DNA of 64,000 nucleotides from Mesoterricola silvestris (GTDB lineage Bacteria; Acidobacteriota; Holophagae; Holophagales; Holophagaceae), in assembly GCF_030295405.1 (NCBI RefSeq), contig NZ_AP027080.1, positions 1,426,001-1,490,000 of the forward strand. Direction: 5' to 3'. Positions 1 through 64,000 of this stretch are shown here, one piece after another. The notes beneath the pieces are model-generated. The model did no database searches. It was not told the origin of the DNA and was given only the letters and a program-made list of their open reading frames with translations. Position numbers and translations under genes: made by a program. How positions within the stretch are numbered: position 1 is the stretch's first letter; every line of letters starts with the position of its first letter.

Positions 1-2
1 CC

Positions 3-1244
3 CCGGCGGACCTGAAGGAGATGATCGACACGGCCCACGCCCAGGGCATCCGCGTGCTCTTCGACATCGTCATGAACCACCCCGGCTACCTGGATCTGCA
101 GACCGCCCAGGACCTGAAGGTGGACGTGCTCTTCTCCGGGGTGGAGAAGGCCACCCTGAGGAGCTACCACAACTACATCGACTACAACAGCTTCAAGTTC
201 GCCGACTGGTGGGGCAGGGACTGGGTGCGGGCGGGGCTGCCCGGGTACATCGACGGCGGCCGGGACGACCTCACCATGCAGCTGGCCTACCTCCCCGACT
301 TCCGCACCGAGAGCAAGGAAGCCGTGAAACTGCCGAAATTCCTCAAGGAAAAGGCCGACACCCGGGCCGTGGACCTGCCCGGCACCACGGTGCGCGGCTA
401 CCTGATCCACTGGCTCACGGACTGGGTGCGCACCTACGGCGTGGACGGCTTCCGGTGCGACACCGTCAAGCACGTGGAGCCGGAGGCCTGGGCCCAGCTA
501 AAGGCCGAGGGGGTCAAGGCCCTGGCCGAATGGAAGGCCGCGAACCCCGCCTCCAAGATCGACGACGCCCCCTTCTGGATGGTGGGGGAGTACTGGGGCG
601 TGGGCCCCGCCCTGCACAAGATGCATTCCTTCGGCTTCGACGCGATGATCAACTTCGATTTCCAGAACGACGAAGGGGAGTTCGCGAAGCCCGAGAAGCT
701 CTTCGCGTCGTACGCGAAGCTGCAGGCCGGGATGCCCGTGCACATGCTGAACTACCTCTCCTCCCACGACACGAAGCTCTTCGACCGCGCCAGGCTGGTG
801 GAAGGCGGCGCGGCCCTGCTGCTGGCCCCGGGGGGGGTGCAGATCTTCTACGGCGACGAGACCGCGCGCCCCGTGGGCTACGAGCCCCGCACCGACTACC
901 AGCAGGGGACCCGCTCCGACATGAACTGGAGCGCCCCCGACGCCAAGGTGCTGGCCCACTGGCGCAAGCTCGGCACCTTCCGCAGCCGCCACCTGGCCCT
1001 GGCCAAGGGCGTGCACAAGCAGCTCGGTTCCTCCCCCTACACCTTCAGCCGCACCGACGCCGCCACCGGCGACAGCGTGGTGGTGGCCATGGGCGCCAAG
1101 GGGGAGGCGACCATCCCCGTGACCGGCGTCTTCAAGGACGGCGAAAGCCTCCGGGACGCCTACACGGGCCGCACCGCCACGGTGGCGGGAGGGGCCGTCA
1201 AGCTCCAGGCCGAAACCTATGTCCTGCTCGAGCGGGCCAACTAG
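3..1244 (+). CDS. malS: MalS-like alpha-amylase (GH13), 5' end outside window
   Basis: Hydrolyses alpha-1,4-glucans. The frame is open from the first bases of the window, so the N-terminus and any signal peptide are missing. The catalytic-barrel motifs appear in order: DIVMNH (region I), GFRCDTVKH (region II, Asp nucleophile), MVGEYW (region III, acid/base Glu) and YLSSHDT (region IV). Long stretches match what I recall of the E. coli periplasmic amylase MalS, e.g. DDLTMQLAYLPDFRTES, FGFDAMINFDFQ and QGTRSDMNW, including the characteristic SSHD in place of the usual NHD. It is followed after 14 bases by a glucan phosphorylase and then a pullulanase, forming an alpha-glucan degradation operon. 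Family assignment is firm. Periplasmic location is inferred only from MalS, because the signal peptide cannot be seen. Confidence 0.88.
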   Translation, partial: PADLKEMIDTAHAQGIRVLFDIVMNHPGYLDLQTAQDLKVDVLFSGVEKATLRSYHNYIDYNSFKFADWWGRDWVRAGLPGYIDGGRDDLTMQLAYLPDFRTESKEAVKLPKFLKEKADTRAVDLPGTTVRGYLIHWLTDWVRTYGVDGFRCDTVKHVEPEAWAQLKAEGVKALAEWKAANPASKIDDAPFWMVGEYWGVGPALHKMHSFGFDAMINFDFQNDEGEFAKPEKLFASYAKLQAGMPVHMLNYLSSHDTKLFDRARLVEGGAALLLAPGGVQIFYGDETARPVGYEPRTDYQQGTRSDMNWSAPDAKVLAHWRKLGTFRSRHLALAKGVHKQLGSSPYTFSRTDAATGDSVVVAMGAKGEATIPVTGVFKDGESLRDAYTGRTATVAGGAVKLQAETYVLLERAN

Positions 1245-1258
1245 CAAGGAACCCCACG

Positions 1259-2887
1259 ATGGCATCAAAACTACCTCAGGTCGCCTATTTCTGCATGGAA
1301 TACGCCCTGGATAGCACCTTCAAGATCTACTCCGGGGGCCTCGGCATCCTCGCCGGCGACTATTTCAAGGGCGTCAAGGACCACGGCTTTCCCATGGTGG
1401 GCATCGGCATCCGGTGGAAGCAGGGTTACGGCGAGCAGCACGTGGATCCGGCCACCGGCAAGGTCTTCGACGCGTACCGCACCGGCGACCACGGCTTCCT
1501 GGAGGACACCGGGGTCACCGTCAAGGTGGAGATCAAGGGCCGCCCCGTGCATATCAAGGTGTGGAAGGTCGCGTCCTTCGGCGTGGACAGCCTCTACCTG
1601 CTGGACACGGACCTGGAGGCCAACGACGGCGAGGCCCGGTGGATCACGGGCCAGCTCTACGGATGGTTCGGCGAGGAGCGGGTGGCCCAGGAGATGGTGC
1701 TGGGCATCGGCGGCGTGCGGGCCCTGCAGGCCCTTAAGATCAAGCCCGACGTCTACCACTTCAACGAGGGCCACGCCCTCTTCGCCGGCTTCGAGCTCAT
1801 CCGGAGGCGCATGGCGCGGGGCGCCACCTTCCAGGACGCCCTGGCCCGCACCCGGGAGGAGGTGGTGTTCACCACCCACACCCCCATCGTGCAGGGCAAC
1901 GAATCCCACCCCATCGAGCGCTTCATGTACCTGGGCGCCAACCTGGGCCTGACCCGGGCCCAGCTCAAGCAGCTGGGGGGCTCCCCCTTCAACATGACGG
2001 TGGGCGCCCTGCGCATGAGCCGCATCGCCAACGCCGTGGCCGAGCTCCACCGGGTCACGGCCAACGGGATGTGGAAGGGCGTCAAGGGCCGCTGCGAGAT
2101 CATCGGCATCACCAACGCCATCCACCACGGCACCTGGGTGGACCCGAAGATGCTGGACCTCGCCGCCAAGGGACGGAAGGACGCCCTGTGGACCCGCCAC
2201 ATGGAGAACAAGCGCAAGCTCATCGATTTCGTGGAGGCCCGCAACGGCGTGAAGCTGGATCCGGACGCCCTCCTCATCGGCTTCTCCCGGCGCGCCGCGC
2301 CCTACAAGCGCTCCAATTTCATCTTCACCGACCGCAGCTTCATCGAGCCCCTGCTCCGGAGCGGCAAGGTGCAGATCGTGTTCTCCGGCAAGGCCCACCC
2401 CCTGGACGACAACGGCAAGGTCATCGTGGAGGACATCCTGGAGATGACCCGGCTCTACCCCGGCCGGGTGGTCTTCCTGGAGAACTACGACATGGAGATC
2501 GGGGCCCTGCTCACCCGCGGATCCGACGTGTGGCTCAACAACCCGCGCCGGCCCAAGGAGGCCTCGGGCACGTCCGGCATGAAGGCCGCCCAGAACGGAG
2601 TGCTCAACCTCTCCATCCTCGACGGGTGGTGGCCCGAGGCCTGCGACCACGGCCGCAACGGCTGGCAGTTCGGGGACGGCTTCGAGAGCCCCAGGGACGC
2701 CGTGCTGGACAAGCACGACTTCAAGGCCTTCCGGAAGGTCCTGGCGGAGGAGGTGCTGCCCACGTACTACCAGGACCGGCCGCGGTGGGTCGACATGATG
2801 GTCCGCTCCATCCAGGACACCCGGGAGGCCTTCGGGGTCAAGCGGATGCTGGACGAGTACTACGCCCGGATGTACAAGCGCTCGTGA
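1259..2887 (+). CDS. glgP: alpha-glucan (glycogen/maltodextrin) phosphorylase, GT35
   Basis: Releases glucose-1-phosphate from alpha-1,4-glucan ends using pyridoxal phosphate. The 542-residue protein begins MASKLPQVAYFCMEYALDS. The sugar-binding region FNEGHALFAGFE is near residue 165, and the PLP-lysine motif EASGTSGMKAAQNG places the lysine at about residue 442. It is much shorter than E. coli GlgP/MalP (about 800 residues) and belongs to the compact bacterial/archaeal alpha-glucan phosphorylase subgroup. The ATG at 1259 is preferred because it starts at the conserved N-terminal beta strand 14 bases after the amylase stop; the frame stays open upstream, but in amylase-coding DNA. It lacks a signal peptide, so is cytoplasmic, and would act on dextrins trimmed by the flanking GH13 enzymes. 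Confidence 0.92.
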   Translation: MASKLPQVAYFCMEYALDSTFKIYSGGLGILAGDYFKGVKDHGFPMVGIGIRWKQGYGEQHVDPATGKVFDAYRTGDHGFLEDTGVTVKVEIKGRPVHIKVWKVASFGVDSLYLLDTDLEANDGEARWITGQLYGWFGEERVAQEMVLGIGGVRALQALKIKPDVYHFNEGHALFAGFELIRRRMARGATFQDALARTREEVVFTTHTPIVQGNESHPIERFMYLGANLGLTRAQLKQLGGSPFNMTVGALRMSRIANAVAELHRVTANGMWKGVKGRCEIIGITNAIHHGTWVDPKMLDLAAKGRKDALWTRHMENKRKLIDFVEARNGVKLDPDALLIGFSRRAAPYKRSNFIFTDRSFIEPLLRSGKVQIVFSGKAHPLDDNGKVIVEDILEMTRLYPGRVVFLENYDMEIGALLTRGSDVWLNNPRRPKEASGTSGMKAAQNGVLNLSILDGWWPEACDHGRNGWQFGDGFESPRDAVLDKHDFKAFRKVLAEEVLPTYYQDRPRWVDMMVRSIQDTREAFGVKRMLDEYYARMYKRS

Positions 2888-2904
2888 TCGCATAGGAGGC
2901 CGCC

Positions 2905-5148
2905 GTGGCCAGGAACCTGTTCTTCGTTGTGGCGGCCGCCTCGGCCCTGGTGTGGACCGGCTGCGGCGGGGGAGGCGGCGGCGCCACCCTGACCCAGCCG
3001 GCGCTCTCCATCGACGCCGACCCGGCCCAGTCCCCCGTGGCGGACGCCGCCTACCACAAGATCCCCAGCAACGCACTGGGGGCCCTGGTGGACGGAACCA
3101 ACGTCACCTTCAACTACTGGAACCCCACGGCGCCCTCCGTGACGGTGAACTTCTACGCCAAATGGGACGATTCCCTGTCCTCCCCGGCGGCCACCCTGAG
3201 CCTGACCAAGGGGGCCAATTCCGTGTGGACCAGCGGCTCCATCCCCATCCCGGCCGCCAGGTTCTACGTGTACAACGTCGGGGGGACCTACGTGCTGGAC
3301 GCCTACGCCAGGTCCATGGCCCAGTGGGTGCACACCGGGAAGGACTCCATCTCCGGAGATTCCAAGGGCAAGGGCGCGATCCTGGATCCGGCCGACACCG
3401 TCCCCGACGGCGGCTGGACGCTCTACGCGGGCACCTCCGCCTTCTTCGACGGCTCCGCCATGAAGGCCGCGGACGGCTCGGCCTCCCCATACGGGTATGC
3501 CTCCGCGCGGGACGCCATCATCTACGAGGCCGGGATCCGGGACCTCACCGTGGATCCCTCGGTCACCGGGTTCGCCGCGGGCCACCGCTGGGGCACCTTC
3601 AAGGGCCTGGTGGACATGCTGCCCCACATCCAGAAGCTGGGCGTCACCCATGTGCAGCTCTTGTGCCCCCTCCAGAACTACAACTACAACCAGACCGCCA
3701 TCGCCACCCGGGAGATGGACGCGTCCCTGACCAGCGGGGCCAACTACAACTGGGGCTACGACCCGCAGAACTACTTCACCCCCACCGGCATGTACTCCGC
3801 CGACCCCGCCACGCCCGCGGCCCGCATCAACGAGCTGAAGACCCTGGTCAACGAGATCCACAAGGCGGGCATGGGCGTGATCCTGGACGTGGTCTACAAC
3901 CACACGGCCAATACCGGCGTGCTGGGGGATCTCTCGGGGACCAACTACTACTACCGCACCACCAGCAGGAACGGCGCGGGGAGCCAGGACGTCATGTCCG
4001 AGCACAAGATGGTGCGCAAGCTCATCGTGGATTCCGTGAAGCACTGGGTGAACGCCTACCACGTGGACGGCTTCCGCTTCGACCTCATGGGCGTGCTGGA
4101 CACCGTGACCATCAAGGACGCCTACGCCGAGGCCGCCGCCGCCAACCCCCGGACCCTCTTTGTCGGCGAAGGCTGGACGGGGTTCTACTCCGGGGCCGCC
4201 TCCGACTACAACGGCGACGCCATCGCCGGCGCGGACCAGACCAGCGCCTCGGCCTTCGCGGGCATGAACATCGGCATGTTCTCCGACGCCTACCGCCAGA
4301 TCTTCAAGAACGGCTACCCCAACGACGGATCCACGGCCTTCCTCACCGGGGCGGGGCAGTCCCTGGCCGGGCTCTTCGCCAACGTCTCCGGCAAGCCCAC
4401 CAACTTCACGGCCCCCTCCACCAACAACGTGGTGAACTACCTCACCTGCCACGACAACCTCTGCTACTACGACGTCCTGGCCTGCGCCACCAACGCCGCC
4501 AAGACCCAGGATTCCGTCATCCTGCAGCGGGCCAAGGTGGGCTACGCGACCCTGCTCACCTCCCAGGGCATCGCCTTCCTCCACGCCGGCGACGAAATGT
4601 TCCGCACCAAGGAGACCACCGCCGCCAAGGGCGCCGCCAACACCAAGTCCAGCACCACCCGGACCTTCGTGGACAACTCCTACAACGCCTCCGACGCCAT
4701 CAACATGGTGGCCTGGTCCAACGTCTACGCCGGCGACCCCATCGCCGGGGGCTTCGCCAACTACGCCGTCGCGCAGAACGGGTACAAGCTCTACGCCTAC
4801 ACCCAGGGCCTGGTGGCCCTGCGCAAGCGCACCAACGCCTTCCGCCTTCCCGACGCCTACCTGGCCTCCAACCTCACGTCCATCCTCCCCGCCGGCGCCG
4901 GCTCCACCGGCCTGGCCTTCGGGTACAAGGCCGTCTCCACGGACCTCACGGGCACCTACTACGTCTTCCACAACGCCGACGCCGTCCCCCAGACCTTCAC
5001 CGCCGACGCCAGCCTCGCGGGCGCCACCCTCCTGGTGGACGGCGACGCCGCAGGCGTCACCCCCATCGCCTCCTCCACCACCGTGACCGTCAGCGGCGCC
5101 AGCGTGACGGTGGCGCCGCTCTCCTCGGCGGTGTTCAAGCTCCAATAG
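2905..5148 (+). CDS. pulA: secreted lipoprotein type I pullulanase (GH13)
   Basis: Cleaves alpha-1,6 branch points in glucans. GTG start 17 bases after the phosphorylase, with a weak AGGAGG-like site. Residues 1-20 form a signal peptide ending WTGC followed by a Gly-rich linker, so a lipoprotein is likely, although Trp at the -3 position is unusual. An N-terminal carbohydrate-binding-like domain precedes the barrel. The pullulanase signature YNWGYDPQNYF is near residue 286. GH13 motifs are DVVYNH, GFRFD (nucleophile D393), VGEGW (E422) and YLTCHDN (D517). A beta-sandwich tail ends the 747-residue protein. Last gene of the glucan operon: debranching outside the cytoplasm, with phosphorolysis inside. 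A hairpin at 5216-5248 could terminate the operon. Confidence 0.9.
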   Translation: MARNLFFVVAAASALVWTGCGGGGGGATLTQPALSIDADPAQSPVADAAYHKIPSNALGALVDGTNVTFNYWNPTAPSVTVNFYAKWDDSLSSPAATLSLTKGANSVWTSGSIPIPAARFYVYNVGGTYVLDAYARSMAQWVHTGKDSISGDSKGKGAILDPADTVPDGGWTLYAGTSAFFDGSAMKAADGSASPYGYASARDAIIYEAGIRDLTVDPSVTGFAAGHRWGTFKGLVDMLPHIQKLGVTHVQLLCPLQNYNYNQTAIATREMDASLTSGANYNWGYDPQNYFTPTGMYSADPATPAARINELKTLVNEIHKAGMGVILDVVYNHTANTGVLGDLSGTNYYYRTTSRNGAGSQDVMSEHKMVRKLIVDSVKHWVNAYHVDGFRFDLMGVLDTVTIKDAYAEAAAANPRTLFVGEGWTGFYSGAASDYNGDAIAGADQTSASAFAGMNIGMFSDAYRQIFKNGYPNDGSTAFLTGAGQSLAGLFANVSGKPTNFTAPSTNNVVNYLTCHDNLCYYDVLACATNAAKTQDSVILQRAKVGYATLLTSQGIAFLHAGDEMFRTKETTAAKGAANTKSSTTRTFVDNSYNASDAINMVAWSNVYAGDPIAGGFANYAVAQNGYKLYAYTQGLVALRKRTNAFRLPDAYLASNLTSILPAGAGSTGLAFGYKAVSTDLTGTYYVFHNADAVPQTFTADASLAGATLLVDGDAAGVTPIASSTTVTVSGASVTVAPLSSAVFKLQ

Positions 5149-5201
5149 GCAGGGAATGCCCTGCCGGTCCCCGGAGGAGCCCTCCTCCCTGCGATTTCCG
5201 A

Positions 5202-5207
5202 TATAAT
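5202..5207 (+). promoter_or_regulatory. perfect TATAAT -10 hexamer upstream of acyl-CoA synthetase
   Basis: The hexamer TATAAT occurs at 5202-5207 in a very GC-rich gap. No convincing TTGACA-like -35 lies 16-18 bases upstream. If used, transcription would start around 5213-5215, so that the hairpin at 5216-5245 would form the extreme 5' end of the acyl-CoA synthetase mRNA. Confidence 0.4.
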
Positions 5208-5215
5208 GATCCGCC

Positions 5216-5248
5216 AGCCCTGGAGCACCCTTCGTCTCCAGGGCTTTT
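5216..5248 (+). terminator. 10-bp perfect hairpin with T-run after pullulanase
   Basis: AGCCCTGGAG at 5216-5225 and CTCCAGGGCT at 5236-5245 are perfect inverted repeats around a 10-base loop, followed by TTTT then CATT. This is a good intrinsic-terminator shape for the glucan operon. It also excludes ATG 5206 as the likely start of the next gene, because the hairpin would lie inside the coding region. Alternatively it is a 5' stem of the next mRNA (see the TATAAT at 5202). Confidence 0.6.
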
Positions 5249-5262
5249 CATTGGAGTCTTCA

Positions 5263-7083
5263 TTGCGGCAGGATTTCCATCTGGTGCGGTATCTGAGGGA
5301 ACAGGCGCCCCTGCGCGGGTCGAAGGTCGCCCTGAGATGCCACGGCGAGGGCATGACGGTCACCTGGGCGGAGCTGGGCGCGCGCATGGACGGCGTCGCC
5401 CGGGGCCTCATCCGGCTCGGCCACGCTCCCCGCGAGATGGTGGGCCTCTGCGGCCGGAACATGCCCGAATGGACCCTGTCCGACCTGGGCATCCTCCAGG
5501 CGCGGGGCGTGCCGGTGCCGCTCTACCCCACCAGCAACGTGGACCAGGCCACCTTCATCCTGCGGGACGCGGGCATCCGGATCCTCTTCGCCGGCGAACA
5601 GCCTCAGGTGGACCTGGGCATCGAGCTGCTGGCCCGGGGCGAGATCGCGCACCTGGTGGCCCTGGATCCCGCCGTGGACCTGCGGGGCTGCCCCCAGGCG
5701 ATCACCTTCCAGGGGCTCCTGGACCTGGGTGCGGACCCGGCCACGGCCGCGGAGCTGGAGGCGCGCATCGCCGGGTTCTCCATGGACGACCTCTACACGC
5801 TGGTCTACACCTCAGGCACCACGGGCCAGCCCAAGGGAGTGATGCTGGACCAGGCCAATCTCGCGGCCGCCATGCACATCCACGACCTGCGCCTGAAGGT
5901 CGGCCCAGACGACGTCTCCCTGTGCATGCTGCCCCTGTGCCACATCTTCGAGCGGGCCTGGACGGCCTACCTGCTGTACCGCGGCGCCGAAGTGGTGTAC
6001 CTGCGGGACCCCCAGACGGTGGTGGCGGCCATCGGCGTGGTGCGCCCGACCCTCATGTGCTCGGTGCCCCGGGTCTACGAAAAGGCCTACGCCGGCATCC
6101 AGGCCCGCATGGCCAAGGCGGGCTGGCCCATGGCCGCGCTCTTCGGCTGGGCCATGGCGGTGGGCATCGAGGCCACGCGGCTGCGCATCGACGGCAAGGC
6201 GCCAGGGCCCTGGCTGCGGTTCCGCCACGGGGTGGCCGACGCCCTGGTGCTGCGCAAGATCCGGAACCTGTTCGGGGGCCGCTGCCGGTTCCTGCCGGTG
6301 GCCGGGGCCAGCCTCGCCGACGACGTGAACCTCTTCTTCCAGGCCGTGGGGCTCAAGCTCAAGTACGGCTACGGCCTCTCCGAGACCTTCGCCACCGTCT
6401 CCTGCTGGGAGGACGGCTCCATGCCCCTGGGCACCATCGGCAGGCCCATGGAGGGCCTGGAGGTGCGCCTGGGCGAGGAGAACGAGCTGCAGGTGAAGGG
6501 ACCCACGGTGATGCGCGGCTACTACAAGCGCCCCGAGGAGACCGCCCAGGTGATGACGGCCGACGGATTCCTGCGCACCGGCGACGCCGGGGCCATGGAC
6601 GCCGCCGGAAACCTGATCTTTACGGAGCGCATCAAGGAACTGATGAAGACCTCCAACGGCCAGTACGTCGCGCCCCAGCGGGTGGAGGGCACCCTGGCCA
6701 AGGATGCCTTCATCGAGCAGGTGGCGGTCATCGCCGATTCCCGGAACTTCGTCTCGGCGCTCATCGTGCCGTACTTCGACCGCCTGGAGGAGTACGCCCG
6801 GTCCGCGGGCGTGGCCTACCGGAGCCCGGCGGAACTGCTGCGCAACAGCAAGGTGATGGAGTTCTTCGAGAGCCGCATCCGGGAGCTGCAGAAGGGCCTG
6901 GCCAAGTACGAGCAGGTCAAGAAGTTCACCCTGCTTTCGCGGCCCTTCTCCATGGACCTGGGGGAGATCACCCCCACCCTGAAGCTCCGGCGCAAGTACA
7001 TCGAGAAGGCCTTCCGGGCCGAGATCGAGGCGATGTACTCAGCCCTCCCGGGCCTTCCGGGGACGCCGGAGGCCGGGAACTGA
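5263..7083 (+). CDS. long-chain acyl-CoA synthetase (AMP-forming, FadD15-like)
   Basis: Activates fatty acids to acyl-CoA through an acyl-adenylate. The AMP-binding loop YTSGTTGQPKGVML is near residue 180. Further motifs are YGLSETFATVSCW (substrate/adenine region), FLRTGDAG and the C-terminal SNGQYVAPQRVEG. At about 606 residues it matches the long-chain subgroup with a helical insert (ARMAKAGWPMAALFGW). The start is chosen at TTG 5263 because GGAG lies 6 bases upstream and because ATG 5206 and TTG 5251 fall before or next to a hairpin. The 3' end overlaps the convergent trmO gene by 45 bases. No neighbour specifies the chain length. Cytoplasmic or membrane-associated. Confidence 0.88.
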   Translation: MRQDFHLVRYLREQAPLRGSKVALRCHGEGMTVTWAELGARMDGVARGLIRLGHAPREMVGLCGRNMPEWTLSDLGILQARGVPVPLYPTSNVDQATFILRDAGIRILFAGEQPQVDLGIELLARGEIAHLVALDPAVDLRGCPQAITFQGLLDLGADPATAAELEARIAGFSMDDLYTLVYTSGTTGQPKGVMLDQANLAAAMHIHDLRLKVGPDDVSLCMLPLCHIFERAWTAYLLYRGAEVVYLRDPQTVVAAIGVVRPTLMCSVPRVYEKAYAGIQARMAKAGWPMAALFGWAMAVGIEATRLRIDGKAPGPWLRFRHGVADALVLRKIRNLFGGRCRFLPVAGASLADDVNLFFQAVGLKLKYGYGLSETFATVSCWEDGSMPLGTIGRPMEGLEVRLGEENELQVKGPTVMRGYYKRPEETAQVMTADGFLRTGDAGAMDAAGNLIFTERIKELMKTSNGQYVAPQRVEGTLAKDAFIEQVAVIADSRNFVSALIVPYFDRLEEYARSAGVAYRSPAELLRNSKVMEFFESRIRELQKGLAKYEQVKKFTLLSRPFSMDLGEITPTLKLRRKYIEKAFRAEIEAMYSALPGLPGTPEAGN

Positions 7084-7560
7084 CCGGAGGCCGGTGGCCG
7101 CGTCCACCGCGTCGATCCAGCCGGCCCGGGCCCCGGGGAAGGCGTCCGCGTAGGGGACGTAGGGCTTGATGTCCAGCACCGGCGTGCCGTCCAGGAGATC
7201 CACGTCCCCCAGGAGCAGGGTGCGCCCCTCCACCCCCCGCAGTTCCACCGCCGAGAGGCCGATGGCGTTGGGGCGGTGGGGGGAGCGCGTCGCGAAGACC
7301 CCCCGCTTCACCCGCGGCCCCCGCGGGGGGCGCACGGTGGGCGCCCAGCCCTCGCTGCGGTGCAGCGCGAAGACCAGCCAGATGTAGGCGAAACCCTCCA
7401 GGTCCCGGAGGGTCTCCTCCGGAAGGCCGGGATCCAGCTCCAGGGTGGCCCCGCCGGGTTCCCCCGATTCGACGGTCGGCTGGTGTGGCGCATCGATCCG
7501 CTGCCGGTAAGGTGAGCGGATGGTGCCGATGGGTTGGAACGTGAAGGATGCGGGTGTCAT
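7039..7560 (-). CDS. trmO: tRNA N6-threonylcarbamoyladenosine methyltransferase TrmO (TsaA/YaeB family)
   Basis: Uses S-adenosylmethionine to N6-methylate t6A37 in threonine tRNA. The 173-residue protein starts MTPASFTFQPIGTIRSPY, the typical opening of the family. It carries LEGFAYIWLVFALHRSEGW, the hallmark VFATRSPHRPNAIGLSAV, and DLLDGTPVLDIKPYVPYAD near the C-terminus. The ATG at 7560 is chosen because upstream residues in the same frame are low-complexity Arg/Ala and unrelated to the family. It lacks the long C-terminal extension of E. coli TrmO. Its last 45 bases overlap the 3' end of the convergent acyl-CoA synthetase gene. Confidence 0.9.
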   Translation of the reverse strand: MTPASFTFQPIGTIRSPYRQRIDAPHQPTVESGEPGGATLELDPGLPEETLRDLEGFAYIWLVFALHRSEGWAPTVRPPRGPRVKRGVFATRSPHRPNAIGLSAVELRGVEGRTLLLGDVDLLDGTPVLDIKPYVPYADAFPGARAGWIDAVDAATGLRSVPGLRRPRKAREG

Positions 7561-7627
7561 CCAGCCAAGCCTAGCGCGGTTCCGCCCGCGGGAGGGTGGT
7601 ATAGTCGATCCTGGATCGGGGGCTCGG

Positions 7628-8143
7628 ATGGCGGCGAAAGGGGTGGTGGGGTGCCTCCTGTGCCTGGCGTCCCTCGTGGCCGGGGCGGACCAGCCCCGTA
7701 CCGTGAACGAGCGTCTCGTGGAGCTTTCGGCCATCCTGGGATCCGGTTCCCCCGCCGGCCCCGCGATCCGCGTCCAGGCCATCCGGGAGATCGCGGCCAT
7801 GGGCACCACCAGCGGCCTGGCCTCCGGAATGATCTTCGACCGCGCAAATTTCCGCTTCGAGCCCTCCGCCGAGGTGCGGGAAGCCGCGGCCCTGGCCCTG
7901 AGGCACGTGTGCGACCTGCGCAACCGGATGTTCGCCCTCCGGATCCGCAGGGTGGCCGACGCCACCCTGGAGCCCGAACCGAAGGTCCGCATCGCGGCCC
8001 TCCGCAGCCTCGCCGCCTTCCCCTGCGCCGACGCCGCCGCCACCGTCCTGGAAGCCTGCGACGCCGGCAAGGAACCGGATGAATCCGTGCGCGAAGCCGC
8101 CCGGGAACTGGTTCGGAAGGGCCTCGCCTCCAGCGCCTACTAA
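7628..8143 (+). CDS. secreted HEAT-repeat-like protein of unknown function
   Basis: A 171-residue protein with an N-terminal signal peptide (MAAKGVVGCLLCLASLVAGA). It is followed by alpha-helical repeats of HEAT type, e.g. IRVQAIREIAAMGTTSGL, VREAAALALRHVCDLRNR, VRIAALRSLAAFP and VREAARELVRKG. Such repeats usually form protein-binding solenoids; no catalytic motif is visible. ATG 7628 starts the signal peptide. There is no strong ribosome-binding site, and TATAGT at 7600-7605 could be a -10 box. Its stop overlaps the convergent hemerythrin gene by four bases. Confidence 0.7.
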   Translation: MAAKGVVGCLLCLASLVAGADQPRTVNERLVELSAILGSGSPAGPAIRVQAIREIAAMGTTSGLASGMIFDRANFRFEPSAEVREAAALALRHVCDLRNRMFALRIRRVADATLEPEPKVRIAALRSLAAFPCADAAATVLEACDAGKEPDESVREAARELVRKGLASSAY

Positions 8144-8550
8144 GCTTCCACCGGATGTTCCTTAAGGTACTCAAACACCGCCAAGTCCCAGGTGAGGATG
8201 TGGTTGGTGAGCCAGTCGCCCAGGAACTTGCCCAGGCCCTCGGGGGGCACCAGGGAGGGATCCTGGTCGCGCAGTTCGCGGATGAATTTAACGCGCAGCA
8301 GCAGGCGTTCGTGCTCGGTCTTGTGGAGGGCCAGGCTGGGGTAGTCGGCGCGCACCATCAGGAATTCCTCGGTGACGAAGTGCTCGCGGGCGTAGCGTTC
8401 CAGGAAGGCCAGCATCTCGTCCATCCTCTGGGGGGCCAGGCCGGCCTCCAGGGCCAGGTCGAATTCGTTGATGGCGGCGAACAGGGCTTCGTGCTGGTGG
8501 TCCACCAGGCCGTGTCCCGTGATGAACTGTTCGCCCCACTGGATGCGCAT
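8140..8550 (-). CDS. bacteriohemerythrin
   Basis: An oxygen-binding non-haem di-iron protein of 136 residues. The ligand pattern of the family is present: VDHQHEALF, HFVTEEFL, HKTEHERLL and HILTWDLAVF supply the His, Glu and Asp ligands of the di-iron site. The opening MRIQWGEQFITGHG is typical. It is a single domain, not fused to a chemotaxis receptor or GGDEF domain. Oxygen storage, delivery or sensing are all possible roles; the nearby chemotaxis-like protein at 9092-9751 is suggestive but on the other strand. Confidence 0.93.
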   Translation of the reverse strand: MRIQWGEQFITGHGLVDHQHEALFAAINEFDLALEAGLAPQRMDEMLAFLERYAREHFVTEEFLMVRADYPSLALHKTEHERLLLRVKFIRELRDQDPSLVPPEGLGKFLGDWLTNHILTWDLAVFEYLKEHPVEA

Positions 8551-8612
8551 GGAAGGCCCCCTTTGCCCGGTGTGCCGGATGGGTTCATCGTCGCGGCAAC
8601 GGGGCCGGATGT

Positions 8613-8975
8613 CTACCTTTCCAGCTGGGAGGCCAGCTTGTCAGCCAGTTCGCCGGACATTTCCAGGACCACGGGCAGCTCCTCCCGCCGGATGTCGTCC
8701 ACATGGATGCCGCAGGCGACGCTCACGGCAACGCCCAGGCGCGAGGCGAGGCGGGTGGCGATGCTGCGGGCCAGGTCGTCCTCCCGGTGTCCCAGCACGG
8801 CCAGCACGGAGGTGGTCGCGCCGTCGCCCTTGGGCCTCGGGAGGCCCAGGGCCACGGCCCCGATGTGTTCCCGGTCGCCTCCGGAGAGGCTCACGGAGAG
8901 GTCGCGGCCCATGGGCACGCAGGTCATCCGGAGGGCCACCCGTCCCCGGGATGCGGTGAGCGTGATCGGTTCCAT
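8613..8975 (-). CDS. LpdD-like protein (prenylated-flavin chaperone family, tentative)
   Basis: A 120-residue protein beginning MEPITLTASRGRVALRM. The segment GGDREHIGAVALGLPRP followed by VLAVLGHREDDLARSIATRL and VACGIHVDD resembles my recollection of the LpdD/gallate decarboxylase subunit D family, small proteins linked to UbiD-type decarboxylases that use prenylated FMN. No UbiD or UbiX homologue lies in this window, so the functional link is unsupported by context. ATG 8975 is chosen over an upstream in-frame start at 8996 because AGGGAGG sits at proper spacing before it. Confidence applies to the gene; the family call is weaker. Confidence 0.62.
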   Translation of the reverse strand: MEPITLTASRGRVALRMTCVPMGRDLSVSLSGGDREHIGAVALGLPRPKGDGATTSVLAVLGHREDDLARSIATRLASRLGVAVSVACGIHVDDIRREELPVVLEMSGELADKLASQLER

Positions 8976-9091
8976 GGGGGGCCTCCCTGGGACCATGGTG
9001 CTGGCCGGAAGCCGCCCCCGTCAAGTTCCTGGGCCGGCGGGGGCGCGAAGTGTGGGACCATGGAGGCACTACATCCAGACAGGTGCCCATC

Positions 9092-9751
9092 GTGAGCGAA
9101 TGGTTCGGCAAGCAGGTCTTCACCATCGGGATCATCGGCGGAGGCCGGGGCGGGCTGGGCCTCCTGAAGTTCTTCGGCGGCAGTTCCGTGGGGAAGGTGG
9201 TGTTCGTGGTGGACCCGAACCCCTCCGCGCCCGCCATCGCCGAAGCCCGCCAGAGGGGCATCCGCGTCTTCCACGACGACGAGGAGGCCACCCGGGGGGA
9301 TCTGCCGGACTTCCTTTTCGATTCCAGCGGGGACGCCGAACTGGAGACCCGGATCCGGGCGCGGCTCCGGGGCACGACCACCATGTTCCTGAATTCGGTC
9401 ACCAGCCGGATGATGGTGGAGGTGCTGGCCGAGAACGCCTCCCAGACCCGCGAGGACATCAGCCAGGTGGTCTCCACCATCAAGGACGACATCGCCTCCA
9501 GCCTCGACGCCAGCAACAGCATCGTGAGCCGCATCAACTCCATCATGTCCAACATGCAGATGCTGGCCCTGAACGCGAGCATCGAGGCCTCCAAGGCCGG
9601 GGTGCACGGCCGGGGCTTCACGGTGGTGGCCGACCACCTGGGCAAGTCCGTGGAGGCGGTGCGCAACCTCACGGAGGAGATCAACCACGTGAACCAGAAC
9701 CTCACCCAGGTCTCCCACCGCAGCGACTCCGTGCTGGAGAAGCTGAAGTAG
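9092..9751 (+). CDS. soluble Rossmann-domain/methyl-accepting chemotaxis protein fusion
   Basis: About 219 residues with two parts. The N-terminal ~110 residues look like a nucleotide-binding Rossmann fold: GIIGGGRGGLGLL gives GxGxxG after a hydrophobic strand, followed by VVFVVDPNP and FLFDSSGD. The C-terminal part is a shortened MCP signalling domain with the hairpin tip MQMLALNASIEASKAGVHGR then GFTVVADHLGKSVEAVRNLTEEI, clearly related to the usual [24 protein letters not shown]. No transmembrane segment or HAMP domain is present. The GTG at 9092 is a guess; GTG 9083 and 9050 are alternatives. Likely a cytoplasmic sensor of a nucleotide or CoA-type ligand feeding a Che-like or two-component pathway. 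That role is inference. Confidence 0.75.
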   Translation: MSEWFGKQVFTIGIIGGGRGGLGLLKFFGGSSVGKVVFVVDPNPSAPAIAEARQRGIRVFHDDEEATRGDLPDFLFDSSGDAELETRIRARLRGTTTMFLNSVTSRMMVEVLAENASQTREDISQVVSTIKDDIASSLDASNSIVSRINSIMSNMQMLALNASIEASKAGVHGRGFTVVADHLGKSVEAVRNLTEEINHVNQNLTQVSHRSDSVLEKLK

Positions 9752-9822
9752 CAATTAATATTAGCCATTTCTTCGCTTAGAATCGCATTGGCGGTTACCA
9801 TGGGCCCTTTCCCGGGAGCCCC

Positions 9823-10515
9823 TTGGACCCGAGCGATTCCAGCCCCGCTGACCGCGCGGATCGCCTCCGCGGGCTGGGGTTCCGCGATCCCGCCGAGGCC
9901 TCCTTCCTGTCCGGCCTGACGCATGAGCTGCGCAACGCGGCCTTCGGCTTTTCCGCGATCCTGGACGCCTTCCAGGCGCGGTACGCGGACCGGGAGGAGG
10001 CCCTGCGCTACGGCCAGGCCCTGCGCATGCATCTGGAGCAGCTCACCGGCTTCGTGGAGGAGCTGGGCGCCTACGGGAACCCCGGGCTGGGGTCCCCCGG
10101 GCCCCTCTCCCTGCCGGGGGTGCTGGGAGAGGCCGTGGCCACCTGCGAACCCCGCGCCCGGGATTCCGGCCGGACCCTGCGGCTGGAATGGGAGGGACCC
10201 CCGCTGCAGGTCCTGGGGGACGGGACCGCCCTGAGGGAGGCCTTCGTGGCCCTCCTGCGCTGGGCCCTGGGGCAGGGGACCGCCCCCGTGGTCCTGGCGG
10301 CGGGGCCTTCGGCGGCGGGGCACCTGGACGGGGTGCAGGCCGCGGGCCTGGACCCGGCGCGGGTCTTCGAACCCTTCTACTTCCGGGCCGCCGGCATGGG
10401 GCGCCTGGCCCTGCCCGTGGCCCGGAGGATCCTGGAGGCCCATGGGGGCACCCTCTCGGCGGCGCCCGGGCCCGGCGGCGGCCTGCGCATCCTCTTCCAC
10501 CTCCCCAGCCCCTGA
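9823..10515 (+). CDS. degenerate sensor histidine kinase
   Basis: A 230-residue protein with a HisKA-like helix pair containing the H-box LTHELRNAAFGFSAIL, then a HATPase-like half. The N-box, normally LLxNA, reads LLRWAL, so the Mg-binding Asn is replaced by Trp. The G1 box (DxGxG) is not recognisable, whereas the F-box ARVFEPFYF and a G2-like GMGRLALPVARRILEAHGG remain. It may therefore be a pseudokinase or phosphotransfer partner. The TTG start at 9823 has GGGAG upstream. It precedes the response regulator by seven bases, so the two form an operon. No input domain or membrane segment. Confidence 0.75.
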   Translation: MDPSDSSPADRADRLRGLGFRDPAEASFLSGLTHELRNAAFGFSAILDAFQARYADREEALRYGQALRMHLEQLTGFVEELGAYGNPGLGSPGPLSLPGVLGEAVATCEPRARDSGRTLRLEWEGPPLQVLGDGTALREAFVALLRWALGQGTAPVVLAAGPSAAGHLDGVQAAGLDPARVFEPFYFRAAGMGRLALPVARRILEAHGGTLSAAPGPGGGLRILFHLPSP

Positions 10516-10522
10516 GGCTCCC

Positions 10523-11863
<1,341 letters not shown>

Positions 11864-11871
11864 GGCCCCGG

Positions 11872-11919
11872 TCCCCGCCTTGAATTTTTCCGGCGGGGGG
11901 GTTGTGTTTCGCTTTTTTT
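11872..11919 (+). terminator. possible terminator after the sigma-54 regulator
   Basis: CCCCGCC (11873-11879) pairs with GGCGGGG (from 11892) across a T-rich loop, followed by T-rich sequence including seven consecutive T at 11913-11919. The long loop makes it a weak intrinsic terminator. Part of the same T-rich stretch serves as the spacer of the putative promoter for the next gene. Confidence 0.3.
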
Positions 11920-11929
11920 GCGCTACATT
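11902..11929 (+). promoter_or_regulatory. putative sigma-70-type promoter of the DinB-like gene
   Basis: TTGTGT at 11902-11907 and TACATT at 11924-11929 are separated by 16 bases. The AAGGAGC ribosome-binding site at about 11940-11946 and ATG 11952 follow. A few mismatches to consensus keep this tentative. Confidence 0.4.
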
Positions 11930-11951
11930 GATGTTCTAACAAGGAGCAACG

Positions 11952-12455
11952 ATGTCCATCGCCCAATCCCTCCTGCCCGAATTCGAACACGAGATCGCCG
12001 GGGTGCGCCGCGTGCTGGAGCGCATCCCCGTGGAGCACCTGGATTACCGCCCACATCCCAAATCCATGACCCTGGGGGAACTGGCCAATCACCTGGCCGT
12101 CATGCCCGGGTGGGTCGCCGGCACCCTCTCCACCACCGACATGGATTTCGACGACCCCGAAATCCGCGCCTCCATGCCGAAGCCGAGCAGCACCATCGAG
12201 GGGCTGCTCAAGACGCTGGATTCCGGGAAGGAGGAGGCGGCCAAGGCCCTCGCCAAGGCCAGCGACGCGGATTTCCAGGTGATCTGGAGCGGCAGGGCCG
12301 GCGGGAAGGTGCTCTTTTCCATGCCCCGCATCGCCGTGGTCCGCGGGATGGTCCTGAACCACGCCGTCCATCACCGGGCCCAGGCCACGGTGTACCTCCG
12401 CATGCTTGACGTGCCGGTGCCGGCGCTGTACGGCCCCTCCGCGGACGAGGCCTGA
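11952..12455 (+). CDS. DinB/YfiT-like metalloprotein
   Basis: 167 residues of the DinB four-helix-bundle superfamily. The three metal-binding histidines are recognisable in LGELANHLAVM and NHAVHHRAQATVYLRML, with the typical opening LLPEFEHEIAGVRRVLERI and YRPHPKSMTLGEL. Family members include thiol-dependent transferases; the substrate cannot be told from sequence. It starts at ATG 11952 with AAGGAG upstream and ends 18 bases before the end of the convergent ABC permease gene. Confidence 0.88.
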   Translation: MSIAQSLLPEFEHEIAGVRRVLERIPVEHLDYRPHPKSMTLGELANHLAVMPGWVAGTLSTTDMDFDDPEIRASMPKPSSTIEGLLKTLDSGKEEAAKALAKASDADFQVIWSGRAGGKVLFSMPRIAVVRGMVLNHAVHHRAQATVYLRMLDVPVPALYGPSADEA

Positions 12456-12473
12456 TCCGGAACGCCGGGGTCC

Positions 12474-15014
12474 TCAGTCGCCCCGCAGCACGTCCATGGG
12501 CTTGGCCTGCAGGGCCCGGTAGCTGCCCGCCAATCCCACCGCGGCGGTGAGGGCCGCGGCCAGCAGGACCAGCGGCAGGGCGGCCCGGGGATCCGGCGCC
12601 ACTTCCAATTGCAGCACCCGGGAGCTGTAAGCCCGGGCCAGCCACCAGGCGAGAACGCCGGCGCTCATGGCGGCGCTTCCGCCCAGGAGCAGGAATTCCC
12701 AGGCCAGGCTCGCCAGGAGCGTGCCGTGGCTGGCGCCCAGGGTGCGCAGCAGGGCCAGATCCCGCTGGCGGTCCAGGCGCCCCGCCAGGAGGCTCGCGGC
12801 CAACACCAGCAGGGCCGACGCGAGCATGAGCCCCGAAAGGGCCCGGGTCACCAGGCCCACCAGGTCCAGGACCTTGCCCACCCGCTCCACGATCTCGCCC
12901 ACATCCACCGTGCTGATATTGGGAAAGCGCCGGGCCGTCTCGTTTTGCAGCGCGGCCCGGGCGGGGGCGCCGTCCACCTCCGCGGCCAGGATCCACACCG
13001 CGGGGGCGCCCCGCAGGAGGGAGGGGTGCGCCAGGATGAAGAAATTGATCTGGAAGCTCTGCCACACCACGTGGCGGAGGCTGGTGACGCGGCCCCGCAC
13101 CTCGGTGCCCGCCACGTCGAAGGCCAGTTCATCCCCCAGCTTCGCGCCGATCTGGCGGGCGAAGCCCTCCTCCAGGCTGAACTCCTCCCGGGGGGCGGCC
13201 CCGGGGAGGGTGTCGTCCGGCCAGAAGGCGCCCTGGGTGACGGTTTCGGATTCCCGTAGGCGGGAACGCCAGGTGAGGTTCTGCTCCCGGCGGGCCATGG
13301 CCGGGGCCTCGCCGACGCCCTCCGCCACGGGACGGCCGGCGATGGCGGTGAGCCGCGCCCGCACCATGGGCGCTTCCATGGGCTCGAAGCCGCTGGCGGC
13401 GCGGGCCAGGGTCCGCAGGGCCTCCACCTGGTCCCGCTGCACGTCCACGAAGAAGACATTGGCCCGCTTCCCGTCGCCGCGGCGGCTGGACAGGGGGCGC
13501 ACCAGGTCGTCCTTGACGAAGCGGGTGGCCAGTACCAGGAAGACGGAGAGGCCGATGACCGACATGAGCAGGGAGCCCAGGGCGGGCCGGGATCCCATCT
13601 GGCCCAGGGCCAGTTTCAGGGGCAGGGGGAGGGTGGCGGCGCCCCGGCGGTAGAGCCGCAGCAGGAGGCGGAAGGCGCCCAGCAGCACCCCGAACAGGGC
13701 CGCCATGCCCCCGGCGGTGGCGAAGCCCACCCGGGGGTTGGGGGCGTTCAGCACCACCAGGGCGCAGGCCAGGGCGCCCGCCCCCGCGCCGCAGGCCAGG
13801 GGCAGGAGCCGCCGGCCCCGTGTTCCGGGCCCCTCCCGCAGGAGGAGGAGGGGGCTCACCTGCCGCAGCCGGGCCAGCGTCGGAAGGGTCACCAGGGCCA
13901 ACATGAGGACCGCCGCGGCCGTTTCCAGCCAGGGAACGGGGGGGGCTCCGCCCTGGCGGATGGCCTGGGGGATGAGGTCGCCCAGGAGGCCCGGAAGGGT
14001 CCGGGCCGCCACGGAGCCCGCGGCCAGGCCCAGGAGGAGGGCCAGGGCCACCAGGGCCGCGGCGATGATCGCGAAGATGGCCGCCGGCGCCCCGGGGGGT
14101 GCGCCCAGGCAGCGGAGGATGGCGGCGTCCTTCTCCCGCCCCTTGAGGTAGGCCGCCAGGATGGCCCAGGCCCCCAGGCAGGACAGGAGCAGGGTCAGGA
14201 GGCCCAGTTGGCGGATGAAGAGGTTGGTGTTGCGGATGGGCTGGGCCAGGGCCGTGGCGGCTTCCTCGTGGGTCTGGACCCGCAGGCCCCGGGGCAGGGC
14301 GGCCCGCAGGCGCTCCGCGGTGCGGGCCGGGGAGGCCCCGGGCGGGAGGTTCAGGAGAAGGCGGGTGGAAAAGCGGGCCCGGGGCGAGAGCATCCCCAGG
14401 CGCCCGGCGGTGGCGGCCCCCAGGTAGATCCGCGGCCCCAGGGCGAAGGCGCTGGCATGGCGGGTGTCGTCCTGGCCCACGATGCCCTGGACGGGAACGA
14501 CCCCATCCCCCAGGCGCAGACCCCGGCGCTGGGCCAGGAGCTGGTCGGCGGCCATCCCGGGGGCGGCGGGGCGCAGGCCCCAGGCCCGGGCGAGGCCCGG
14601 GTCCACCAGGGCGCCCCAGGGTTCCCCGGGTCCCCGGGGGGGCTCCACCGCCAGCCGGCCAGCCAGCGGATAGGCCGCTTCGATGCACCGCACCTCCACC
14701 AGGCGGGAGGCCGTGTCCGTGTCCGGCCCGGTGGAGGTCATGGTGGGGAAGTCCCGGACCAGGCTCCGGGTTCCCCCCAGGGGCCGGACCCGCTCCAGGG
14801 CCCCGGGGGGCAGGGCGCCCCGGGCGGTGACCACCAGGTCGGCGCCCAGCATGGCCCGGGATTCCGAGGCGATGCCCTCCAGCACCCGGCCCGAGAACCC
14901 GTAGGTGGCGAAAAAGGCCGCGAAGCCCGTGGCGATGCACAGGGCGATGAGCAGGAGCCTGCCCGCCTGGTTGCGCAGCTCCCGCAGGGCGCTGCGCAGC
15001 ACGAAGCCGGTCAA
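12474..15014 (-). CDS. ybbP: ABC transporter permease, YbbP type (FtsX domains)
   Basis: About 846 residues. It opens FVLRSALRELRNQAGRLLLI followed by a first membrane segment, then a periplasmic domain, a cluster of membrane helices near 260-430, a second periplasmic domain and three C-terminal helices ending ALQAKPMDVLRGD, the usual FtsX-family tail. The duplicated-FtsX layout and the neighbours (ATPase upstream, TesA-like esterase divergent) match the E. coli ybbA-ybbP/tesA locus. Start TTG 15014 overlaps the ATPase stop (TTGA) and has GGTGGAG upstream; GTG 15002 is an alternative. Substrate unknown; the family includes lipoprotein and lipid handling systems. Confidence 0.88.
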   Translation of the reverse strand: MTGFVLRSALRELRNQAGRLLLIALCIATGFAAFFATYGFSGRVLEGIASESRAMLGADLVVTARGALPPGALERVRPLGGTRSLVRDFPTMTSTGPDTDTASRLVEVRCIEAAYPLAGRLAVEPPRGPGEPWGALVDPGLARAWGLRPAAPGMAADQLLAQRRGLRLGDGVVPVQGIVGQDDTRHASAFALGPRIYLGAATAGRLGMLSPRARFSTRLLLNLPPGASPARTAERLRAALPRGLRVQTHEEAATALAQPIRNTNLFIRQLGLLTLLLSCLGAWAILAAYLKGREKDAAILRCLGAPPGAPAAIFAIIAAALVALALLLGLAAGSVAARTLPGLLGDLIPQAIRQGGAPPVPWLETAAAVLMLALVTLPTLARLRQVSPLLLLREGPGTRGRRLLPLACGAGAGALACALVVLNAPNPRVGFATAGGMAALFGVLLGAFRLLLRLYRRGAATLPLPLKLALGQMGSRPALGSLLMSVIGLSVFLVLATRFVKDDLVRPLSSRRGDGKRANVFFVDVQRDQVEALRTLARAASGFEPMEAPMVRARLTAIAGRPVAEGVGEAPAMARREQNLTWRSRLRESETVTQGAFWPDDTLPGAAPREEFSLEEGFARQIGAKLGDELAFDVAGTEVRGRVTSLRHVVWQSFQINFFILAHPSLLRGAPAVWILAAEVDGAPARAALQNETARRFPNISTVDVGEIVERVGKVLDLVGLVTRALSGLMLASALLVLAASLLAGRLDRQRDLALLRTLGASHGTLLASLAWEFLLLGGSAAMSAGVLAWWLARAYSSRVLQLEVAPDPRAALPLVLLAAALTAAVGLAGSYRALQAKPMDVLRGD

Positions 15015-15688
15015 GGCTCCACCGCCGGGGCCGCCATGCGCCCCCGCTCCAGGAGGAGGCGGGTGCCCAGGCGCTCGGCGAGCCGCGGATCGTGGGTCAC
15101 CATCACCAGGGTCGTGCCCAGGTCCCGGTGCAACCCCAGGATCAGCTCGAACACATGGTCGGCGTTGCGGGGATCCAGGGAGCCGGTGGGCTCGTCGCAG
15201 AGCAGGATGGGGGGCCGGGCCACCATGGCCCGGGCGATGGCCACCCGCTGGCATTCGCCGCCGCTGAGCTGGCCGGGCAGGTGGCCCATGCGGTCGGCCA
15301 GGCCCACCCGGTCCAGGGCCTCCCGGGCCCGGGCCAGGGGGGCGGCCAGGCCCGCGATCTCCGCCCCCACGCAGACGTTTTGCAGGGCCGAGAAGTGGGG
15401 AAGGAGGTGGAAGGCCTGGAACACGAAGCCCAGGTTCCGGGCCCGGAAGGCCGACAGGTCCCGTTCCCCCAGATTGTCGATGCGCTTTCCGGCCACCCGC
15501 ACCTCCCCGGAGGTGGGCCGCTCCAGGCCGGCCAGGATGGCCAGCAGGGTGCTCTTTCCGCTGCCGCTGGGGCCCTGCACCGCCAGGGAGCCGCCCTCCG
15601 GGAGCCGGAAATGGAGGTCCTCCAGCACGGTGAGCCGCTCGCCGCCGGGGGCCGTGAAAGTCTTGGTGAGGCCGGTGAGCTCGATCAT
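15011..15688 (-). CDS. ybbA: ABC transporter ATP-binding protein, YbbA/LolD type
   Basis: 225 residues with Walker A GPSGSGKST, Q-loop FVFQAFHLLP, signature LSGGECQRVAIARA, Walker B ILLCDEPTGSLD and the switch His in MVTHDPRL. This is the MacB/LolD-like ATPase class that pairs with FtsX-type permeases. It overlaps the permease start by four bases. It is divergent from the TesA-like gene, with only 29 bases between the two start codons, so their promoters must overlap. Confidence 0.93.
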   Translation of the reverse strand: MIELTGLTKTFTAPGGERLTVLEDLHFRLPEGGSLAVQGPSGSGKSTLLAILAGLERPTSGEVRVAGKRIDNLGERDLSAFRARNLGFVFQAFHLLPHFSALQNVCVGAEIAGLAAPLARAREALDRVGLADRMGHLPGQLSGGECQRVAIARAMVARPPILLCDEPTGSLDPRNADHVFELILGLHRDLGTTLVMVTHDPRLAERLGTRLLLERGRMAAPAVEP

Positions 15689-15705
15689 CGGTCCAGATTA
15701 ACCGG

Positions 15706-15711
15706 TACAAT
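15706..15711 (+). promoter_or_regulatory. TACAAT -10 box next to the tesA start codon
   Basis: TACAAT lies at 15706-15711, ending six bases before ATG 15718, and no Shine-Dalgarno sequence is seen. If functional, transcription would begin at or near the A of the ATG, i.e. a leaderless mRNA. No clear -35 is visible. Confidence 0.35.
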
Positions 15712-15717
15712 CCCCCC

Positions 15718-16341
15718 ATGCGCGCCGTTGCCCCTCTCGCCACCCTGGCGGCCCTGGCCGCCCCCGTCCAGGCCCAGCCCACCCTGGTCTTCCTCGGGGA
15801 CAGCCTCACCGCGGGACTGGGCCTGGACCGTTCCCAGGCCTTCCCCAGCCTCATCGAGGCCCGGCTGCGCAAGGCGGGCCTGGCCTGGAAGGTGGTGAAC
15901 GCCGGCGTGAGCGGGGACACCACCGCCGGCGCCCGGGCCCGCCTGGACTGGATCTACCGGAGCCGGGTGGAGGTCATGTTCGTATGCGTGGGCTCCAACG
16001 ACGGGCTGCGGGGCCTGCCCCCCGCGGAGGCGGAGCGCAACCTGCGGGCGATCCTGGACCGGGCCCGCAGGGAGGGCACCCGGGTGGTGCTGGCCGGGGC
16101 CATGGTGCCGGACAACTACGGCCGGGCCTACCAGGAGGCCTTCGGAAGGATCTTCCCGCGCCTGGCCCGGGAGTACAAGCTTCCCTTCCTCCCCTTCCTC
16201 CTGGAGGGGGTGGCCCTGCGTCCGGAGCTCAATCAGGAGGACGGCATCCACCCCAACGCCGAGGGCGCCCGGAGGGTGGCCGACAGCGTGTGGAAGGTGC
16301 TGGAGCCCCAGCTCAGGGCCGCGCCCCCAGCCTCCCGGTGA
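15718..16341 (+). CDS. tesA: secreted SGNH arylesterase/lysophospholipase, TesA family
   Basis: 207 residues: a signal peptide to about residue 20 (ending APVQAQ), then the four SGNH blocks: FLGDSLTAGLGL (nucleophile Ser), VVNAGVSGDTTAG (Gly), CVGSNDGLRG (Asn) and DGIHPNAEGARRVAD (Asp/His). It hydrolyses thioesters, lysophospholipids or aryl esters in the periplasm. It is divergent from the YbbA/YbbP ABC genes as in E. coli. Its last 29 bases overlap the convergent FMN reductase gene. Confidence 0.93.
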   Translation: MRAVAPLATLAALAAPVQAQPTLVFLGDSLTAGLGLDRSQAFPSLIEARLRKAGLAWKVVNAGVSGDTTAGARARLDWIYRSRVEVMFVCVGSNDGLRGLPPAEAERNLRAILDRARREGTRVVLAGAMVPDNYGRAYQEAFGRIFPRLAREYKLPFLPFLLEGVALRPELNQEDGIHPNAEGARRVADSVWKVLEPQLRAAPPASR

Positions 16342-16861
16342 GGTCCAGGAACGCCGCCAGGACCTTCTGCACCTCCGCGGCGGTGCGGGGATCCTGGGGC
16401 ACCCCGTCGGCGTCCAGGTTGCGGTCCGCCAGGGGCACCGTGATGCCCGCGGGCAGGGCCACGGCGCCCAGGTTGGCCAGGGTGGCCCGCCACTGCATCT
16501 GCGCCCTGGCGCCCCCGAAGGCCCCCGGGGAGGCCGAGGCCAGAAGCACCGGGAGGCCCTGGAACGGGGAGGGCCGCATGGTGGAGACCCAGTCCAGGGC
16601 GTTCTTGAGGTGGGCGGGGATCCCGGCGTTGTACTCCGGGGACACGATGACCAGGCCCTGGGAATCCGCCAGCAGGTTGTGCAGGGACACGGCCCCGGGG
16701 GGCGGCGGGGCGTCGGCGTCGTAGAGGGGGATGCGCAGGTCGTTGCCCGCCGCGATGCGCACCTTGGGGCCCAGGGCCGCGAGGGTGCGGGCCAGGTGCC
16801 CCAGGAGCCGGAGATTGAGGGAATCCTTGCGCAGGCTTCCACCCATGATCGCTATTTTCAA
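16313..16861 (-). CDS. NAD(P)H-dependent FMN reductase (flavodoxin-like fold)
   Basis: 182 residues: LKIAIMGGSLRKDSLNLRLL is the flavin phosphate-binding start (GSxRxxSxN), and VIVSPEYNAGIPAHLKNALDW is the family hallmark. It reduces FMN, quinones or azo/chromate-type substrates with NAD(P)H. TTG 16861 is preferred because GGGAGG lies five bases upstream; a GTG two codons earlier is too close to that site. It lies 31 bases downstream of the lipocalin-like gene, so may be the last gene of the AttEFGH-like operon. Confidence 0.9.
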   Translation of the reverse strand: MKIAIMGGSLRKDSLNLRLLGHLARTLAALGPKVRIAAGNDLRIPLYDADAPPPPGAVSLHNLLADSQGLVIVSPEYNAGIPAHLKNALDWVSTMRPSPFQGLPVLLASASPGAFGGARAQMQWRATLANLGAVALPAGITVPLADRNLDADGVPQDPRTAAEVQKVLAAFLDLTGRLGARP

Positions 16862-16892
16862 GGTCACCTCCCGGGGGACAGGGAGATTGTGA

Positions 16893-17945
16893 CTAGAAAC
16901 GGCCCGCCATGGAATGGGCGTACCCGGTGAGCTCCACGTAGGCGTCCCCGGCCTCGCGGCCCTGGGCGTCCAGCACGCGGCAGGCGCCTTCCCAGTAGGT
17001 GATGCGCGGGCCCAGGCGGGTGGCGAGCTCCTGCCCGGGCACCAGGGGCGCCAGGGTCCAGGTGTCGCCGAAGGCCTCCAGGCGCAGGGGGAGCGGGTAC
17101 GCCGCGCCGGAGCGGGGACTCCGCCAGGGGCCGCCCTGGAGGCGGAAGGCCCGGGTGGCCCGGGCGAGGCGGCCCGCGGGGTCCACCTCCGACACCAGGG
17201 ACCAGGGATCCTGGGAGCCGTCGGCGCGGCGCAGGCGGTACATCATGAGGCTCCGGCCGTCCCGGAGCTGGATGCCGGCCCAGTCCCAGCCCACCTGCCC
17301 CCGGGAGAGCTGGCTGGAGCTGAATTCGTGGTCCATCCAGGAAAGGCCGTGGAGGGTCTCGGTCACGGGCCCCTTCAGGGAGCCCCGGGTGGCCAGGCGC
17401 GGGAAGGTGACGTAGTGGCTGGCCGCGGCGGGGTCGTCGCCCTTGCGCACGACCCCGTCCTCCCCGAAGACCACCGGCGGCCCGGGGACGGCCAGGTCCA
17501 GGTCCAGGTCCGCGTCCCCCACGGAGAAGGCCAGGTGGATGGAGGCCCCCTCCATGCGCGCCGTCCAGGAGGCGTTGCGCAGCTCCAGGCGGCCCGTGGC
17601 CGCGGAGGCGGGGATGCCCTCCCGGTTCAGGCGCTCGTCGAAGCGGAAGGCGCCCCGGCCCACGTCGGTGAGGGCCGCGTGGGCCAGGTGGATCTGGTCG
17701 GTGCGCCAGGCCGGGCTCCCCCGCCAGGTCCCCGCCGGCAGGGCCTCCCGGAAGAAGGTGAGCTGGTAGCCGTAGCGCCTGGCGCCGTCGGCGCTCCACA
17801 GGTGGCCCGTGAAGTACCACCACTCCGTGGCGAAGGCCGGGTGGGAACCGTGGTCGGCGGGGAACTGGAAGCGCCGGCCGGGGCGGGCCGGCTGGAAGGG
17901 CTGGGCCGCGATCAGGGCGGAAAGGAGCAGGGCCGCGGCCTTCAC
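16893..17945 (-). CDS. secreted lipocalin-like/CrtC-type protein (AttH-like)
   Basis: 350 residues with a signal peptide (KAAALLLSALIAAQPFQ). The domain pair is typical of AttH and carotenoid 1,2-hydratase-like proteins: HGSHPAFATEWWYFTGHLW, YGYQLTFFREAL, LHGLSWMDHEFSSSQL and GWDWAGIQLRDGRSLMMYRL. AttH is a substrate-binding-like periplasmic partner of the AttEFG ABC system, and here it directly follows the permease with a GTGA overlap. True carotenoid hydratase activity is unlikely, since no carotenoid genes are nearby. Likely handles a hydrophobic molecule exported or extracted by the ABC system (inference). Confidence 0.85.
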   Translation of the reverse strand: MKAAALLLSALIAAQPFQPARPGRRFQFPADHGSHPAFATEWWYFTGHLWSADGARRYGYQLTFFREALPAGTWRGSPAWRTDQIHLAHAALTDVGRGAFRFDERLNREGIPASAATGRLELRNASWTARMEGASIHLAFSVGDADLDLDLAVPGPPVVFGEDGVVRKGDDPAAASHYVTFPRLATRGSLKGPVTETLHGLSWMDHEFSSSQLSRGQVGWDWAGIQLRDGRSLMMYRLRRADGSQDPWSLVSEVDPAGRLARATRAFRLQGGPWRSPRSGAAYPLPLRLEAFGDTWTLAPLVPGQELATRLGPRITYWEGACRVLDAQGREAGDAYVELTGYAHSMAGRF

Positions 17946-20437
17946 GAGGCGCCCTCCTCGGCCTGGCGGTCGGCGGGGAGCCTCGCGGCCCACCGCGCCA
18001 CCGGAAGCTGGGCCGCGGCCGCGGCCAGGAGGCAGAGTCCCGTGAGCCCGCCCAGGAAGCCCCAGGGCAGGTGGTAGGCCAGGGTCCATCCGAAGGCCTG
18101 GGGGTTGAGCACCTGCACCAGGATCCGGGACAGGAGGAGCCCCAGGCCCAGGCCCCCCGCGCACCCCGCCAGGGCCACGCCGCAGCCCTCGCCCAGCAGC
18201 ACCCGGGTGATGGCGCCGTCCCCGCCCCCCAGGGCCCGCAGGGTCCAGATGTCGCCCCGGCGCGCCAGGGCGAGCCCGGCCAGGGACTGCACCAGGCCCG
18301 CCAGCGCCACGGCGAGGCCGATGACCTCCAGGGCGTAGGTGATGGCGAAGGTCTGGTGGAAGATGCGCTCCACCTGGGACCGCAGGGCCACGTTGGAGCG
18401 CACCAGGAGGCCCGGGTGGGCCTCGGCCAGGCGCCGCGCGGTCTCCTCCGCCGGCACCCCCGGGGCCAGGTACAGCGCCAGGCTCGCGGCCCTGGCGTCC
18501 CCCAGCCAGGCCAGGAACACCGGGCGGTCCAGGATGAGGCTGCCCCGCTCGTTGCCGTAGTCCCCGTAGATCCCCCTCAGCGTCACCGCGCGCCCGGAGC
18601 CCAGGTCCAGCACCTCCCCCACCCGCACCCCGAAGCGCCGGGAGAAGGTCTCGCTGGCCACGGCCCCGGGGAGCCCCAGGCCGTCCCGGTGGATGCGGGA
18701 GAGCACCGCTTCGCTGGACCCGCCCCGGATCATGGGCAGGTGGCCCCGGGTGCCCAGCACCCGGAAGTCCCCGGTGGCGAGGCTGGTGATCTGGCCCCGG
18801 AAGGTGAAGGGCACGGCCTGGTAGCGGTCCACGGCCGCGATGGCGGGATCCGCCTGGAGGGCGGCGGCGGCTTCGGGGGGGATGCGGTGGCGGGAGCCGG
18901 CGCCGCCCGCGCCCAGGGGCGCCACGTAGATGTCGGCCCGGAGGCTGTCGCCGATCCAGCCCTCCACCGTGGCCTCGAAGCTGCGCACCATCACCCCCAT
19001 GCCCACCGTCATGCCCACGGCCACCGCCAGGGCCGCGGCGGCGAAGCCGTGGCGCCCCGTGGGGTTGATCAGGGGCCGCAGGGCCAGGCGCAGCCCCCAG
19101 GAGCGGGTGGTCCTGCCCGGGAGACCGATGAGGGGCAGCAGGGCCAGGGCCGCGAGGCTGCCGCCGAAGAGCACCAGGGCCGAGCCCAGGTAGGCGTGCC
19201 ACAGGGTGCCCGGGGGCAGGCGGGGCAGGAAGGCCACGGCGAGCCCCGCGCCAAGGAGGGCGAGCCCCGCCAGGGCCGCCGGGGCCCAGCGCATGGGCCG
19301 GGCCCCGGCCCCCCGGGCCAGGAGCTGCACCGGCGGCGTGGCCGCGGCCCGGCGCGCCGGCACCCACGCCGCCAGGAGGCAGGTGAGGGTGCCCAGCACG
19401 AAGGCCGCCGCGGCCTCCGGCGCGCCCAGGGCCGCGTGCCGGGCCGAAGCGGCCCCGTACAGGGCCTCCATGGTGCGGGCCACGAAGCGCACCGCCCCCT
19501 GGGCGCCAGCCCAGCCCAGGGCGATGCCCAGCAGGCTGCCCAGGCCGCCCAGGATGGCCGCCTCGGCCAGCACGAAGCCCAGGATGCGGCCCCGGGGGCA
19601 GCCCAGGGCCTGCAGGAGGGCCCAGGTCTCCCGGCGGCGGTTCACGGCCGCGTCGAAGGCCTGGAAGAGCAGGTAGGCCCCCACGGCCAGGGCGATGAGG
19701 GAGAGCACCGTGAGGTTCAGGCGGAAGGCCCCGCTCATGGCGCGGGCGCTGCTGGCGCGCTGCTCCGCGGGCTCCAGGGTCCAGCCCGGGGGCAGCGCGG
19801 CGGCGATGCGTTCCGGGGTGACGCTCCGCCCCGGCAGGGGCCCCAGGTCCAGGCGGTCCAGTTGTCCCGGGCGCCCCAGCAGGACCTGGGCGGCGGGCAG
19901 GTCCATCACCAGGAGGTTGCGCTGCACCGGGGGCCGCTCCGGCGCCTCCGGGATGCGCCCGGCCACGCGCAGCTTCACGGCGCGCCCATCCACGAACCCC
20001 TCCAGGGCGTCCCCGGGCCCCAGGGCCGCGGAAACCAGCACCGACGCGGGATCCAGGAGGCCGTCGTCCACCCGCGACCCGCCGCCCCCCAGGCCCACCA
20101 GGTCCGTGGCCAGGATCTGGAAGGTCTCCAGGCCCCGGGGCCCGGTGCGGCAGAAGCTCCCCTCCAGCACCGGACGGATCCACAGGGCGTCCCGCAGGGG
20201 CTCCAGGCGCCGCAGGTCCCCCTCGTCCAGGGGCCCGAAGGGGGCCTTCACCACGTACTCGGCGCCGGTGCCCACCCCCTGGGCGAAGCCTTCGAAGCTG
20301 GCCACGGCGGCGCGGTTGGCGAGGCGGATGGCCAGGAACACCGAGACCCCCAGCGCCACCGCCAGCACCGCCAGGAAGGCCCTTCCCGCCTCCAGGCGCA
20401 GGGGGCGCCACACGAGTCGGGCGTGGAGGCCGTTCAC
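17942..20437 (-). CDS. ABC transporter permease with FtsX domains (AttF/AttG-like)
   Basis: About 831 residues. An N-terminal membrane segment (AFLAVLAVALGVSVFLAI) is followed by a periplasmic region, a central block of helices around residues 230-430 and a second FtsX module containing ALAVAVGMTVGMGVMVRSFE, with three C-terminal helices (VALAGLVQSLAGLALARRGD onward). This is the duplicated-FtsX architecture, equivalent to fused AttF/AttG. Start GTG 20437 overlaps the ATPase stop (GTGA). Its stop overlaps the lipocalin-like gene in the same way, showing tight translational coupling. Confidence 0.87.
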   Translation of the reverse strand: MNGLHARLVWRPLRLEAGRAFLAVLAVALGVSVFLAIRLANRAAVASFEGFAQGVGTGAEYVVKAPFGPLDEGDLRRLEPLRDALWIRPVLEGSFCRTGPRGLETFQILATDLVGLGGGGSRVDDGLLDPASVLVSAALGPGDALEGFVDGRAVKLRVAGRIPEAPERPPVQRNLLVMDLPAAQVLLGRPGQLDRLDLGPLPGRSVTPERIAAALPPGWTLEPAEQRASSARAMSGAFRLNLTVLSLIALAVGAYLLFQAFDAAVNRRRETWALLQALGCPRGRILGFVLAEAAILGGLGSLLGIALGWAGAQGAVRFVARTMEALYGAASARHAALGAPEAAAAFVLGTLTCLLAAWVPARRAAATPPVQLLARGAGARPMRWAPAALAGLALLGAGLAVAFLPRLPPGTLWHAYLGSALVLFGGSLAALALLPLIGLPGRTTRSWGLRLALRPLINPTGRHGFAAAALAVAVGMTVGMGVMVRSFEATVEGWIGDSLRADIYVAPLGAGGAGSRHRIPPEAAAALQADPAIAAVDRYQAVPFTFRGQITSLATGDFRVLGTRGHLPMIRGGSSEAVLSRIHRDGLGLPGAVASETFSRRFGVRVGEVLDLGSGRAVTLRGIYGDYGNERGSLILDRPVFLAWLGDARAASLALYLAPGVPAEETARRLAEAHPGLLVRSNVALRSQVERIFHQTFAITYALEVIGLAVALAGLVQSLAGLALARRGDIWTLRALGGGDGAITRVLLGEGCGVALAGCAGGLGLGLLLSRILVQVLNPQAFGWTLAYHLPWGFLGGLTGLCLLAAAAAQLPVARWAARLPADRQAEEGAS

Positions 20438-21102
20438 GGGGCCCCGTCCAGGATCCGGCCGTCCTTCATGCGGACGACGCGGTGGCAGATGGAGGCCGCG
20501 GCGTCCGAGTGGGTCACCATGACCAGGGCCGCCCCCTCCCGTTCCGTGAGGGCCGCCAGGAGGTCCAGGACCCGCTCCCCGCTGGCGCTGTCCAGGTTTC
20601 CGGTGGGTTCGTCGGCCAGGAGCAGCGCGGGCCTTGCCGCCAGGGCCCGGGCCACGGCCACCCGCTGCATCTCCCCGCCGGACATCTCCCGGGGCCAGGC
20701 CGAGGCCCGGCCCCCCAGGTCCACGGCCTCCATGAGCTCGGCCACCCGCGCTTCCAGGGCGGGCCGGGCCCAGCCCAGGAGCTGGAGGGGCAGTTCCACG
20801 TTCTCCCGGGCCGTGAGGGTGGGCACCAGGTGGAAGAACTGGAAGACCGTGCCCAGGCACTCCCGCCGGAGCCGGGCCAGGCGCGCCGGGGCGGCCGCGG
20901 CCAGGTCCTCGCCCCGGAAGAGGGTGCGTCCTTCGTCGGGGCGGTCCAGGCCCCCCAGGAGGTTCAAAAGGGTGGTCTTGCCGCAGCCCGAGGGCCCCAG
21001 CAGGGCCACCCGCTCCCCGGGGGCCACGGCCAGGTCCAGGTCCCTGAGCACCCACCGCGCGTCATAGCGCTTGCCGACGCCCAGGGCCTCCAGGAGGGGC
21101 AT
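20434..21102 (-). CDS. ABC transporter ATP-binding protein (AttE/LolD type)
   Basis: 222 residues: Walker A GPSGCGKTT, Q-loop TVFQFFHLVP, signature MSGGEMQRVAVARAL, Walker B LLLADEPTGNLD and MVTHSDAAAS. It powers the FtsX-type permease encoded next. Its ATG is separated by a single base from the stop of the upstream secreted-protein gene, so the four genes from 21586 down to 16893 read as one operon. Confidence 0.93.
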   Translation of the reverse strand: MPLLEALGVGKRYDARWVLRDLDLAVAPGERVALLGPSGCGKTTLLNLLGGLDRPDEGRTLFRGEDLAAAAPARLARLRRECLGTVFQFFHLVPTLTARENVELPLQLLGWARPALEARVAELMEAVDLGGRASAWPREMSGGEMQRVAVARALAARPALLLADEPTGNLDSASGERVLDLLAALTEREGAALVMVTHSDAAASICHRVVRMKDGRILDGAP

Positions 21103-21103
21103 C

Positions 21104-21586
21104 CTAGGGCGCCGCCTTGTAGGTGATGGCGTAGGTCACCGGCCGGGGCAGCTTGGGGCTGCTCACGGTGACCGTCAGGGTCAGCATCCGGGAGGCCGGG
21201 TCCACGTGGAAGACATTGGTGCGCTCCCCGTCCTCGGCCTTGTAGGTCTGCACCAGGTCGTCCTTTTCCGCGCGCGCGGAGATCTGGAAGACGTCGCCGT
21301 CCTCGCGCTTCCAGGGCACCGCGGCGCCGTTGGCCGGCATGCGCTGGGGGGCGCGCACGTCGTAGGTGATGACGAACTCCCCCGGGGTGCGCTCCAGGCG
21401 GATGGCCTGGTACACCGGATTGGTCTTCCGGAGCCGGGCCCTGGCGATGGGCCGGGTGACGAAGTTCATGGGGGCGGTGGCGGCCTCGATGACGGCGGGG
21501 ACGTCCGGGGCGCTGGCCAGGGTCCAGTGCCCCAGGGGGGCCTGGGCCGCGAGGGGGAGGGCGAGGAGGAAAGGCAGGGCTTTCAC
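21104..21586 (-). CDS. secreted protein of unknown function heading the AttEFGH-like operon
   Basis: 160 residues with a signal peptide (MKALPFLLALPLAAQAPLG). The mature part is predicted beta-rich, e.g. GEFVITYDVRAPQRMPANG, DLVQTYKAEDGERTNVFHVD and MLTLTVTVSSPKLPRPVTYAITY. It resembles no family I can name with confidence; the repeated beta strands suggest a small lipid- or ligand-binding barrel. GTG 21586 has GGAGG about eight bases upstream. Position as first gene of the ABC operon suggests it works with the transporter at the cell envelope. Confidence 0.72.
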   Translation of the reverse strand: MKALPFLLALPLAAQAPLGHWTLASAPDVPAVIEAATAPMNFVTRPIARARLRKTNPVYQAIRLERTPGEFVITYDVRAPQRMPANGAAVPWKREDGDVFQISARAEKDDLVQTYKAEDGERTNVFHVDPASRMLTLTVTVSSPKLPRPVTYAITYKAAP

Positions 21587-21697
21587 GGGGTGGGCCTCCG
21601 GTGGGTCAGGCTTCCACCATACACGCCTTGAAATGGGTTGCGGAAGTCCAGGGGAAAGGCAGCATAATGGGCACCTGCCGCCGCCGGAGGAGGATCC

Positions 21698-22162
21698 ATG
21701 GCCATTTCGTTCCGACTCAACGGGAAGGCGGTGTCGGTGGAGGCCGCCGGTTCCAGGATGCTGGCCTACGTCCTGCGCAGCGACCTCGGCCTCACCGGCA
21801 CCAAGGTGGGCTGCGGCGCGGGCATCTGCGGCGCGTGCACCGTCGTGGTGGGAGGGGAGGCCGTGCGGTCCTGCTCCACGCCCCTGGAGGCCGTGGCCGG
21901 CAAGGAGGTGCTCACCATCGAAGGCCTGGAGCGGTCCGGGGCCCTCCATGCCCTGCAGGAGGCCTTCCTGGCCCACACCGCCTTCCAGTGCGGGTTCTGC
22001 ACCCCCGGCATGATCCTCAACGCCTACGCCCTGCTCCTCAAGCACCCCAGGCCGAGCCGGGAGCAGATCGCCGAGGCCATGGAAGGAAACCTGTGCCGCT
22101 GCGGCACCCACGGGAGGATCCTGGACGCCGTCCAGGACGCCGCGAAGGGAGGTGCGAAATGA
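21698..22162 (+). CDS. (2Fe-2S)-binding subunit of an aldehyde/xanthine-oxidase-type molybdenum hydroxylase
   Basis: 154 residues. The plant-type [2Fe-2S] domain has GCGAGICGACTVVVGGEAV with the fourth Cys in RSCSTPL. The helical [2Fe-2S] domain has CGFCTPGMILNAYALL and CRCGTHGRILDAV. This is the small subunit of IorA type, which passes electrons from the molybdenum subunit. A strong GGAGGAGG site precedes ATG 21698. Its stop overlaps the start of the large subunit (ATGA). Confidence 0.93.
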   Translation: MAISFRLNGKAVSVEAAGSRMLAYVLRSDLGLTGTKVGCGAGICGACTVVVGGEAVRSCSTPLEAVAGKEVLTIEGLERSGALHALQEAFLAHTAFQCGFCTPGMILNAYALLLKHPRPSREQIAEAMEGNLCRCGTHGRILDAVQDAAKGGAK

Positions 22163-24249
22163 AGCGCCGGGATTTCCTCAGGGCGGCGGGCGCCGCGGGC
22201 CTCTTCATCACCTTCCCCGTGGCCGCGCAGGAGCCGGAGAAGGTCCCCGCCCGGCTTCCGGGCTATCCTTCGGACTTCAACGCCTACCTGAAGATCGGTC
22301 CGGACGGGCGCGTGGGCTGCTTCGTGGGGAAGGTGGAGATGGGGCAGGGCACCATGACCAGCCTCGCCCAGCTTGCGGCGGAGGAACTGGACGTCCCCGT
22401 GGACCGGGTGGACATGACCCTGGGGGATACCGACCTCTGCCCCTGGGATATCGGCACCTTCGGATCCCTGAGCATCTGGCAGTTCGGGCCCGTGCTGCGG
22501 GCCGCGGCGGCCGAGGCCCGGGCCGTGCTGGTGGAACTGGCCTCGGAGCGCCTGGGGGAGCCCGCGGCGCGGCTGCGGGTGGAGGAAGGCGTCATCTCCG
22601 TGGCGGGCTACCCCTCCAGGAAGGTGACCTACGGCCAGCTGGTGGACGGCAGGAAGATCGAGCGCCACGTGAAGGGCGCGCCGGTGAAGCCGGCCTCGGC
22701 CTTCCAGGTGGTGGGCAAGGACGTCAAGCGCCTGGACGGCCTTCGGAAGGTGACCGGGGCGGCCACCTACGCCGGTGACTTCCTCCTGCCGGGCATGCTC
22801 CACGCCTGCGTCCTGCGGCCCCCGGCCCACGGGGCGAAGCTGGTCTCGGCCGACACCTCCGGGGCGGAGCGGCTCCCCGGGGTGCGGGTGATCCGGGACG
22901 GGGACCTCGTCGCCGTGCTCCACGCCCGGCCCGACCTGGCCCGGGAGGCCCTGGGCCAGGTGAAGGCCTCCTTCCGGCCCTCCCCCTCCACCCTGGACGA
23001 CGCCACCATCTACGACCACCTCCCCAAGGCCGCCCCGGCCCCCAAGACCGTGGCCGCCAAAGGTTCCATCGAGACGGGCGAAGCCGCCGCGGCGGTCCGC
23101 CACGAGGCCGTGTACCGCCATGCCTACGGCGCCCACGCCCCCATCGAGCCCCACGCGGCCGTCGCGCAGTGGAAGGGGGGGCGCCTGACGGTGTGGGCCT
23201 CCACCCAGGCCCCCTTCATCGTGAAGTCCCAGGTGGCCCAGGCCCTGGGCCTCGCCGCCAAGGACGTGCACATCGCCGCGCCCTTCGTGGGGGGCGGCTT
23301 CGGCGGCAAGACCGAAGGCCCCCAGGCCGTGGAGGCCGCGCGCCTGGCCCGGGCCGCGGGCTGCCCCGTGATGGTCGTCTGGGACCGGGCCGAGGAGTTC
23401 TTCCTGGACACCTTCCGCCCCGCCGCGGTGGTGACGGTGCGCTCCGGCCTGGACAAGGCCGGGCGCGTCGCCTTCTGGGAGCACACGGTCATCGGCGCCG
23501 GGGACGGGGAATCGCCCACCTTCTACGACATCCCCCACCAGCGGATCCGCGCCGCCGGAAGCTGGTACGGCGCCAATCCCCCGGGGATGCACCCCTTCGC
23601 CGTGGGGGCCTGGCGCGCCCCCGCGTCCAACACCAACGTCTTCGCAAGGGAATCCCACATGGACGCCCTGGCCGCCCTGGCCAAGGCCGACCCGGTGGCC
23701 TTCCGCCTGGAGCACACCCGGGATCCCCGCCTGGCCGCGGCCCTGAAGGCCGCCGCGGAAGCCTTCGGGTGGAAGCCCGCCCCCGCCCCCAGCGGGCGCG
23801 GCTTCGGCGTGGCCTGCGCCATCCACCGCGGCACCGTGGTGGCCGCCATGGCGGAGGTGGCCGTGGACCGCGCCACCGGGGCCGTGCGGGTCAAGCGCGT
23901 GACGGTGGCCCAGGACATGGGCGTGGTGGTGAACCCCAACGGCGCGCGCCAGCAGGTGGAGGGCTGCGTGACCATGGGCCTGGGCTACGCCCTGCACGAG
24001 GAGGTGCGCTTCCGGGCGGGGCAGGTGCTGGACGTGAACCTGGACACCTACCACATCCCCCGGTTCTCGGACCTGCCCCCCGTGCAGACCGTGCTCATCC
24101 CCAACCCCAGGCTCGTGGCCCAGGGCGGCGGGGAGCCCGCCATCATCGTCATGGGCGCCCTCGTCGCCAACGCCATCCACGACGCCGTGGGCGCGCGCCT
24201 GACCCACCTGCCCATGACCCCGGAACGGGTGAGGAAGGCGCTAGCATAG
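22159..24249 (+). CDS. molybdopterin-binding large subunit, xanthine dehydrogenase family (IorB-like)
   Basis: 696 residues. A twin-arginine signal (KRRDFLRAAGAAGLFITF) implies export of the folded, cofactor-loaded enzyme. Molybdenum-cofactor motifs include KVEMGQGTMTSLAQLAAEEL, FVGGGFGGKTEGPQAVEAA and, near the end, GGGEPAIIVMGALVANAIHDA with the catalytic Glu. No separate FAD subunit is encoded, as in isoquinoline 1-oxidoreductase-type two-subunit enzymes that donate electrons to a membrane acceptor. The substrate, an aldehyde or N-heterocycle, cannot be deduced. The small subunit has no signal and would travel as a hitch-hiker. Confidence 0.92.
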   Translation: MKRRDFLRAAGAAGLFITFPVAAQEPEKVPARLPGYPSDFNAYLKIGPDGRVGCFVGKVEMGQGTMTSLAQLAAEELDVPVDRVDMTLGDTDLCPWDIGTFGSLSIWQFGPVLRAAAAEARAVLVELASERLGEPAARLRVEEGVISVAGYPSRKVTYGQLVDGRKIERHVKGAPVKPASAFQVVGKDVKRLDGLRKVTGAATYAGDFLLPGMLHACVLRPPAHGAKLVSADTSGAERLPGVRVIRDGDLVAVLHARPDLAREALGQVKASFRPSPSTLDDATIYDHLPKAAPAPKTVAAKGSIETGEAAAAVRHEAVYRHAYGAHAPIEPHAAVAQWKGGRLTVWASTQAPFIVKSQVAQALGLAAKDVHIAAPFVGGGFGGKTEGPQAVEAARLARAAGCPVMVVWDRAEEFFLDTFRPAAVVTVRSGLDKAGRVAFWEHTVIGAGDGESPTFYDIPHQRIRAAGSWYGANPPGMHPFAVGAWRAPASNTNVFARESHMDALAALAKADPVAFRLEHTRDPRLAAALKAAAEAFGWKPAPAPSGRGFGVACAIHRGTVVAAMAEVAVDRATGAVRVKRVTVAQDMGVVVNPNGARQQVEGCVTMGLGYALHEEVRFRAGQVLDVNLDTYHIPRFSDLPPVQTVLIPNPRLVAQGGGEPAIIVMGALVANAIHDAVGARLTHLPMTPERVRKALA

Positions 24250-24264
24250 GGACGGAGAATCCCC

Positions 24265-25392
24265 ATGGGAAACAGCCTGATCCTCTGCGCCGCCTTTTGC
24301 GCCGCGGCCGTCCTCGCGGCCCAGGCGGCCCCGGACCCCGCCCCGCCCACGCTGGAGGCCACCCGCGGGGCCATGGGCATCCCCTCCCGGGGGGACCTCC
24401 GCGGCCAGCGGGACATCGTGGGTTTCGCCTCCCGGGCGGACCAGATGGCCCGGGTGTGGGACCTGTCGGCGGCGCCGCCCGCGCCCGAGCTCCTGGGGCC
24501 CCGGCCCGCCCCCGGCGTGGCCGGGGCCATCTGCCCCCACGACGACTACCTGTACGCCGGGCGCATCTACCGGGAGGTGCTCCCCCTGGTGAAGGCCCGC
24601 ACCGTGGTGCTGGTGGGGGTTTTCCACAAATACCACCGCTACGGCGCCCGGGACGTGGTGGCCTTCGATCCCTACCGGGCCTGGCGCTCCCCGGACGGGG
24701 AGATCCGGGTCTCCCCCCTGCGCGACGAGGTCCTGGCGGCCCTGCCCGCCGGGGACGTGGCCCGGGACCCCGCCTGGGCCGACAGCGAGCATTCCCTGGA
24801 AGCCATCGCGTACTGGCTCAAGCACCAGGACCCCGCCGTGGAGATCCTCCCCGTCCTCCTCCCCTCGGCCTCCTTCGGGCGCCTGGAGGCCCTGGCCGGG
24901 GGATTCGGCTCGGCCCTGGCCGCCGCCATGGCCCGCCGGGGCTGGACCCTGGGCCGGGACGTGGCCATCGTCATCTCCTCGGACGGCATCCACTACGGCG
25001 CCGATTTCCACCACACACCCTTCGGCGAGGGCGGCGTCTCCGCCTTCCAGAAGGCCATGGACCGGGACCGCCGGCTCCTGCGGGGCCCCCTGGCGGGACC
25101 CGTCTCCGCCGCCCGGGCCCGGGCCTTCTTCGAGGCCGTGGTGGACCCCGCCCGGCCCGACACCTACCGCATGCCCTGGTGCGGGCGTTTCTCGGTGCCC
25201 TTCGGCCTCATGGCCCTGGAAGCCGCGTCGAAGGCGCTGGGAACCCCGGCGCCCACGGGCCAGCCCATCGCCTTCGGCGCCTCCGTGGACGCCCCGGAGC
25301 TGCCGTTGAAGCCCCTGGGCATGGGGCCCACGGCCCCGGCGAACCTCTACCATTTCGTGAGCTACCCCGCCGTGGCGTACGTGAACCGATAG
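24265..25392 (+). CDS. secreted MEMO-like (AmmeMemoRadiSam B) protein
   Basis: 375 residues with a signal peptide (NSLILCAAFCAAAVLAAQAA), then a MEMO1-family domain: ICPHDDYLYAGRIYREV (family PHAGYxYSG), VVLVGVFHKYHRYGA, DSEHSLEAIAYWLKH and VIVISSDGIHYGADFH (family SSDxSHY). These His-containing motifs line the catechol-dioxygenase-like pocket. It lies 15 bases after the molybdenum hydroxylase and may belong to its operon. Standard bacterial relatives are cytoplasmic and sit beside radical-SAM and AMMECR1 genes, none of which is seen here. Function unknown. Confidence 0.8.
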   Translation: MGNSLILCAAFCAAAVLAAQAAPDPAPPTLEATRGAMGIPSRGDLRGQRDIVGFASRADQMARVWDLSAAPPAPELLGPRPAPGVAGAICPHDDYLYAGRIYREVLPLVKARTVVLVGVFHKYHRYGARDVVAFDPYRAWRSPDGEIRVSPLRDEVLAALPAGDVARDPAWADSEHSLEAIAYWLKHQDPAVEILPVLLPSASFGRLEALAGGFGSALAAAMARRGWTLGRDVAIVISSDGIHYGADFHHTPFGEGGVSAFQKAMDRDRRLLRGPLAGPVSAARARAFFEAVVDPARPDTYRMPWCGRFSVPFGLMALEAASKALGTPAPTGQPIAFGASVDAPELPLKPLGMGPTAPANLYHFVSYPAVAYVNR

Positions 25393-25427
25393 TCCGGCTT
25401 CCCGACCCACCCCGTCCCCTCTTCCAT

Positions 25428-25575
25428 CCCCTGCATCCTGTTCATCCATTTCCATCCCCGTTCCCGCAGGGCCGGAGCCGGGATGGGTCGGCGCATTCCG
25501 ATCCACCGCGCGCCGCCCCATTTCATCGTTGGCCCTGCGGGAACGGGGATGAACCGGATGCACAGGATGAAGGGG
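25428..25575. repeat. family A palindromic repeat, copy A1 (148 bp)
   Basis: A left arm beginning CCCCTGCATCCTG and running to CGTTCCCGCAGGGCC is repeated as reverse complement (GGCCCTGCGGGAACGGGG onward) ending at 25575. The centre retains GGGTCGGCGCA, shared with copies A2-A4. It fills most of the gap between two convergent genes. This is the most diverged copy. Confidence 0.8.
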
Positions 25576-25605
25576 AACAGCCGTCGAACTCAGCCCGTTC
25601 CTGGA

Positions 25606-26400
25606 TCAAAACCCGTCCAGCGTGGCCTCCAGGGCCCTGCGCAGGGCGGCGGGCGGCTCGGCAGGGAAGGGGTGGGTGGAGCCGAAGGTGTGGTCGGCGC
25701 CCTCCACCACCACCAGGCGGGCGCCGGCCCGCTCCAGGCGGCGGCCGTGGGCCAGGGGCACGGCGGGGTCGGCGTCCCCATGGATGGCCGTGGCCCGGCC
25801 GCCCTGGGCCACGTAGCGGGCCAGGGCGGCCTCCACGTCCAATTCCTTCCGGTGGGCCTCCCAGTCCTCCAGCAGCCCGGATCCCAGGCGCATGACCTGG
25901 CCGGTGCGGGCGTTGCGGACCTCCACGAAGCCGTCCCGGCGCCAGGCCTCCTCCCGGCCGCGGAAGCCGTGGAGGTCCTCCAGGCCCGCCAGGGACGCCC
26001 AGGTCACGACGCTGGCGACGCCCTCCGAGGCCAGCAGGGCGATGGCGCCGCCCCGGCTGTGGCCGAGGAGGGAGACGCGCCGGACCCCGGGGAGGTCCCC
26101 CGCGGCCCTCACCACCGCGCGCAGTTCCGCCACCTCCCGGGAGAAGGTGTTGGCCTGGAACCGCTCCAGCTCCGTGAAGACCTGGGGCTCCGCGCCGATG
26201 CCGTTGTGGCTGAAGTTGAACCGCAGGCAGGCCACCCCGGCCTCCGCGCAGCGCTCCGCCACCCAGGGCCAGCACCCCCAGTCCATGAAGCCCTTGAAGC
26301 CGTGCACCAGGATGGCCAGGTGGCCGGGGGTGGCGGCGGGGGTGAGGGCGGCCGCCAGGGGAAAATCCGTGCCTTGAATGGTAAGTTCTATTGTTTTCAT
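25606..26400 (-). CDS. alpha/beta hydrolase (dienelactone-hydrolase/peptidase-like)
   Basis: 264 residues. Features are oxyanion-hole strand AILVHGFKGFMDWGCW, nucleophile elbow LLGHSRGGAIALL with the catalytic Ser, a probable acid in IHGDADPAVPLAHGRRL and catalytic His in GADHTFGSTHPF. No signal peptide, so cytoplasmic. The substrate is unknown; ester or peptide hydrolysis is typical. It shares a 74-base divergent promoter region with the 4Fe-4S protein gene. Confidence 0.88.
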   Translation of the reverse strand: MKTIELTIQGTDFPLAAALTPAATPGHLAILVHGFKGFMDWGCWPWVAERCAEAGVACLRFNFSHNGIGAEPQVFTELERFQANTFSREVAELRAVVRAAGDLPGVRRVSLLGHSRGGAIALLASEGVASVVTWASLAGLEDLHGFRGREEAWRRDGFVEVRNARTGQVMRLGSGLLEDWEAHRKELDVEAALARYVAQGGRATAIHGDADPAVPLAHGRRLERAGARLVVVEGADHTFGSTHPFPAEPPAALRRALEATLDGF

Positions 26401-26474
26401 TTAGTTCACCTTGGACTCGTTGACCCTGGAAGGGACCTGTTCCATCCTCAGATCATCCCACCCGCAGGCCTCCC

Positions 26475-27767
26475 ATGTCCCACCTGACCCTCAAGGAAAG
26501 CTACACGACCCTCGCGGAACGCCTCAACCGCTTCCCCCAGGGCGCCCCGCCGGGGGACCTGCTTTATCGGATCCTTGAGGTGCTGTTCACGCCCGAGGAG
26601 GCGGGACTGGTGGCCCTCCTTCCGATCCGGCCCTTCACGGCCGGGGCCGCCGCGGAGGTGTGGAAGAGGCCGGTCCTGGAGGCGCGCGGAACCCTGGAGG
26701 CGCTGGCCTCCCGGGGGATGCTCCTGGACCTGGAGGTGCGGGGGGAGCAGCTTTTCGTGCTGCCGCCGCCCATGGCGGGCTTTTTCGAGTTCTCCATGAT
26801 GCGGGTGGGCAACGGGTACGACCAGAAGCTCCTGGCCGAACTCTTCCACCAGTACCTGAACGTGGAGGAGGACTTCGTCCGGGAGCTCTTCGCGGGCGGG
26901 GAGACGCAGCTGGGGCGGGTCTTCGTGAACGAGCGCGCCCTCACCGGTCCCGGGCTGAGCGTCCTGGACCATGAGCGCGCCGGCGAGGTGATCCGCACCG
27001 CGAGCCACATGGGGGTGGGCACCTGCTACTGCCGGCACAAGATGGACCACCTGGGCCGGGCCTGCGAGGCGCCCATGGACATCTGCATGACCTTCGGCAA
27101 CACGACCCGGTCCCTCATCAAGCACGGCATCGCCCGGAGGGTGGACGCCCGGGAGGGGCTGGACCTGCTGGACAAGGCCCGGGACCACAACCTCGTCCAG
27201 TTCGGCGAGAACGTCCGGGAGCAGGTGGCCTTCATCTGCAACTGCTGCGGGTGCTGCTGCGAGGCCATGCTCGCCGCCAAGCGCTTCGCCAGCCTCCATC
27301 CGGTGGCCACCACCAACTACCTGCCCCGGGTCGCCCAGGAGGACTGCGACGGGTGCGGCAAGTGCGTGGGGGCCTGCCCCGTGGAGGCCATGGGGCTGGT
27401 GTCCGCCGGCGATCCCGCCCGGCCCCGGCGCATGAAGGCGCGCGTGGACGCGGACCTCTGCCTGGGGTGCGGGGTGTGCGCGCGGGTTTGCGCCAAGGGC
27501 GCCATCGCCCTCGAAGCCCGCGGGAGCCGGGTGCTCACCCCGGTCAACACCGCGCACCGGGCCGTGCTCATGGCCATCGAGCGGGGAAAGCTGCAGAATC
27601 TCATCTTCGACAACCAGGCCCACTGGAATCATCGGGCCATGGCGGCCATCCTGGGGGTGGTCCTCAGGCTGCCGCCGGTGAAGCAGGTCATGGCCAGCCG
27701 GCAGATGAAGTCCAGGTACCTGGACCGTCTCCTGGCGGCCGGAACCCCCGTCCACAGGGAACATTGA
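26475..27767 (+). CDS. multi-cluster 4Fe-4S ferredoxin-domain protein
   Basis: 430 residues. The N-terminal half is helical, with a first Cys group TCYCRHKMDHLGRAC then ICMTF, and a Cys-rich FICNCCGCCCEAM. Two classical 4Fe-4S motifs follow: CDGCGKCVGACPVEAMG and CLGCGVCARVCAKGAI. It resembles a family of predicted electron-transfer proteins found next to varied oxidoreductases. Redox partner unknown. It is followed after 11 bases by the CsgG-type lipoprotein gene, so may be co-transcribed with it, although their functions look unrelated. Confidence 0.82.
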   Translation: MSHLTLKESYTTLAERLNRFPQGAPPGDLLYRILEVLFTPEEAGLVALLPIRPFTAGAAAEVWKRPVLEARGTLEALASRGMLLDLEVRGEQLFVLPPPMAGFFEFSMMRVGNGYDQKLLAELFHQYLNVEEDFVRELFAGGETQLGRVFVNERALTGPGLSVLDHERAGEVIRTASHMGVGTCYCRHKMDHLGRACEAPMDICMTFGNTTRSLIKHGIARRVDAREGLDLLDKARDHNLVQFGENVREQVAFICNCCGCCCEAMLAAKRFASLHPVATTNYLPRVAQEDCDGCGKCVGACPVEAMGLVSAGDPARPRRMKARVDADLCLGCGVCARVCAKGAIALEARGSRVLTPVNTAHRAVLMAIERGKLQNLIFDNQAHWNHRAMAAILGVVLRLPPVKQVMASRQMKSRYLDRLLAAGTPVHREH

Positions 27768-27778
27768 GAGGTGAAGCC

Positions 27779-28723
27779 ATGAAGACTCCGACGGCACTGG
27801 GCGCGCTCCTGCTCCTCGCGGGCTGCGCCACGGTCTCCACGCCGAGGTACGAGCCGGTGCAGGCCCCCGCCCCGGGCCCCGCCGCGGCGCCGCCCCAGGC
27901 GGGCAAGGTGCTGCGCCGCAAGATCGCCGTGGCGCGCTTCACCAACGAGACCCGGTACGGGAAATCGCTCCTGGTGGACCAGAACGACGATCCCCTGGGG
28001 AAGCAGGCTTCGGACATGATCTCCAACCGACTCATCGCCTCCGGGCAGTTCCTGGTCTTCGAGCGCCCCGACCTGCAGAAGGTCCGCAAGGAGCAGCACC
28101 TCTCCGGCCAGGAGAACCTGGTGGGCGTGGACACCCTCCTGGTGGGGGCCGTCACGGAATTCGGGCGGAGCGATTCGGGCAAGGTGGGCTTCCTGAGCGC
28201 CACCCGGAACCAGGTGGCCCGGGCCAAGGTGGAGGTCCGGCTCCTGGACGTGCGCACCGGCCAGGCCTTCTTCACCGCCACGGGAACCGGGGAGGCCAAT
28301 ACCGAGACCGGCAGCATCGCCGGCTACGGTAGCCGGGCCGACTACGACGCCACCCTCAACGACCGCGCCATCGGCGCCGCGGTGTCCGACCTGATGAACA
28401 CCATCGTCCGGAGCCTGGGGGATCGCCCCTGGACCAGCGATCTCCTGAAGGTGGAAGGCACGCGGGCCTACGTCTCCGGCGGCGAGCGCCAGGGCCTCAG
28501 GGTGGGCGACGCCCTGGCCGTGATGCTCCAGGGGGCCAAGGTCAAGAGCCAGCAGACCGGCTTCGAGATCACCCTGCCCGGCACCCGCGTGGCGGGCCTG
28601 AAGGTGGTCTCCCTGTTCGGGGATTCCGAGGCCAACGAAGGCGCCGTGTGCGAGGTGGTGGACGGCTCCATCCCGGCTTCCGGCACCCTGTACGTCACCG
28701 ACGCCAAGGAGATCCGCAAATGA
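27779..28723 (+). CDS. CsgG/HfaB-family lipoprotein
   Basis: 314 residues with a lipobox (LLLLAGCATV), so outer-membrane anchored. The CsgG-like domain has KIAVARFTNETRYG, ASDMISNRLIASGQFLVFERPDL, VDTLLVGAVTEFGR and VEVRLLDVRTGQAFFTATGTG. Curli CsgG forms a secretion pore, but many relatives with this gene order (CsgG, DUF4810, DUF799) occur without curli subunits. ATG 27779 has GAGAGGTG upstream. It overlaps the next gene by four bases. Confidence 0.88.
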   Translation: MKTPTALGALLLLAGCATVSTPRYEPVQAPAPGPAAAPPQAGKVLRRKIAVARFTNETRYGKSLLVDQNDDPLGKQASDMISNRLIASGQFLVFERPDLQKVRKEQHLSGQENLVGVDTLLVGAVTEFGRSDSGKVGFLSATRNQVARAKVEVRLLDVRTGQAFFTATGTGEANTETGSIAGYGSRADYDATLNDRAIGAAVSDLMNTIVRSLGDRPWTSDLLKVEGTRAYVSGGERQGLRVGDALAVMLQGAKVKSQQTGFEITLPGTRVAGLKVVSLFGDSEANEGAVCEVVDGSIPASGTLYVTDAKEIRK

Positions 28724-29016
28724 GAACCGCCGTGCTGGCCCTGCCCCTGCTCCTGATCTGCTGCGCCGACCCCGTCACCGTCACCCGCGCCGTGGACGAC
28801 CGGCCCCGGATCCTCCTCCAGGGCGTCCCGGAGGGCGCGGTCCTGTTCCTGGACGGCAAGCCCATGGGCAGCGCCTCCGCCTATGCCGGAAACCCCGGCG
28901 TGCTCCTGGTGGAACCCGGCACCCACCTCGTGGAAGTCCGGCTCGGGGAGACCCTGCTGATGTCGAGCAAGGTGTTCCTGGGCGGCGGGGAGCAGCGGAC
29001 CCTGGCCGTCCGATGA
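28720..29016 (+). CDS. small PEGA-like lipoprotein
   Basis: 98 residues. A hydrophobic leader ends LLLICCAD (a probable lipobox, with an unusual Cys at -1). It is followed by a PEGA-like beta repeat, GVPEGAVLFLDGKPMGSA and VEPGTHLVEVRLGE. Sits in a four-gene run of overlapping lipoprotein genes (ATGA junctions on both sides). It is an extra component compared with the common CsgG/DUF4810/DUF799 trio. Function unknown. Confidence 0.75.
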   Translation: MRTAVLALPLLLICCADPVTVTRAVDDRPRILLQGVPEGAVLFLDGKPMGSASAYAGNPGVLLVEPGTHLVEVRLGETLLMSSKVFLGGGEQRTLAVR

Positions 29017-29366
29017 GGGCGTGGCCCCCCCTGGTCCTGGCGCTCGCGCTGGGCTGCGCCGCCCCCGCCACCTGTCCCGGCCTCGACTGGGGAGGGTACG
29101 AGGACAGCCTGCGCCGGCTCGTGGCGAACCCCGGCGGACTCGAGGCCTACGGGGCCTCGCTGAGGAGGATCCTGGACCGCAACCCCGACGGGACCCGCGT
29201 GCCCCCGGGCCTCTACGCCGAGTACGGCTACGTCCTGTTCCTCTCCGGCCGGAAGGAGGAGGCCGCGGGGTTCTTCACGAAGGAGAAGACCCGGTGGCCG
29301 GAAGCGTCCCTCCTCATGGACCGCATGATCCGGGCCTGCGCCCCGCCCCCGAAGGAACCGTCATGA
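29013..29366 (+). CDS. DUF4810-family lipoprotein
   Basis: 117 residues with lipobox ALGCAAP. The DUF4810 pattern is clear: LDWGGYEDSLRRLVANPGG, VPPGLYAEYGYVLFLSGRKE, and GFFTKEKTRWPEASLLMDRM. Family members accompany CsgG-like and DUF799 lipoproteins in many Gram-negative bacteria. The role is unknown, presumably an outer-membrane complex. Overlaps both neighbours by four bases. Confidence 0.87.
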   Translation: MRAWPPLVLALALGCAAPATCPGLDWGGYEDSLRRLVANPGGLEAYGASLRRILDRNPDGTRVPPGLYAEYGYVLFLSGRKEEAAGFFTKEKTRWPEASLLMDRMIRACAPPPKEPS

Positions 29367-30025
29367 ACCGCCTGGCCCTGCTTCCGCCCCTCCTGGCCCT
29401 CCTCGCGGGATGCGTGCCCCCGGGCGCCGCCCCCGGCAGGGACTACGCGAAGCTGCGCGGGGAGGACCCCGCGTCCATCCTCGTGGTGCCGGTGGTGAAC
29501 CGCAGCGTGGACGTCGCGGCCTCGGGCCTCTTCCTTTCCACGCTCACGGTGCCCCTGGCGGACCGCGGCTACTACGTGTTCCCCGTGTACCTGGTCAAGG
29601 GGCTCATGGAGGAGGACGGCCTCGGCGATGCGGGCCTGGTGCACCAGGCCGATCCCCGCAGGCTGGGCCAGCTCTTCGGGGCCGACGCCATCCTCTACGC
29701 GACCATCAACCGGTGGGACGCGAAGTACGCCGTCCTCTCCACCAGCGTCGAAGTGGATTTCGATTACGTGCTGAAGAGCGGCAGAACGGGGGAGGAGCTC
29801 TGGAAGGCCCACCAGGCCTATACCTATGTCCCCTCCAGCCAATCCACGGGCAATGCCGTGGCGGACCTCATCGGCATGGCCGTCGCCGCCTCCATCGTCA
29901 AGGCCGCCCCCGATTTCATGCCCCTGGCCCGGTCCGCCAACCACAAGGCCTTCCATCTTCAGCACCAGGGGCTGCCCGCGGGGCCCCATTCGCCCCAGCA
30001 CGGCCTGGACAAGGGGGAATTCTAG
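29363..30025 (+). CDS. DUF799 (GNA1162-like) lipoprotein
   Basis: 220 residues with lipobox LLAGCVPP. Family features: DPASILVVPVVNRSVDVAAS, FPVYLVKGLMEEDGL, FGADAILYATINRWDAKY and VADLIGMAVAASIVKAAPDFM. The Neisseria member GNA1162 has a TolB-like fold. Third member of the CsgG/DUF4810/DUF799 set. Its stop is immediately followed by the next ATG (no gap), so the YdcF-like gene is coupled. Confidence 0.87.
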   Translation: MNRLALLPPLLALLAGCVPPGAAPGRDYAKLRGEDPASILVVPVVNRSVDVAASGLFLSTLTVPLADRGYYVFPVYLVKGLMEEDGLGDAGLVHQADPRRLGQLFGADAILYATINRWDAKYAVLSTSVEVDFDYVLKSGRTGEELWKAHQAYTYVPSSQSTGNAVADLIGMAVAASIVKAAPDFMPLARSANHKAFHLQHQGLPAGPHSPQHGLDKGEF

Positions 30026-30781
30026 ATGAGCCTTTTCGATCTGGGCAAGGCCCTGGGCTACCTCGCCATGCCCGCGGGCCTCCTGTGGGTGCTCATCCTG
30101 GGCATCGCCTACCTCCTGCTGCGGCGCAGGCAGTGGCTGGCGGGCATCCTGGTCCTGGGGGTGTGGGCCCTGTACGCGGTGGTGGGCAACTACTACGTGG
30201 GGACGGCCCTCCTGGCCGGCCTGGAGCGCACCATCCCGCCCCTGGAGGACGGGGGCGAGCCCTTCGACGCCGTCCTGGTGCTGGGCGGCGGGTCCGACCT
30301 GGATCCCACGGGCCGGCCCATCCTGGGCGAAGCCGGGGACCGCATCATCGCCGCGGCCCGCCTCTGGCACGCCGGCAGGGCCCGGACCCTGGTGGCCGGC
30401 GGCACCGGCCGGGACCTCGTCGCCGGCAGCCGCGACCTGGGGCAGGAGACGCGCGCCATCTGGCTCTCCCTGGGCGTCCCCGACGGCGCCATCGAGGTGG
30501 TGCGGGAGGAATGCCTGAACACCCGCGACGAGATCGCCGCCTACCGCAGGCTCCGGGACCTCCGCCACTGGCGGCGGATGGCCCTGGTCAGCTCCGCCAG
30601 CCACCTGCCCCGGGCCCTGCGCCTGGCGGAGAAGGCGGGCTTCGCCGTCACCCCCGTGGGCGCCGACTGGCGCGGGAGGCGCCATGCCCTCCAGGTCCAG
30701 AGGCTGGTGCCCACGGGGTACGGGTTCCACCTGGTGTCGACGGCGTGCTGGGAATACCTGGGGCGCCGGCTGGGGAAGTGA
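30026..30781 (+). CDS. YdcF/ElyC-family (DUF218) membrane protein
   Basis: 251 residues. Two N-terminal membrane segments (LGYLAMPAGLLWVLILGIAY and WLAGILVLGVWALYAVVG) precede a DUF218 domain: DAVLVLGGGSDLDPTGRP, RTLVAGGTGRD, VREECLNTRDEIAAYRRL and MALVSSASHLPRALRLAEKAGF. E. coli ElyC and SanA relatives affect envelope polysaccharide metabolism. It starts directly after the DUF799 stop, in line with an envelope-related operon. Confidence 0.87.
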   Translation: MSLFDLGKALGYLAMPAGLLWVLILGIAYLLLRRRQWLAGILVLGVWALYAVVGNYYVGTALLAGLERTIPPLEDGGEPFDAVLVLGGGSDLDPTGRPILGEAGDRIIAAARLWHAGRARTLVAGGTGRDLVAGSRDLGQETRAIWLSLGVPDGAIEVVREECLNTRDEIAAYRRLRDLRHWRRMALVSSASHLPRALRLAEKAGFAVTPVGADWRGRRHALQVQRLVPTGYGFHLVSTACWEYLGRRLGK

Positions 30782-30831
30782 TCGAATCCAGGTTGGGGGA
30801 ATATGCGATGGGCGGGCCTTTTCCCCTTCAT

Positions 30832-30960
30832 CCCATCCATCTGTGTTCATCCCTGTTACGCAGGGCCAGCGAAGGCTTGGGTCGGCGCACGCATTACCCG
30901 CATTTGCCTACCCAGCGAAGCCTTGGCCCTGCCTAACAGGGATGAACACAGATGGATGGG
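30832..30960. repeat. family A palindromic repeat, copy A2 (129 bp)
   Basis: The left arm begins CCCATCCATCTGTG, runs through TTCATCCCTGTTACGCAGGG, and is mirrored by the right arm ending in GATGGATGGG. The centre carries GGGTCGGCGCACGCATTACC, shared with A3. It lies between the convergent ydcF-like and biotin carboxylase genes. The rest of this 270-base gap shows nothing else recognisable. Confidence 0.88.
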
Positions 30961-31051
30961 ATTAACAGGGATGCGGTCCGCTGACCCTTGCGCGGCCCTC
31001 TACTAGGTCCATGCCGAGAAACAGATGAGGCTCGCAGCGACCGCTCCGGAC

Positions 31052-33061
31052 TCAGGCCTTCGCCAGCACGGCCACCGTCTCCGGCCCCTGCAGGATCTCC
31101 CCCGCCTCCACGCACACCTCGGCCACCGTACCCGCCCTCGGCGCGGTGATCTCGAACTGCATCTTCATGGACTCCAGCACGAACATCACCTGGCCCTGCT
31201 CCACCTCGTCGCCCGGGGCCACCAGGCATTCCAGAATCCTTCCGGCCATGGGGGCCGCCACGTCCCCGCCGGCGGGGGCCTCCGCGCGGGGGCGGGGCAG
31301 GTCGGCGGAGGGATCCTCCAGCGTCAGGGTCTCGCCGAAGACCGCCACGCCCAGGGCGGCCCCTCCCAGGCGGCAGGCCCGGAAGGGCAGGGCGGGATCC
31401 GTCTCCCCGGCCGCGGCCAGGGCCCGGGCCAGGGCGGGACCCCGCTCCCCGGGGAGGACGGGGCCTTCCAGCATCCGGCGCAGGGCGGGGCCGCGCAGGG
31501 TGAATTGCACGGGGCCGCCCTCCAGGTGGAAGGCCTCCTTTTCCAGGGCCGCCCCCACCCGGAGGCCGGGGCATGCGGCCTGGGCCATGAAGCGCGCCGC
31601 GGGGCCCGGGGCCGGGGCGCCGGCGCCGCGCAGGGCCAGGGACAGGGCCTCCCGGAAGGCCCGGGAGCGGAAGAAGGCCAGGCAGGATTCCGGCATGAGG
31701 GGACCGTTGAGTTCCGCGAGGTGCTCCTGGATCCAGGACGTGGATTCCCGGCCCGCGAGGAAGTCCCCGGAGCGGGCCACGGCCTGGAGGAAGGGCAGGT
31801 TGGTGACGCACCCCAGGACGGTGAAGGCCTCCAGGGCCTCCGACAGGCGCGCCGCGGCCGCGGCCCGGTCGGGGCCCCACGCCACGACCTTGGCGATCAT
31901 GGAATCGAACCCCGGGTCCACGGACCCGCCCTGGGCCACCCCGGAATCCACCCGGATGCCCGGGCCCTCCGGCTCCACGTAGACCTTCAGGGGCCCGGGG
32001 GTGGGCAGGAACCCGTTGCGGGGATCCTCGGCCAGCACCCGCGCCTCCAGGGCCACGCCGGCGGGCTCGGGCAGGGCGGACGCGGCGGGATCGCCCAGGG
32101 CCCCGGGCCAGACGCCTTCCGCCAGGTCCAGCTGGGCCAGGACCAGGTCCACCCCGTAGACCCCTTCCGTGACGGGGTGCTCCACCTGGAGCCGGGTGTT
32201 CACTTCCAGGAAATGGAAGGCGCCGGCGGCGTCCAGGAGGAATTCCACGGTGCCCGCGCCCCGGTAGGCGGTGTGCCGCACCAGGGCCAGGGCGGCCCGG
32301 CCCATGGCCTCCCGCAGGGCCGGATCCGCCACGGAACTGGGGGCCTCCTCCAGCACCTTCTGGTGGCGCCGCTGGAGGGAGCACTCCCGCTCCCCCAGGA
32401 AGACGCCGCCGCCGCGGCCGTCGCCGAACACCTGGATCTCCAGGTGGCGGGGCGAAACCAGGTACCGCTCCACGAAGACCGTGCCGTCCCCGAAACTGGC
32501 CTGGGCCTCCAGGGAGGCCCGGCGCAGGGCCTCGGGCAGGGCCGCCGGGTCCTCCACCACCCGCATGCCGCGCCCGCCGCCGCCGCCGCTGGCCTTCACC
32601 AGGAAGGGCGCGCGGATGCCCCGCGCGGCCAGGGCGTCCACCCATTCCCCGGAGGGCAGGGCGGCCAGTTCCCAGGAGAGGAGGGCCTCCAGCACGGGCA
32701 CGCCGCAGGCCCTGGCCACGGCCTTGGCGGCTTCCTTGCCGCCCAGGGCCAGCATGCTTTCGGGGGTGGGTCCCACGAAGCGGATCCCGGCCTCCTCCAC
32801 GGCCCGGGCGAAGGCGGCGTTCTCGGAGAGGTAGCCGTAGCCGGGGTGCAGGAGCCGGGCTCCCCAGTTCCGGGCGGCCTCCACGATGGCGGGGCCGTCC
32901 AGGAAGCCCCCCACCTCCAGGACGGCGTCCGCCTCCCGGCGCACGGGGCTGCCGGCGTCGGCGGGGGTGGACACCACGCCCACCTCGTAGCCCCGGGCGC
33001 GTCCCGCCCGCAGGATCCGCCGGGCGATCTCCCCGCGGTTGGCGATGAGCAGGCGTCGCAT
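31052..33061 (-). CDS. acyl-CoA carboxylase alpha subunit (biotin carboxylase + biotin carrier)
   Basis: 669 residues. The biotin carboxylase domain has LLIANRGEIARRILRA, LLHPGYGYLSENAAFA, ATP-grasp KASGGGGGRGMRVV, RECSLQRRHQKVLEEAPS and EVNTRLQVEHPVTE. The C-terminal biotinyl domain has VLESMKMQFEITAPRAGTV, with the biotinylated Lys in ESMKM instead of the common EAMKM. It carboxylates biotin with ATP and bicarbonate for the carboxyltransferase encoded at 35764-37371. Size and composition match methylcrotonyl-, geranyl- or propionyl-CoA carboxylase alpha chains. Its ATG overlaps the enoyl-CoA hydratase stop (TGATG); it is the last gene of the operon. Confidence 0.92.
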   Translation of the reverse strand: MRRLLIANRGEIARRILRAGRARGYEVGVVSTPADAGSPVRREADAVLEVGGFLDGPAIVEAARNWGARLLHPGYGYLSENAAFARAVEEAGIRFVGPTPESMLALGGKEAAKAVARACGVPVLEALLSWELAALPSGEWVDALAARGIRAPFLVKASGGGGGRGMRVVEDPAALPEALRRASLEAQASFGDGTVFVERYLVSPRHLEIQVFGDGRGGGVFLGERECSLQRRHQKVLEEAPSSVADPALREAMGRAALALVRHTAYRGAGTVEFLLDAAGAFHFLEVNTRLQVEHPVTEGVYGVDLVLAQLDLAEGVWPGALGDPAASALPEPAGVALEARVLAEDPRNGFLPTPGPLKVYVEPEGPGIRVDSGVAQGGSVDPGFDSMIAKVVAWGPDRAAAAARLSEALEAFTVLGCVTNLPFLQAVARSGDFLAGRESTSWIQEHLAELNGPLMPESCLAFFRSRAFREALSLALRGAGAPAPGPAARFMAQAACPGLRVGAALEKEAFHLEGGPVQFTLRGPALRRMLEGPVLPGERGPALARALAAAGETDPALPFRACRLGGAALGVAVFGETLTLEDPSADLPRPRAEAPAGGDVAAPMAGRILECLVAPGDEVEQGQVMFVLESMKMQFEITAPRAGTVAEVCVEAGEILQGPETVAVLAKA

Positions 33062-33897
33062 CAGGGCCTCCAGGGGGGCGGGGCCTTGTGGAAGTAGGCC
33101 TTCAGGCCCTCCTGGCCCTCGGCCGACATGCGGGCCGCGGCGATGGCGTGGGCGGTGAATTCGAAGAGTTCCGGATCGGGCAGGGGCGTGATCCGGCGCA
33201 GCAGCTCCTTGGTGGCCCGGGCCGCCCGGGGCCCCGCGGCCAGGAATTCCCGGAGGACCCGCGACAGGGCCTCCTCGGCGGATTCGCCCGGATCGATGAG
33301 ACGCTGGGCCAGGCCCGCCTCCAGGGCTTCGGTGCCGCGCAGGCGCCGGCCCGTGAGCATGAGGGGGGCGGCCCCGCCCAGGCCCAGCTTGCGCACCACG
33401 AAGGGCCCGATGACCGCCGGCACCAGGCCCAGCATCACCTCGGAGGTGGCGAATACCGCCGCGGGTTCCGCCAGCACGAAGTCGCTGCAGGCCGCCAGTC
33501 CCAGGCCCCCGCCGATGGCCGCCCCCCGCACGCAGCACAGGACGGGCGCGGGAAAGGAGGCGAGGCGCGTGAACATCCGGCCCAGTTCCCGGGCGTTCTC
33601 CAGGTTCTGTTCCTGCGCGGCGGCGCCCTGCTCCTTCATGTAGGCCAGGTCCGCCCCGGAGCAGAACACCGGGCCCTCGCCCTCCAGCACCAGGAGGCGC
33701 ATCTCCGCCGGGTCCTGGATGGCCGCAAGCTCCGCCATGGCCAGGGACAGCTCCCGGATCATGGCGGCGTCGAAGGCGTTGCACACCTGGGGACGGTCCA
33801 GCACCAGGCGCTTGACGCCGTGGGCCAGGGCCTCCACCCGCAGGGTCCCGCCCTGGAAGACGGTCCCCTCCCTGGGGAAGGCGGAGAGGGGGATCAT
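33061..33897 (-). CDS. enoyl-CoA hydratase/isomerase family protein
   Basis: 278 residues of the crotonase fold: VLDRPQVCNAFDAAMI, oxyanion-hole FCSGADLAYMKEQ and CVRGAAIGGGLGLAACSDFV, with SEVMLGLVPAVIGPFVVRKLG. In Liu-type operons this position is taken by methylglutaconyl-CoA hydratase (LiuC), which is a reasonable guess but not provable here. ATG 33897 overlaps the stop of the AtuA-like gene (ATGA). Confidence 0.9.
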   Translation of the reverse strand: MIPLSAFPREGTVFQGGTLRVEALAHGVKRLVLDRPQVCNAFDAAMIRELSLAMAELAAIQDPAEMRLLVLEGEGPVFCSGADLAYMKEQGAAAQEQNLENARELGRMFTRLASFPAPVLCCVRGAAIGGGLGLAACSDFVLAEPAAVFATSEVMLGLVPAVIGPFVVRKLGLGGAAPLMLTGRRLRGTEALEAGLAQRLIDPGESAEEALSRVLREFLAAGPRAARATKELLRRITPLPDPELFEFTAHAIAAARMSAEGQEGLKAYFHKAPPPWRP

Positions 33898-35756
33898 GGC
33901 CGGCTCCCTTCGGGCACGAGCTCGCCGGGGCAGGCGCGGTTCTCCGGGGCGATGGTGGCCAGGAGCGCGGCGGGCACCTCCACCTCGCACCGCAGCAGGG
34001 CCTGCGCGAGGGTCTTGCCCTGGGCGTCCAGGTGGAGGCTGAGGGTGCCCCCGCCCCCCAGGGTCTCCTCCATGAGGAAATTGAGGGCCCAGAGGCGGGG
34101 CACGGGGTGGCGCTCCACCCGTCCCCGGCAGTGGTCCTGGAACCAGGCTTTCACCCGCTCGGCGGTGACGTGGTCCCGGAGCCACGCGTAGCACGGGCCG
34201 GACCTCCCGATGAGGCCGATGTTGGCGGTGTCGCCCTTGTCGCCGCTGCGGGCGTGGGCGATGCGCATGAGGGGGACCCGCACCTGCGCGCCGGCGCCGG
34301 GGGCCAGGGTCCAGGGGTCCGTGGCGTCGAAGGGGGTGGTGCCTTCGCCTTCGCTTTCCGGCCAGGGCAGGGGCCCCGAGGACCAGGTGGAACGGCCCTC
34401 CTCCTGGATCCGCACCTCGGGGAGCACGAGCCCCCGGGGCACCAGGGCCGGCCAGTACCCCACCACTTCCGAAAGGGCCGGGGCGCCGCCGGTGACCGCC
34501 ACCCCGGCGGGGCCCGACAGGATCATGGCCGGCAGGAGCTTGCGGAAGACCTCCAGGTCCCGGGCGCTGGCGGATCGGGCCGAAAGGCGAAGCAGGATCT
34601 CCTGGGCGCGGTGGCGGGGCGTGAGGGACCTATGGGTGGCGTCGTCGCCCACGTACTCCGTGCAGGTGTCCGCCAGGGGCGATTCCAGCTCCGCGGAGCA
34701 CCGCTTCCAGAAGGCGGACGCGAAGACCTCGGCCTTGGCCCGGGCGTCGGGGCCGGAGACGATGAGGGACCCCTGGCACTTCCAGCCGTCCCGGTAGGCG
34801 ATGCTCACCTTCAGGAGATCCGTGGGGGGCCGGCCCTGCACGCGCTCCACCCGCACCCGGTCGGGGCCCTCCTCCCGCAGGTCCACCGTGGAGAAGTCTG
34901 CCACCACGTCCGGCGTGAGGTAGGTGCGGGGGTGGCCCATCTCGTACAGGAGCTGTTCGCGCACCGTCTGGCAGGAGACCAGGCCGCCCGTGCCGGGGTG
35001 CTTGGTGACGGTGAAGGAGCCGTCCCGGCGGCATTCCACGATGGGGTACCCGATGTCCAGGAAGGAGGGCACCTTCTTCCAGTCGGTGAAATTGCCGCCC
35101 GTGGCCTGGGCGCCGCACTCGATGAGGTGCCCGGCCACGATGCCGCTGGCCAGGAGATCCCAGTCCCCCGGCCCCCACCCGAATTCGTGCATGAGGGGGG
35201 CCAGGGTGATGCCGGTGTCCGTGACCCGGCCGCAGATGACCACGTGGGGGTCCCGCTCCAGGGCCGCGGCCACGGGCATGGCGCCGAAGTAGGCGTTGGC
35301 GGCCAGGATCCGGTCCGCCACGGGCGCCAGGGGCTCGCCCGTCTCCATGTGGCGCAGCTCCACCCCCGAGGCCAGCAGCTCCCCGATGCGGGGGGCCATG
35401 TCGTCCCCCTCCACCACGGCGATGCGCAGGGCGATCCCCCGGGCCCGGGCCGCCGCGGCCAGGGCCTGGGCGCAGGCCGAGGGGTTCACGCCCCCGGCGT
35501 TGGTGATGATGCGGATGCCCTTGGCCAGGATCTCCTCCAGCAGGGGGTCGATCTGGGTGATGAAGTCCCGGGCGTAGCCCAGGAAGGGGTCCTTGGACAT
35601 CTGCTTGCGCAGGATGCTCATGGTCACTTCGGCCAGGTAGTCGATGGAGATGTAGTGGAGGTCCAGGCCGCCCCGCACCTGCCGGCGCAGGGCCCAGGGG
35701 TCGTCCCCCCAGTAGCCGCCGGCGTTGGCGATGCGGATGAGCTTTCCGTGGGTCAT
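33894..35756 (-). CDS. atuA: AtuA-like protein (DUF1446)
   Basis: 620 residues. N-terminal DUF1446 features: IRIANAGGYWGDDPWA, LDLHYISIDYLAEVTMSIL, IRIITNAGGVNPSACAQAL, VVICGRVTDTGITLAPLMHE and GHLIECGAQATGGNFTDW. A C-terminal module has RIAHARSGDKGDTANIGLIG and WALNFLMEETLGGG. AtuA is required for acyclic terpene (citronellol) utilisation in Pseudomonas, but its biochemical role is unknown. Its place between the two carboxylase subunit genes supports a role with this branched-chain acyl-CoA carboxylase. It is separated from the carboxyltransferase stop by seven bases. Confidence 0.9.
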   Translation of the reverse strand: MTHGKLIRIANAGGYWGDDPWALRRQVRGGLDLHYISIDYLAEVTMSILRKQMSKDPFLGYARDFITQIDPLLEEILAKGIRIITNAGGVNPSACAQALAAAARARGIALRIAVVEGDDMAPRIGELLASGVELRHMETGEPLAPVADRILAANAYFGAMPVAAALERDPHVVICGRVTDTGITLAPLMHEFGWGPGDWDLLASGIVAGHLIECGAQATGGNFTDWKKVPSFLDIGYPIVECRRDGSFTVTKHPGTGGLVSCQTVREQLLYEMGHPRTYLTPDVVADFSTVDLREEGPDRVRVERVQGRPPTDLLKVSIAYRDGWKCQGSLIVSGPDARAKAEVFASAFWKRCSAELESPLADTCTEYVGDDATHRSLTPRHRAQEILLRLSARSASARDLEVFRKLLPAMILSGPAGVAVTGGAPALSEVVGYWPALVPRGLVLPEVRIQEEGRSTWSSGPLPWPESEGEGTTPFDATDPWTLAPGAGAQVRVPLMRIAHARSGDKGDTANIGLIGRSGPCYAWLRDHVTAERVKAWFQDHCRGRVERHPVPRLWALNFLMEETLGGGGTLSLHLDAQGKTLAQALLRCEVEVPAALLATIAPENRACPGELVPEGSRP

Positions 35757-35763
35757 GGTCGCC

Positions 35764-37371
35764 TCACATTCGAAGCACGCCCAGGCGCGTGTCGGCCATG
35801 GGGGCGCAGAGGGTCGTGGCCAGGGTGGCCGCGAGCCACGGCCTCGTATCCCGCATGTCCAGGACGCCGTCGTCCCAGAGGCGGGCCGAGGCGTAGGTGG
35901 GGTGCCCCTCCCGCTCGTACTTCTCGCGGATGGGCGCGGCGATGGCCTCGGCGTCGGCGTCGCCGAAGGGCCTGCCCTCGCGCTGGAGCTGGTCCCGCTT
36001 GACGGTGGTGAGCACCTGGGCGGCCTGCTCCCCGCCCATCACCGAGATGCGGGAGGTGGGCCAGGTCCCCAGGAAGCGGGGGCCGTAGGCGCGCCCGCAC
36101 ATGCCGTAGTTCCCCGCCCCGAAGCTGCCCCCGAGGATGAGGGTGATCTTGGGCACCTGGGCGGTGGCCACGGCGTGGACCATCTTGGCGCCGTCCTTGG
36201 CGATGCCGGCGCGCTCCACCTGGGCCCCCACCATGAAGCCCGTGATGTTCTGGAGGAACACCAGGGGGATCTTCTGGGAGGTGCACAGCTCGATGAAGTG
36301 GGCGGCCTTCAGGGCGCTTTCCCCGAAGAGCACGCCGTTGTTGGCCACCAGGCCGCAGGGCATGCCCTCCACGTGGGCGAAGCCCGTCACCAGCGTGGTG
36401 GCGTAGCGCTCCTTGAACTCGAAGAGCCGGCTCCCGTCAACCACCCGCGCGATCACCTCCCGGATGTCGCCGCGCCGGCGCAGGTCCCGGGGCCAGGCGC
36501 CCAGGATCTCCTCCGGGTCGTAGGCCGGGGGTTCGGGGGCGCGCAGGGTCACCGCCGCCCCGGGGGCGGGCCCCAGGTGGCCCACCAGCTCCCGCAGGAT
36601 CTGGATGGCCTGCTCGTCGTTCTCCGCGAAGTGGTCGGCCACCCCGGAGAGCTCCGTGTGCACCTTCGCGCCGCCCAGGAATTCCGCCGTCACGTCCTCG
36701 CCGGTGGCCGCCTTCACGAGGGGCGGGCCCCCCAGGAAGATGGTGCCGGTGCCGTTGACGATGATGGTCTGGTCGCTCATGGCGGGCACGTAGGCGCCCC
36801 CCGCGGTGCAGCTGCCCATGACCGCCGCGATCTGGGGGATGCCCGCCGCGGAAAGCACCGCCTGGTTGTAGAAGATCCGGCCGAAGTGGTCCCGGTCCGG
36901 GAAGACCTCGGCCTGCAGGGGCAGGAAGGCCCCGCCGCTGTCCACCAGGTAGAGGCAGGGCAGGCGGTTCTCCAGGGCGATCTCCTGGGCCCGCAGGTGC
37001 TTCTTCACGGTCAGCGGGTAGTAGGTGCCGCCCTTCACCGTGGCGTCGTTGGCGACGATCATGCAGGGGCGGCCCTGCACCATGCCCACGCCGGTCACCA
37101 GGCCCGCGGCGGGCACCGGGTCGTCGTAGACGCCCGTGGCCGCGAACAGGCCCACCTCCAGGAAGGGGGAGGCCGGGTCGCACAGCAGCGCGATGCGGTC
37201 CCGCACGAAGAGCTTGCCCTGGGCGGCGTGGCGGGCCCGGGCCCGGTCGTCCCCGCCCCGGCGCAGCAGCTCCTTCTCCTTCCCCAGCGCCTCGCACAGG
37301 GCCAGGTTGTGGGCGCGGTTCTGCCGGAAGGCGTCGGAGGAGGGCTTGAGGCGGCTGTGGATCAGCGTCAC
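35764..37371 (-). CDS. acyl-CoA carboxylase carboxyltransferase beta subunit (MCC/GCC type)
   Basis: 535 residues of the biotin-dependent carboxyltransferase fold. [20 protein letters not shown] opens the N-domain. [40 protein letters not shown] and [14 protein letters not shown] are characteristic of methylcrotonyl-CoA or geranyl-CoA carboxylase beta chains. [20 protein letters not shown] and [16 protein letters not shown] complete the C-domain. GTG 37371 follows the acyl-CoA dehydrogenase stop by two bases, with GGAG eight bases upstream. Transfers CO2 to the gamma carbon of a branched enoyl-CoA (substrate inferred). Confidence 0.92.
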
Positions 37372-37373
37372 GC

Positions 37374-38564
37374 TCAGTACTCCTTGAGGAGGTGCCGGGC
37401 GATGACCATCCGCTGGATCTCGCTGGTGCCCTCCCCGATGGTGCAGAGCTTGACGTCCCGGTAGAACTTCTCCACCGGGTAGTCCTTGATGAAGCCGTAG
37501 CCGCCGTGGATCTGCACGGCCTCCTCGGCCACCCTGCAGGCGGTCTCCGAGGCGAAGAGCTTGGCCATGGCGGCGGCCTTGGCGTAGGGCTGGCCCTGGT
37601 CCTTGAGGGTCGCGGCCTTGTACACCAGCAGCCGGGAGGCCTCGATGCCCACCTGCATGTCGGCGAGCTTGAACTGGATGGCCTGGTGGTCGGCCAGGAA
37701 CTTGCCGAAGGCCCGGCGGATGGTGGCGTACCTCACCGAGGCCTCGAAGGCCCCCTGGGCCATGCCCAGGGCCAGGGCGGCGATGCCGATGCGGCCGCCG
37801 TCCAGGGTCTTCATGGCCTGCTTGAAGCCCACGCCCTCCTCCCCCAGGAGGTTGGCCGCGGGGACCCGCACGTCCTCCAGGATGAGTTCCGAGGTGTCGC
37901 TGGCGCGCATGCCCAGCTTGTTCTCCTGCTTGCCTGCCCTGAATCCCGGGGTGTCCTTCTCCACGATGAAGGCGCTGATGCCGTCGGCGCCGGACCCGCC
38001 CCGGGTGCGGGCCATGACCACGCAGACCCCGCCCACCGTGCCGTGGGTGGCGAAGTTCTTGGAGCCGTTCAGGACCCAGTGGTCGCCCACCCTGCGGGCC
38101 GTGGTGCGCAGGGCCCCCGCGTCGCTGCCGGCCTCGGCCTCCGTGAGGGCCCAGGCCCCCAGCATCTTCCCCGCCGCCAGCGGCTTGAGGTACCTCTCCA
38201 GCTGGTCCGGGTTCCCCTGGGTGTAGATGTGGTTCGAGCACAGGCTGTTGTGGGCCGCCACGCTGAGCCCCACGCTGCCGTCCACCCGGCTCAGCTCCTC
38301 CACCAGCACCGCGTACTCCAGGTAGCCCATGCCGGCCCCGTCGTACTCCTCCGGGAAGAACACCCCCAGCATGCCCATGTCCCCGAGCCGGGCCAGGACC
38401 TCCGCCGGAAAGATCCGCTCCTCGTCCCAGGTGAGGACGTGGGGCCGGATCTCGTTCTGGGCGAACCTGCGCACCTCCTCCCGGAGGGCCTCCACGTGCT
38501 CGGGCAGGGTGAAATCCACGGCATCCCTCGCTGGCAAACGTTCGGAATTGGGAAAACCGGGCAC
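37374..38564 (-). CDS. acyl-CoA dehydrogenase
   Basis: About 396 residues. FAD-dependent alpha,beta-dehydrogenation of an acyl-CoA. Motifs: [77 protein letters not shown] and [20 protein letters not shown]. The operon suggests isovaleryl-CoA dehydrogenase, but the catalytic Glu is in the usual short-chain position (IGEGTSE), whereas human isovaleryl-CoA dehydrogenase uses a Glu elsewhere and has Ala here. Start GTG 38564 has GGGAG five bases upstream; GTG 38579 is an alternative. First gene of the carboxylase operon. Confidence 0.9.
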
Positions 38565-38597
38565 ATCCGCTCCCGGCACCTGGGAAAAGGTACAGAC

Positions 38598-38625
38598 ACT
38601 ATACCGATTGCCCCGGAAGGTTCCA
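38598..38625 (-). promoter_or_regulatory. putative promoter of the acyl-CoA carboxylase operon
   Basis: On the minus strand TGGAAC (38625-38620) and TATAGT (38603-38598) are separated by 16 bases, about 35 bases before the GTG start. The -10 is good, the -35 weak. Confidence 0.45.
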
Positions 38626-38678
38626 GCCCAGATTGCAATCCCGTCTCAAATACCGCCTATGGCCCGGCCACGTATTCC

Positions 38679-39078
38679 CACGTGTCCCGGACTTCCGCCC
38701 CGGTTCGTTGCCGCGGGCGGGGCCCGCGGCAACGGAAAGCTCTCGCCTCAGCCATGGGCCGGTGTTGTCACCCATTGGCCCCGACCCACCTTGGGGGCTC
38801 TCTCCGCGTGTTTCCCCGGGCAAGTTGATTCGCGCCAAGGCTGATCGGTTCCGATCGACTCACAAATCAACGTCGGCGCGACCCGTTTCCCACCCCGGAA
38901 CACTCGAAGCGTGTCCAAGGCCCATAGGCCCTCCCGGAGAGCCTCCCCCTCCCGCCCGCTCCACCCCGCAATCGAAGCCGGAGCGTGCCAACACCCCCGC
39001 GAAACCCCAAGGCGAGCGCTTTCCGTTGACGCAGCTTGCCTGCGTCAACGAACCCGGCGCGACGGTCCGGAACCCGCC
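38679..39078. repeat. family B inverted-repeat element, copy B1 (about 400 bp)
   Basis: The left end CACGTGTCCCGGACTTCCGC continues with CCCGGTTCGTTG and a hairpin (GTTGCCGCGGGC/GCCCGCGGCAAC). The right end, read on the other strand, shows GTTCCGGACCGTCGCGCCGG, GTTCGTTG and a hairpin (TTGACGCAG/CTGCGTCAA), followed in both arms by GGAAAGC. The left 150 bases also match copy B2 directly. It fills the gap between citrate synthase and the acyl-CoA dehydrogenase operon, beginning six bases after the gltA stop. No transposase or credible gene is inside. Confidence 0.75.
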
Positions 39079-39083
39079 CCTTC

Positions 39084-40370
<1,287 letters not shown>

Positions 40371-40456
40371 GAATTCCTCGCAGGTGGCTGTAGTGGAGCA
40401 TTTTATACGGGAGTCTCGGCTTGCACGCTCCCGAATATTGGCCGGCCGGGATACGC

Positions 40457-40480
40457 AAAAGCCCCGCGAGGGCACGGGGC
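40457..40480 (-). terminator. GC hairpin plus T-run in the citrate synthase leader
   Basis: On the minus strand GCCCCG and CGGGGC form a six-pair stem around an eight-base loop, followed by TTTT. It lies 87 bases before the gltA start and downstream of nothing but the divergent msr promoter region. It could be an attenuator or the end of a short leader RNA. Stem length is modest. Confidence 0.4.
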
Positions 40481-40599
40481 CGGGTCGACTTCCTTCAACC
40501 GTAACTGAATTTGCGCCTCTCTCGCAAGAAATGCGCGCGGATTTTGAGATTACGTCACAATGGGAAGCTGGCGGGCACCCCACTTAGGAGGAGCTGACC

Positions 40600-41649
40600 A
40601 TGGGAACCAGGAACGCGGTGCTGCTGGGGGTCGTCCTGCTGGGCCTGGGCGCCCTGGGGGCCGTGGGCCTCGGCGGGAAGAACAAGGGAATGGAGGCAAG
40701 GGTGGAGCAGGGCGGGAAGAAGACGAAGGAAGAGCTGAAAAAGGTGCTGACGCCGGAGCAGTACCGGGTCACCCAGGAGGCCGGGACGGAGGCCCCCTTC
40801 ACGGGGGAGTACTGGAACTCCAAGGGCGACGGCATTTACGTTGACGTGGTCTCGGGGAAGGCCCTCTTCTCCTCCAAGGACAAGTTCGATTCCGGCTGCG
40901 GGTGGCCCAGTTTCACCAAGCCCCTGGAGCCCGGGGAGGTGGTGGAGCGCAGGGACGTCAGCCACGGCATGGTGCGCACCGAGGTGCGGTCCCGGGACGC
41001 GGACTCCCACCTGGGCCACGTCTTCGACGACGGGCCCGCGCCCACGGGCCAGCGGTACTGCATCAACAGCGCCTCCCTGCGCTTCGTCCCCGTGGCGGAC
41101 CTGGAGGCCCGGGGCTACGGCCAGTACCTGGCCCTTTTCGGACTGGCCCCCTCCCGCAAGGAGGTGGCCACCCTGGCCGGGGGCTGCTTCTGGGGCATGG
41201 AGGACCTGGTGCGGGAGCGCCCCGGGGTGATCAAGACCCGCGTGGGCTACACCGGCGGCACCACCCAGCACCCCGTGTACGAGGACGTCCACACCGGCAC
41301 CACCGGCCACGCCGAGGCCATCGAGGTGACCTTCGATCCGGCCCGCACCAGCTACGAGGCCCTCCTCAAGTTCTTCTTCACCATCCACGACCCCACGACC
41401 CCCAACCGCCAGGGCAACGACATCGGCACCCAGTACCGTTCGGCCATCTTCTACCACGACGAGGCCCAGAGGAAGACCGCCGAGAAGGTGAAGGCCGAGG
41501 TGGAGGCCTCCGGGAAATGGAAGCGCCCCCTGACGACGGAGATCGCCGCGGCCGGGACCTTCTGGCCCGCGGAGGAGTACCACCAGGACTACCTGAAGAA
41601 GCATCCGGGGGGGTACACCTGCCACTACATCAGGCCGTTCACGTTCTAG
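40600..41649 (+). CDS. msrAB: secreted peptide-methionine sulfoxide reductase MsrB-MsrA fusion
   Basis: 349 residues. An N-terminal hydrophobic segment ([20 protein letters not shown]) is a signal peptide or membrane anchor. The MsrB domain (about 45-170) has the catalytic Cys in [12 protein letters not shown] and [10 protein letters not shown]; the usual pair of zinc CxxC motifs is absent. The MsrA domain (about 190-349) has the active-site [24 protein letters not shown] and [13 protein letters not shown]. Reduces both stereoisomers of methionine sulfoxide in exported proteins. AGGAGGAG lies upstream of ATG 40600. The electron donor is not encoded nearby. Confidence 0.94.
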
Positions 41650-41839
41650 GTTCCCGGGAGGCGTCGGAAGTCGGTGCGAAAAAACGGTTCTAAGAAGTAG
41701 TAACAAAATCTGCCGCCGCCCATGCCGAAACCGGGCCGATATCCATCTCGTCTTTCTCAAGGTTGCCGCGAGCCTGATCTGCTTCTCTGCATTGAGTTGG
41801 TAAAGCGCTACCCACAAGGGGCATCGAACTCGATCCATG

Positions 41840-41978
41840 TTCATCCCAGACATCACTGTTCATCCCTGTTACGCAGGGCCAGCGAAGGCTTGGGTCGGCG
41901 CGCGCATTACCCAAATTCGCCGACCCAAGCCTTCGCTGGCCCTGCGTAACAAGGATGAACAGTGATGTCTGGGATGAA
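41840..41978. repeat. family A palindromic repeat, copy A3 (139 bp, near-perfect hairpin)
   Basis: Arms of about 62 bases are reverse complements with only one or two mismatches. The left arm reads TTCATCCCAGACATCACTG then TTCATCCCTGTTACGCAGGG and CCAGCGAAGGCTTGGGTCGG; the right arm mirrors it and ends GTCTGGGATGAA. Most symmetric copy, and the only one not between convergent genes (it lies between msrAB and the RHS gene). Confidence 0.9.
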
Positions 41979-42429
41979 GGAGATGAGGCCTACCGATCCC
42001 CGGCGAAGATCGGTGGTTTTGGTACCACTTCTAACTCCCTCCAGGCTCCGACACTCCTGGGTTCCGGCCCGGATGCCCTGCTGGCGCGTGGGAGAATCCC
42101 GCCGCATGGCAAATCCGGGATCCGTGGAGCCCGGTGCGGTGGCCCCGCATGCCGTGATCTCTGGAGGCTTGGGTGGGTGAGCTTCCAGGACGGTTCCGCC
42201 CGGGTGGAGGGACGGCAGCGGGAGCAAAAAGAAAAGTTGACCATTCCTGTCGGTTTACCCGTTCATCCCCCGATTTGACCCGTTCAGGGGAAATTCCAGA
42301 GCTTTTTGGGAACGCTGGGGAGAATGAACGCGCTCAATTCGCACGCGCCCGACCCTCATTTCAGGCTGATCCCCCTGGGGTGCAACCCGGGTGTCGCATC
42401 CCAGATGAATCCAACCAAGGAGGAGCAGG
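41979..42429. other. non-coding leader upstream of the RHS gene
   Basis: No credible gene in these 451 bases. Near 42236-42290 there are two TTGACC-like hexamers (AAGTTGACC and GATTTGACCCGTTCA) embedded in a partial direct repeat CCCGTTCA, which may belong to the promoter or an operator of the RHS gene. A strong AAGGAGGAGC ribosome-binding site precedes ATG 42430. The 190 bases before repeat A3 (41650-41839) show nothing recognisable. Confidence 0.4.
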
Positions 42430-44124
42430 ATGGTCACGACGAAACTGAAGCTGGTTTTCCTGGCCATGTTGCCAATCGTCCTCGCCGGTCAGACCTCGCA
42501 GTACCGCATCCTCTATCCCCCTCACGCGACCCTCGCGGGTGCGAGCGCCTCCGGACCGGTGGAGGGAGGGGCTCAGGGCTCCTCGAATCTGTTCCCGGTG
42601 GTGACGGGAAACGGGTGGTCCGTGGATATGGGCAAGGGGGCCCTGTCCATCGTGGTTCCGGTGGGCACGGTTCCCGGTGAACTGCCCATTCCGCTGACGT
42701 TCCGGTTCAACGCATCCCAGGCCTTCCCAGTCGTTAAAGCCTCGATTTATGTGGCGGGAGGCGCAGGTGCGGCCGTTAAGACAGCAGGCATGTCCCCCAT
42801 GATCGGAACAGGGGGGCGATATGCCTCCGGATTCGCCAGGTACAATCGGCCCATATTCGGAACGGTGGATTTCGGTTTCATTTCTTCCGGAGACGGCCAA
42901 TCCGTTCCGGGCACGGATGATGACCTGGCCGGCAAGTTCGATAGCTTCACCCCGAACAGCTACTACGTCCTCGAGGACGGCACCGTTCATTCCCAACTGG
43001 ATTTCTCGACCATGGGGGGAACCTTCAGCCTTCCTCCGCGCTTCGGGTTTTCGGCCAAGGCCGCCAGCGCGGTTTCCATCAATTCCGTCGGTACGCTCGT
43101 CACCTATCCGGCCGTCGCATCCGATCTGGGGTCCTGGGCAACCCAGGCTGCGGGGTTGGCGCCCGTGGGTTTCACGGCGGGTGCCCACACCGGGTACAAG
43201 GTGGTCATGGATCGGGACAGGGCCCGGGTCTATGCCTACGCCCAGGAACTGTACGCCTGGGTTCCCATCCTGTGGGTGGACAGGTTCGGCCATTGGGTGG
43301 GATTCCAGTGGAAGAACACCACCAGCGGACTCCCCAGCGGCATCGCCTCGGTGCGCTCCGTCAAGGTCCTGAACCACCGGAACAAAGGGGTCCAGGTGCA
43401 GTGGGCGGAACCCACGGCGGGGAGTTCAGCGCCCCTGGGAATCTACCTGCGGGCCGATTTCATCAATATCCAGGCTCCCACGCTCCAGGCCACGGGGTAT
43501 CCGGATCTGGCGGGAACCATGGCGCGGACGATACTCCCTCTCGCCGCGGGTCCCGACCTTCGCCCCACGACGCTCCAGATCGGCAATCCGCTGATGGGTG
43601 CGCCCAATTGGCTCCAGTTGCCGGTTCCGTCCCCCGTGGGCTCAGGCGCCTGGCCCTCCCAAGACCTGTCCTGGGCATTCAACTACGTCACTCCCTCTCT
43701 GGATGAACTGGCCAGTTTCACGGATTCGAGGGGCCTGACCACCGTCCTGGGCTGGCAGACCACCACGCTCCTTGACCCCACCGCGGCCGCCACGGGCGCT
43801 TCGCAGATGGTCGACATCTACAGGAGCGTTCACACCGCGGTCTCGACCGATTCGGGCATGACCTTGTCGCGTACCTGGACGTGGAACCTTCCCGCGGCAC
43901 CGTCCGCGACCGTGTGGCAAAACGCGTATTCGCAAGCCTGGTCCGGAACCCAAAGCTGGAATGACGCGGCCATCCAGGCAGGTCACCGCGGACGGAGCCC
44001 TGACCTCGACCCAAAGCTACAGCCTGGGGTCCCCCGTCGGTTTGGATGGAACCATTTCCGCCAAGGAATCCTGGAAAACGACCACCACGAACATGCCGGA
44101 TCGAATTCAGACCCGGGTCATTGA
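42430..44124 (+). CDS. RHS-family secreted protein, N-terminal part (frameshifted)
   Basis: The reading frame begins with a signal peptide (KLKLVFLAMLPIVLAGQ). It continues as a beta-rich region of the kind found before RHS repeats (DMGKGALSIVVPVGTVPGEL, YYVLEDGTVHSQLDFSTMGG, LDELASFTDSRGLTTVLGW). After SGTQSWNDAAIQ (about 43975) the frame turns into Arg/Pro/His-rich non-homologous sequence and stops at 44124. The RHS sequence resumes one base over in the frame of the next entry. The true product is therefore probably one protein of about 1,640 residues spanning 42430-47362, broken or shifted by one base near 43974. The Sec-type signal suggests export through the inner membrane. Confidence 0.8.
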   Translation: MVTTKLKLVFLAMLPIVLAGQTSQYRILYPPHATLAGASASGPVEGGAQGSSNLFPVVTGNGWSVDMGKGALSIVVPVGTVPGELPIPLTFRFNASQAFPVVKASIYVAGGAGAAVKTAGMSPMIGTGGRYASGFARYNRPIFGTVDFGFISSGDGQSVPGTDDDLAGKFDSFTPNSYYVLEDGTVHSQLDFSTMGGTFSLPPRFGFSAKAASAVSINSVGTLVTYPAVASDLGSWATQAAGLAPVGFTAGAHTGYKVVMDRDRARVYAYAQELYAWVPILWVDRFGHWVGFQWKNTTSGLPSGIASVRSVKVLNHRNKGVQVQWAEPTAGSSAPLGIYLRADFINIQAPTLQATGYPDLAGTMARTILPLAAGPDLRPTTLQIGNPLMGAPNWLQLPVPSPVGSGAWPSQDLSWAFNYVTPSLDELASFTDSRGLTTVLGWQTTTLLDPTAAATGASQMVDIYRSVHTAVSTDSGMTLSRTWTWNLPAAPSATVWQNAYSQAWSGTQSWNDAAIQAGHRGRSPDLDPKLQPGVPRRFGWNHFRQGILENDHHEHAGSNSDPGH

Positions 44125-47100
44125 TGCGGCCTACGGAACCCCGATCTCTGAGACCCTCGCATCAGGGTCGTATTTTATGACACGCTACTACACCTACGAC
44201 CGCCACCCGGAGTTCCTGGATCCCGCGAGGACCACCAGCGTAAGGGACGTGCGATCGGATCCTTCGGGGCCTCAGGCGAATCCGCCCACCCAGTCGACTA
44301 CCTTCGACGCAACCACGTTCCTTCCCCTGGGAACCTACCTGGACGGCGGGTCCTCCGTGGGCCAGATCGGCAGGGCCTTCACCTATGCTTCCAGTGGGAA
44401 CCTATCGGGACACCTGCAAACGGTGACCAATTACGCCACGGGCGCGGTCTTCAGCGCCGCGGGCGTGGCCACGCAGACCTGTGCGCTGGACCCGGCCACG
44501 GCCCTGCCGTCGTCCCTGAGCGTCACCTACGATGGACCCGCGGGGTACACCAACGCCTTTTCGAACGGGTGGACAGCCTACGATACGGCCGACCGTCCAA
44601 CAACCAGCACCGATGGCCTTGGCGTGGTCACCCAGACCACCTACGATGGGAGAGGACGCGTAACGACCCTTCAAAGGGGAGGCCAGAGCGACGTCACCTT
44701 CACCTATCCCTCGGAAACCACCTGGACAAGCACGCAGAACCTCCGCAATACGGTCGTGAACCTGGATGCGTTCGGCCGGGTGAAGACCCGCTTGCGCGGC
44801 GTAGATGGGGTGACCGAAATCTGCACCTATGATGGGAACGGGAACCCGGCCTCCCTCCAGGAACGTTCGTCCGCGGGAAATAGCCGGGTTCAGGCCCGGA
44901 CCTTTGATGGCCTGGGCAGGCTCAAGACCCACACACCGCTTCGGGGCCCCATGGTCACGTACAGCTATTCCACCGATTCAAGTGGGGGGCAGGTGACGTC
45001 CATTGCCTATTCCGGGCAGAGCTTCACCACCAGCACCACCCAGGATTGCTGGGGACAGACGGTCGCCTCCACGGATCCCTATGCCACGGTCACAACCACA
45101 CGGTATGACGCCATGGGCCATGTCGTCTCCCTCACGACGACGCCCGCCGGGTTGGTGGGGCAGACCCGGACCTTCACGTACAATGCCGCAGGGCTCCTGG
45201 TGAACCGGACCAGCCCTGAAACCGGAACGACGACCTTCGGCCCCACCTTCAATCAATTGGGCCTTCCCCTCACGGTCACGGAGGGCACGGGACGTGCACG
45301 CACTATCAGTTACGATGGGTTGGGACGGATACGAACCGTGGTGAATGGGACGGACCAGGCCATAACCCATTTCAATGGGCTGAGAATCTCCACCTGCAGC
45401 ACGACCAGTGCTGGCCAGGCGTCCTCGATCCAGTACACCCTGGACGACTACGGGCGCCTCCAGGCCGAGCAGGTGCTCCCCCCGGGCGCAACGACCCCCT
45501 GGAACCAGTCCTATACCTACGATTCGGCGGGTCGAATGCGTTCCGTGACCTACCCGGACGGGAGGATCGTCGGGTACGTCTTCGATGACACCGGCAATTT
45601 TGGGCGGACGACCTCCGTTACCGTCAATGGCGCGACCTTCGCCAATGTGACGTACGATGAATTCGGATGGGGCAATCGAAGGACCTTGACCTTTGTTTCC
45701 ACCGGGTCATCGAATACATGGGAATATACCTCCGACGGAACCCAGCTTTCCAGCCAGACCGTGAACCCGGTTGGTTCCAGCGCCATCGTGCGGAACTACG
45801 CCTACGATGCGCTCAACCATCTGAATCAGGCCGGGGAATGGGCTTCCCTGAGCCATGATTTCCTCGGGCGCCTGACGTCGGCTTCGGGCGATGGGGTAAG
45901 CGCAACGTTCAGCCATGACGGATACGGCAACAATACCTATTCGCAGGCGGGATCCGCCGCAGGCTTCAACAACTTTGCATACCTGCCCCTGCCTTCCAAC
46001 CGGGCGACGGCCTCGGACACGAGCGGCGCCGCGACCGGCTGGTCCTACAACGCCAACGGCGAGGCGCTCACCGCCGGGACCGCCCTGGGGAGCGTGTATC
46101 CCCAGTTGGGTCTCGCCTGGGATGGCCTTGACCGCCTGAGCAGCAGCAGTCTGCCCGGCTTCACGGAATCCTATGGCTACCTTCCGAACGGCCTGCGCGT
46201 GCAACGCCTGAACAGCGCCGATCCGTCCCAGAACCGGCGCTACGCCTACGCTTTCACGGGGAACCTCCTGGCGGAGTATACGGGGTCGGGCAACACCTGG
46301 TCGTGGCTCGGGGATATCGTCTACCTGGGCTCCCAGGCGATCGCCGAATTCTCGAATGCGGGCACCTTGGAGTTGCACGCCGACCACCTGGGAACGCCCA
46401 AGGTTCTCACAAGCGGACAAACCGGCGCCCTCCTTGGGATCCAGGCCTTCGGCCCGTTCGGCGAGCCGAGGGGCTCCTACCTGACCCTGACGGGCTATAC
46501 CGGACACCAGCAGGCTGACTCGACGGGGCTCATATACATGCGCGGGCGGTTCTACAGCCCGGCGTGGCACCGGTTCCTGAACAGCGACCAGGGGGCGGAC
46601 CCGAATCAGCCTAATCAGTATGCATACTGCGGTGGCAGCCCTTTTATGCTGACTGACCCCTCAGGATTGGATTCCAGTGGGTATTGGGTCTACCTCATTA
46701 CGTGTAACGGCGCTGGTATCTATGTTTCCACTAGTAAAGAGGATGCAGAAAGTGCTCTGATTAATTATCAGGCGCACGGTACCGAGAAATATGGCTCCGA
46801 TGCCCAATTCCAAATGACTGGAACATATTATTCAATGGACAGCAAGTCGACTACCCCTTCTTTCCAAACTGATTCTGGCAGATGGGTGACATTAACTAGC
46901 AGTGGTGAATGGATTTATGGCATTGCCCCTATCACAGAAGCCGGGGATAGTAGATCGTCGCAAACAGATGTTCAATTCGATAAGCCGAAAATTTGGTTTG
47001 GAGATATCAGGTACCCTGAAAGACCTACGATTGGGGATTATGCATTCAAGACTCTGGGGCTCGGACCAGCTTCGGTTACCTTATACACAGATAAGTTTGG

Positions 47101-47362
47101 TGGATATCACGTAGCAAATAGCCTTGGGAAGGGAATAGGAATTCCTTTCCAGGCTGGTTACGGATGGTTTTCCGAAAGCGTGTCTTCCTCTGCAGAGGTT
47201 TCTGAGCGATTGAAGGGCTTGAGCTTTACTCTTGGTGCTGCGGCAGCTGGTGGTGTGAACGCTGTCGGGTCTACCCCGATCATTCCTGCGAGTCAAACGG
47301 CAGCCGAGGTGAGTTTTGGACCGCCTTCCGCGAGTGTAGGCGTGAGTTGGGGTTGGAATTGA
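43961..47362 (+). CDS. RHS-repeat protein, C-terminal part with variable toxin-like tip
   Basis: 1,133 residues in the +1 frame relative to the N-terminal part; homologous sequence begins at about RQVTADGALTSTQSYSLG. Many YD/RHS repeats follow, such as TYDGRGRVTTLQRGG, TYDGNGNPASLQERS, TFDGLGRLKTHTP and TYDSAGRMRSVTYPDGR. The RHS core near 46500-46670 has GLIYMRGRFYSPAWHRFLNS, NQYAYCGG and PFMLTDPSGLD, the conserved end of the encapsulating shell. The last ~230 residues after DPSGL are a separate tip, encoded by clearly AT-richer DNA and matching no family I recognise; its tail is Gly/Ser-rich and ends ASVGVSWGWN. This is the layout of a polymorphic toxin. ATG 43961 is only where the open frame has an ATG, not a proven start. 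Confidence 0.85.
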   Translation: MTRPSRQVTADGALTSTQSYSLGSPVGLDGTISAKESWKTTTTNMPDRIQTRVIDAAYGTPISETLASGSYFMTRYYTYDRHPEFLDPARTTSVRDVRSDPSGPQANPPTQSTTFDATTFLPLGTYLDGGSSVGQIGRAFTYASSGNLSGHLQTVTNYATGAVFSAAGVATQTCALDPATALPSSLSVTYDGPAGYTNAFSNGWTAYDTADRPTTSTDGLGVVTQTTYDGRGRVTTLQRGGQSDVTFTYPSETTWTSTQNLRNTVVNLDAFGRVKTRLRGVDGVTEICTYDGNGNPASLQERSSAGNSRVQARTFDGLGRLKTHTPLRGPMVTYSYSTDSSGGQVTSIAYSGQSFTTSTTQDCWGQTVASTDPYATVTTTRYDAMGHVVSLTTTPAGLVGQTRTFTYNAAGLLVNRTSPETGTTTFGPTFNQLGLPLTVTEGTGRARTISYDGLGRIRTVVNGTDQAITHFNGLRISTCSTTSAGQASSIQYTLDDYGRLQAEQVLPPGATTPWNQSYTYDSAGRMRSVTYPDGRIVGYVFDDTGNFGRTTSVTVNGATFANVTYDEFGWGNRRTLTFVSTGSSNTWEYTSDGTQLSSQTVNPVGSSAIVRNYAYDALNHLNQAGEWASLSHDFLGRLTSASGDGVSATFSHDGYGNNTYSQAGSAAGFNNFAYLPLPSNRATASDTSGAATGWSYNANGEALTAGTALGSVYPQLGLAWDGLDRLSSSSLPGFTESYGYLPNGLRVQRLNSADPSQNRRYAYAFTGNLLAEYTGSGNTWSWLGDIVYLGSQAIAEFSNAGTLELHADHLGTPKVLTSGQTGALLGIQAFGPFGEPRGSYLTLTGYTGHQQADSTGLIYMRGRFYSPAWHRFLNSDQGADPNQPNQYAYCGGSPFMLTDPSGLDSSGYWVYLITCNGAGIYVSTSKEDAESALINYQAHGTEKYGSDAQFQMTGTYYSMDSKSTTPSFQTDSGRWVTLTSSGEWIYGIAPITEAGDSRSSQTDVQFDKPKIWFGDIRYPERPTIGDYAFKTLGLGPASVTLYTDKFGGYHVANSLGKGIGIPFQAGYGWFSESVSSSAEVSERLKGLSFTLGAAAAGGVNAVGSTPIIPASQTAAEVSFGPPSASVGVSWGWN

Positions 47363-47375
47363 AAGGAGTCCAGGA

Positions 47376-47708
47376 ATGAAAATGCGTCGGCTGCTTGTTA
47401 ATACACTCGGTATCCTCACGGTATTGCCTGTGATTGGCTTGATAGGCATTGGCATTTGTTTGGCAACTGGGCATGTATTTCCAATATTATTTGGAACAGA
47501 AGAGAACGGACATGTCGGTATAGCCATTATTGCTTTAGTTCTTAGTTGGTTTGTTCTGATAATCATTTATATTCTACATTCATACAGCAACGCTTCTTTG
47601 TCTAAATCTGAAAAAGATAAATGGAGAATACTATTTTCGGTCATTCCATATATTGCAATGCTTAAATATTGGTACAAATTCATGTATGAAAACGGGAGGA
47701 AGGAATGA
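47376..47708 (+). CDS. small membrane protein, candidate immunity protein for the RHS toxin
   Basis: 110 residues starting 13 bases after the RHS stop, with GGAGTCCAGGA upstream. Two strong membrane helices (LGILTVLPVIGLIGIGICLA and GIAIIALVLSWFVLIIIYIL) and a third hydrophobic stretch (RILFSVIPYIAMLKYWYKFM) with a basic C-terminus. The coding DNA is very AT-rich for this genome (20 G/C in 60 bases at 47581-47640). No family recognised. Position, size, composition and coupling to the toxin tip argue for immunity function; a membrane location would suit a toxin acting at the inner membrane. That is inference. Confidence 0.72.
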   Translation: MKMRRLLVNTLGILTVLPVIGLIGIGICLATGHVFPILFGTEENGHVGIAIIALVLSWFVLIIIYILHSYSNASLSKSEKDKWRILFSVIPYIAMLKYWYKFMYENGRKE

Positions 47709-47993
47709 GTTTTCGCAAGCAGCGTGGAGGGTCAGTTCTGGTGTGTTAGATGCAACATCTGCTTGTGTCAATTGACAAGTTTAAAATCAGAGCATCCGGC
47801 GCTTCCGTTTGCATAATTTGCAATTTATAGGATGAAGCTTGCACTTTGCTCTGCCTTCCAGAAGTCTCTTCGTCTGACGGTTCCTGGAACGTGCTTTTAC
47901 GCTTGGACACACCCCTCGCTCTAGCCGCAGCCCACGCCTTCTTGAAAGCCGCCCCTGCCCACGGCAGTATAAAGGCATACCTAGGAGATTCTC
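47709..47993. other. AT-rich non-coding remnant between the immunity gene and Kelch genes
   Basis: These 285 bases keep the low G+C of the toxin tip for about the first half, then return to the genome average. A perfect 12-base palindrome TGTCAATTGACA sits near 47766. A 14-codon open frame (MSFRKQRGGSVLVC) overlaps the immunity stop. It could be a relic of a displaced toxin or immunity cassette, but nothing is recognisable. TATAAA near 47967 and AGGAG before ATG 47994 may serve the next gene. Confidence 0.35.
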
Positions 47994-49481
47994 ATGGACC
48001 TTTTCTCTGGCAAAGGCATGGGCTGCCTTGGCCTAGGCGTCCTCGTGATCGTCCTTGCGGTGTCCTGCCCCATGATGATCAGCGGGCCCAGCGATCCAGT
48101 TCTGTTCGAGACCAAGGCCGTCACCGTGGCGCCCGGCGAACTGTTCCGCGTCAGTGTCCGCCTGCTGGGACCCGAGCAGAAGATGGGCCGCGTCGCCTAC
48201 GATTTCCAGCCCGGAAGCCCCAAAGGGGGGCCCAAGTGGGCCTTCGAGGGCGACGGATCGATGGGCTCCAAGCCTGACGGGGTCGTGCTGGGCGGCAACG
48301 TGATCAGCCTGATGTGCCTCGCCCCGAGCCAGCCGGGCACCTACACGCTGAAGGGGTCCTACCCCGGGTGGTTCACGCCCTCCCTCAAGTGCCAGGTGAC
48401 GGCGGCCCGGGCCGGGGACCTGGTGGGGCCTGCGATGGGGCTCGTGGTCCCGGAAATGGAAGCCGGCAGGTTGTCCTGGCGGTGGGCCGTGGGACCGGTC
48501 CTGGAGGATTGCTCCGCGACCCTTCTCGAGGACGGCAGCGTCCTGGTGGCGGGTGGCTGGGAGGACCGGGCCTCCCGGAGGGCCTCGGACCAGGCGTTCC
48601 GCTACTGGCCTGCGTCCCGCAAGACCGTGGCCGTGGGGCCCATGATGAAGGGTCGCGCCCTCCAGGAATGGGTGAGGCTCAAGGATGGCCGGGTGCTGCT
48701 CTACGGGGGCGCGGGGACCTCCGACGGGGAGGTCTTCGACCCGGCCTCCAACACCTTCCGGCTGGTGACAGGGGTGACCCTGGAGGGCTTCGGGATCCGG
48801 CTCTGCCTTCTCAAGGATGGCCAAGTGCTTGGCATTCCCTGCGTCGGGGAGGATGGAGTCCAGGGGCTTCCCGGACCACCCTCCGCGTTCCTTCTGGACG
48901 GGAAGACCCTGGCCCTTCGGGGGACCATACCCGTCCTGAGCCTGCGGGAGAACCCAACGATCACGGCCCTTCCCGACGGCGGGGCCCTGGTGGTGGGCCC
49001 GCCACCGAATCCCGGGGACCCGGACCGCTTCCTGGCGCCGGACCCCGGAAGCCTGACGGAGCGCTTTGACGCGGCCAGCCGCAGCTTCCGGCCTGGCCCC
49101 CTCGTGCTGCGGGGCCGGCGTGACCACCAGGCCCTGGCCTTCCCGGATGGCAGGGTGCTCATCCTGGGGGGCTGGTCCAACGCCTACGCCTCCCCTGGCA
49201 TGTCGGGACGCAGCCTCGTGGAGCAGGCGGAATGGTTCGATCCCGCCACCGGAGCCTTCGTGGACGGGGATACCTTTCGCTCCCTGGACACGGAACCCGC
49301 GGCCGTCCTCCAGGACGGAAGTCTTCTCTACGGCGCGGGCACCCGGCTTTTTCGCGGCTTCCCGGCCCGGGGCCGCGCGGTCGCGAACGCGCTCATCCCC
49401 CACCGGATGGTGCCGCTCCCGGACGGAAGGGTCCTCCTCCTGAGCCGGGCAAGTCTGGCCACCCAGCTCCTCTATCCCTGA
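47994..49481 (+). CDS. Kelch-repeat lipoprotein
   Basis: 495 residues with a lipobox (VLAVSCPMM). An N-terminal Ig-like segment (VAPGELFRVSVRLLG) precedes Kelch-type beta-propeller repeats: ATLLEDGSVLVAGGWEDRAS, LKDGRVLLYGGAGTSDGEVF, ITALPDGGALVVGPPPN, LAFPDGRVLILGGWSNAY and LPDGRVLLLSRAS. Such propellers bind proteins or carbohydrates or form galactose-oxidase-like scaffolds, but no oxidase residues are evident. Eight bases before a second, related gene, so the two form an operon; probably surface-exposed. Confidence 0.8.
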   Translation: MDLFSGKGMGCLGLGVLVIVLAVSCPMMISGPSDPVLFETKAVTVAPGELFRVSVRLLGPEQKMGRVAYDFQPGSPKGGPKWAFEGDGSMGSKPDGVVLGGNVISLMCLAPSQPGTYTLKGSYPGWFTPSLKCQVTAARAGDLVGPAMGLVVPEMEAGRLSWRWAVGPVLEDCSATLLEDGSVLVAGGWEDRASRRASDQAFRYWPASRKTVAVGPMMKGRALQEWVRLKDGRVLLYGGAGTSDGEVFDPASNTFRLVTGVTLEGFGIRLCLLKDGQVLGIPCVGEDGVQGLPGPPSAFLLDGKTLALRGTIPVLSLRENPTITALPDGGALVVGPPPNPGDPDRFLAPDPGSLTERFDAASRSFRPGPLVLRGRRDHQALAFPDGRVLILGGWSNAYASPGMSGRSLVEQAEWFDPATGAFVDGDTFRSLDTEPAAVLQDGSLLYGAGTRLFRGFPARGRAVANALIPHRMVPLPDGRVLLLSRASLATQLLYP

Positions 49482-49488
49482 GGATCCC

Positions 49489-50883
49489 ATGTCGCCAAGC
49501 AGATTCCTGTTCGCCGGCCCCGTCCTGGCCGGCCTCCTCCTGGTAGGCATGCTGCTGTGTCCTGGAATACCGCGGCACGGCCGCCGCATCCCATGGCAGA
49601 TCGAGCCGGCTGAGGTGGTGACCACAGTGGGAGAACGGATTTCCCTCGTCCCCTTCCAGATCGATCCGAGCACGTCCCAGCCCCGCGGATTCCGCTGGAG
49701 CATGGAGGGGCCGGGGCCTTTCGGCACCATCAGCCCCGAGGGCCTGCTGGCCGCGCCGGATACTCCCGGGTCGTTCACCGTCGTTGCCACCTGCCGGAAG
49801 GACGGAACGGTCCTGAAGGTGCCGGTGCGCATCTGCCCCGCGGTGAAGGGATGGAGCACGAGCATGCCGTCCATGGGCTGGGGCCGGTCGGCCCCGGCGG
49901 TGGCGCTGCTGGATGGGGGCGGCCTCCTCGTCGCGGGACAGGAAGACCCTCGATCCTCAGGGGGCTATCGGCCGGGGATCGCCCCGCCGGAGCATTGGAA
50001 CCCCCTGAACCAAATGTGGAATCCCTTGCCGCCCATGGCTCGGCCCCGAAATGGTTTCCATCTTCTCCCGCTGTCCGAGGGGCGTGCTTTGGCGGTGGGA
50101 GGCGTCGGGGAGGACGAGGCGGCGGTCCGGGGCCTGGAGATGTTCGAACCGGGGCCTGAGCGGTTCCGGGAGGTCGGGGGGACCCTTTTCGAATACCAGG
50201 ACCCCGCCCTGGCAATTCTACGGGATGGATCGGTCCTGGTGACCGGCGCCTCCCCCGACGAAGACCTCTACCGCTTCCGAAAGGAGCCCGGCGATGTCCG
50301 GGCGGAGCTTCTCCGATGGGACCCGGAGGCCCACAGCTACCAAGCCTCGCCCCTTTCCGCGCCCCCGGGGGCCTACCAGAAGGCGGTCGTACTGCCTTCG
50401 GGCCGGGTGCTCCTGGTGGGTTTCCATTCCAATGCCCTGTTCGACCCCGGCACGGGACGTTTCGGGAACCGGCTACCCTTCGGTGGCCGCCACGCCTTTG
50501 ACGACGGTCAGGGCAGGGTGCTGGTGGTGGGTCCCCTAGGGTCAAATCCCAACCTGTTCCACGTCCGCCAGGTAGACGCGGAGGCGGGAAAGACCTTGCA
50601 CGAATGGGACGTGGTCGCCTCCGAAGGCGCCGCCGTGGTGCGGCTCGGTGACGGGCGCCTCCTTTTCGCCGGGGGGCGTTTCCCGACCAAGGACAAGGCG
50701 GATGTGGTGCTCTTCGACCCGTCATCCGGGCTCCGCGCGGAACTGGCGGGCCTGCTGCATCGTCGTGCCCGGGCCACGGCCCTGCTGGGGCAGGACGGCA
50801 GAGCCCTCTTCATCGGGGGGGATCTGCAATCGGATCTGCCGACGATGATCGTCGAACGCTACGAGGTTCAGGGAGCCAGGTAG
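49489..50883 (+). CDS. Kelch-like secreted protein, paralogue of its neighbour
   Basis: 464 residues. An N-terminal membrane anchor or signal (FLFAGPVLAGLLLVGMLLC), then a Big/Ig-like region (WQIEPAEVVTTVGERISLVP, GTISPEGLLAAPDTPGSFTV) and propeller repeats: VALLDGGGLLVAGQEDP, LPLSEGRALAVGGVGED, LAILRDGSVLVTGASPDED, VVLPSGRVLLVGFHSN and VRLGDGRLLFAGGRFPTK. The same architecture as the preceding lipoprotein but diverged, which suggests an old tandem duplication. Whether the pair has anything to do with the RHS protein upstream is unknown. Confidence 0.78.
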   Translation: MSPSRFLFAGPVLAGLLLVGMLLCPGIPRHGRRIPWQIEPAEVVTTVGERISLVPFQIDPSTSQPRGFRWSMEGPGPFGTISPEGLLAAPDTPGSFTVVATCRKDGTVLKVPVRICPAVKGWSTSMPSMGWGRSAPAVALLDGGGLLVAGQEDPRSSGGYRPGIAPPEHWNPLNQMWNPLPPMARPRNGFHLLPLSEGRALAVGGVGEDEAAVRGLEMFEPGPERFREVGGTLFEYQDPALAILRDGSVLVTGASPDEDLYRFRKEPGDVRAELLRWDPEAHSYQASPLSAPPGAYQKAVVLPSGRVLLVGFHSNALFDPGTGRFGNRLPFGGRHAFDDGQGRVLVVGPLGSNPNLFHVRQVDAEAGKTLHEWDVVASEGAAVVRLGDGRLLFAGGRFPTKDKADVVLFDPSSGLRAELAGLLHRRARATALLGQDGRALFIGGDLQSDLPTMIVERYEVQGAR

Positions 50884-50917
50884 TCTCAAACCACCCGAAT
50901 GCCAGTTGGGACCGGAA

Positions 50918-53900
50918 TCAACGCTGTCCCCCCACCCCCTCCCCCTTGGGCCTGCCCACCCAGGCATAGAAGCTGGGCAGCGCAAGCAGCGTGAACAGGG
51001 TGCTGGTGACGAGGCCTCCCACCATCGCGATGGCCAGGGGGCGCTCCAGTTCCGATCCGCCGAACCCGAAGAGCATGGGCATCAGGCCGAGGATGGCGGC
51101 CCCGGCGGTCATGAGCTTGGGGCGCACGCGGCCGAGGCTGGCCTCCCGGAGGGCCTCCTGGAAGGGCACCCCCTTCGCCATCAGGTCCTTGGCCTGGGTG
51201 ATGAGCACGAGGCTGTTCTGCACCGCCACGCCGAAGAGGCCGATCATGCCCACGATGGAGCTGATGTTCCAGGTCTCCCCGGCCAGCCACAGCGCGAAGA
51301 GGGCGCCGGCGAAGGCGTCGGGCAGGGTGGCCACCACGACGAAGACCTCCTTCCAGCGCTTGAGGGCCAGGTAGAGCAGGCCCATCACCAGGGACAGGGC
51401 GGCGGCGATGGCGAGGCCGAGGCGGCGCTGGGTCTCCCGGGCCTCCTCGATCTTGCCCCCCAGCTGGACGGAGGTGCCCTCCGGGAGCCGCAGGCCGGCC
51501 ATGGCCTTCTCGATGCGCCGGGCGGTGCCGCCCAGGTCGCCCGAGGTGCGGATATTGAGCCCGATGCGGCGCTGGGCGGATTCGCGCCGCACCAGGGTGG
51601 GGGTGGAGGCCTCGGCGAAGCGCACCACCTGGCCCAGGTTCAGGGCGCGGCCATCCTCCAGGACCAGGGGGGTGTCCTTCAGGGTCTCGGGGCTCACGCG
51701 GCCGTCGTTGGGGAAGCGCACGACGCGCTCGATGCGCTGGGGGCCGTCGAAGCGCACCTCGGATTCCAGGCCCTGGAGCGCGGCCTGGAGGGTCCGGGCC
51801 ACCAGGGTGCGCGGGACGCCCAGGCGCCGCAGCGCCTCCTCGTCCAGGACGGCCCGCCACCGGGGCATGGGGTCGGGGGTGTCGGCGGTGACGCTGCGGA
51901 CGCCCTCCAGGCCCGAAAGGCGCTCCCGGAGCGCCGGGATCGCGCCCCGCACCGCCTCCAGGTCCCGGTTGAAGAGCTTGACCTGGATGTCGGCGGGGGT
52001 GCCGCCGATGCCTTCGGCGATGCGCTCCTGCATGGGGGTGTTCACCTCCACGGGGAAGGGCATGGCCTCGGCGGCCTCCAGCACCTCCCTGGCCACGCCC
52101 CGCTCATCGGCGCCGGGGGCCAGGATGACCATGACCTCGCTGTCGGTGATGGGGCAGGGATCCTCCGTCACTTCGGCGCGGCCGCTGCGGCGGTACACGG
52201 ACTGCACCCCGGGGATGGCCTTCAGCCGCGCATCCAGGTGCACATTGGCCTGGTCCACGGCCTCGAGGCTGCTTTCCGCGGGCACCTTGGAAAGCAGCAT
52301 GAAGGCCCGCTCATCCAGGGTGGGCAGGAAATTGGTGCCGAGGCGGAAGGCGAGCCAGATGCTGGGCACCGTCAGGGCCAGGGCCGCCACGCGCACCGTG
52401 GGGCCGTGGCGCAGGGCCCATTCCAGGGCGGGCCGGTAGATCCCCTTGAGGGCCGTGACGAAGCGCGGTTCCTCCAGGGAGCTGCCGGGAGGCAGGAAGC
52501 GCTCCACCAGGGCGGGCACCAGGGTGAAGGTGAGCACGAGGCTGATGGTCATGGCCGAGGCCACGGCCATGGCCAGGGGCGCGTAGAGCTTGCCGGCGAT
52601 CCCCCCCATGGAAAGCAGGGGGATGAAGACCGCCAGGATCACCAGCACCGCGATGAGGATGGGCGCCGAGACCTCCGCCGCGGCCCGGGTGAGGGCCACC
52701 CGGCGCGGCTCCACGCGCTCCCGGTGCTCGTGGAGCCGGTGGGCGAGGTTCTCCACCATGATCACGCTGGCGTCCACCAGCAGGCCCACGGAGATGGCCA
52801 GGCCGCCCAGGGTCATGGCGTTGAGGCCGAGCCCCGAGAAGTGCAGGGGGATGGCGGCCCCGAAGGTGGCCAGGGGCAGCACCGCCAGCACCAGCGTGGC
52901 CCCCCGGGCGTTGCCCAGGAGGAGCACCAGGACGAGGGCGACGAAGACGCCGCCCACCAGCAGGGCCAGGGTGACGCCGTCCAGGGCGCCCGTGACGAGG
53001 CGGCCCTGGTCGTAGATCGTCTCCAGGCGCATGCCCTCCGGGAGGCCCTTGCGGAGTTCGGCCACGGCCCCGCGCACCCCCTCGGCCACGTCCAGGGTGG
53101 CCGCCGTGGGCTGCTTCACGATGCGCAGGCTCACGTCCTCGTGGCCGTCGTGCCGGGCCAGGCCGCGCCGGAAGGCGGGGGCCTCGCGGATCTCCGCCAC
53201 CTCGCCCAGGGTGACGATCCCCTTGGCGGCCTGCACCGGAAGCTGGCGCACCTCCTCCGGGGTTGCGGCCAGGTTGCCCACGGTCATGAACCAGCCCTTG
53301 TCCTGGATCTCCAGCACGCCCGCGGCCAGGTCCTGGTTGCTCTGTTCCAGGGCGGTCATCACGCGGTCCAGGCCCACGCCCAGGAAGCGCACCTTCTCCG
53401 GGATGAGGGTGATCTGCAGGGAGCGCTCCTGGCCCCCCAGGCGCTCCACCCGAGCCACGCCCGGAACGGCCTGGAGCCGGGGCGCCAGCACCTGGTCGGT
53501 GTGGTCCCGCAGGCGCATGGGATCCACCTTCTCGCCCTCCAGGACGATCTCCATGAGCTCCTGGAGGCGCCCGGAGGCGCTGGTCATGAGGGGCGGGCGG
53601 GTCCCCGCGGGGAAGGCGCCCACCACGCCGGATAGCCGTTCCGCCACCAGCTGCCGGGCCCGCCAGGGGTCCGTGTCCCCTTCGAAAGTGACGACCACCT
53701 GCACCAGCTCCGGGAGCACCACGGCATTGACCCGCCGGACCCCGGGCATGCCCCCCAGGGCCTGCTCCGTGGGCTGGGCCACGGAGAGCTCCAGTTCCGG
53801 CGTCGCCCGGCCCGGGCTCTGGATGAGCACCGAAAGCACCGGCAGGCTCATGTCGGGGAAGAGGTCCCGCTTGAGTCCGAGAAACGTGAACACGCCCGCC

Positions 53901-54025
53901 AGGCCCCACAGGATGCTGAGGGCGAAGACCCAGCCTCTGCGGGGAAGCAACCAGTCAAACCATCGCCGGATGGGCGTGCGGTGCTCGGGCACGTGGACGG
54001 CGGGGAGATTGGGATCAGTGGCCAT
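50918..54025 (-). CDS. RND efflux transporter, heavy-metal (CusA/CzcA-like) type
   Basis: 1,035 residues with the 12-helix RND layout: a first helix (GWVFALSILWGLAGVFTFLG), a large periplasmic loop, helices around 330-540, a second periplasmic loop and five C-terminal helices. The helix-4 region AISVGLLVDASVIMVENLAH contains the charged proton-relay Asp. It forms an operon with a lipoprotein membrane-fusion protein (11-base overlap) and an outer-membrane factor. The His-rich ends of the fusion protein and the small His/Cys-rich protein upstream suggest metal-ion export, but the substrate is not proven. Confidence 0.92.
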   Translation of the reverse strand: MATDPNLPAVHVPEHRTPIRRWFDWLLPRRGWVFALSILWGLAGVFTFLGLKRDLFPDMSLPVLSVLIQSPGRATPELELSVAQPTEQALGGMPGVRRVNAVVLPELVQVVVTFEGDTDPWRARQLVAERLSGVVGAFPAGTRPPLMTSASGRLQELMEIVLEGEKVDPMRLRDHTDQVLAPRLQAVPGVARVERLGGQERSLQITLIPEKVRFLGVGLDRVMTALEQSNQDLAAGVLEIQDKGWFMTVGNLAATPEEVRQLPVQAAKGIVTLGEVAEIREAPAFRRGLARHDGHEDVSLRIVKQPTAATLDVAEGVRGAVAELRKGLPEGMRLETIYDQGRLVTGALDGVTLALLVGGVFVALVLVLLLGNARGATLVLAVLPLATFGAAIPLHFSGLGLNAMTLGGLAISVGLLVDASVIMVENLAHRLHEHRERVEPRRVALTRAAAEVSAPILIAVLVILAVFIPLLSMGGIAGKLYAPLAMAVASAMTISLVLTFTLVPALVERFLPPGSSLEEPRFVTALKGIYRPALEWALRHGPTVRVAALALTVPSIWLAFRLGTNFLPTLDERAFMLLSKVPAESSLEAVDQANVHLDARLKAIPGVQSVYRRSGRAEVTEDPCPITDSEVMVILAPGADERGVAREVLEAAEAMPFPVEVNTPMQERIAEGIGGTPADIQVKLFNRDLEAVRGAIPALRERLSGLEGVRSVTADTPDPMPRWRAVLDEEALRRLGVPRTLVARTLQAALQGLESEVRFDGPQRIERVVRFPNDGRVSPETLKDTPLVLEDGRALNLGQVVRFAEASTPTLVRRESAQRRIGLNIRTSGDLGGTARRIEKAMAGLRLPEGTSVQLGGKIEEARETQRRLGLAIAAALSLVMGLLYLALKRWKEVFVVVATLPDAFAGALFALWLAGETWNISSIVGMIGLFGVAVQNSLVLITQAKDLMAKGVPFQEALREASLGRVRPKLMTAGAAILGLMPMLFGFGGSELERPLAIAMVGGLVTSTLFTLLALPSFYAWVGRPKGEGVGGQR

Positions 54026-55157
54026 GGCCTTCCTCCTCCCCTTCCGGCTGAGTGCGCTTCTGCTGGTAGGCCTTCAGGAGGTAGGCCCCCTCGGCCACCA
54101 CGGTATCGCCGGATTTCAGGCCCTCCAGCACCAGCACGTCGTCCTTCACTTCGGCGCCGCGCTTCACGGGGCGGAAGGCGGCATGCCCCTTCTCCACCAC
54201 GAAGACGCCCCAGCGGCCCTCCATCTGCTGCAGGGCGGACTGGGGCAGGTAGACGCCCCGCTCCAGGGGCACCTTCACCTCCACCGGGGTGCCGGGGATG
54301 GGCAGGGGGCCCCCCAGGAGGCGCAGGCGGTAGCTGAGGCGCCGGGTGTCCGTGGTGAGGGCGGAGGGGGTGCCCTCCAGCCGCGCCTTCCAAGTCCTGC
54401 CGTTGGCCTGGCGCACCTCGCTGCCGGCGCCGGGGTTCCATTCCTGGGGGCCGGGCTGGGAGAGTTCCAGCCGCACCACGGTGGCCTGGGCCGCCTGGAA
54501 GCTGCCCAGTTCCTGGCCGGCCTCCACGCCCTGGCCCCGCTGCACCTTCCAGGCCACCACGGCCCCGCCGGACGGGGCCTTCAGGGCGAAGCTGGCCCCG
54601 GCGTCGCCGGGCTTGAGCCCCACGGCCTCCAGGCCCAGGCGCGCGGCCTCCTCCTCGGCCCTGGCGGTGTCGGCTTCGCTGCGGGCCGATTCCAGGTCCC
54701 GCCGGGCCCCGGCGCCGGCCTGGAAGAGCCGCTCCTCCCGGGCCAGGTCCGCCTGGGTGCGGCTGAGCCTGGCCTTGGCGGAGATCCACTGGGCCTTGAG
54801 GTGGGCCAGCTCGGGGCTCTGGATGAGCGCGAGCACGGTGCCCGCGCCGCGGGTCTGCCCCGGGGCGGTGAGGATCCGGCTCACGATGCCCTTCACGGGG
54901 CTGCTGAGCAGGGCCTGGGCCGTCTCGTCCCCGATGGCCTCGCCCGGCACCCACCGGGCCTCGAGGCGGGGCTCGGGGACCTTCATGAGGCGCAGGCCGC
55001 GGATGCCCTCCAGCGGAACGGGGCCGCCCCCGGGCTCCGGGGCCTGGGGACCGTGCTCATGGTTTCCCGCCTCCTCCCTGGCGGCTGATTTCCTCGAACA
55101 CCCGGGCCCGGCAAGGAGGAGCAGGGCGAGGGGAAGGCTCATGGCAACGCGGTTCAT
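54015..55157 (-). CDS. RND efflux periplasmic adaptor (membrane fusion) lipoprotein
   Basis: 380 residues. The signal ends LLLLAGPGCSRKS, so a lipoprotein is likely. His-rich patches occur near the N-terminus (GNHEHG) and at the extreme C-terminus (EEEGHGH), as in metal-efflux adaptors of the CusB/CzcB class. Central features: a beta-barrel/lipoyl half (SSPVKGIVSRILTAPGQTRG), an alpha-hairpin (AQWISAKARLSRTQADLARE and following) and the second half (APSGGAVVAWKVQRGQGVEA). Couples the RND pump to the TolC-type channel. ATG 55157 overlaps the TolC-type gene stop. Confidence 0.9.
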   Translation of the reverse strand: MNRVAMSLPLALLLLAGPGCSRKSAAREEAGNHEHGPQAPEPGGGPVPLEGIRGLRLMKVPEPRLEARWVPGEAIGDETAQALLSSPVKGIVSRILTAPGQTRGAGTVLALIQSPELAHLKAQWISAKARLSRTQADLAREERLFQAGAGARRDLESARSEADTARAEEEAARLGLEAVGLKPGDAGASFALKAPSGGAVVAWKVQRGQGVEAGQELGSFQAAQATVVRLELSQPGPQEWNPGAGSEVRQANGRTWKARLEGTPSALTTDTRRLSYRLRLLGGPLPIPGTPVEVKVPLERGVYLPQSALQQMEGRWGVFVVEKGHAAFRPVKRGAEVKDDVLVLEGLKSGDTVVAEGAYLLKAYQQKRTQPEGEEEGHGH

Positions 55158-56338
55158 CGGTCCACCTCGGGAAGCAGGGTCTGGATTTCGGCGGCCAGCA
55201 GGTGCTGGGCGTGGGTGCGGCGCAGGGAGGCCATCTGGGATTCCAGGAGCTGGCGCCGGATGGGCAGCGCTTCCGAAGGCCGCTCGCGGCCTTCCTGGAG
55301 ACGCAGGCCCACGGCCTGGATGGCGCGCAGGAAATCGGGGGGCGCCGAACCGGCCTGGGCCTTCCGCATCCGCGAAAGCGCCGACGCGGCCCGGGCATCG
55401 AGGTCCGCCAGGGCCTGGCGCGCCTCGCCCTGGACGGCCCGGACCTGGGCCTCCGTGCTGCTGCGGATGGCGGCGGTCTCCCCCGGCCTGGGGAGGCGCA
55501 GGGCCGCCCCGAATTTCGCGACCTGGTCCTGCCCCTCGCGGGCGAAGCCGCCCCGGAGGCTCCAGCGGCTCAGGGCCTGGGCCTCCTTGAGGCGGAGGCT
55601 CCGGGTCTCCAGGTCCGCCTGCGCCAGCAGGGCCTTGCGCAGGGGGCCCTCCTGGAGGCCCCGTTCGAGGCCGTCGGCGGCGAGGACCGGCGCGGGCCCC
55701 GGGTCCCCCAGGGGCAGGGGCGCCGCGGGCAGGTCGGCCAGGGCCACCAGCGCGCCCCAGGTGCGGGCCTCCTGGATGCGGGCCTCGTCGAGATCCTGCT
55801 GGATCTTCAGGCGCTCGCCCTCCACCAGGGAGACCTGGAAGGCCGGGTCCGCCCCGGCGTCGAAGCGGGCCTGGGCCGCCCTGAGCCAGCCCTCCACCGT
55901 GGCCAGGTCGGTCTCCTTCAGGGCCAGGATGCGGGATGCCAGCCACGCGTCCAGGTAGGCCACCCGGAGGCGAAGGGCTCCCTCCCGGCGGGCCGCTTCC
56001 GCCAGGAGCGGATGGGCCCTGCCGAGGCTGGTGGCCAGGGCCGACCGGACGCCGGGCGACAGGAAGAGGGGGAGATCCACCTCCAGGCCCCGGTCCGTGG
56101 TGGTCCCCGCGCCGGGGGTGCGCCGGGGGCCGGCGGACAGGGACAGGGCGGGGCCTTCCCGCAGGAAGCCCCTGCTCTCCTGGAACTGGAGCCTGCGCTC
56201 CGCCAGCAAGGCTTCCGTGCGCCATTGCTCGGGCGCGGGCCGCGCCTTGGATTGGATATCCGTGAAGGAAAGGGGCGTCTGGGCCGTCGCCTGCACCGCA
56301 AGCAGACAGGCCACAGCCCCGAAGGGGATGTGTCGCAT
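55154..56338 (-). CDS. TolC-family outer membrane efflux protein
   Basis: 394 residues with a signal peptide (GAVACLLAVQATAQ). Long amphipathic helices with the internal duplication typical of outer-membrane efflux proteins: AEAARREGALRLRVAYLDAW then LKETDLATVEGWLRAAQARF, and AQADLETRSLRLKEAQALSR then AQVRAVQGEARQALADLDAR. The motif FDAGADPAFQVSLVEGER corresponds to the usual GxxSxxDVLxAE segment. It provides the exit channel of the pump. Somewhat shorter than typical members (about 420-450). Confidence 0.87.
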   Translation of the reverse strand: MRHIPFGAVACLLAVQATAQTPLSFTDIQSKARPAPEQWRTEALLAERRLQFQESRGFLREGPALSLSAGPRRTPGAGTTTDRGLEVDLPLFLSPGVRSALATSLGRAHPLLAEAARREGALRLRVAYLDAWLASRILALKETDLATVEGWLRAAQARFDAGADPAFQVSLVEGERLKIQQDLDEARIQEARTWGALVALADLPAAPLPLGDPGPAPVLAADGLERGLQEGPLRKALLAQADLETRSLRLKEAQALSRWSLRGGFAREGQDQVAKFGAALRLPRPGETAAIRSSTEAQVRAVQGEARQALADLDARAASALSRMRKAQAGSAPPDFLRAIQAVGLRLQEGRERPSEALPIRRQLLESQMASLRRTHAQHLLAAEIQTLLPEVDR

Positions 56339-56403
56339 GATGTCCTCGAAGGGAATGGGAAAGCCGGCCCCTCAAAGGGGCGTGCCAGGCGCTGCCGATG
56401 GCG

Positions 56404-56700
56404 TCAGGCCCGGGGCGGCGCCTTTTCCGGTTCGAGGTCGAGGTTCAGGATGGGACGGACGACCGTTTCTTCGTACACGGCCCTGGGAACGGCGTCGGGG
56501 GGCGGGGCCGTGGGCGGCAGCGGCACCAGGGCCGGCGCGCAGTCATCCACGCAGAGGAGGTGCTGGGGACGCCGGTCGTGCCCGGCGGGACCCTCGTCGC
56601 AATGATCCATGCCCGACGCCGCCAGGAAGGTGGCCACCACCACCAGCAGGAGCACCGCCACCACCCGCCCCAGGACCCGGAATCCGCCGGCCCGCCTCAT
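56404..56700 (-). CDS. small His/Cys-containing membrane protein heading the efflux operon
   Basis: 98 residues: a single N-terminal membrane helix (VLGRVVAVLLLVVVATFLAA) followed by a short exported region with clustered potential metal ligands (MDHCDEGPAGHDRRPQHLLC then VDDC). It lies 65 bases upstream of the TolC-type gene, in the same direction. Small Cys/His proteins at this position are common in metal-efflux operons (CzcI- or DUF2946-like), usually of unproven function. A palindromic GGGCCCCGGGGCCC lies near 56796-56809, upstream of the gene. Confidence 0.7.
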   Translation of the reverse strand: MRRAGGFRVLGRVVAVLLLVVVATFLAASGMDHCDEGPAGHDRRPQHLLCVDDCAPALVPLPPTAPPPDAVPRAVYEETVVRPILNLDLEPEKAPPRA

Positions 56701-56844
56701 CCCGGCACGACCGAAGAACGAGCCGTCTGGCGACGGATTCGTCCAAGGCGCGGGATCGCAGGGCAGGAAAGCATCATTACACGAGCTAGTTTAGGGCCCC
56801 GGGGCCCGCGCTTCAAGCCGGGGGGGCCAGAAAAGCTGATTCAT

Positions 56845-58989
56845 TCATCGCCAATGCTCGGCGATGGGGTAGGCGGTCATGACGACCTGGATTTCCTGGC
56901 CGTCCACCGCATGCCGCTCCGTGATCACCCGGAACCACCGGGTGGGGTGGACGCCCAGGCGGTCGCGGTAGGTGCCCACGATCTCCTTGCTTTCGCAGGC
57001 CGTCACGAAGGCGCCGTCGGGGGCGGTCACCTTGGCGATGACCCCGGAGGCCAGCAGGCCCCGGGCGATGAGGGGGGCCAGCGCCTCCGGGTCCTCCCAG
57101 GCCGCGGCCCAGCGGCCGTTGGCGTCCGTGCTGCCGCTGCCGTGGCGGGCCAGGCTGTGGTGGACCGCTCCGGGGGTCAGGAGCACCTCCTGGGCTTCCA
57201 GGTGCTCCAGCAATGCGGGCAGTTCCTTGGAGGGGGATCGGGGGGCGGCGGGGGACGGCCGGGGGGCCACCGGTTCCGCCGTTTCCACGGATTGGCGGGC
57301 CAGGAGGGCCCGCTCGGCGACGTCCTTGCGGCGCTGGTGCTGGGCCTGGCGCTCCTCCCGGCCGAGGGTCCTGGACGGGGGCGCGGGTCTGGGGTGATAG
57401 ACGGGAACCTCCCAGGGGGTGGCGGGACCTTCGCTCCGGGGCGGGGGGCACGCCTTGGGGCGGAAGGCCTTGGATTCGGCGGTCTCCTCCCCCAGGCGAT
57501 CGGCGGGACCCGCCGCGAACCAGGTCGCCGGCCGGATCACCGTCCGGATCGAACCGATGCTGGGGCGGCCCTCCAGGGTGAAGAGCATGCGGCCGTCCGG
57601 GGCCGGGGTGATCTCCAGGGGGCGGTTGCCCTTGGCCAGGGGGAACCAGGTGATGACCCCGGCGGCCGTGATCCGGCCGAGGCGCTCCTTGGCCGGGTCC
57701 GTGAACCACATGCAGCCGTCGGCCCCCGGGGCGATCCCGTGCGGCTGCGCGTCGGGGTCCTTCAGGAAATGCACCTGGCCGGCGGTTCCGTCCCCGGCGA
57801 TCACGCCGATGGCGGGGGTTCCGGTCTGGGTGAACCACACCTGGCCCCCGATCCCCTGCACCATGCGCCGGGGGCGGCTTCCCGGGGGCAGGCCCAGGCG
57901 GAAGACCGGCGCGGCGGGCCCCCGGAAGACGAACACGGCCTCCTGTTCGGGGATGGCAAAGGCGGTGGCCGTGCCGGCGGCGTTGGCCACCACCCGGGTC
58001 TGGGCCGCCGGCCCGGGGAAGCGGTACTCCAGCACGGCGACCTCGTACTGGTTCATGGAGGGTGCGAGGCTGAGCCGGAAGGCCCGGTCCGACAGGGAGA
58101 TCCACACGTCGCCATCGGTCCCGGCCACCACCTGGTTGGGCGGGTCGGGGAATTCCATCTTCCTGAAATTGAAGGGAACGCAACTGCCCGTGGCGGTCTG
58201 CCCCACCCCCTCGAGGCTGCAGGAGCCGAACATCCGGTCGCCAACGCTCCACAAACGGCCGCGGGTGTCGGCCACCAGGGCGTAGAGGCGGGTGTCCACC
58301 GCGGCCTCCACGGCGTGCCGGAGCCCGGTCACGGAGATGTTCTCGAGGGTCGGGTCGTCGCCCTCGGTCCAGAACAGCCGGCCATCGGGCCCACAGGCGA
58401 GGTTCTGCAGCTGGCCCCGCAGGGCGGTCCCCAGTTCGGCCAGGTTCAGGGTCTTGATGTGGCCGACCTCTTCGTCCTCCCGGATCTCGAAAAAGGGATG
58501 GAGCCTGGTTCCGGTGAGATCGAGGCCGGTGGCGCCGGCGATGTCCGCGCAGTAGAAGCGGGCGCCCTCCAGTCGGGCCCCTGTGAGGATGGCGCTGGCC
58601 AGCTTGGCCCGGGTGAGGTCGGCTCCGCGCAGATCCGCCCCGGTCAGGTCCACCCGGCGCAGGTCGGCGTCCCGCAGGTCGGCGCCCCGGAGATCGGCCC
58701 CGGCCCGAAGGTGCAGCCCCCGGAGGGTGAGGTCGCTGAGGATCCCCCCCACCACCGGCGGGGCCTTCGCCGTCCAGGGGGCGGGAAAGCGGAAGTCCTT
58801 CAGTTCCCCCAGCAGGGACGCCATGAGCTCAACGATCTCCTCCCGGTCCAGGGTCGCCTCGGCGGGCGCCCCCTTGCCCTCCGGCACCGGATCGGCGGCG
58901 GCCAGCGGCAGCCATCCCAGGCCCGCCAGGCCCGCGAGGAAGGCCGCCCGGCGCAGGTCGGACCGAAGGGTCAGGGTGGGTTTTCGCAT
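56845..58989 (-). CDS. composite protein: pentapeptide repeats, Vgb-like propeller, toxin-like C-terminus
   Basis: 714 residues with a signal peptide (SDLRRAAFLAGLAGLGWLPL ending AAA). A pentapeptide block (ADLRGADLRDADLRRVDL and on) covers about residues 90-145. A streptogramin-lyase/NHL-type propeller follows (NLACGPDGRLFWTEGDD, AGTDGDVWISLSDRA, GIGGQVWFTQTG, APGADGCMWFTDPAK). After a Pro-rich linker the last ~120 residues carry HHSLARHGS, IVGTYRDRLG and a terminal VMTAYP, which resembles my recollection of the bacterial RNase A-like toxin domain of CdiA effectors (tentative). No immunity-like gene is adjacent. ATG 58989 has GAGGAAA upstream. Confidence 0.75.
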   Translation of the reverse strand: MRKPTLTLRSDLRRAAFLAGLAGLGWLPLAAADPVPEGKGAPAEATLDREEIVELMASLLGELKDFRFPAPWTAKAPPVVGGILSDLTLRGLHLRAGADLRGADLRDADLRRVDLTGADLRGADLTRAKLASAILTGARLEGARFYCADIAGATGLDLTGTRLHPFFEIREDEEVGHIKTLNLAELGTALRGQLQNLACGPDGRLFWTEGDDPTLENISVTGLRHAVEAAVDTRLYALVADTRGRLWSVGDRMFGSCSLEGVGQTATGSCVPFNFRKMEFPDPPNQVVAGTDGDVWISLSDRAFRLSLAPSMNQYEVAVLEYRFPGPAAQTRVVANAAGTATAFAIPEQEAVFVFRGPAAPVFRLGLPPGSRPRRMVQGIGGQVWFTQTGTPAIGVIAGDGTAGQVHFLKDPDAQPHGIAPGADGCMWFTDPAKERLGRITAAGVITWFPLAKGNRPLEITPAPDGRMLFTLEGRPSIGSIRTVIRPATWFAAGPADRLGEETAESKAFRPKACPPPRSEGPATPWEVPVYHPRPAPPSRTLGREERQAQHQRRKDVAERALLARQSVETAEPVAPRPSPAAPRSPSKELPALLEHLEAQEVLLTPGAVHHSLARHGSGSTDANGRWAAAWEDPEALAPLIARGLLASGVIAKVTAPDGAFVTACESKEIVGTYRDRLGVHPTRWFRVITERHAVDGQEIQVVMTAYPIAEHWR

Positions 58990-59104
58990 GGTCGGGTTTC
59001 CTCGGGCAAGGCGGCGCCCCGGCCTCTCCGGCCGCGGCTCGCGCGGAGTGCACGAGCCCATGGATGCCTCCCGCGGGACCCGGGTTCCCGGGAGCCTGGG
59101 TATC

Positions 59105-59599
59105 TAATCGCACGTGTCCCGGACTTTCGCCCCGGTTCGTTGCTGCGGGCCAAGCCCGCAGCAACGGAATGCTCTCACCCCATGGTCGGGCCTGTGTTTT
59201 CACCCATTGGCCCCGACCCACCTCAGGGCCTCTCTTCGAGTGCTGCGAGGAGAGCATTGGACTGCGCCAACGCTAATTTGGAAAAGCGACCTCGTCTCGA
59301 ACCAGCCCTTCAGCAGGTCTGGGCTCGAGCTGACTTCAAAATAGTGTGGGAGGTGCACACCATTCAACGTCGGCGCCCACCGGCACCGAGAAGGCCATCG
59401 CGAAGCAACCCCACCAACTCATGGGAGCCGCTCTCCTCCCCTGGGCCTTCCAGGAGAGCCATTTCCTTCCGAATTCCCTTCTGCTCAACGAAGTGAGTTG
59501 GGCGTAGCACAGCCCCAACGTCTCTTCCCCACCCCCCCGTCATCGCCGGCTTGGCCGGCGAGGACGAAACAGGGCGAACGTCCGGGACACGCGCGATTA
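59105..59599. repeat. family B inverted-repeat element, copy B2 (495 bp)
   Basis: The left end TAATCGCACGTGTCCCGGAC (59105) and the right end, read on the opposite strand, TAATCGCGCGTGTCCCGGAC differ at one of 20 bases. Each end then has TTCGCCC and a hairpin with a three-base loop: GTTGCTGCGGGC/GCCCGCAGCAAC on the left, TCGCCGGC/GCCGGCGA on the right. Inside, CACCCATTGGCCCCGACCCA matches copy B1. No credible gene is inside. It ends 22 bases after the MFS gene stop. Together with flanks it accounts for the 632-base gap. Confidence 0.82.
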
Positions 59600-59621
59600 C
59601 GTAGGCAGGCTCCTAGGACTG

Positions 59622-60986
59622 TCAGGCCTGGCGGGTCTTGAAATCCTTCCCCAGCCACCCCCGGGCCAGGATGAGCATCACCGTCGTCAGCATCGCCACC
59701 GATCCGAAGATGAACCACATGGTCCCGGTGCGTCCGGGGCCGGCCGCGGGGCACCAGGTGGCCAGCGCGGTGCCGGCGTAGAAGGACACCAGCATCTTGG
59801 TGAGGAACCACGGGAACTGGGCCACGCCCATGTAGGCGCCGGTGCGGCCCTCGGGGGCGATCTCGGCGGCGTACTGCAGGAACCGGGGCTGCCACATGGC
59901 CTCGCCCACGCTCATCAGGACGATGTAGGCCAGGAGGCCCAGGGCGGTGGGGCCCAGGGCCAGGATGAAGGTGGGGCTGGCCATCACCGCGGTGCCCAGG
60001 ATCATCATGGTGTAGACCTTCACCTTGGTGGTGAGGGCGGCCACCACGGGGCAGAGCACGAAGACCAGGAGCGTGTTCAGGCTGCTGGCGGCCTCGAAGT
60101 GGGTGCCCACCCAGGTGCCCGCGAAGGCCCGGCTCACGTAGGGCGCGAAGAGCAGCCAGTTGTAGGCGAAGAGCGTCTGCACGGGGATGAGGCAGAAGAT
60201 GAAGAAGGAGAATTTCGGGTCGGCCAGGGGGTGGTTGCGCAACCAGTTCACGAGGCCGCCCGAAGGCGCCGCGGCCCCGGCGGGCGCGGCGGGGGCCTCC
60301 TGGGCGGCGAGGCCCGCGGCCAGCGCGTCCCTTTCGGTCCTGCGGTCCAGGAGGAGCATGAGCGCCGCCAGGCTCACCAGGGTCACGGCGGAATAGAAGG
60401 CGAAGGCGCCCCGGATGCCGTAGTGGGTGCGCACGGGGGTCATGAAGGTGGGGAGCCAGCCCCCCAGGTTCATGACGGCGTAGAGCATGGCGTAGCCCAT
60501 GCCGGCGGTGGCGGGCGTCGTGAACTTGCGGATGGCCGCGTAGCCCGCGGGGTAGCACATGCCGTAGCCCGTCATGACCAAGGTGATGGCCAGGGCCCCC
60601 ACCAGGGCGAAGGGGGTGAGGAAGCCCCCGCCCCGGAGCCCCAGGTAGGGCGCCAGGGCCAGCAGGGAGCGCCCCGCGAACATGATGCACAGGGCGACGA
60701 TGAAGGTCCTGCGCAGCCCCCACGCGTCGGCGCGGCCCCCGAAGAAGAGCATGGAGATGGTGATGCCCCAGGTGAGGAAGCCCACCATGAGCCCGGCCTT
60801 GGGATCCGACAGGCCCCCGTACTGGTTGAAGTACATGTGGAGGTAGATGACCATCCCGAAGTACACGAACCCTTCCAGGAAGCTCAGGAGGTTCACGGCC
60901 CACAGGGCCCTGGGCGCGTGCACCAGGTCGATGAAGGGCTGGATGATCTGGTTCAGGGGGGACTGTTCCACTGGGGTCGTGGCCAC
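59622..60986 (-). CDS. MFS transporter
   Basis: 454 residues with 12 predicted membrane segments in two halves, joined by an Ala/Pro-rich cytoplasmic loop (QEAPAAPAGAAAPSGG). The MFS motif between helices 2 and 3 reads FGGRADAWGLRRTFIV (GxxxDRxGRR-like). The second half has VGEAMWQPRFLQYAAEIAPE and GRTGAYMGVAQFP, resembling the peptide/nitrate and POT-like branch. Substrate unknown. GTG 60986 has GGAGA six bases upstream. It is divergent from the FAH-like gene, so an aromatic or organic acid substrate is a guess. Confidence 0.87.
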   Translation of the reverse strand: MATTPVEQSPLNQIIQPFIDLVHAPRALWAVNLLSFLEGFVYFGMVIYLHMYFNQYGGLSDPKAGLMVGFLTWGITISMLFFGGRADAWGLRRTFIVALCIMFAGRSLLALAPYLGLRGGGFLTPFALVGALAITLVMTGYGMCYPAGYAAIRKFTTPATAGMGYAMLYAVMNLGGWLPTFMTPVRTHYGIRGAFAFYSAVTLVSLAALMLLLDRRTERDALAAGLAAQEAPAAPAGAAAPSGGLVNWLRNHPLADPKFSFFIFCLIPVQTLFAYNWLLFAPYVSRAFAGTWVGTHFEAASSLNTLLVFVLCPVVAALTTKVKVYTMMILGTAVMASPTFILALGPTALGLLAYIVLMSVGEAMWQPRFLQYAAEIAPEGRTGAYMGVAQFPWFLTKMLVSFYAGTALATWCPAAGPGRTGTMWFIFGSVAMLTTVMLILARGWLGKDFKTRQA

Positions 60987-61090
60987 GGGGATCTCCGGAC
61001 AAGGGGGTAGGGAACTGTACCATGGCGTCGGGTTGCGAATTGGGCTGCCGGTGAGTCTCAGTCTGGTCTAGACTTGCGGCAGGAGTGCCC

Positions 61091-62077
61091 ATGAAGCTGG
61101 TGACCTTTCTGCACAACGGCCAGGAGCGCATCGGCGCCGTAACGGGCGGCGGGCGCGTCCTGGACTTCCACGCGGGCGACAAGCGCCTGGCGGTGGACAT
61201 GCTCACCCTCATCCGGCGCCAGGACGCCCTCATGCCCCTGGCCCGGGCCCTGGCCGCCGAGGCCCCGGCCTCGGCCTTCCTGGAGGTGGGGCAGGTGACC
61301 TTCCTGGCCCCGGTGCCCAGGCCCGTGTCCATGCGGGACGGCTACGCCTTCCGCCAGCACGTGGCCACCGCCCGGCGCAACCGTGGGCTGGAGATGATCC
61401 CCGAATTCGATCTCTTCCCCGTCACCTACTTCACCAACCACCAGGCGGTGGCGGGCCCGGGCCCCGTGGAGGTGCTGGACCACCACCTGCGGCGCCTGGA
61501 CTACGAACTGGAGGTGGCCGCCGTCCTGGGCCGCCCCCTCAAGAACGCCACCCTGGCCCAGGCCGACGAGGCCATCTTCGGCTTCATGGTCATGAACGAC
61601 TGGAGCGCCCGGCACCTGCAGATGGAGGAGATGAAGCTTAGCCTGGGTCCCTGCAAGGGCAAGGACTTCGCCACGAGCCTGGGGCCCTGGCTGGTGACCT
61701 GCGACGAGCTCCCCCTGGAGCCGACGCCCCAGGGGCGCGTCCTGCGGGCGCGAATGACGGCCTCGGTGAACGGGCGCCTCCTCAGCGACGGCGAGGCCGC
61801 CTCCATGAACTGGACCTTTGCGCAGATCCTCCAGCGCACGTCGTACGGCGTGCAGATGCACCCCGGGGAGGTGGTGGGCAGCGGCACCGTGGGCACGGGG
61901 TGCCTCCTGGAGCTCAACGGCTCCAAGGTCACCGACGACCTGTGGCTGAAGGACGGAGATTTCGTCGTGATGGAGGTGCAGGGGCTGGGGCGGCTGGAGA
62001 ACACCGTGACCCGGGCCGAGGGCATCGACCTCCCGCCCGAACTGGTGGCCCTGGGGCCCCGGAGCCCGCTTCCGTGA
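61091..62077 (+). CDS. fumarylacetoacetate hydrolase family protein
   Basis: 328 residues. The FAH-type metal site is present: YELEVAAVLGRPLKNAT (metal-binding Glu), VMNDWSARHLQMEEM (Asp) and GPCKGKDFATSLGPWLVTCD (Lys), plus GSGTVGTGCLLELNG. Closest in length and opening (MKLVTFLHNGQERIGAV) to true fumarylacetoacetases acting last in tyrosine/homogentisate breakdown, but no homogentisate dioxygenase is in view. AGGAG lies five bases before ATG 61091. It overlaps the next gene by four bases (GTGA). Confidence 0.9.
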   Translation: MKLVTFLHNGQERIGAVTGGGRVLDFHAGDKRLAVDMLTLIRRQDALMPLARALAAEAPASAFLEVGQVTFLAPVPRPVSMRDGYAFRQHVATARRNRGLEMIPEFDLFPVTYFTNHQAVAGPGPVEVLDHHLRRLDYELEVAAVLGRPLKNATLAQADEAIFGFMVMNDWSARHLQMEEMKLSLGPCKGKDFATSLGPWLVTCDELPLEPTPQGRVLRARMTASVNGRLLSDGEAASMNWTFAQILQRTSYGVQMHPGEVVGSGTVGTGCLLELNGSKVTDDLWLKDGDFVVMEVQGLGRLENTVTRAEGIDLPPELVALGPRSPLP

Positions 62078-62916
62078 GGACCATCCTTCCGGCGGACCTG
62101 GATCCCGCGGCCACCAACGCCCTGCTCACGGGCGGCGTGGCCCCCAGGCCCATCGCCCTGGCCAGCACGGTCTCCGGGAGCGGCGTGAGGAACCTCTCGC
62201 CCTTCAGCTTCTTCAACGCCTTCGGGAGCAACCCCCCCATGGTGGCCTTCGCCCCCAACCGCCGGGCCCGGGACGGCACGGTGAAGGACACCTACCGCAA
62301 CGCCACCGCCACGGGCGAATTCGTCATCGCGGCGGTGAGCTTCGCCATGCTCCAGCAGATGAACGTGGCCAGCGGGGAGTACCCCGCCGAGGTGGACGAA
62401 TTCCTGAAGTCGGGCCTCACGCCGCTGCCCGCGCTCAAGGTGGCCCCGGCCCTGGTGGGGGAATCGCCCTTCCAGATGGAATGCCGGCTGCACCGGGAGG
62501 TGGAGCTGGGATCCGGCCCCGGGTCGGGCCTCATGCTCATCGGCGAGGTGCTGGCCTTCCACGTGCGGGAGGACTGCCTGGACCTGCATCCGGACCGCCT
62601 GGACCTGGTGGGGCGCAACGGCGGGGCCTTCTACACCCGGGCCTCGGGCAAGGCCATCCTCCAGGTGGCCAAGCCCGTGGGCCGGCCCCTGGGCTACGAC
62701 GCCCTGCCCGAGGCCCTCAAGCGCAGCCGCATCCTCACCGGCAACGACCTGGGCCGGCTGGCCAACTCCCCGGAACTCCCCGATCCCCGCGGCGCCCAGC
62801 CCCTCCGGGGCGATCCCGCGGACCCCGAGGGGCTGGAGCGGGCCATCCACGCCGCGCTCCAGCGGGAGGACCTGCCCGAGGCCTGGCGGCTCGTGGGACG
62901 CCGTCTGGAGATCTGA
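62074..62916 (+). CDS. flavin reductase-like (FMN-binding split barrel) protein
   Basis: 280 residues. TGGVAPRPIALASTVSGSG, NLSPFSFFNAFGSNPPMVAF and RDGTVKDTYRNATATGEFVI are the signature of the flavin-reductase-like split-barrel family, followed by LIGEVLAFHVRED and DLVGRNGGAFYTRASG. Often encoded beside FAH-family hydrolases in aromatic catabolism loci; probably binds FMN. Start GTG 62074 overlaps the FAH gene stop, showing translational coupling. Function unproven. Confidence 0.88.
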   Translation: MRTILPADLDPAATNALLTGGVAPRPIALASTVSGSGVRNLSPFSFFNAFGSNPPMVAFAPNRRARDGTVKDTYRNATATGEFVIAAVSFAMLQQMNVASGEYPAEVDEFLKSGLTPLPALKVAPALVGESPFQMECRLHREVELGSGPGSGLMLIGEVLAFHVREDCLDLHPDRLDLVGRNGGAFYTRASGKAILQVAKPVGRPLGYDALPEALKRSRILTGNDLGRLANSPELPDPRGAQPLRGDPADPEGLERAIHAALQREDLPEAWRLVGRRLEI

Positions 62917-62969
62917 TCCCCCGGAGTACCGGAACGACCTTTCTTCGCCAGGATGGGGGCCTCATCCCC

Positions 62970-63099
62970 TTCATCCCCTGCATCGGCGTTCATCCCTGTT
63001 AAGCAGGGCCAGCGATGGCTTGGGTCGGCGCACGCATGAGCCTACCCAACGAAGCCTTGGCCCTGCGCAACAGGGATGAACGCCGATGGAGGGGATGAA
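62970..63099. repeat. family A palindromic repeat, copy A4 (130 bp)
   Basis: The left arm TTCATCCCCTGCATCGGCG then TTCATCCCTGTTAAGCAGGG is mirrored by the right arm ending GGGGATGAA. The centre has GGCTTGGGTCGGCGCACGCAT, as in A2. It lies between the convergent flavin-reductase-like and beta-barrel genes. Confidence 0.88.
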
Positions 63100-63114
63100 C
63101 AGGATCGGGATTTC

Positions 63115-64000
63115 TCAATACAGATGCAGGAAGGAGATCATCCCGTTCACGGTGCGCACGCCCTTGACGTCGCTGTGGAGCCCCGCGCCCAGATCCACCC
63201 GGATGGTCGTGAACCACCAGAATCCGGGCAGGTCCCCGGCGATCTTCAGGCCGGTGAAGCCGTAGGTCTTCTGGTCGGTGAGGCTGTGGGCCCGCCCATG
63301 GTTCAGGCCCAGGGTCAGGCGCAGATTGGGCCCCGTGGGAAAGGCCAGGGACACGCCCCCGTAGACCATGCGGTCCGCCACCACGGCGTAGGGCTTGATC
63401 CCGGAAACCCGGCCGTCGAAGCTGAGGGGGGAGAAGCGGTCGAAGAATCTGCCTCCCCCGAAGCCCACTTCCGAATTGAGCCAGACACCCTTGGCCGGCT
63501 CCACATCGTACCCCGCCGCCCCCTCCCACCGGGTGAACCGGCCCTCCCCGGGCAGGGGCTGGACGGCCCCCGGCGCCCCGAAGTCCCCCTGGGGGCGCCG
63601 CCCTTCGCCGTACTTGGAGCGGATCTGGAACCCCTTGTGCTGCCAGGTGAGCTGGGCCGACCCCAGGAGGGTCCAGCCCGAAGGCGGGTTCAGGAAGCCG
63701 GGGGTCCGGTACTTGTCCTTGGGGGTCGAAAAGAGATCGTGGGTGAAGTTCCCCAGGGCCTCCAGGCGGAAGCCCGCCCCCAGGTCCCGCCCCAGGCCCA
63801 GTTCCACCAGCTGGCTGCGCCGGTCCACGCCCTCCTTGTCCTCCTGGCGGCCGTCCTTCACGGGCCGCTCGGTGCCGCCGAACAGGGTGAGCACCGCCTG
63901 GGAGGTGAGGTCCAGGCCCAGGAGGGCCTTGGACACCGTGAGGTTGAGGCTGTTCCAGACCCCCGCGGTGAGGAGCGAATACTGGATGCCCCGGTCCAGG
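63115..64000 (-). CDS. outer-membrane beta-barrel protein, N-terminus outside window
   Basis: The frame remains open to the window edge, so the 5' end is missing. The visible ~295 residues are alternating amphipathic beta strands rich in Gly and aromatics (FRLEALGNFTHDLF, WTLLGSAQLTWQHKGFQIRS, GVWLNSEVGFGGGRFFDRF, RMVYGGVSLAFPTGPNLRLT). It ends in a C-terminal strand with a terminal aromatic (MISFLHLY), typical of Gram-negative outer-membrane barrels. The family is not recognisable. Confidence 0.72.
   Translation of the reverse strand, partial: LDRGIQYSLLTAGVWNSLNLTVSKALLGLDLTSQAVLTLFGGTERPVKDGRQEDKEGVDRRSQLVELGLGRDLGAGFRLEALGNFTHDLFSTPKDKYRTPGFLNPPSGWTLLGSAQLTWQHKGFQIRSKYGEGRRPQGDFGAPGAVQPLPGEGRFTRWEGAAGYDVEPAKGVWLNSEVGFGGGRFFDRFSPLSFDGRVSGIKPYAVVADRMVYGGVSLAFPTGPNLRLTLGLNHGRAHSLTDQKTYGFTGLKIAGDLPGFWWFTTIRVDLGAGLHSDVKGVRTVNGMISFLHLY

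Follow-up and report, generated by a model that had tools for sequence, protein, structure and literature searches.

Several toxin systems described so far are close to the locus reported here. Tse5 of Pseudomonas aeruginosa is an Rhs pore-forming effector with its own immunity protein (PMC10684867, PMC9637101), and this protein, Tsi5, is a two-TM immunity protein (PMC9637101). For the rhs genes of Enterobacteriaceae, a contrast between core and tip and the displacement of C-terminal tips have been described (PMC2935791). Bacterial teneurin-like proteins (TLPs) consist of a YD shell and a variable C-terminal toxin, with the immunity gene in the same operon; some of them have signal peptides, and they are reported from Acidobacteriota too (PMC13018210). 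CDI ionophore toxins, which are accompanied by hydrophobic CdiI proteins, are two-part toxins with an entry module and an effector (PMC11630599). RHS tips in general represent a large reservoir of unassigned antibacterial activities.

We analysed one stretch of DNA of 64 kb (here referred to as the window) and focused on the end of an RHS gene and the small gene behind it, which probably encode a toxin and its immunity protein. As a whole, we favour with moderate confidence the explanation that this is an RHS polymorphic-toxin module made of an incoming cassette, with a membrane-acting tip and a membrane immunity protein. All features lie on the + strand and are given in coordinates of the window. 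The RHS core with its YD repeats (43961-46669) belongs to an ORF of 43961-47362, which contains the core up to TDPSGL and then the tip in the same frame. PF05593 matches the core with an E-value of 2.3e-18, and TIGR03696 (Rhs_assc_core) reaches 57.4 bits against a cut-off of 32.5, with its match ending at residue 903. Both the YD repeats and the RHS-associated core that mark RHS polymorphic toxins are therefore present. The toxin tip (46670-47362, stop included) has 230 residues, from the D at 46670 to the TGA stop at 47360-47362, and sets in with an abrupt drop in GC. It is separated by 13 bases (47363-47375, AAGGAGTCCAGGA), including a Shine-Dalgarno-like AAGGAG, from the candidate immunity gene (47376-47708), whose product P0002 is a three-helix membrane protein of 110 aa, as judged from hydropathy, AlphaFold and its family. 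The sizes of about 230 and 110 residues and the 13-base gap given in the preliminary description of this DNA are exact. Scans for promoters and terminators gave hits at chance level only.

The GC content falls from 63% in the core to 48.5% in the tip and 36.3% in the small gene, while GC3 falls from 0.78 to 0.43 and 0.35, and the break in both measures sits exactly at DPSGL. In fact, the lowest-GC 699-bp segments of the whole 64 kb are all located here, at 0.441 and so about 5 sd below the mean of 0.70 (sd 0.053). The fall in GC after DPSGL had been claimed before, and we obtained the same values (48.3% at 46741-46800 and 33.3% at 47581-47640). The stretch after the small gene (47709-47993) is also low in GC (about 43% at first) and has no convincing ORF; it is possibly a leftover of an older cassette. 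For aspartyl autocleavage, the motif DPXG-X18/19-DPXG before the tip was used as the criterion. The candidate segment (46586-46669, SDQGA...TDPSGL) contains DPSGL, and its first motif reads DQGA rather than DPxG. Its Asp pair is 23 residues apart, the same spacing as D1141 and D1164 of Tse5, and Leu is at the cleavage position. Judged from these residues, autocleavage ahead of the tip is plausible.

Different tips on related cores were found in the own genome and in the genus. Three other RHS genes of the own genome (L011, L012 and L013, at 2.39, 3.95 and 4.84 Mb) are 99.6% identical over their first 4.86 kb and then diverge into three different tips, all with a GC content below that of the respective core and followed by different genes. 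Two of these tips have their first 46 residues in common and then part, and none of the three matches Pfam. A further RHS locus of this genome (L014) has yet another tip. The best-scoring match to the window core comes from the same genus (G001, 42% over 922 aligned positions), and its tip and downstream genes, again low in GC, are unrelated to those of the window. Conserved cores with exchangeable low-GC tips thus occur in the own genome and in G001. The modular toxin/immunity layout proposed earlier is supported by this swapping, by the different tip of G001 and by the relative of P0002 that follows an RHS gene in another genome (G251, see below). Further downstream in G001, past the RHS gene and the gene next to it, lies a tip-like Gly-rich ORF with an ORF for a small membrane protein behind it (L040, reverse complement 8139-8588 and 8624-8920); the two resemble a tip that has been displaced along with its immunity gene. 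The own genome also has a T6SS sheath gene elsewhere (G000:C1:3400299-3401198, L082; VipB/TssC, E 3.7e-130), and no link between this gene and the RHS locus was found.

The N-terminal RHS half is encoded by an ORF of 564 aa in frame 1 (42430-44124). Of five same-genus genomes searched, four have RHS proteins whose N-terminal halves are homologous to it, and it has no match in Pfam. By hydropathy its N-terminus is hydrophobic, and a putative Sec signal (MVTTKLKLVFLAMLPIVLAGQ) is likely. Three-frame translation shows that the homology shifts from frame 1 to frame 2, that of the core, near 43.95-44.0 kb; this frame break (43940-44000) had been missed in the preliminary description. Unless it is a sequence error, no intact and export-competent full-length protein is encoded, so the RHS gene as a whole may be non-functional and full-length secretion is doubtful. 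The break reflects either a decaying carrier, a sequence error, or two proteins that assemble the shell. There is a substantial possibility, though we put it below even, that the locus is decaying, in which case the RHS carrier is a pseudogene and the tip and small gene form a captured cassette that, if retained at all, is retained for the immunity gene. The half and the core, here in different frames, are carried colinearly by relatives (in L041 and L042 of the genus, half and repeats are in one ORF); the related G001 gene keeps its frame but contains a TAG, in frame as well, near the equivalent position, and a degraded RHS start is fused to a tip remnant elsewhere in the own genome. However, the reading frames of core, tip and small gene are open throughout and their signals clean, and a single-base assembly error or a two-protein shell would account for the break as well. 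Such decay is compatible with the polymorphic-toxin module that we favour, as its present-day state. If the carrier is truly frame-broken with the cassette open, the tip and immunity gene would have been retained on a decaying carrier.

The tip begins with an N-terminal module, WVYxIxC...HGTExxG (46676-46885, residues 9-78 of P0001), which it has in common with the tip of an RHS-type protein in the same-genus genome G004 (30% identity, E 3e-5). AlphaFold without an alignment was confident only in this module, whose residues 11-60 were modelled as strand-strand-helix-strand (pLDDT of about 70-82), and not in the rest of the tip. A remnant of a G004-type tip is present in the own genome at 1.038 Mb (L044, E 1.9e-6). 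What comes after the module in both G004 and L044 is a Gly-rich hydrophobic segment; small AT-rich ORFs for membrane proteins lie behind it, and L044 has two of them in tandem. Because the module precedes different effector parts, it would fit a pre-toxin or entry domain. An alignment of the module found no relative in about 85,000 species genomes, and the alignments A1 and A2 had no match in viral contigs. In G004, an RHS N-terminal half is fused straight to the module-bearing tip without intervening YD repeats (L015:3536-6315), and an AT-rich two-helix ORF comes next. In L044, a degraded RHS start is joined to the Gly-rich tip (L044:3918-5318), and the two short membrane-protein ORFs are weakly similar to each other; this locus has the look of an orphan tip accompanied by two immunity genes in tandem.

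The C-terminal part of the tip (46934-47359) is the presumed effector. Like the tip as a whole, which is not strongly hydrophobic, it is rich in Gly, Ser and Ala. No transmembrane-like segment or hydrophobic helix was detected in the tip (the maximum mean hydropathy over 19 residues is 1.12), so the predicted transmembrane helices of Tse5-like alpha pore-forming Rhs-CT are missing, and beta-amphipathicity, checked as support for a beta-pore, was not above that of shuffles. The tip reached no cut-off in Pfam and NCBIfam, had no usable match in PDB and no match in plasmids or phages, and no relative turned up when about 85,000 species genomes were scanned with its peptide patterns; none of the relatives found by other searches has the whole tip. 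Among 396 genomes of the phylum, the C-terminal part has no credible relatives: the 27 weak matches outside the own genome were read singly and judged noise, and none was in an RHS protein. The same part gave only a meaningless match of E=10 in plasmids and nothing in phages. Foldseek with the tip model, which is of low confidence, and with the small-protein model gave no match with E < 0.4. A reading of 'VYLI...YVST' as a GIY-YIG nuclease was dropped by eye, as the relative has no second motif and there is no conserved Arg. The tip looks like an undescribed toxin type.

The earlier suggestion of a membrane-active toxin is plausible and was not borne out by the tip itself, given its hydropathy, the fold search with a low-confidence model and the search for C-terminal relatives. 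Membrane action we infer from the location of the immunity protein, with Tse5/Tsi5 and the CDI ionophores as precedents, and for this tip we regard it as an even matter. The absence of hydrophobic helices argues against a helical pore like that of Tse5, and leaves two options, a membrane toxin of non-helical type or an activity in the periplasm. The pair may also be real with a tip that is not pore-forming and instead has its site of action in the periplasm or its target bound to the membrane (an enzyme directed at envelope components would be one example), while the membrane protein shields the target or holds the toxin at the membrane. Its hydropathy and its Gly/Ser/Ala-rich composition speak for such a tip, but no enzyme family was matched and, in the Rhs and CDI systems known so far, immunity proteins in the membrane accompany depolarising toxins; we consider this reading less likely than not.

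P0002 has two strongly hydrophobic segments by hydropathy, and its AlphaFold model adds a third helix (helices 2-30, 45-71 and 77-109; mean pLDDT 68.6), in agreement with the two to three helices assigned to it before. It reached no cut-off in Pfam and NCBIfam, including PF13396, and had no match in plasmids. The HMM searches agree with the previous statement that neither protein matches a known family. The match to Bfi1 (NF053699) reached 20.1 bits of a cut-off of 100 and covered only the helical middle (model positions 27-86 of 131); as it is far under the cut-off, it was not counted for P0002. As candidate immunity protein, P0002 probably protects the producer.

The nearest relative of P0002 is found in another genus of the same family (G044), amid other short ORFs, and a two-sequence profile reached further proteins in the phylum. 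A profile of six of these, made without P0002 and the G044 protein, recovers both at about 1e-10 (E 1.5e-10 for P0002) against a background of 3,924 ORFs with the next non-member at 0.16; the six members had been found with a profile including P0002, so that the scoring is independent and the selection is not. The wider family has a K..W...YW/YF helix pattern in common with PLDc_N (PF13396)-like small membrane proteins, and the proteins of G361 and G251 match PF13396 just under the cut-off. In G251, which belongs to a different family of the phylum, the gene for a P0002 family member begins before an upstream RHS gene has ended, with 4 bases (ATGA) common to the two; this membrane protein has no match in viral contigs. 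The tip of that RHS gene (P0006) is also Gly/Ser-rich. Compared with the C-terminal part of the window tip, it scores 50, against 30 +/- 5 for shuffles, of which 3 in 1000 were as good, and seven control tips were weaker; this likeness in sequence is suggestive only. The other members examined are in ordinary neighbourhoods without an RHS gene nearby. The P0002 family is therefore not exclusive to toxins. As a tentative and rather doubtful proposal, the tips of the window and G251 may belong to a single undescribed class of envelope toxins that are rich in Gly and Ser, lack hydrophobic helices, are carried by RHS shells and are paired phylum-wide with three-helix PLDc_N-like membrane immunity proteins, with the 'WVY...HGTE' entry or pre-toxin module before some tips. 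That the tip is no toxin at all, e.g. the end of a YD-repeat protein with an adhesive or structural role, beside an incidental membrane protein, is very improbable, since the lack of a toxin family match and the ordinary neighbourhoods of other family members would agree with it but layout, spacing, composition and tip swapping all fit polymorphic toxins and the P0002 family also occurs directly after the G251 RHS gene.

For the polymorphic-toxin module, we propose the following mechanism. The low-GC tip would have arrived as a toxin cassette that brought its cognate immunity gene along and recombined onto the resident RHS core. With an unbroken carrier, the protein would be exported via the Sec signal, and the tip would be enclosed in the YD shell, whose Asp pair would cleave it off after DPSGL. 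Entry, or a pre-toxin role, would fall to the small N-terminal module, and the C-terminal part would attack the envelope of a competing cell, with the inner membrane as the most likely site. In the producer, the three-helix protein would be located in the inner membrane and block the C-terminal part there. The architecture, the shift in composition, the exchange of tips, the membrane nature of P0002 and the second occurrence of its family next to an RHS gene are observed, whereas toxicity, membrane target, cleavage and neutralisation are what we infer here. Several results speak against this mechanism: the tip has no hydrophobic helix and its beta-amphipathicity does not exceed that of shuffles, no homologue of the C-terminal part supplies an activity, most members of the P0002 family are away from toxins, and the carrier is frame-broken. 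Envelope damage by a tip that lacks hydrophobic helices but has a membrane protein as immunity partner would take an uncommon route. As the immunity family is again found next to an RHS gene in a different family of the phylum, it offers a way to collect further pairs.

Compared with the known systems, the layout is ordinary and the tip is unclassified. First, the window protein resembles Tse5 in its YD-repeat shell (phmmer 2e-9 over the core end), and the two systems have in common the Asp pair 23 residues apart, the C-terminal tip and the adjoining membrane immunity protein, here a candidate. However, Tse5-CT has predicted transmembrane helices and the window tip has none; Tse5 has a PAAR-like N-terminus and T6SS delivery, whereas the window protein has a Sec-like start; and P0002 has three helices where two TM regions are predicted for Tsi5. 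Second, the two-part toxin and the hydrophobic immunity protein are reminiscent of the CDI ionophores, but their effectors are five-helix bundles with a glycine zipper, while the window tip is without such helices; the G004 and L044 tips with their Gly-rich hydrophobic segments are nearer to them. As for PLDc_N (PF13396), P0002 has no match and most of the family members found are not toxin-linked. Third, TLPs have a superfold of FN-plug, NHL and YD shell; like them, the locus has a putative Sec-type N-terminus, a YD shell, a C-terminal tip and an adjoining candidate immunity gene, but its tip was unrelated by any search made. Finally, the core differs from the rhs genes of Enterobacteriaceae in clade and phylum and its carrier is frame-broken, but like them it has a GC-rich core and an AT-rich exchangeable tip, with different tips on near-identical cores.
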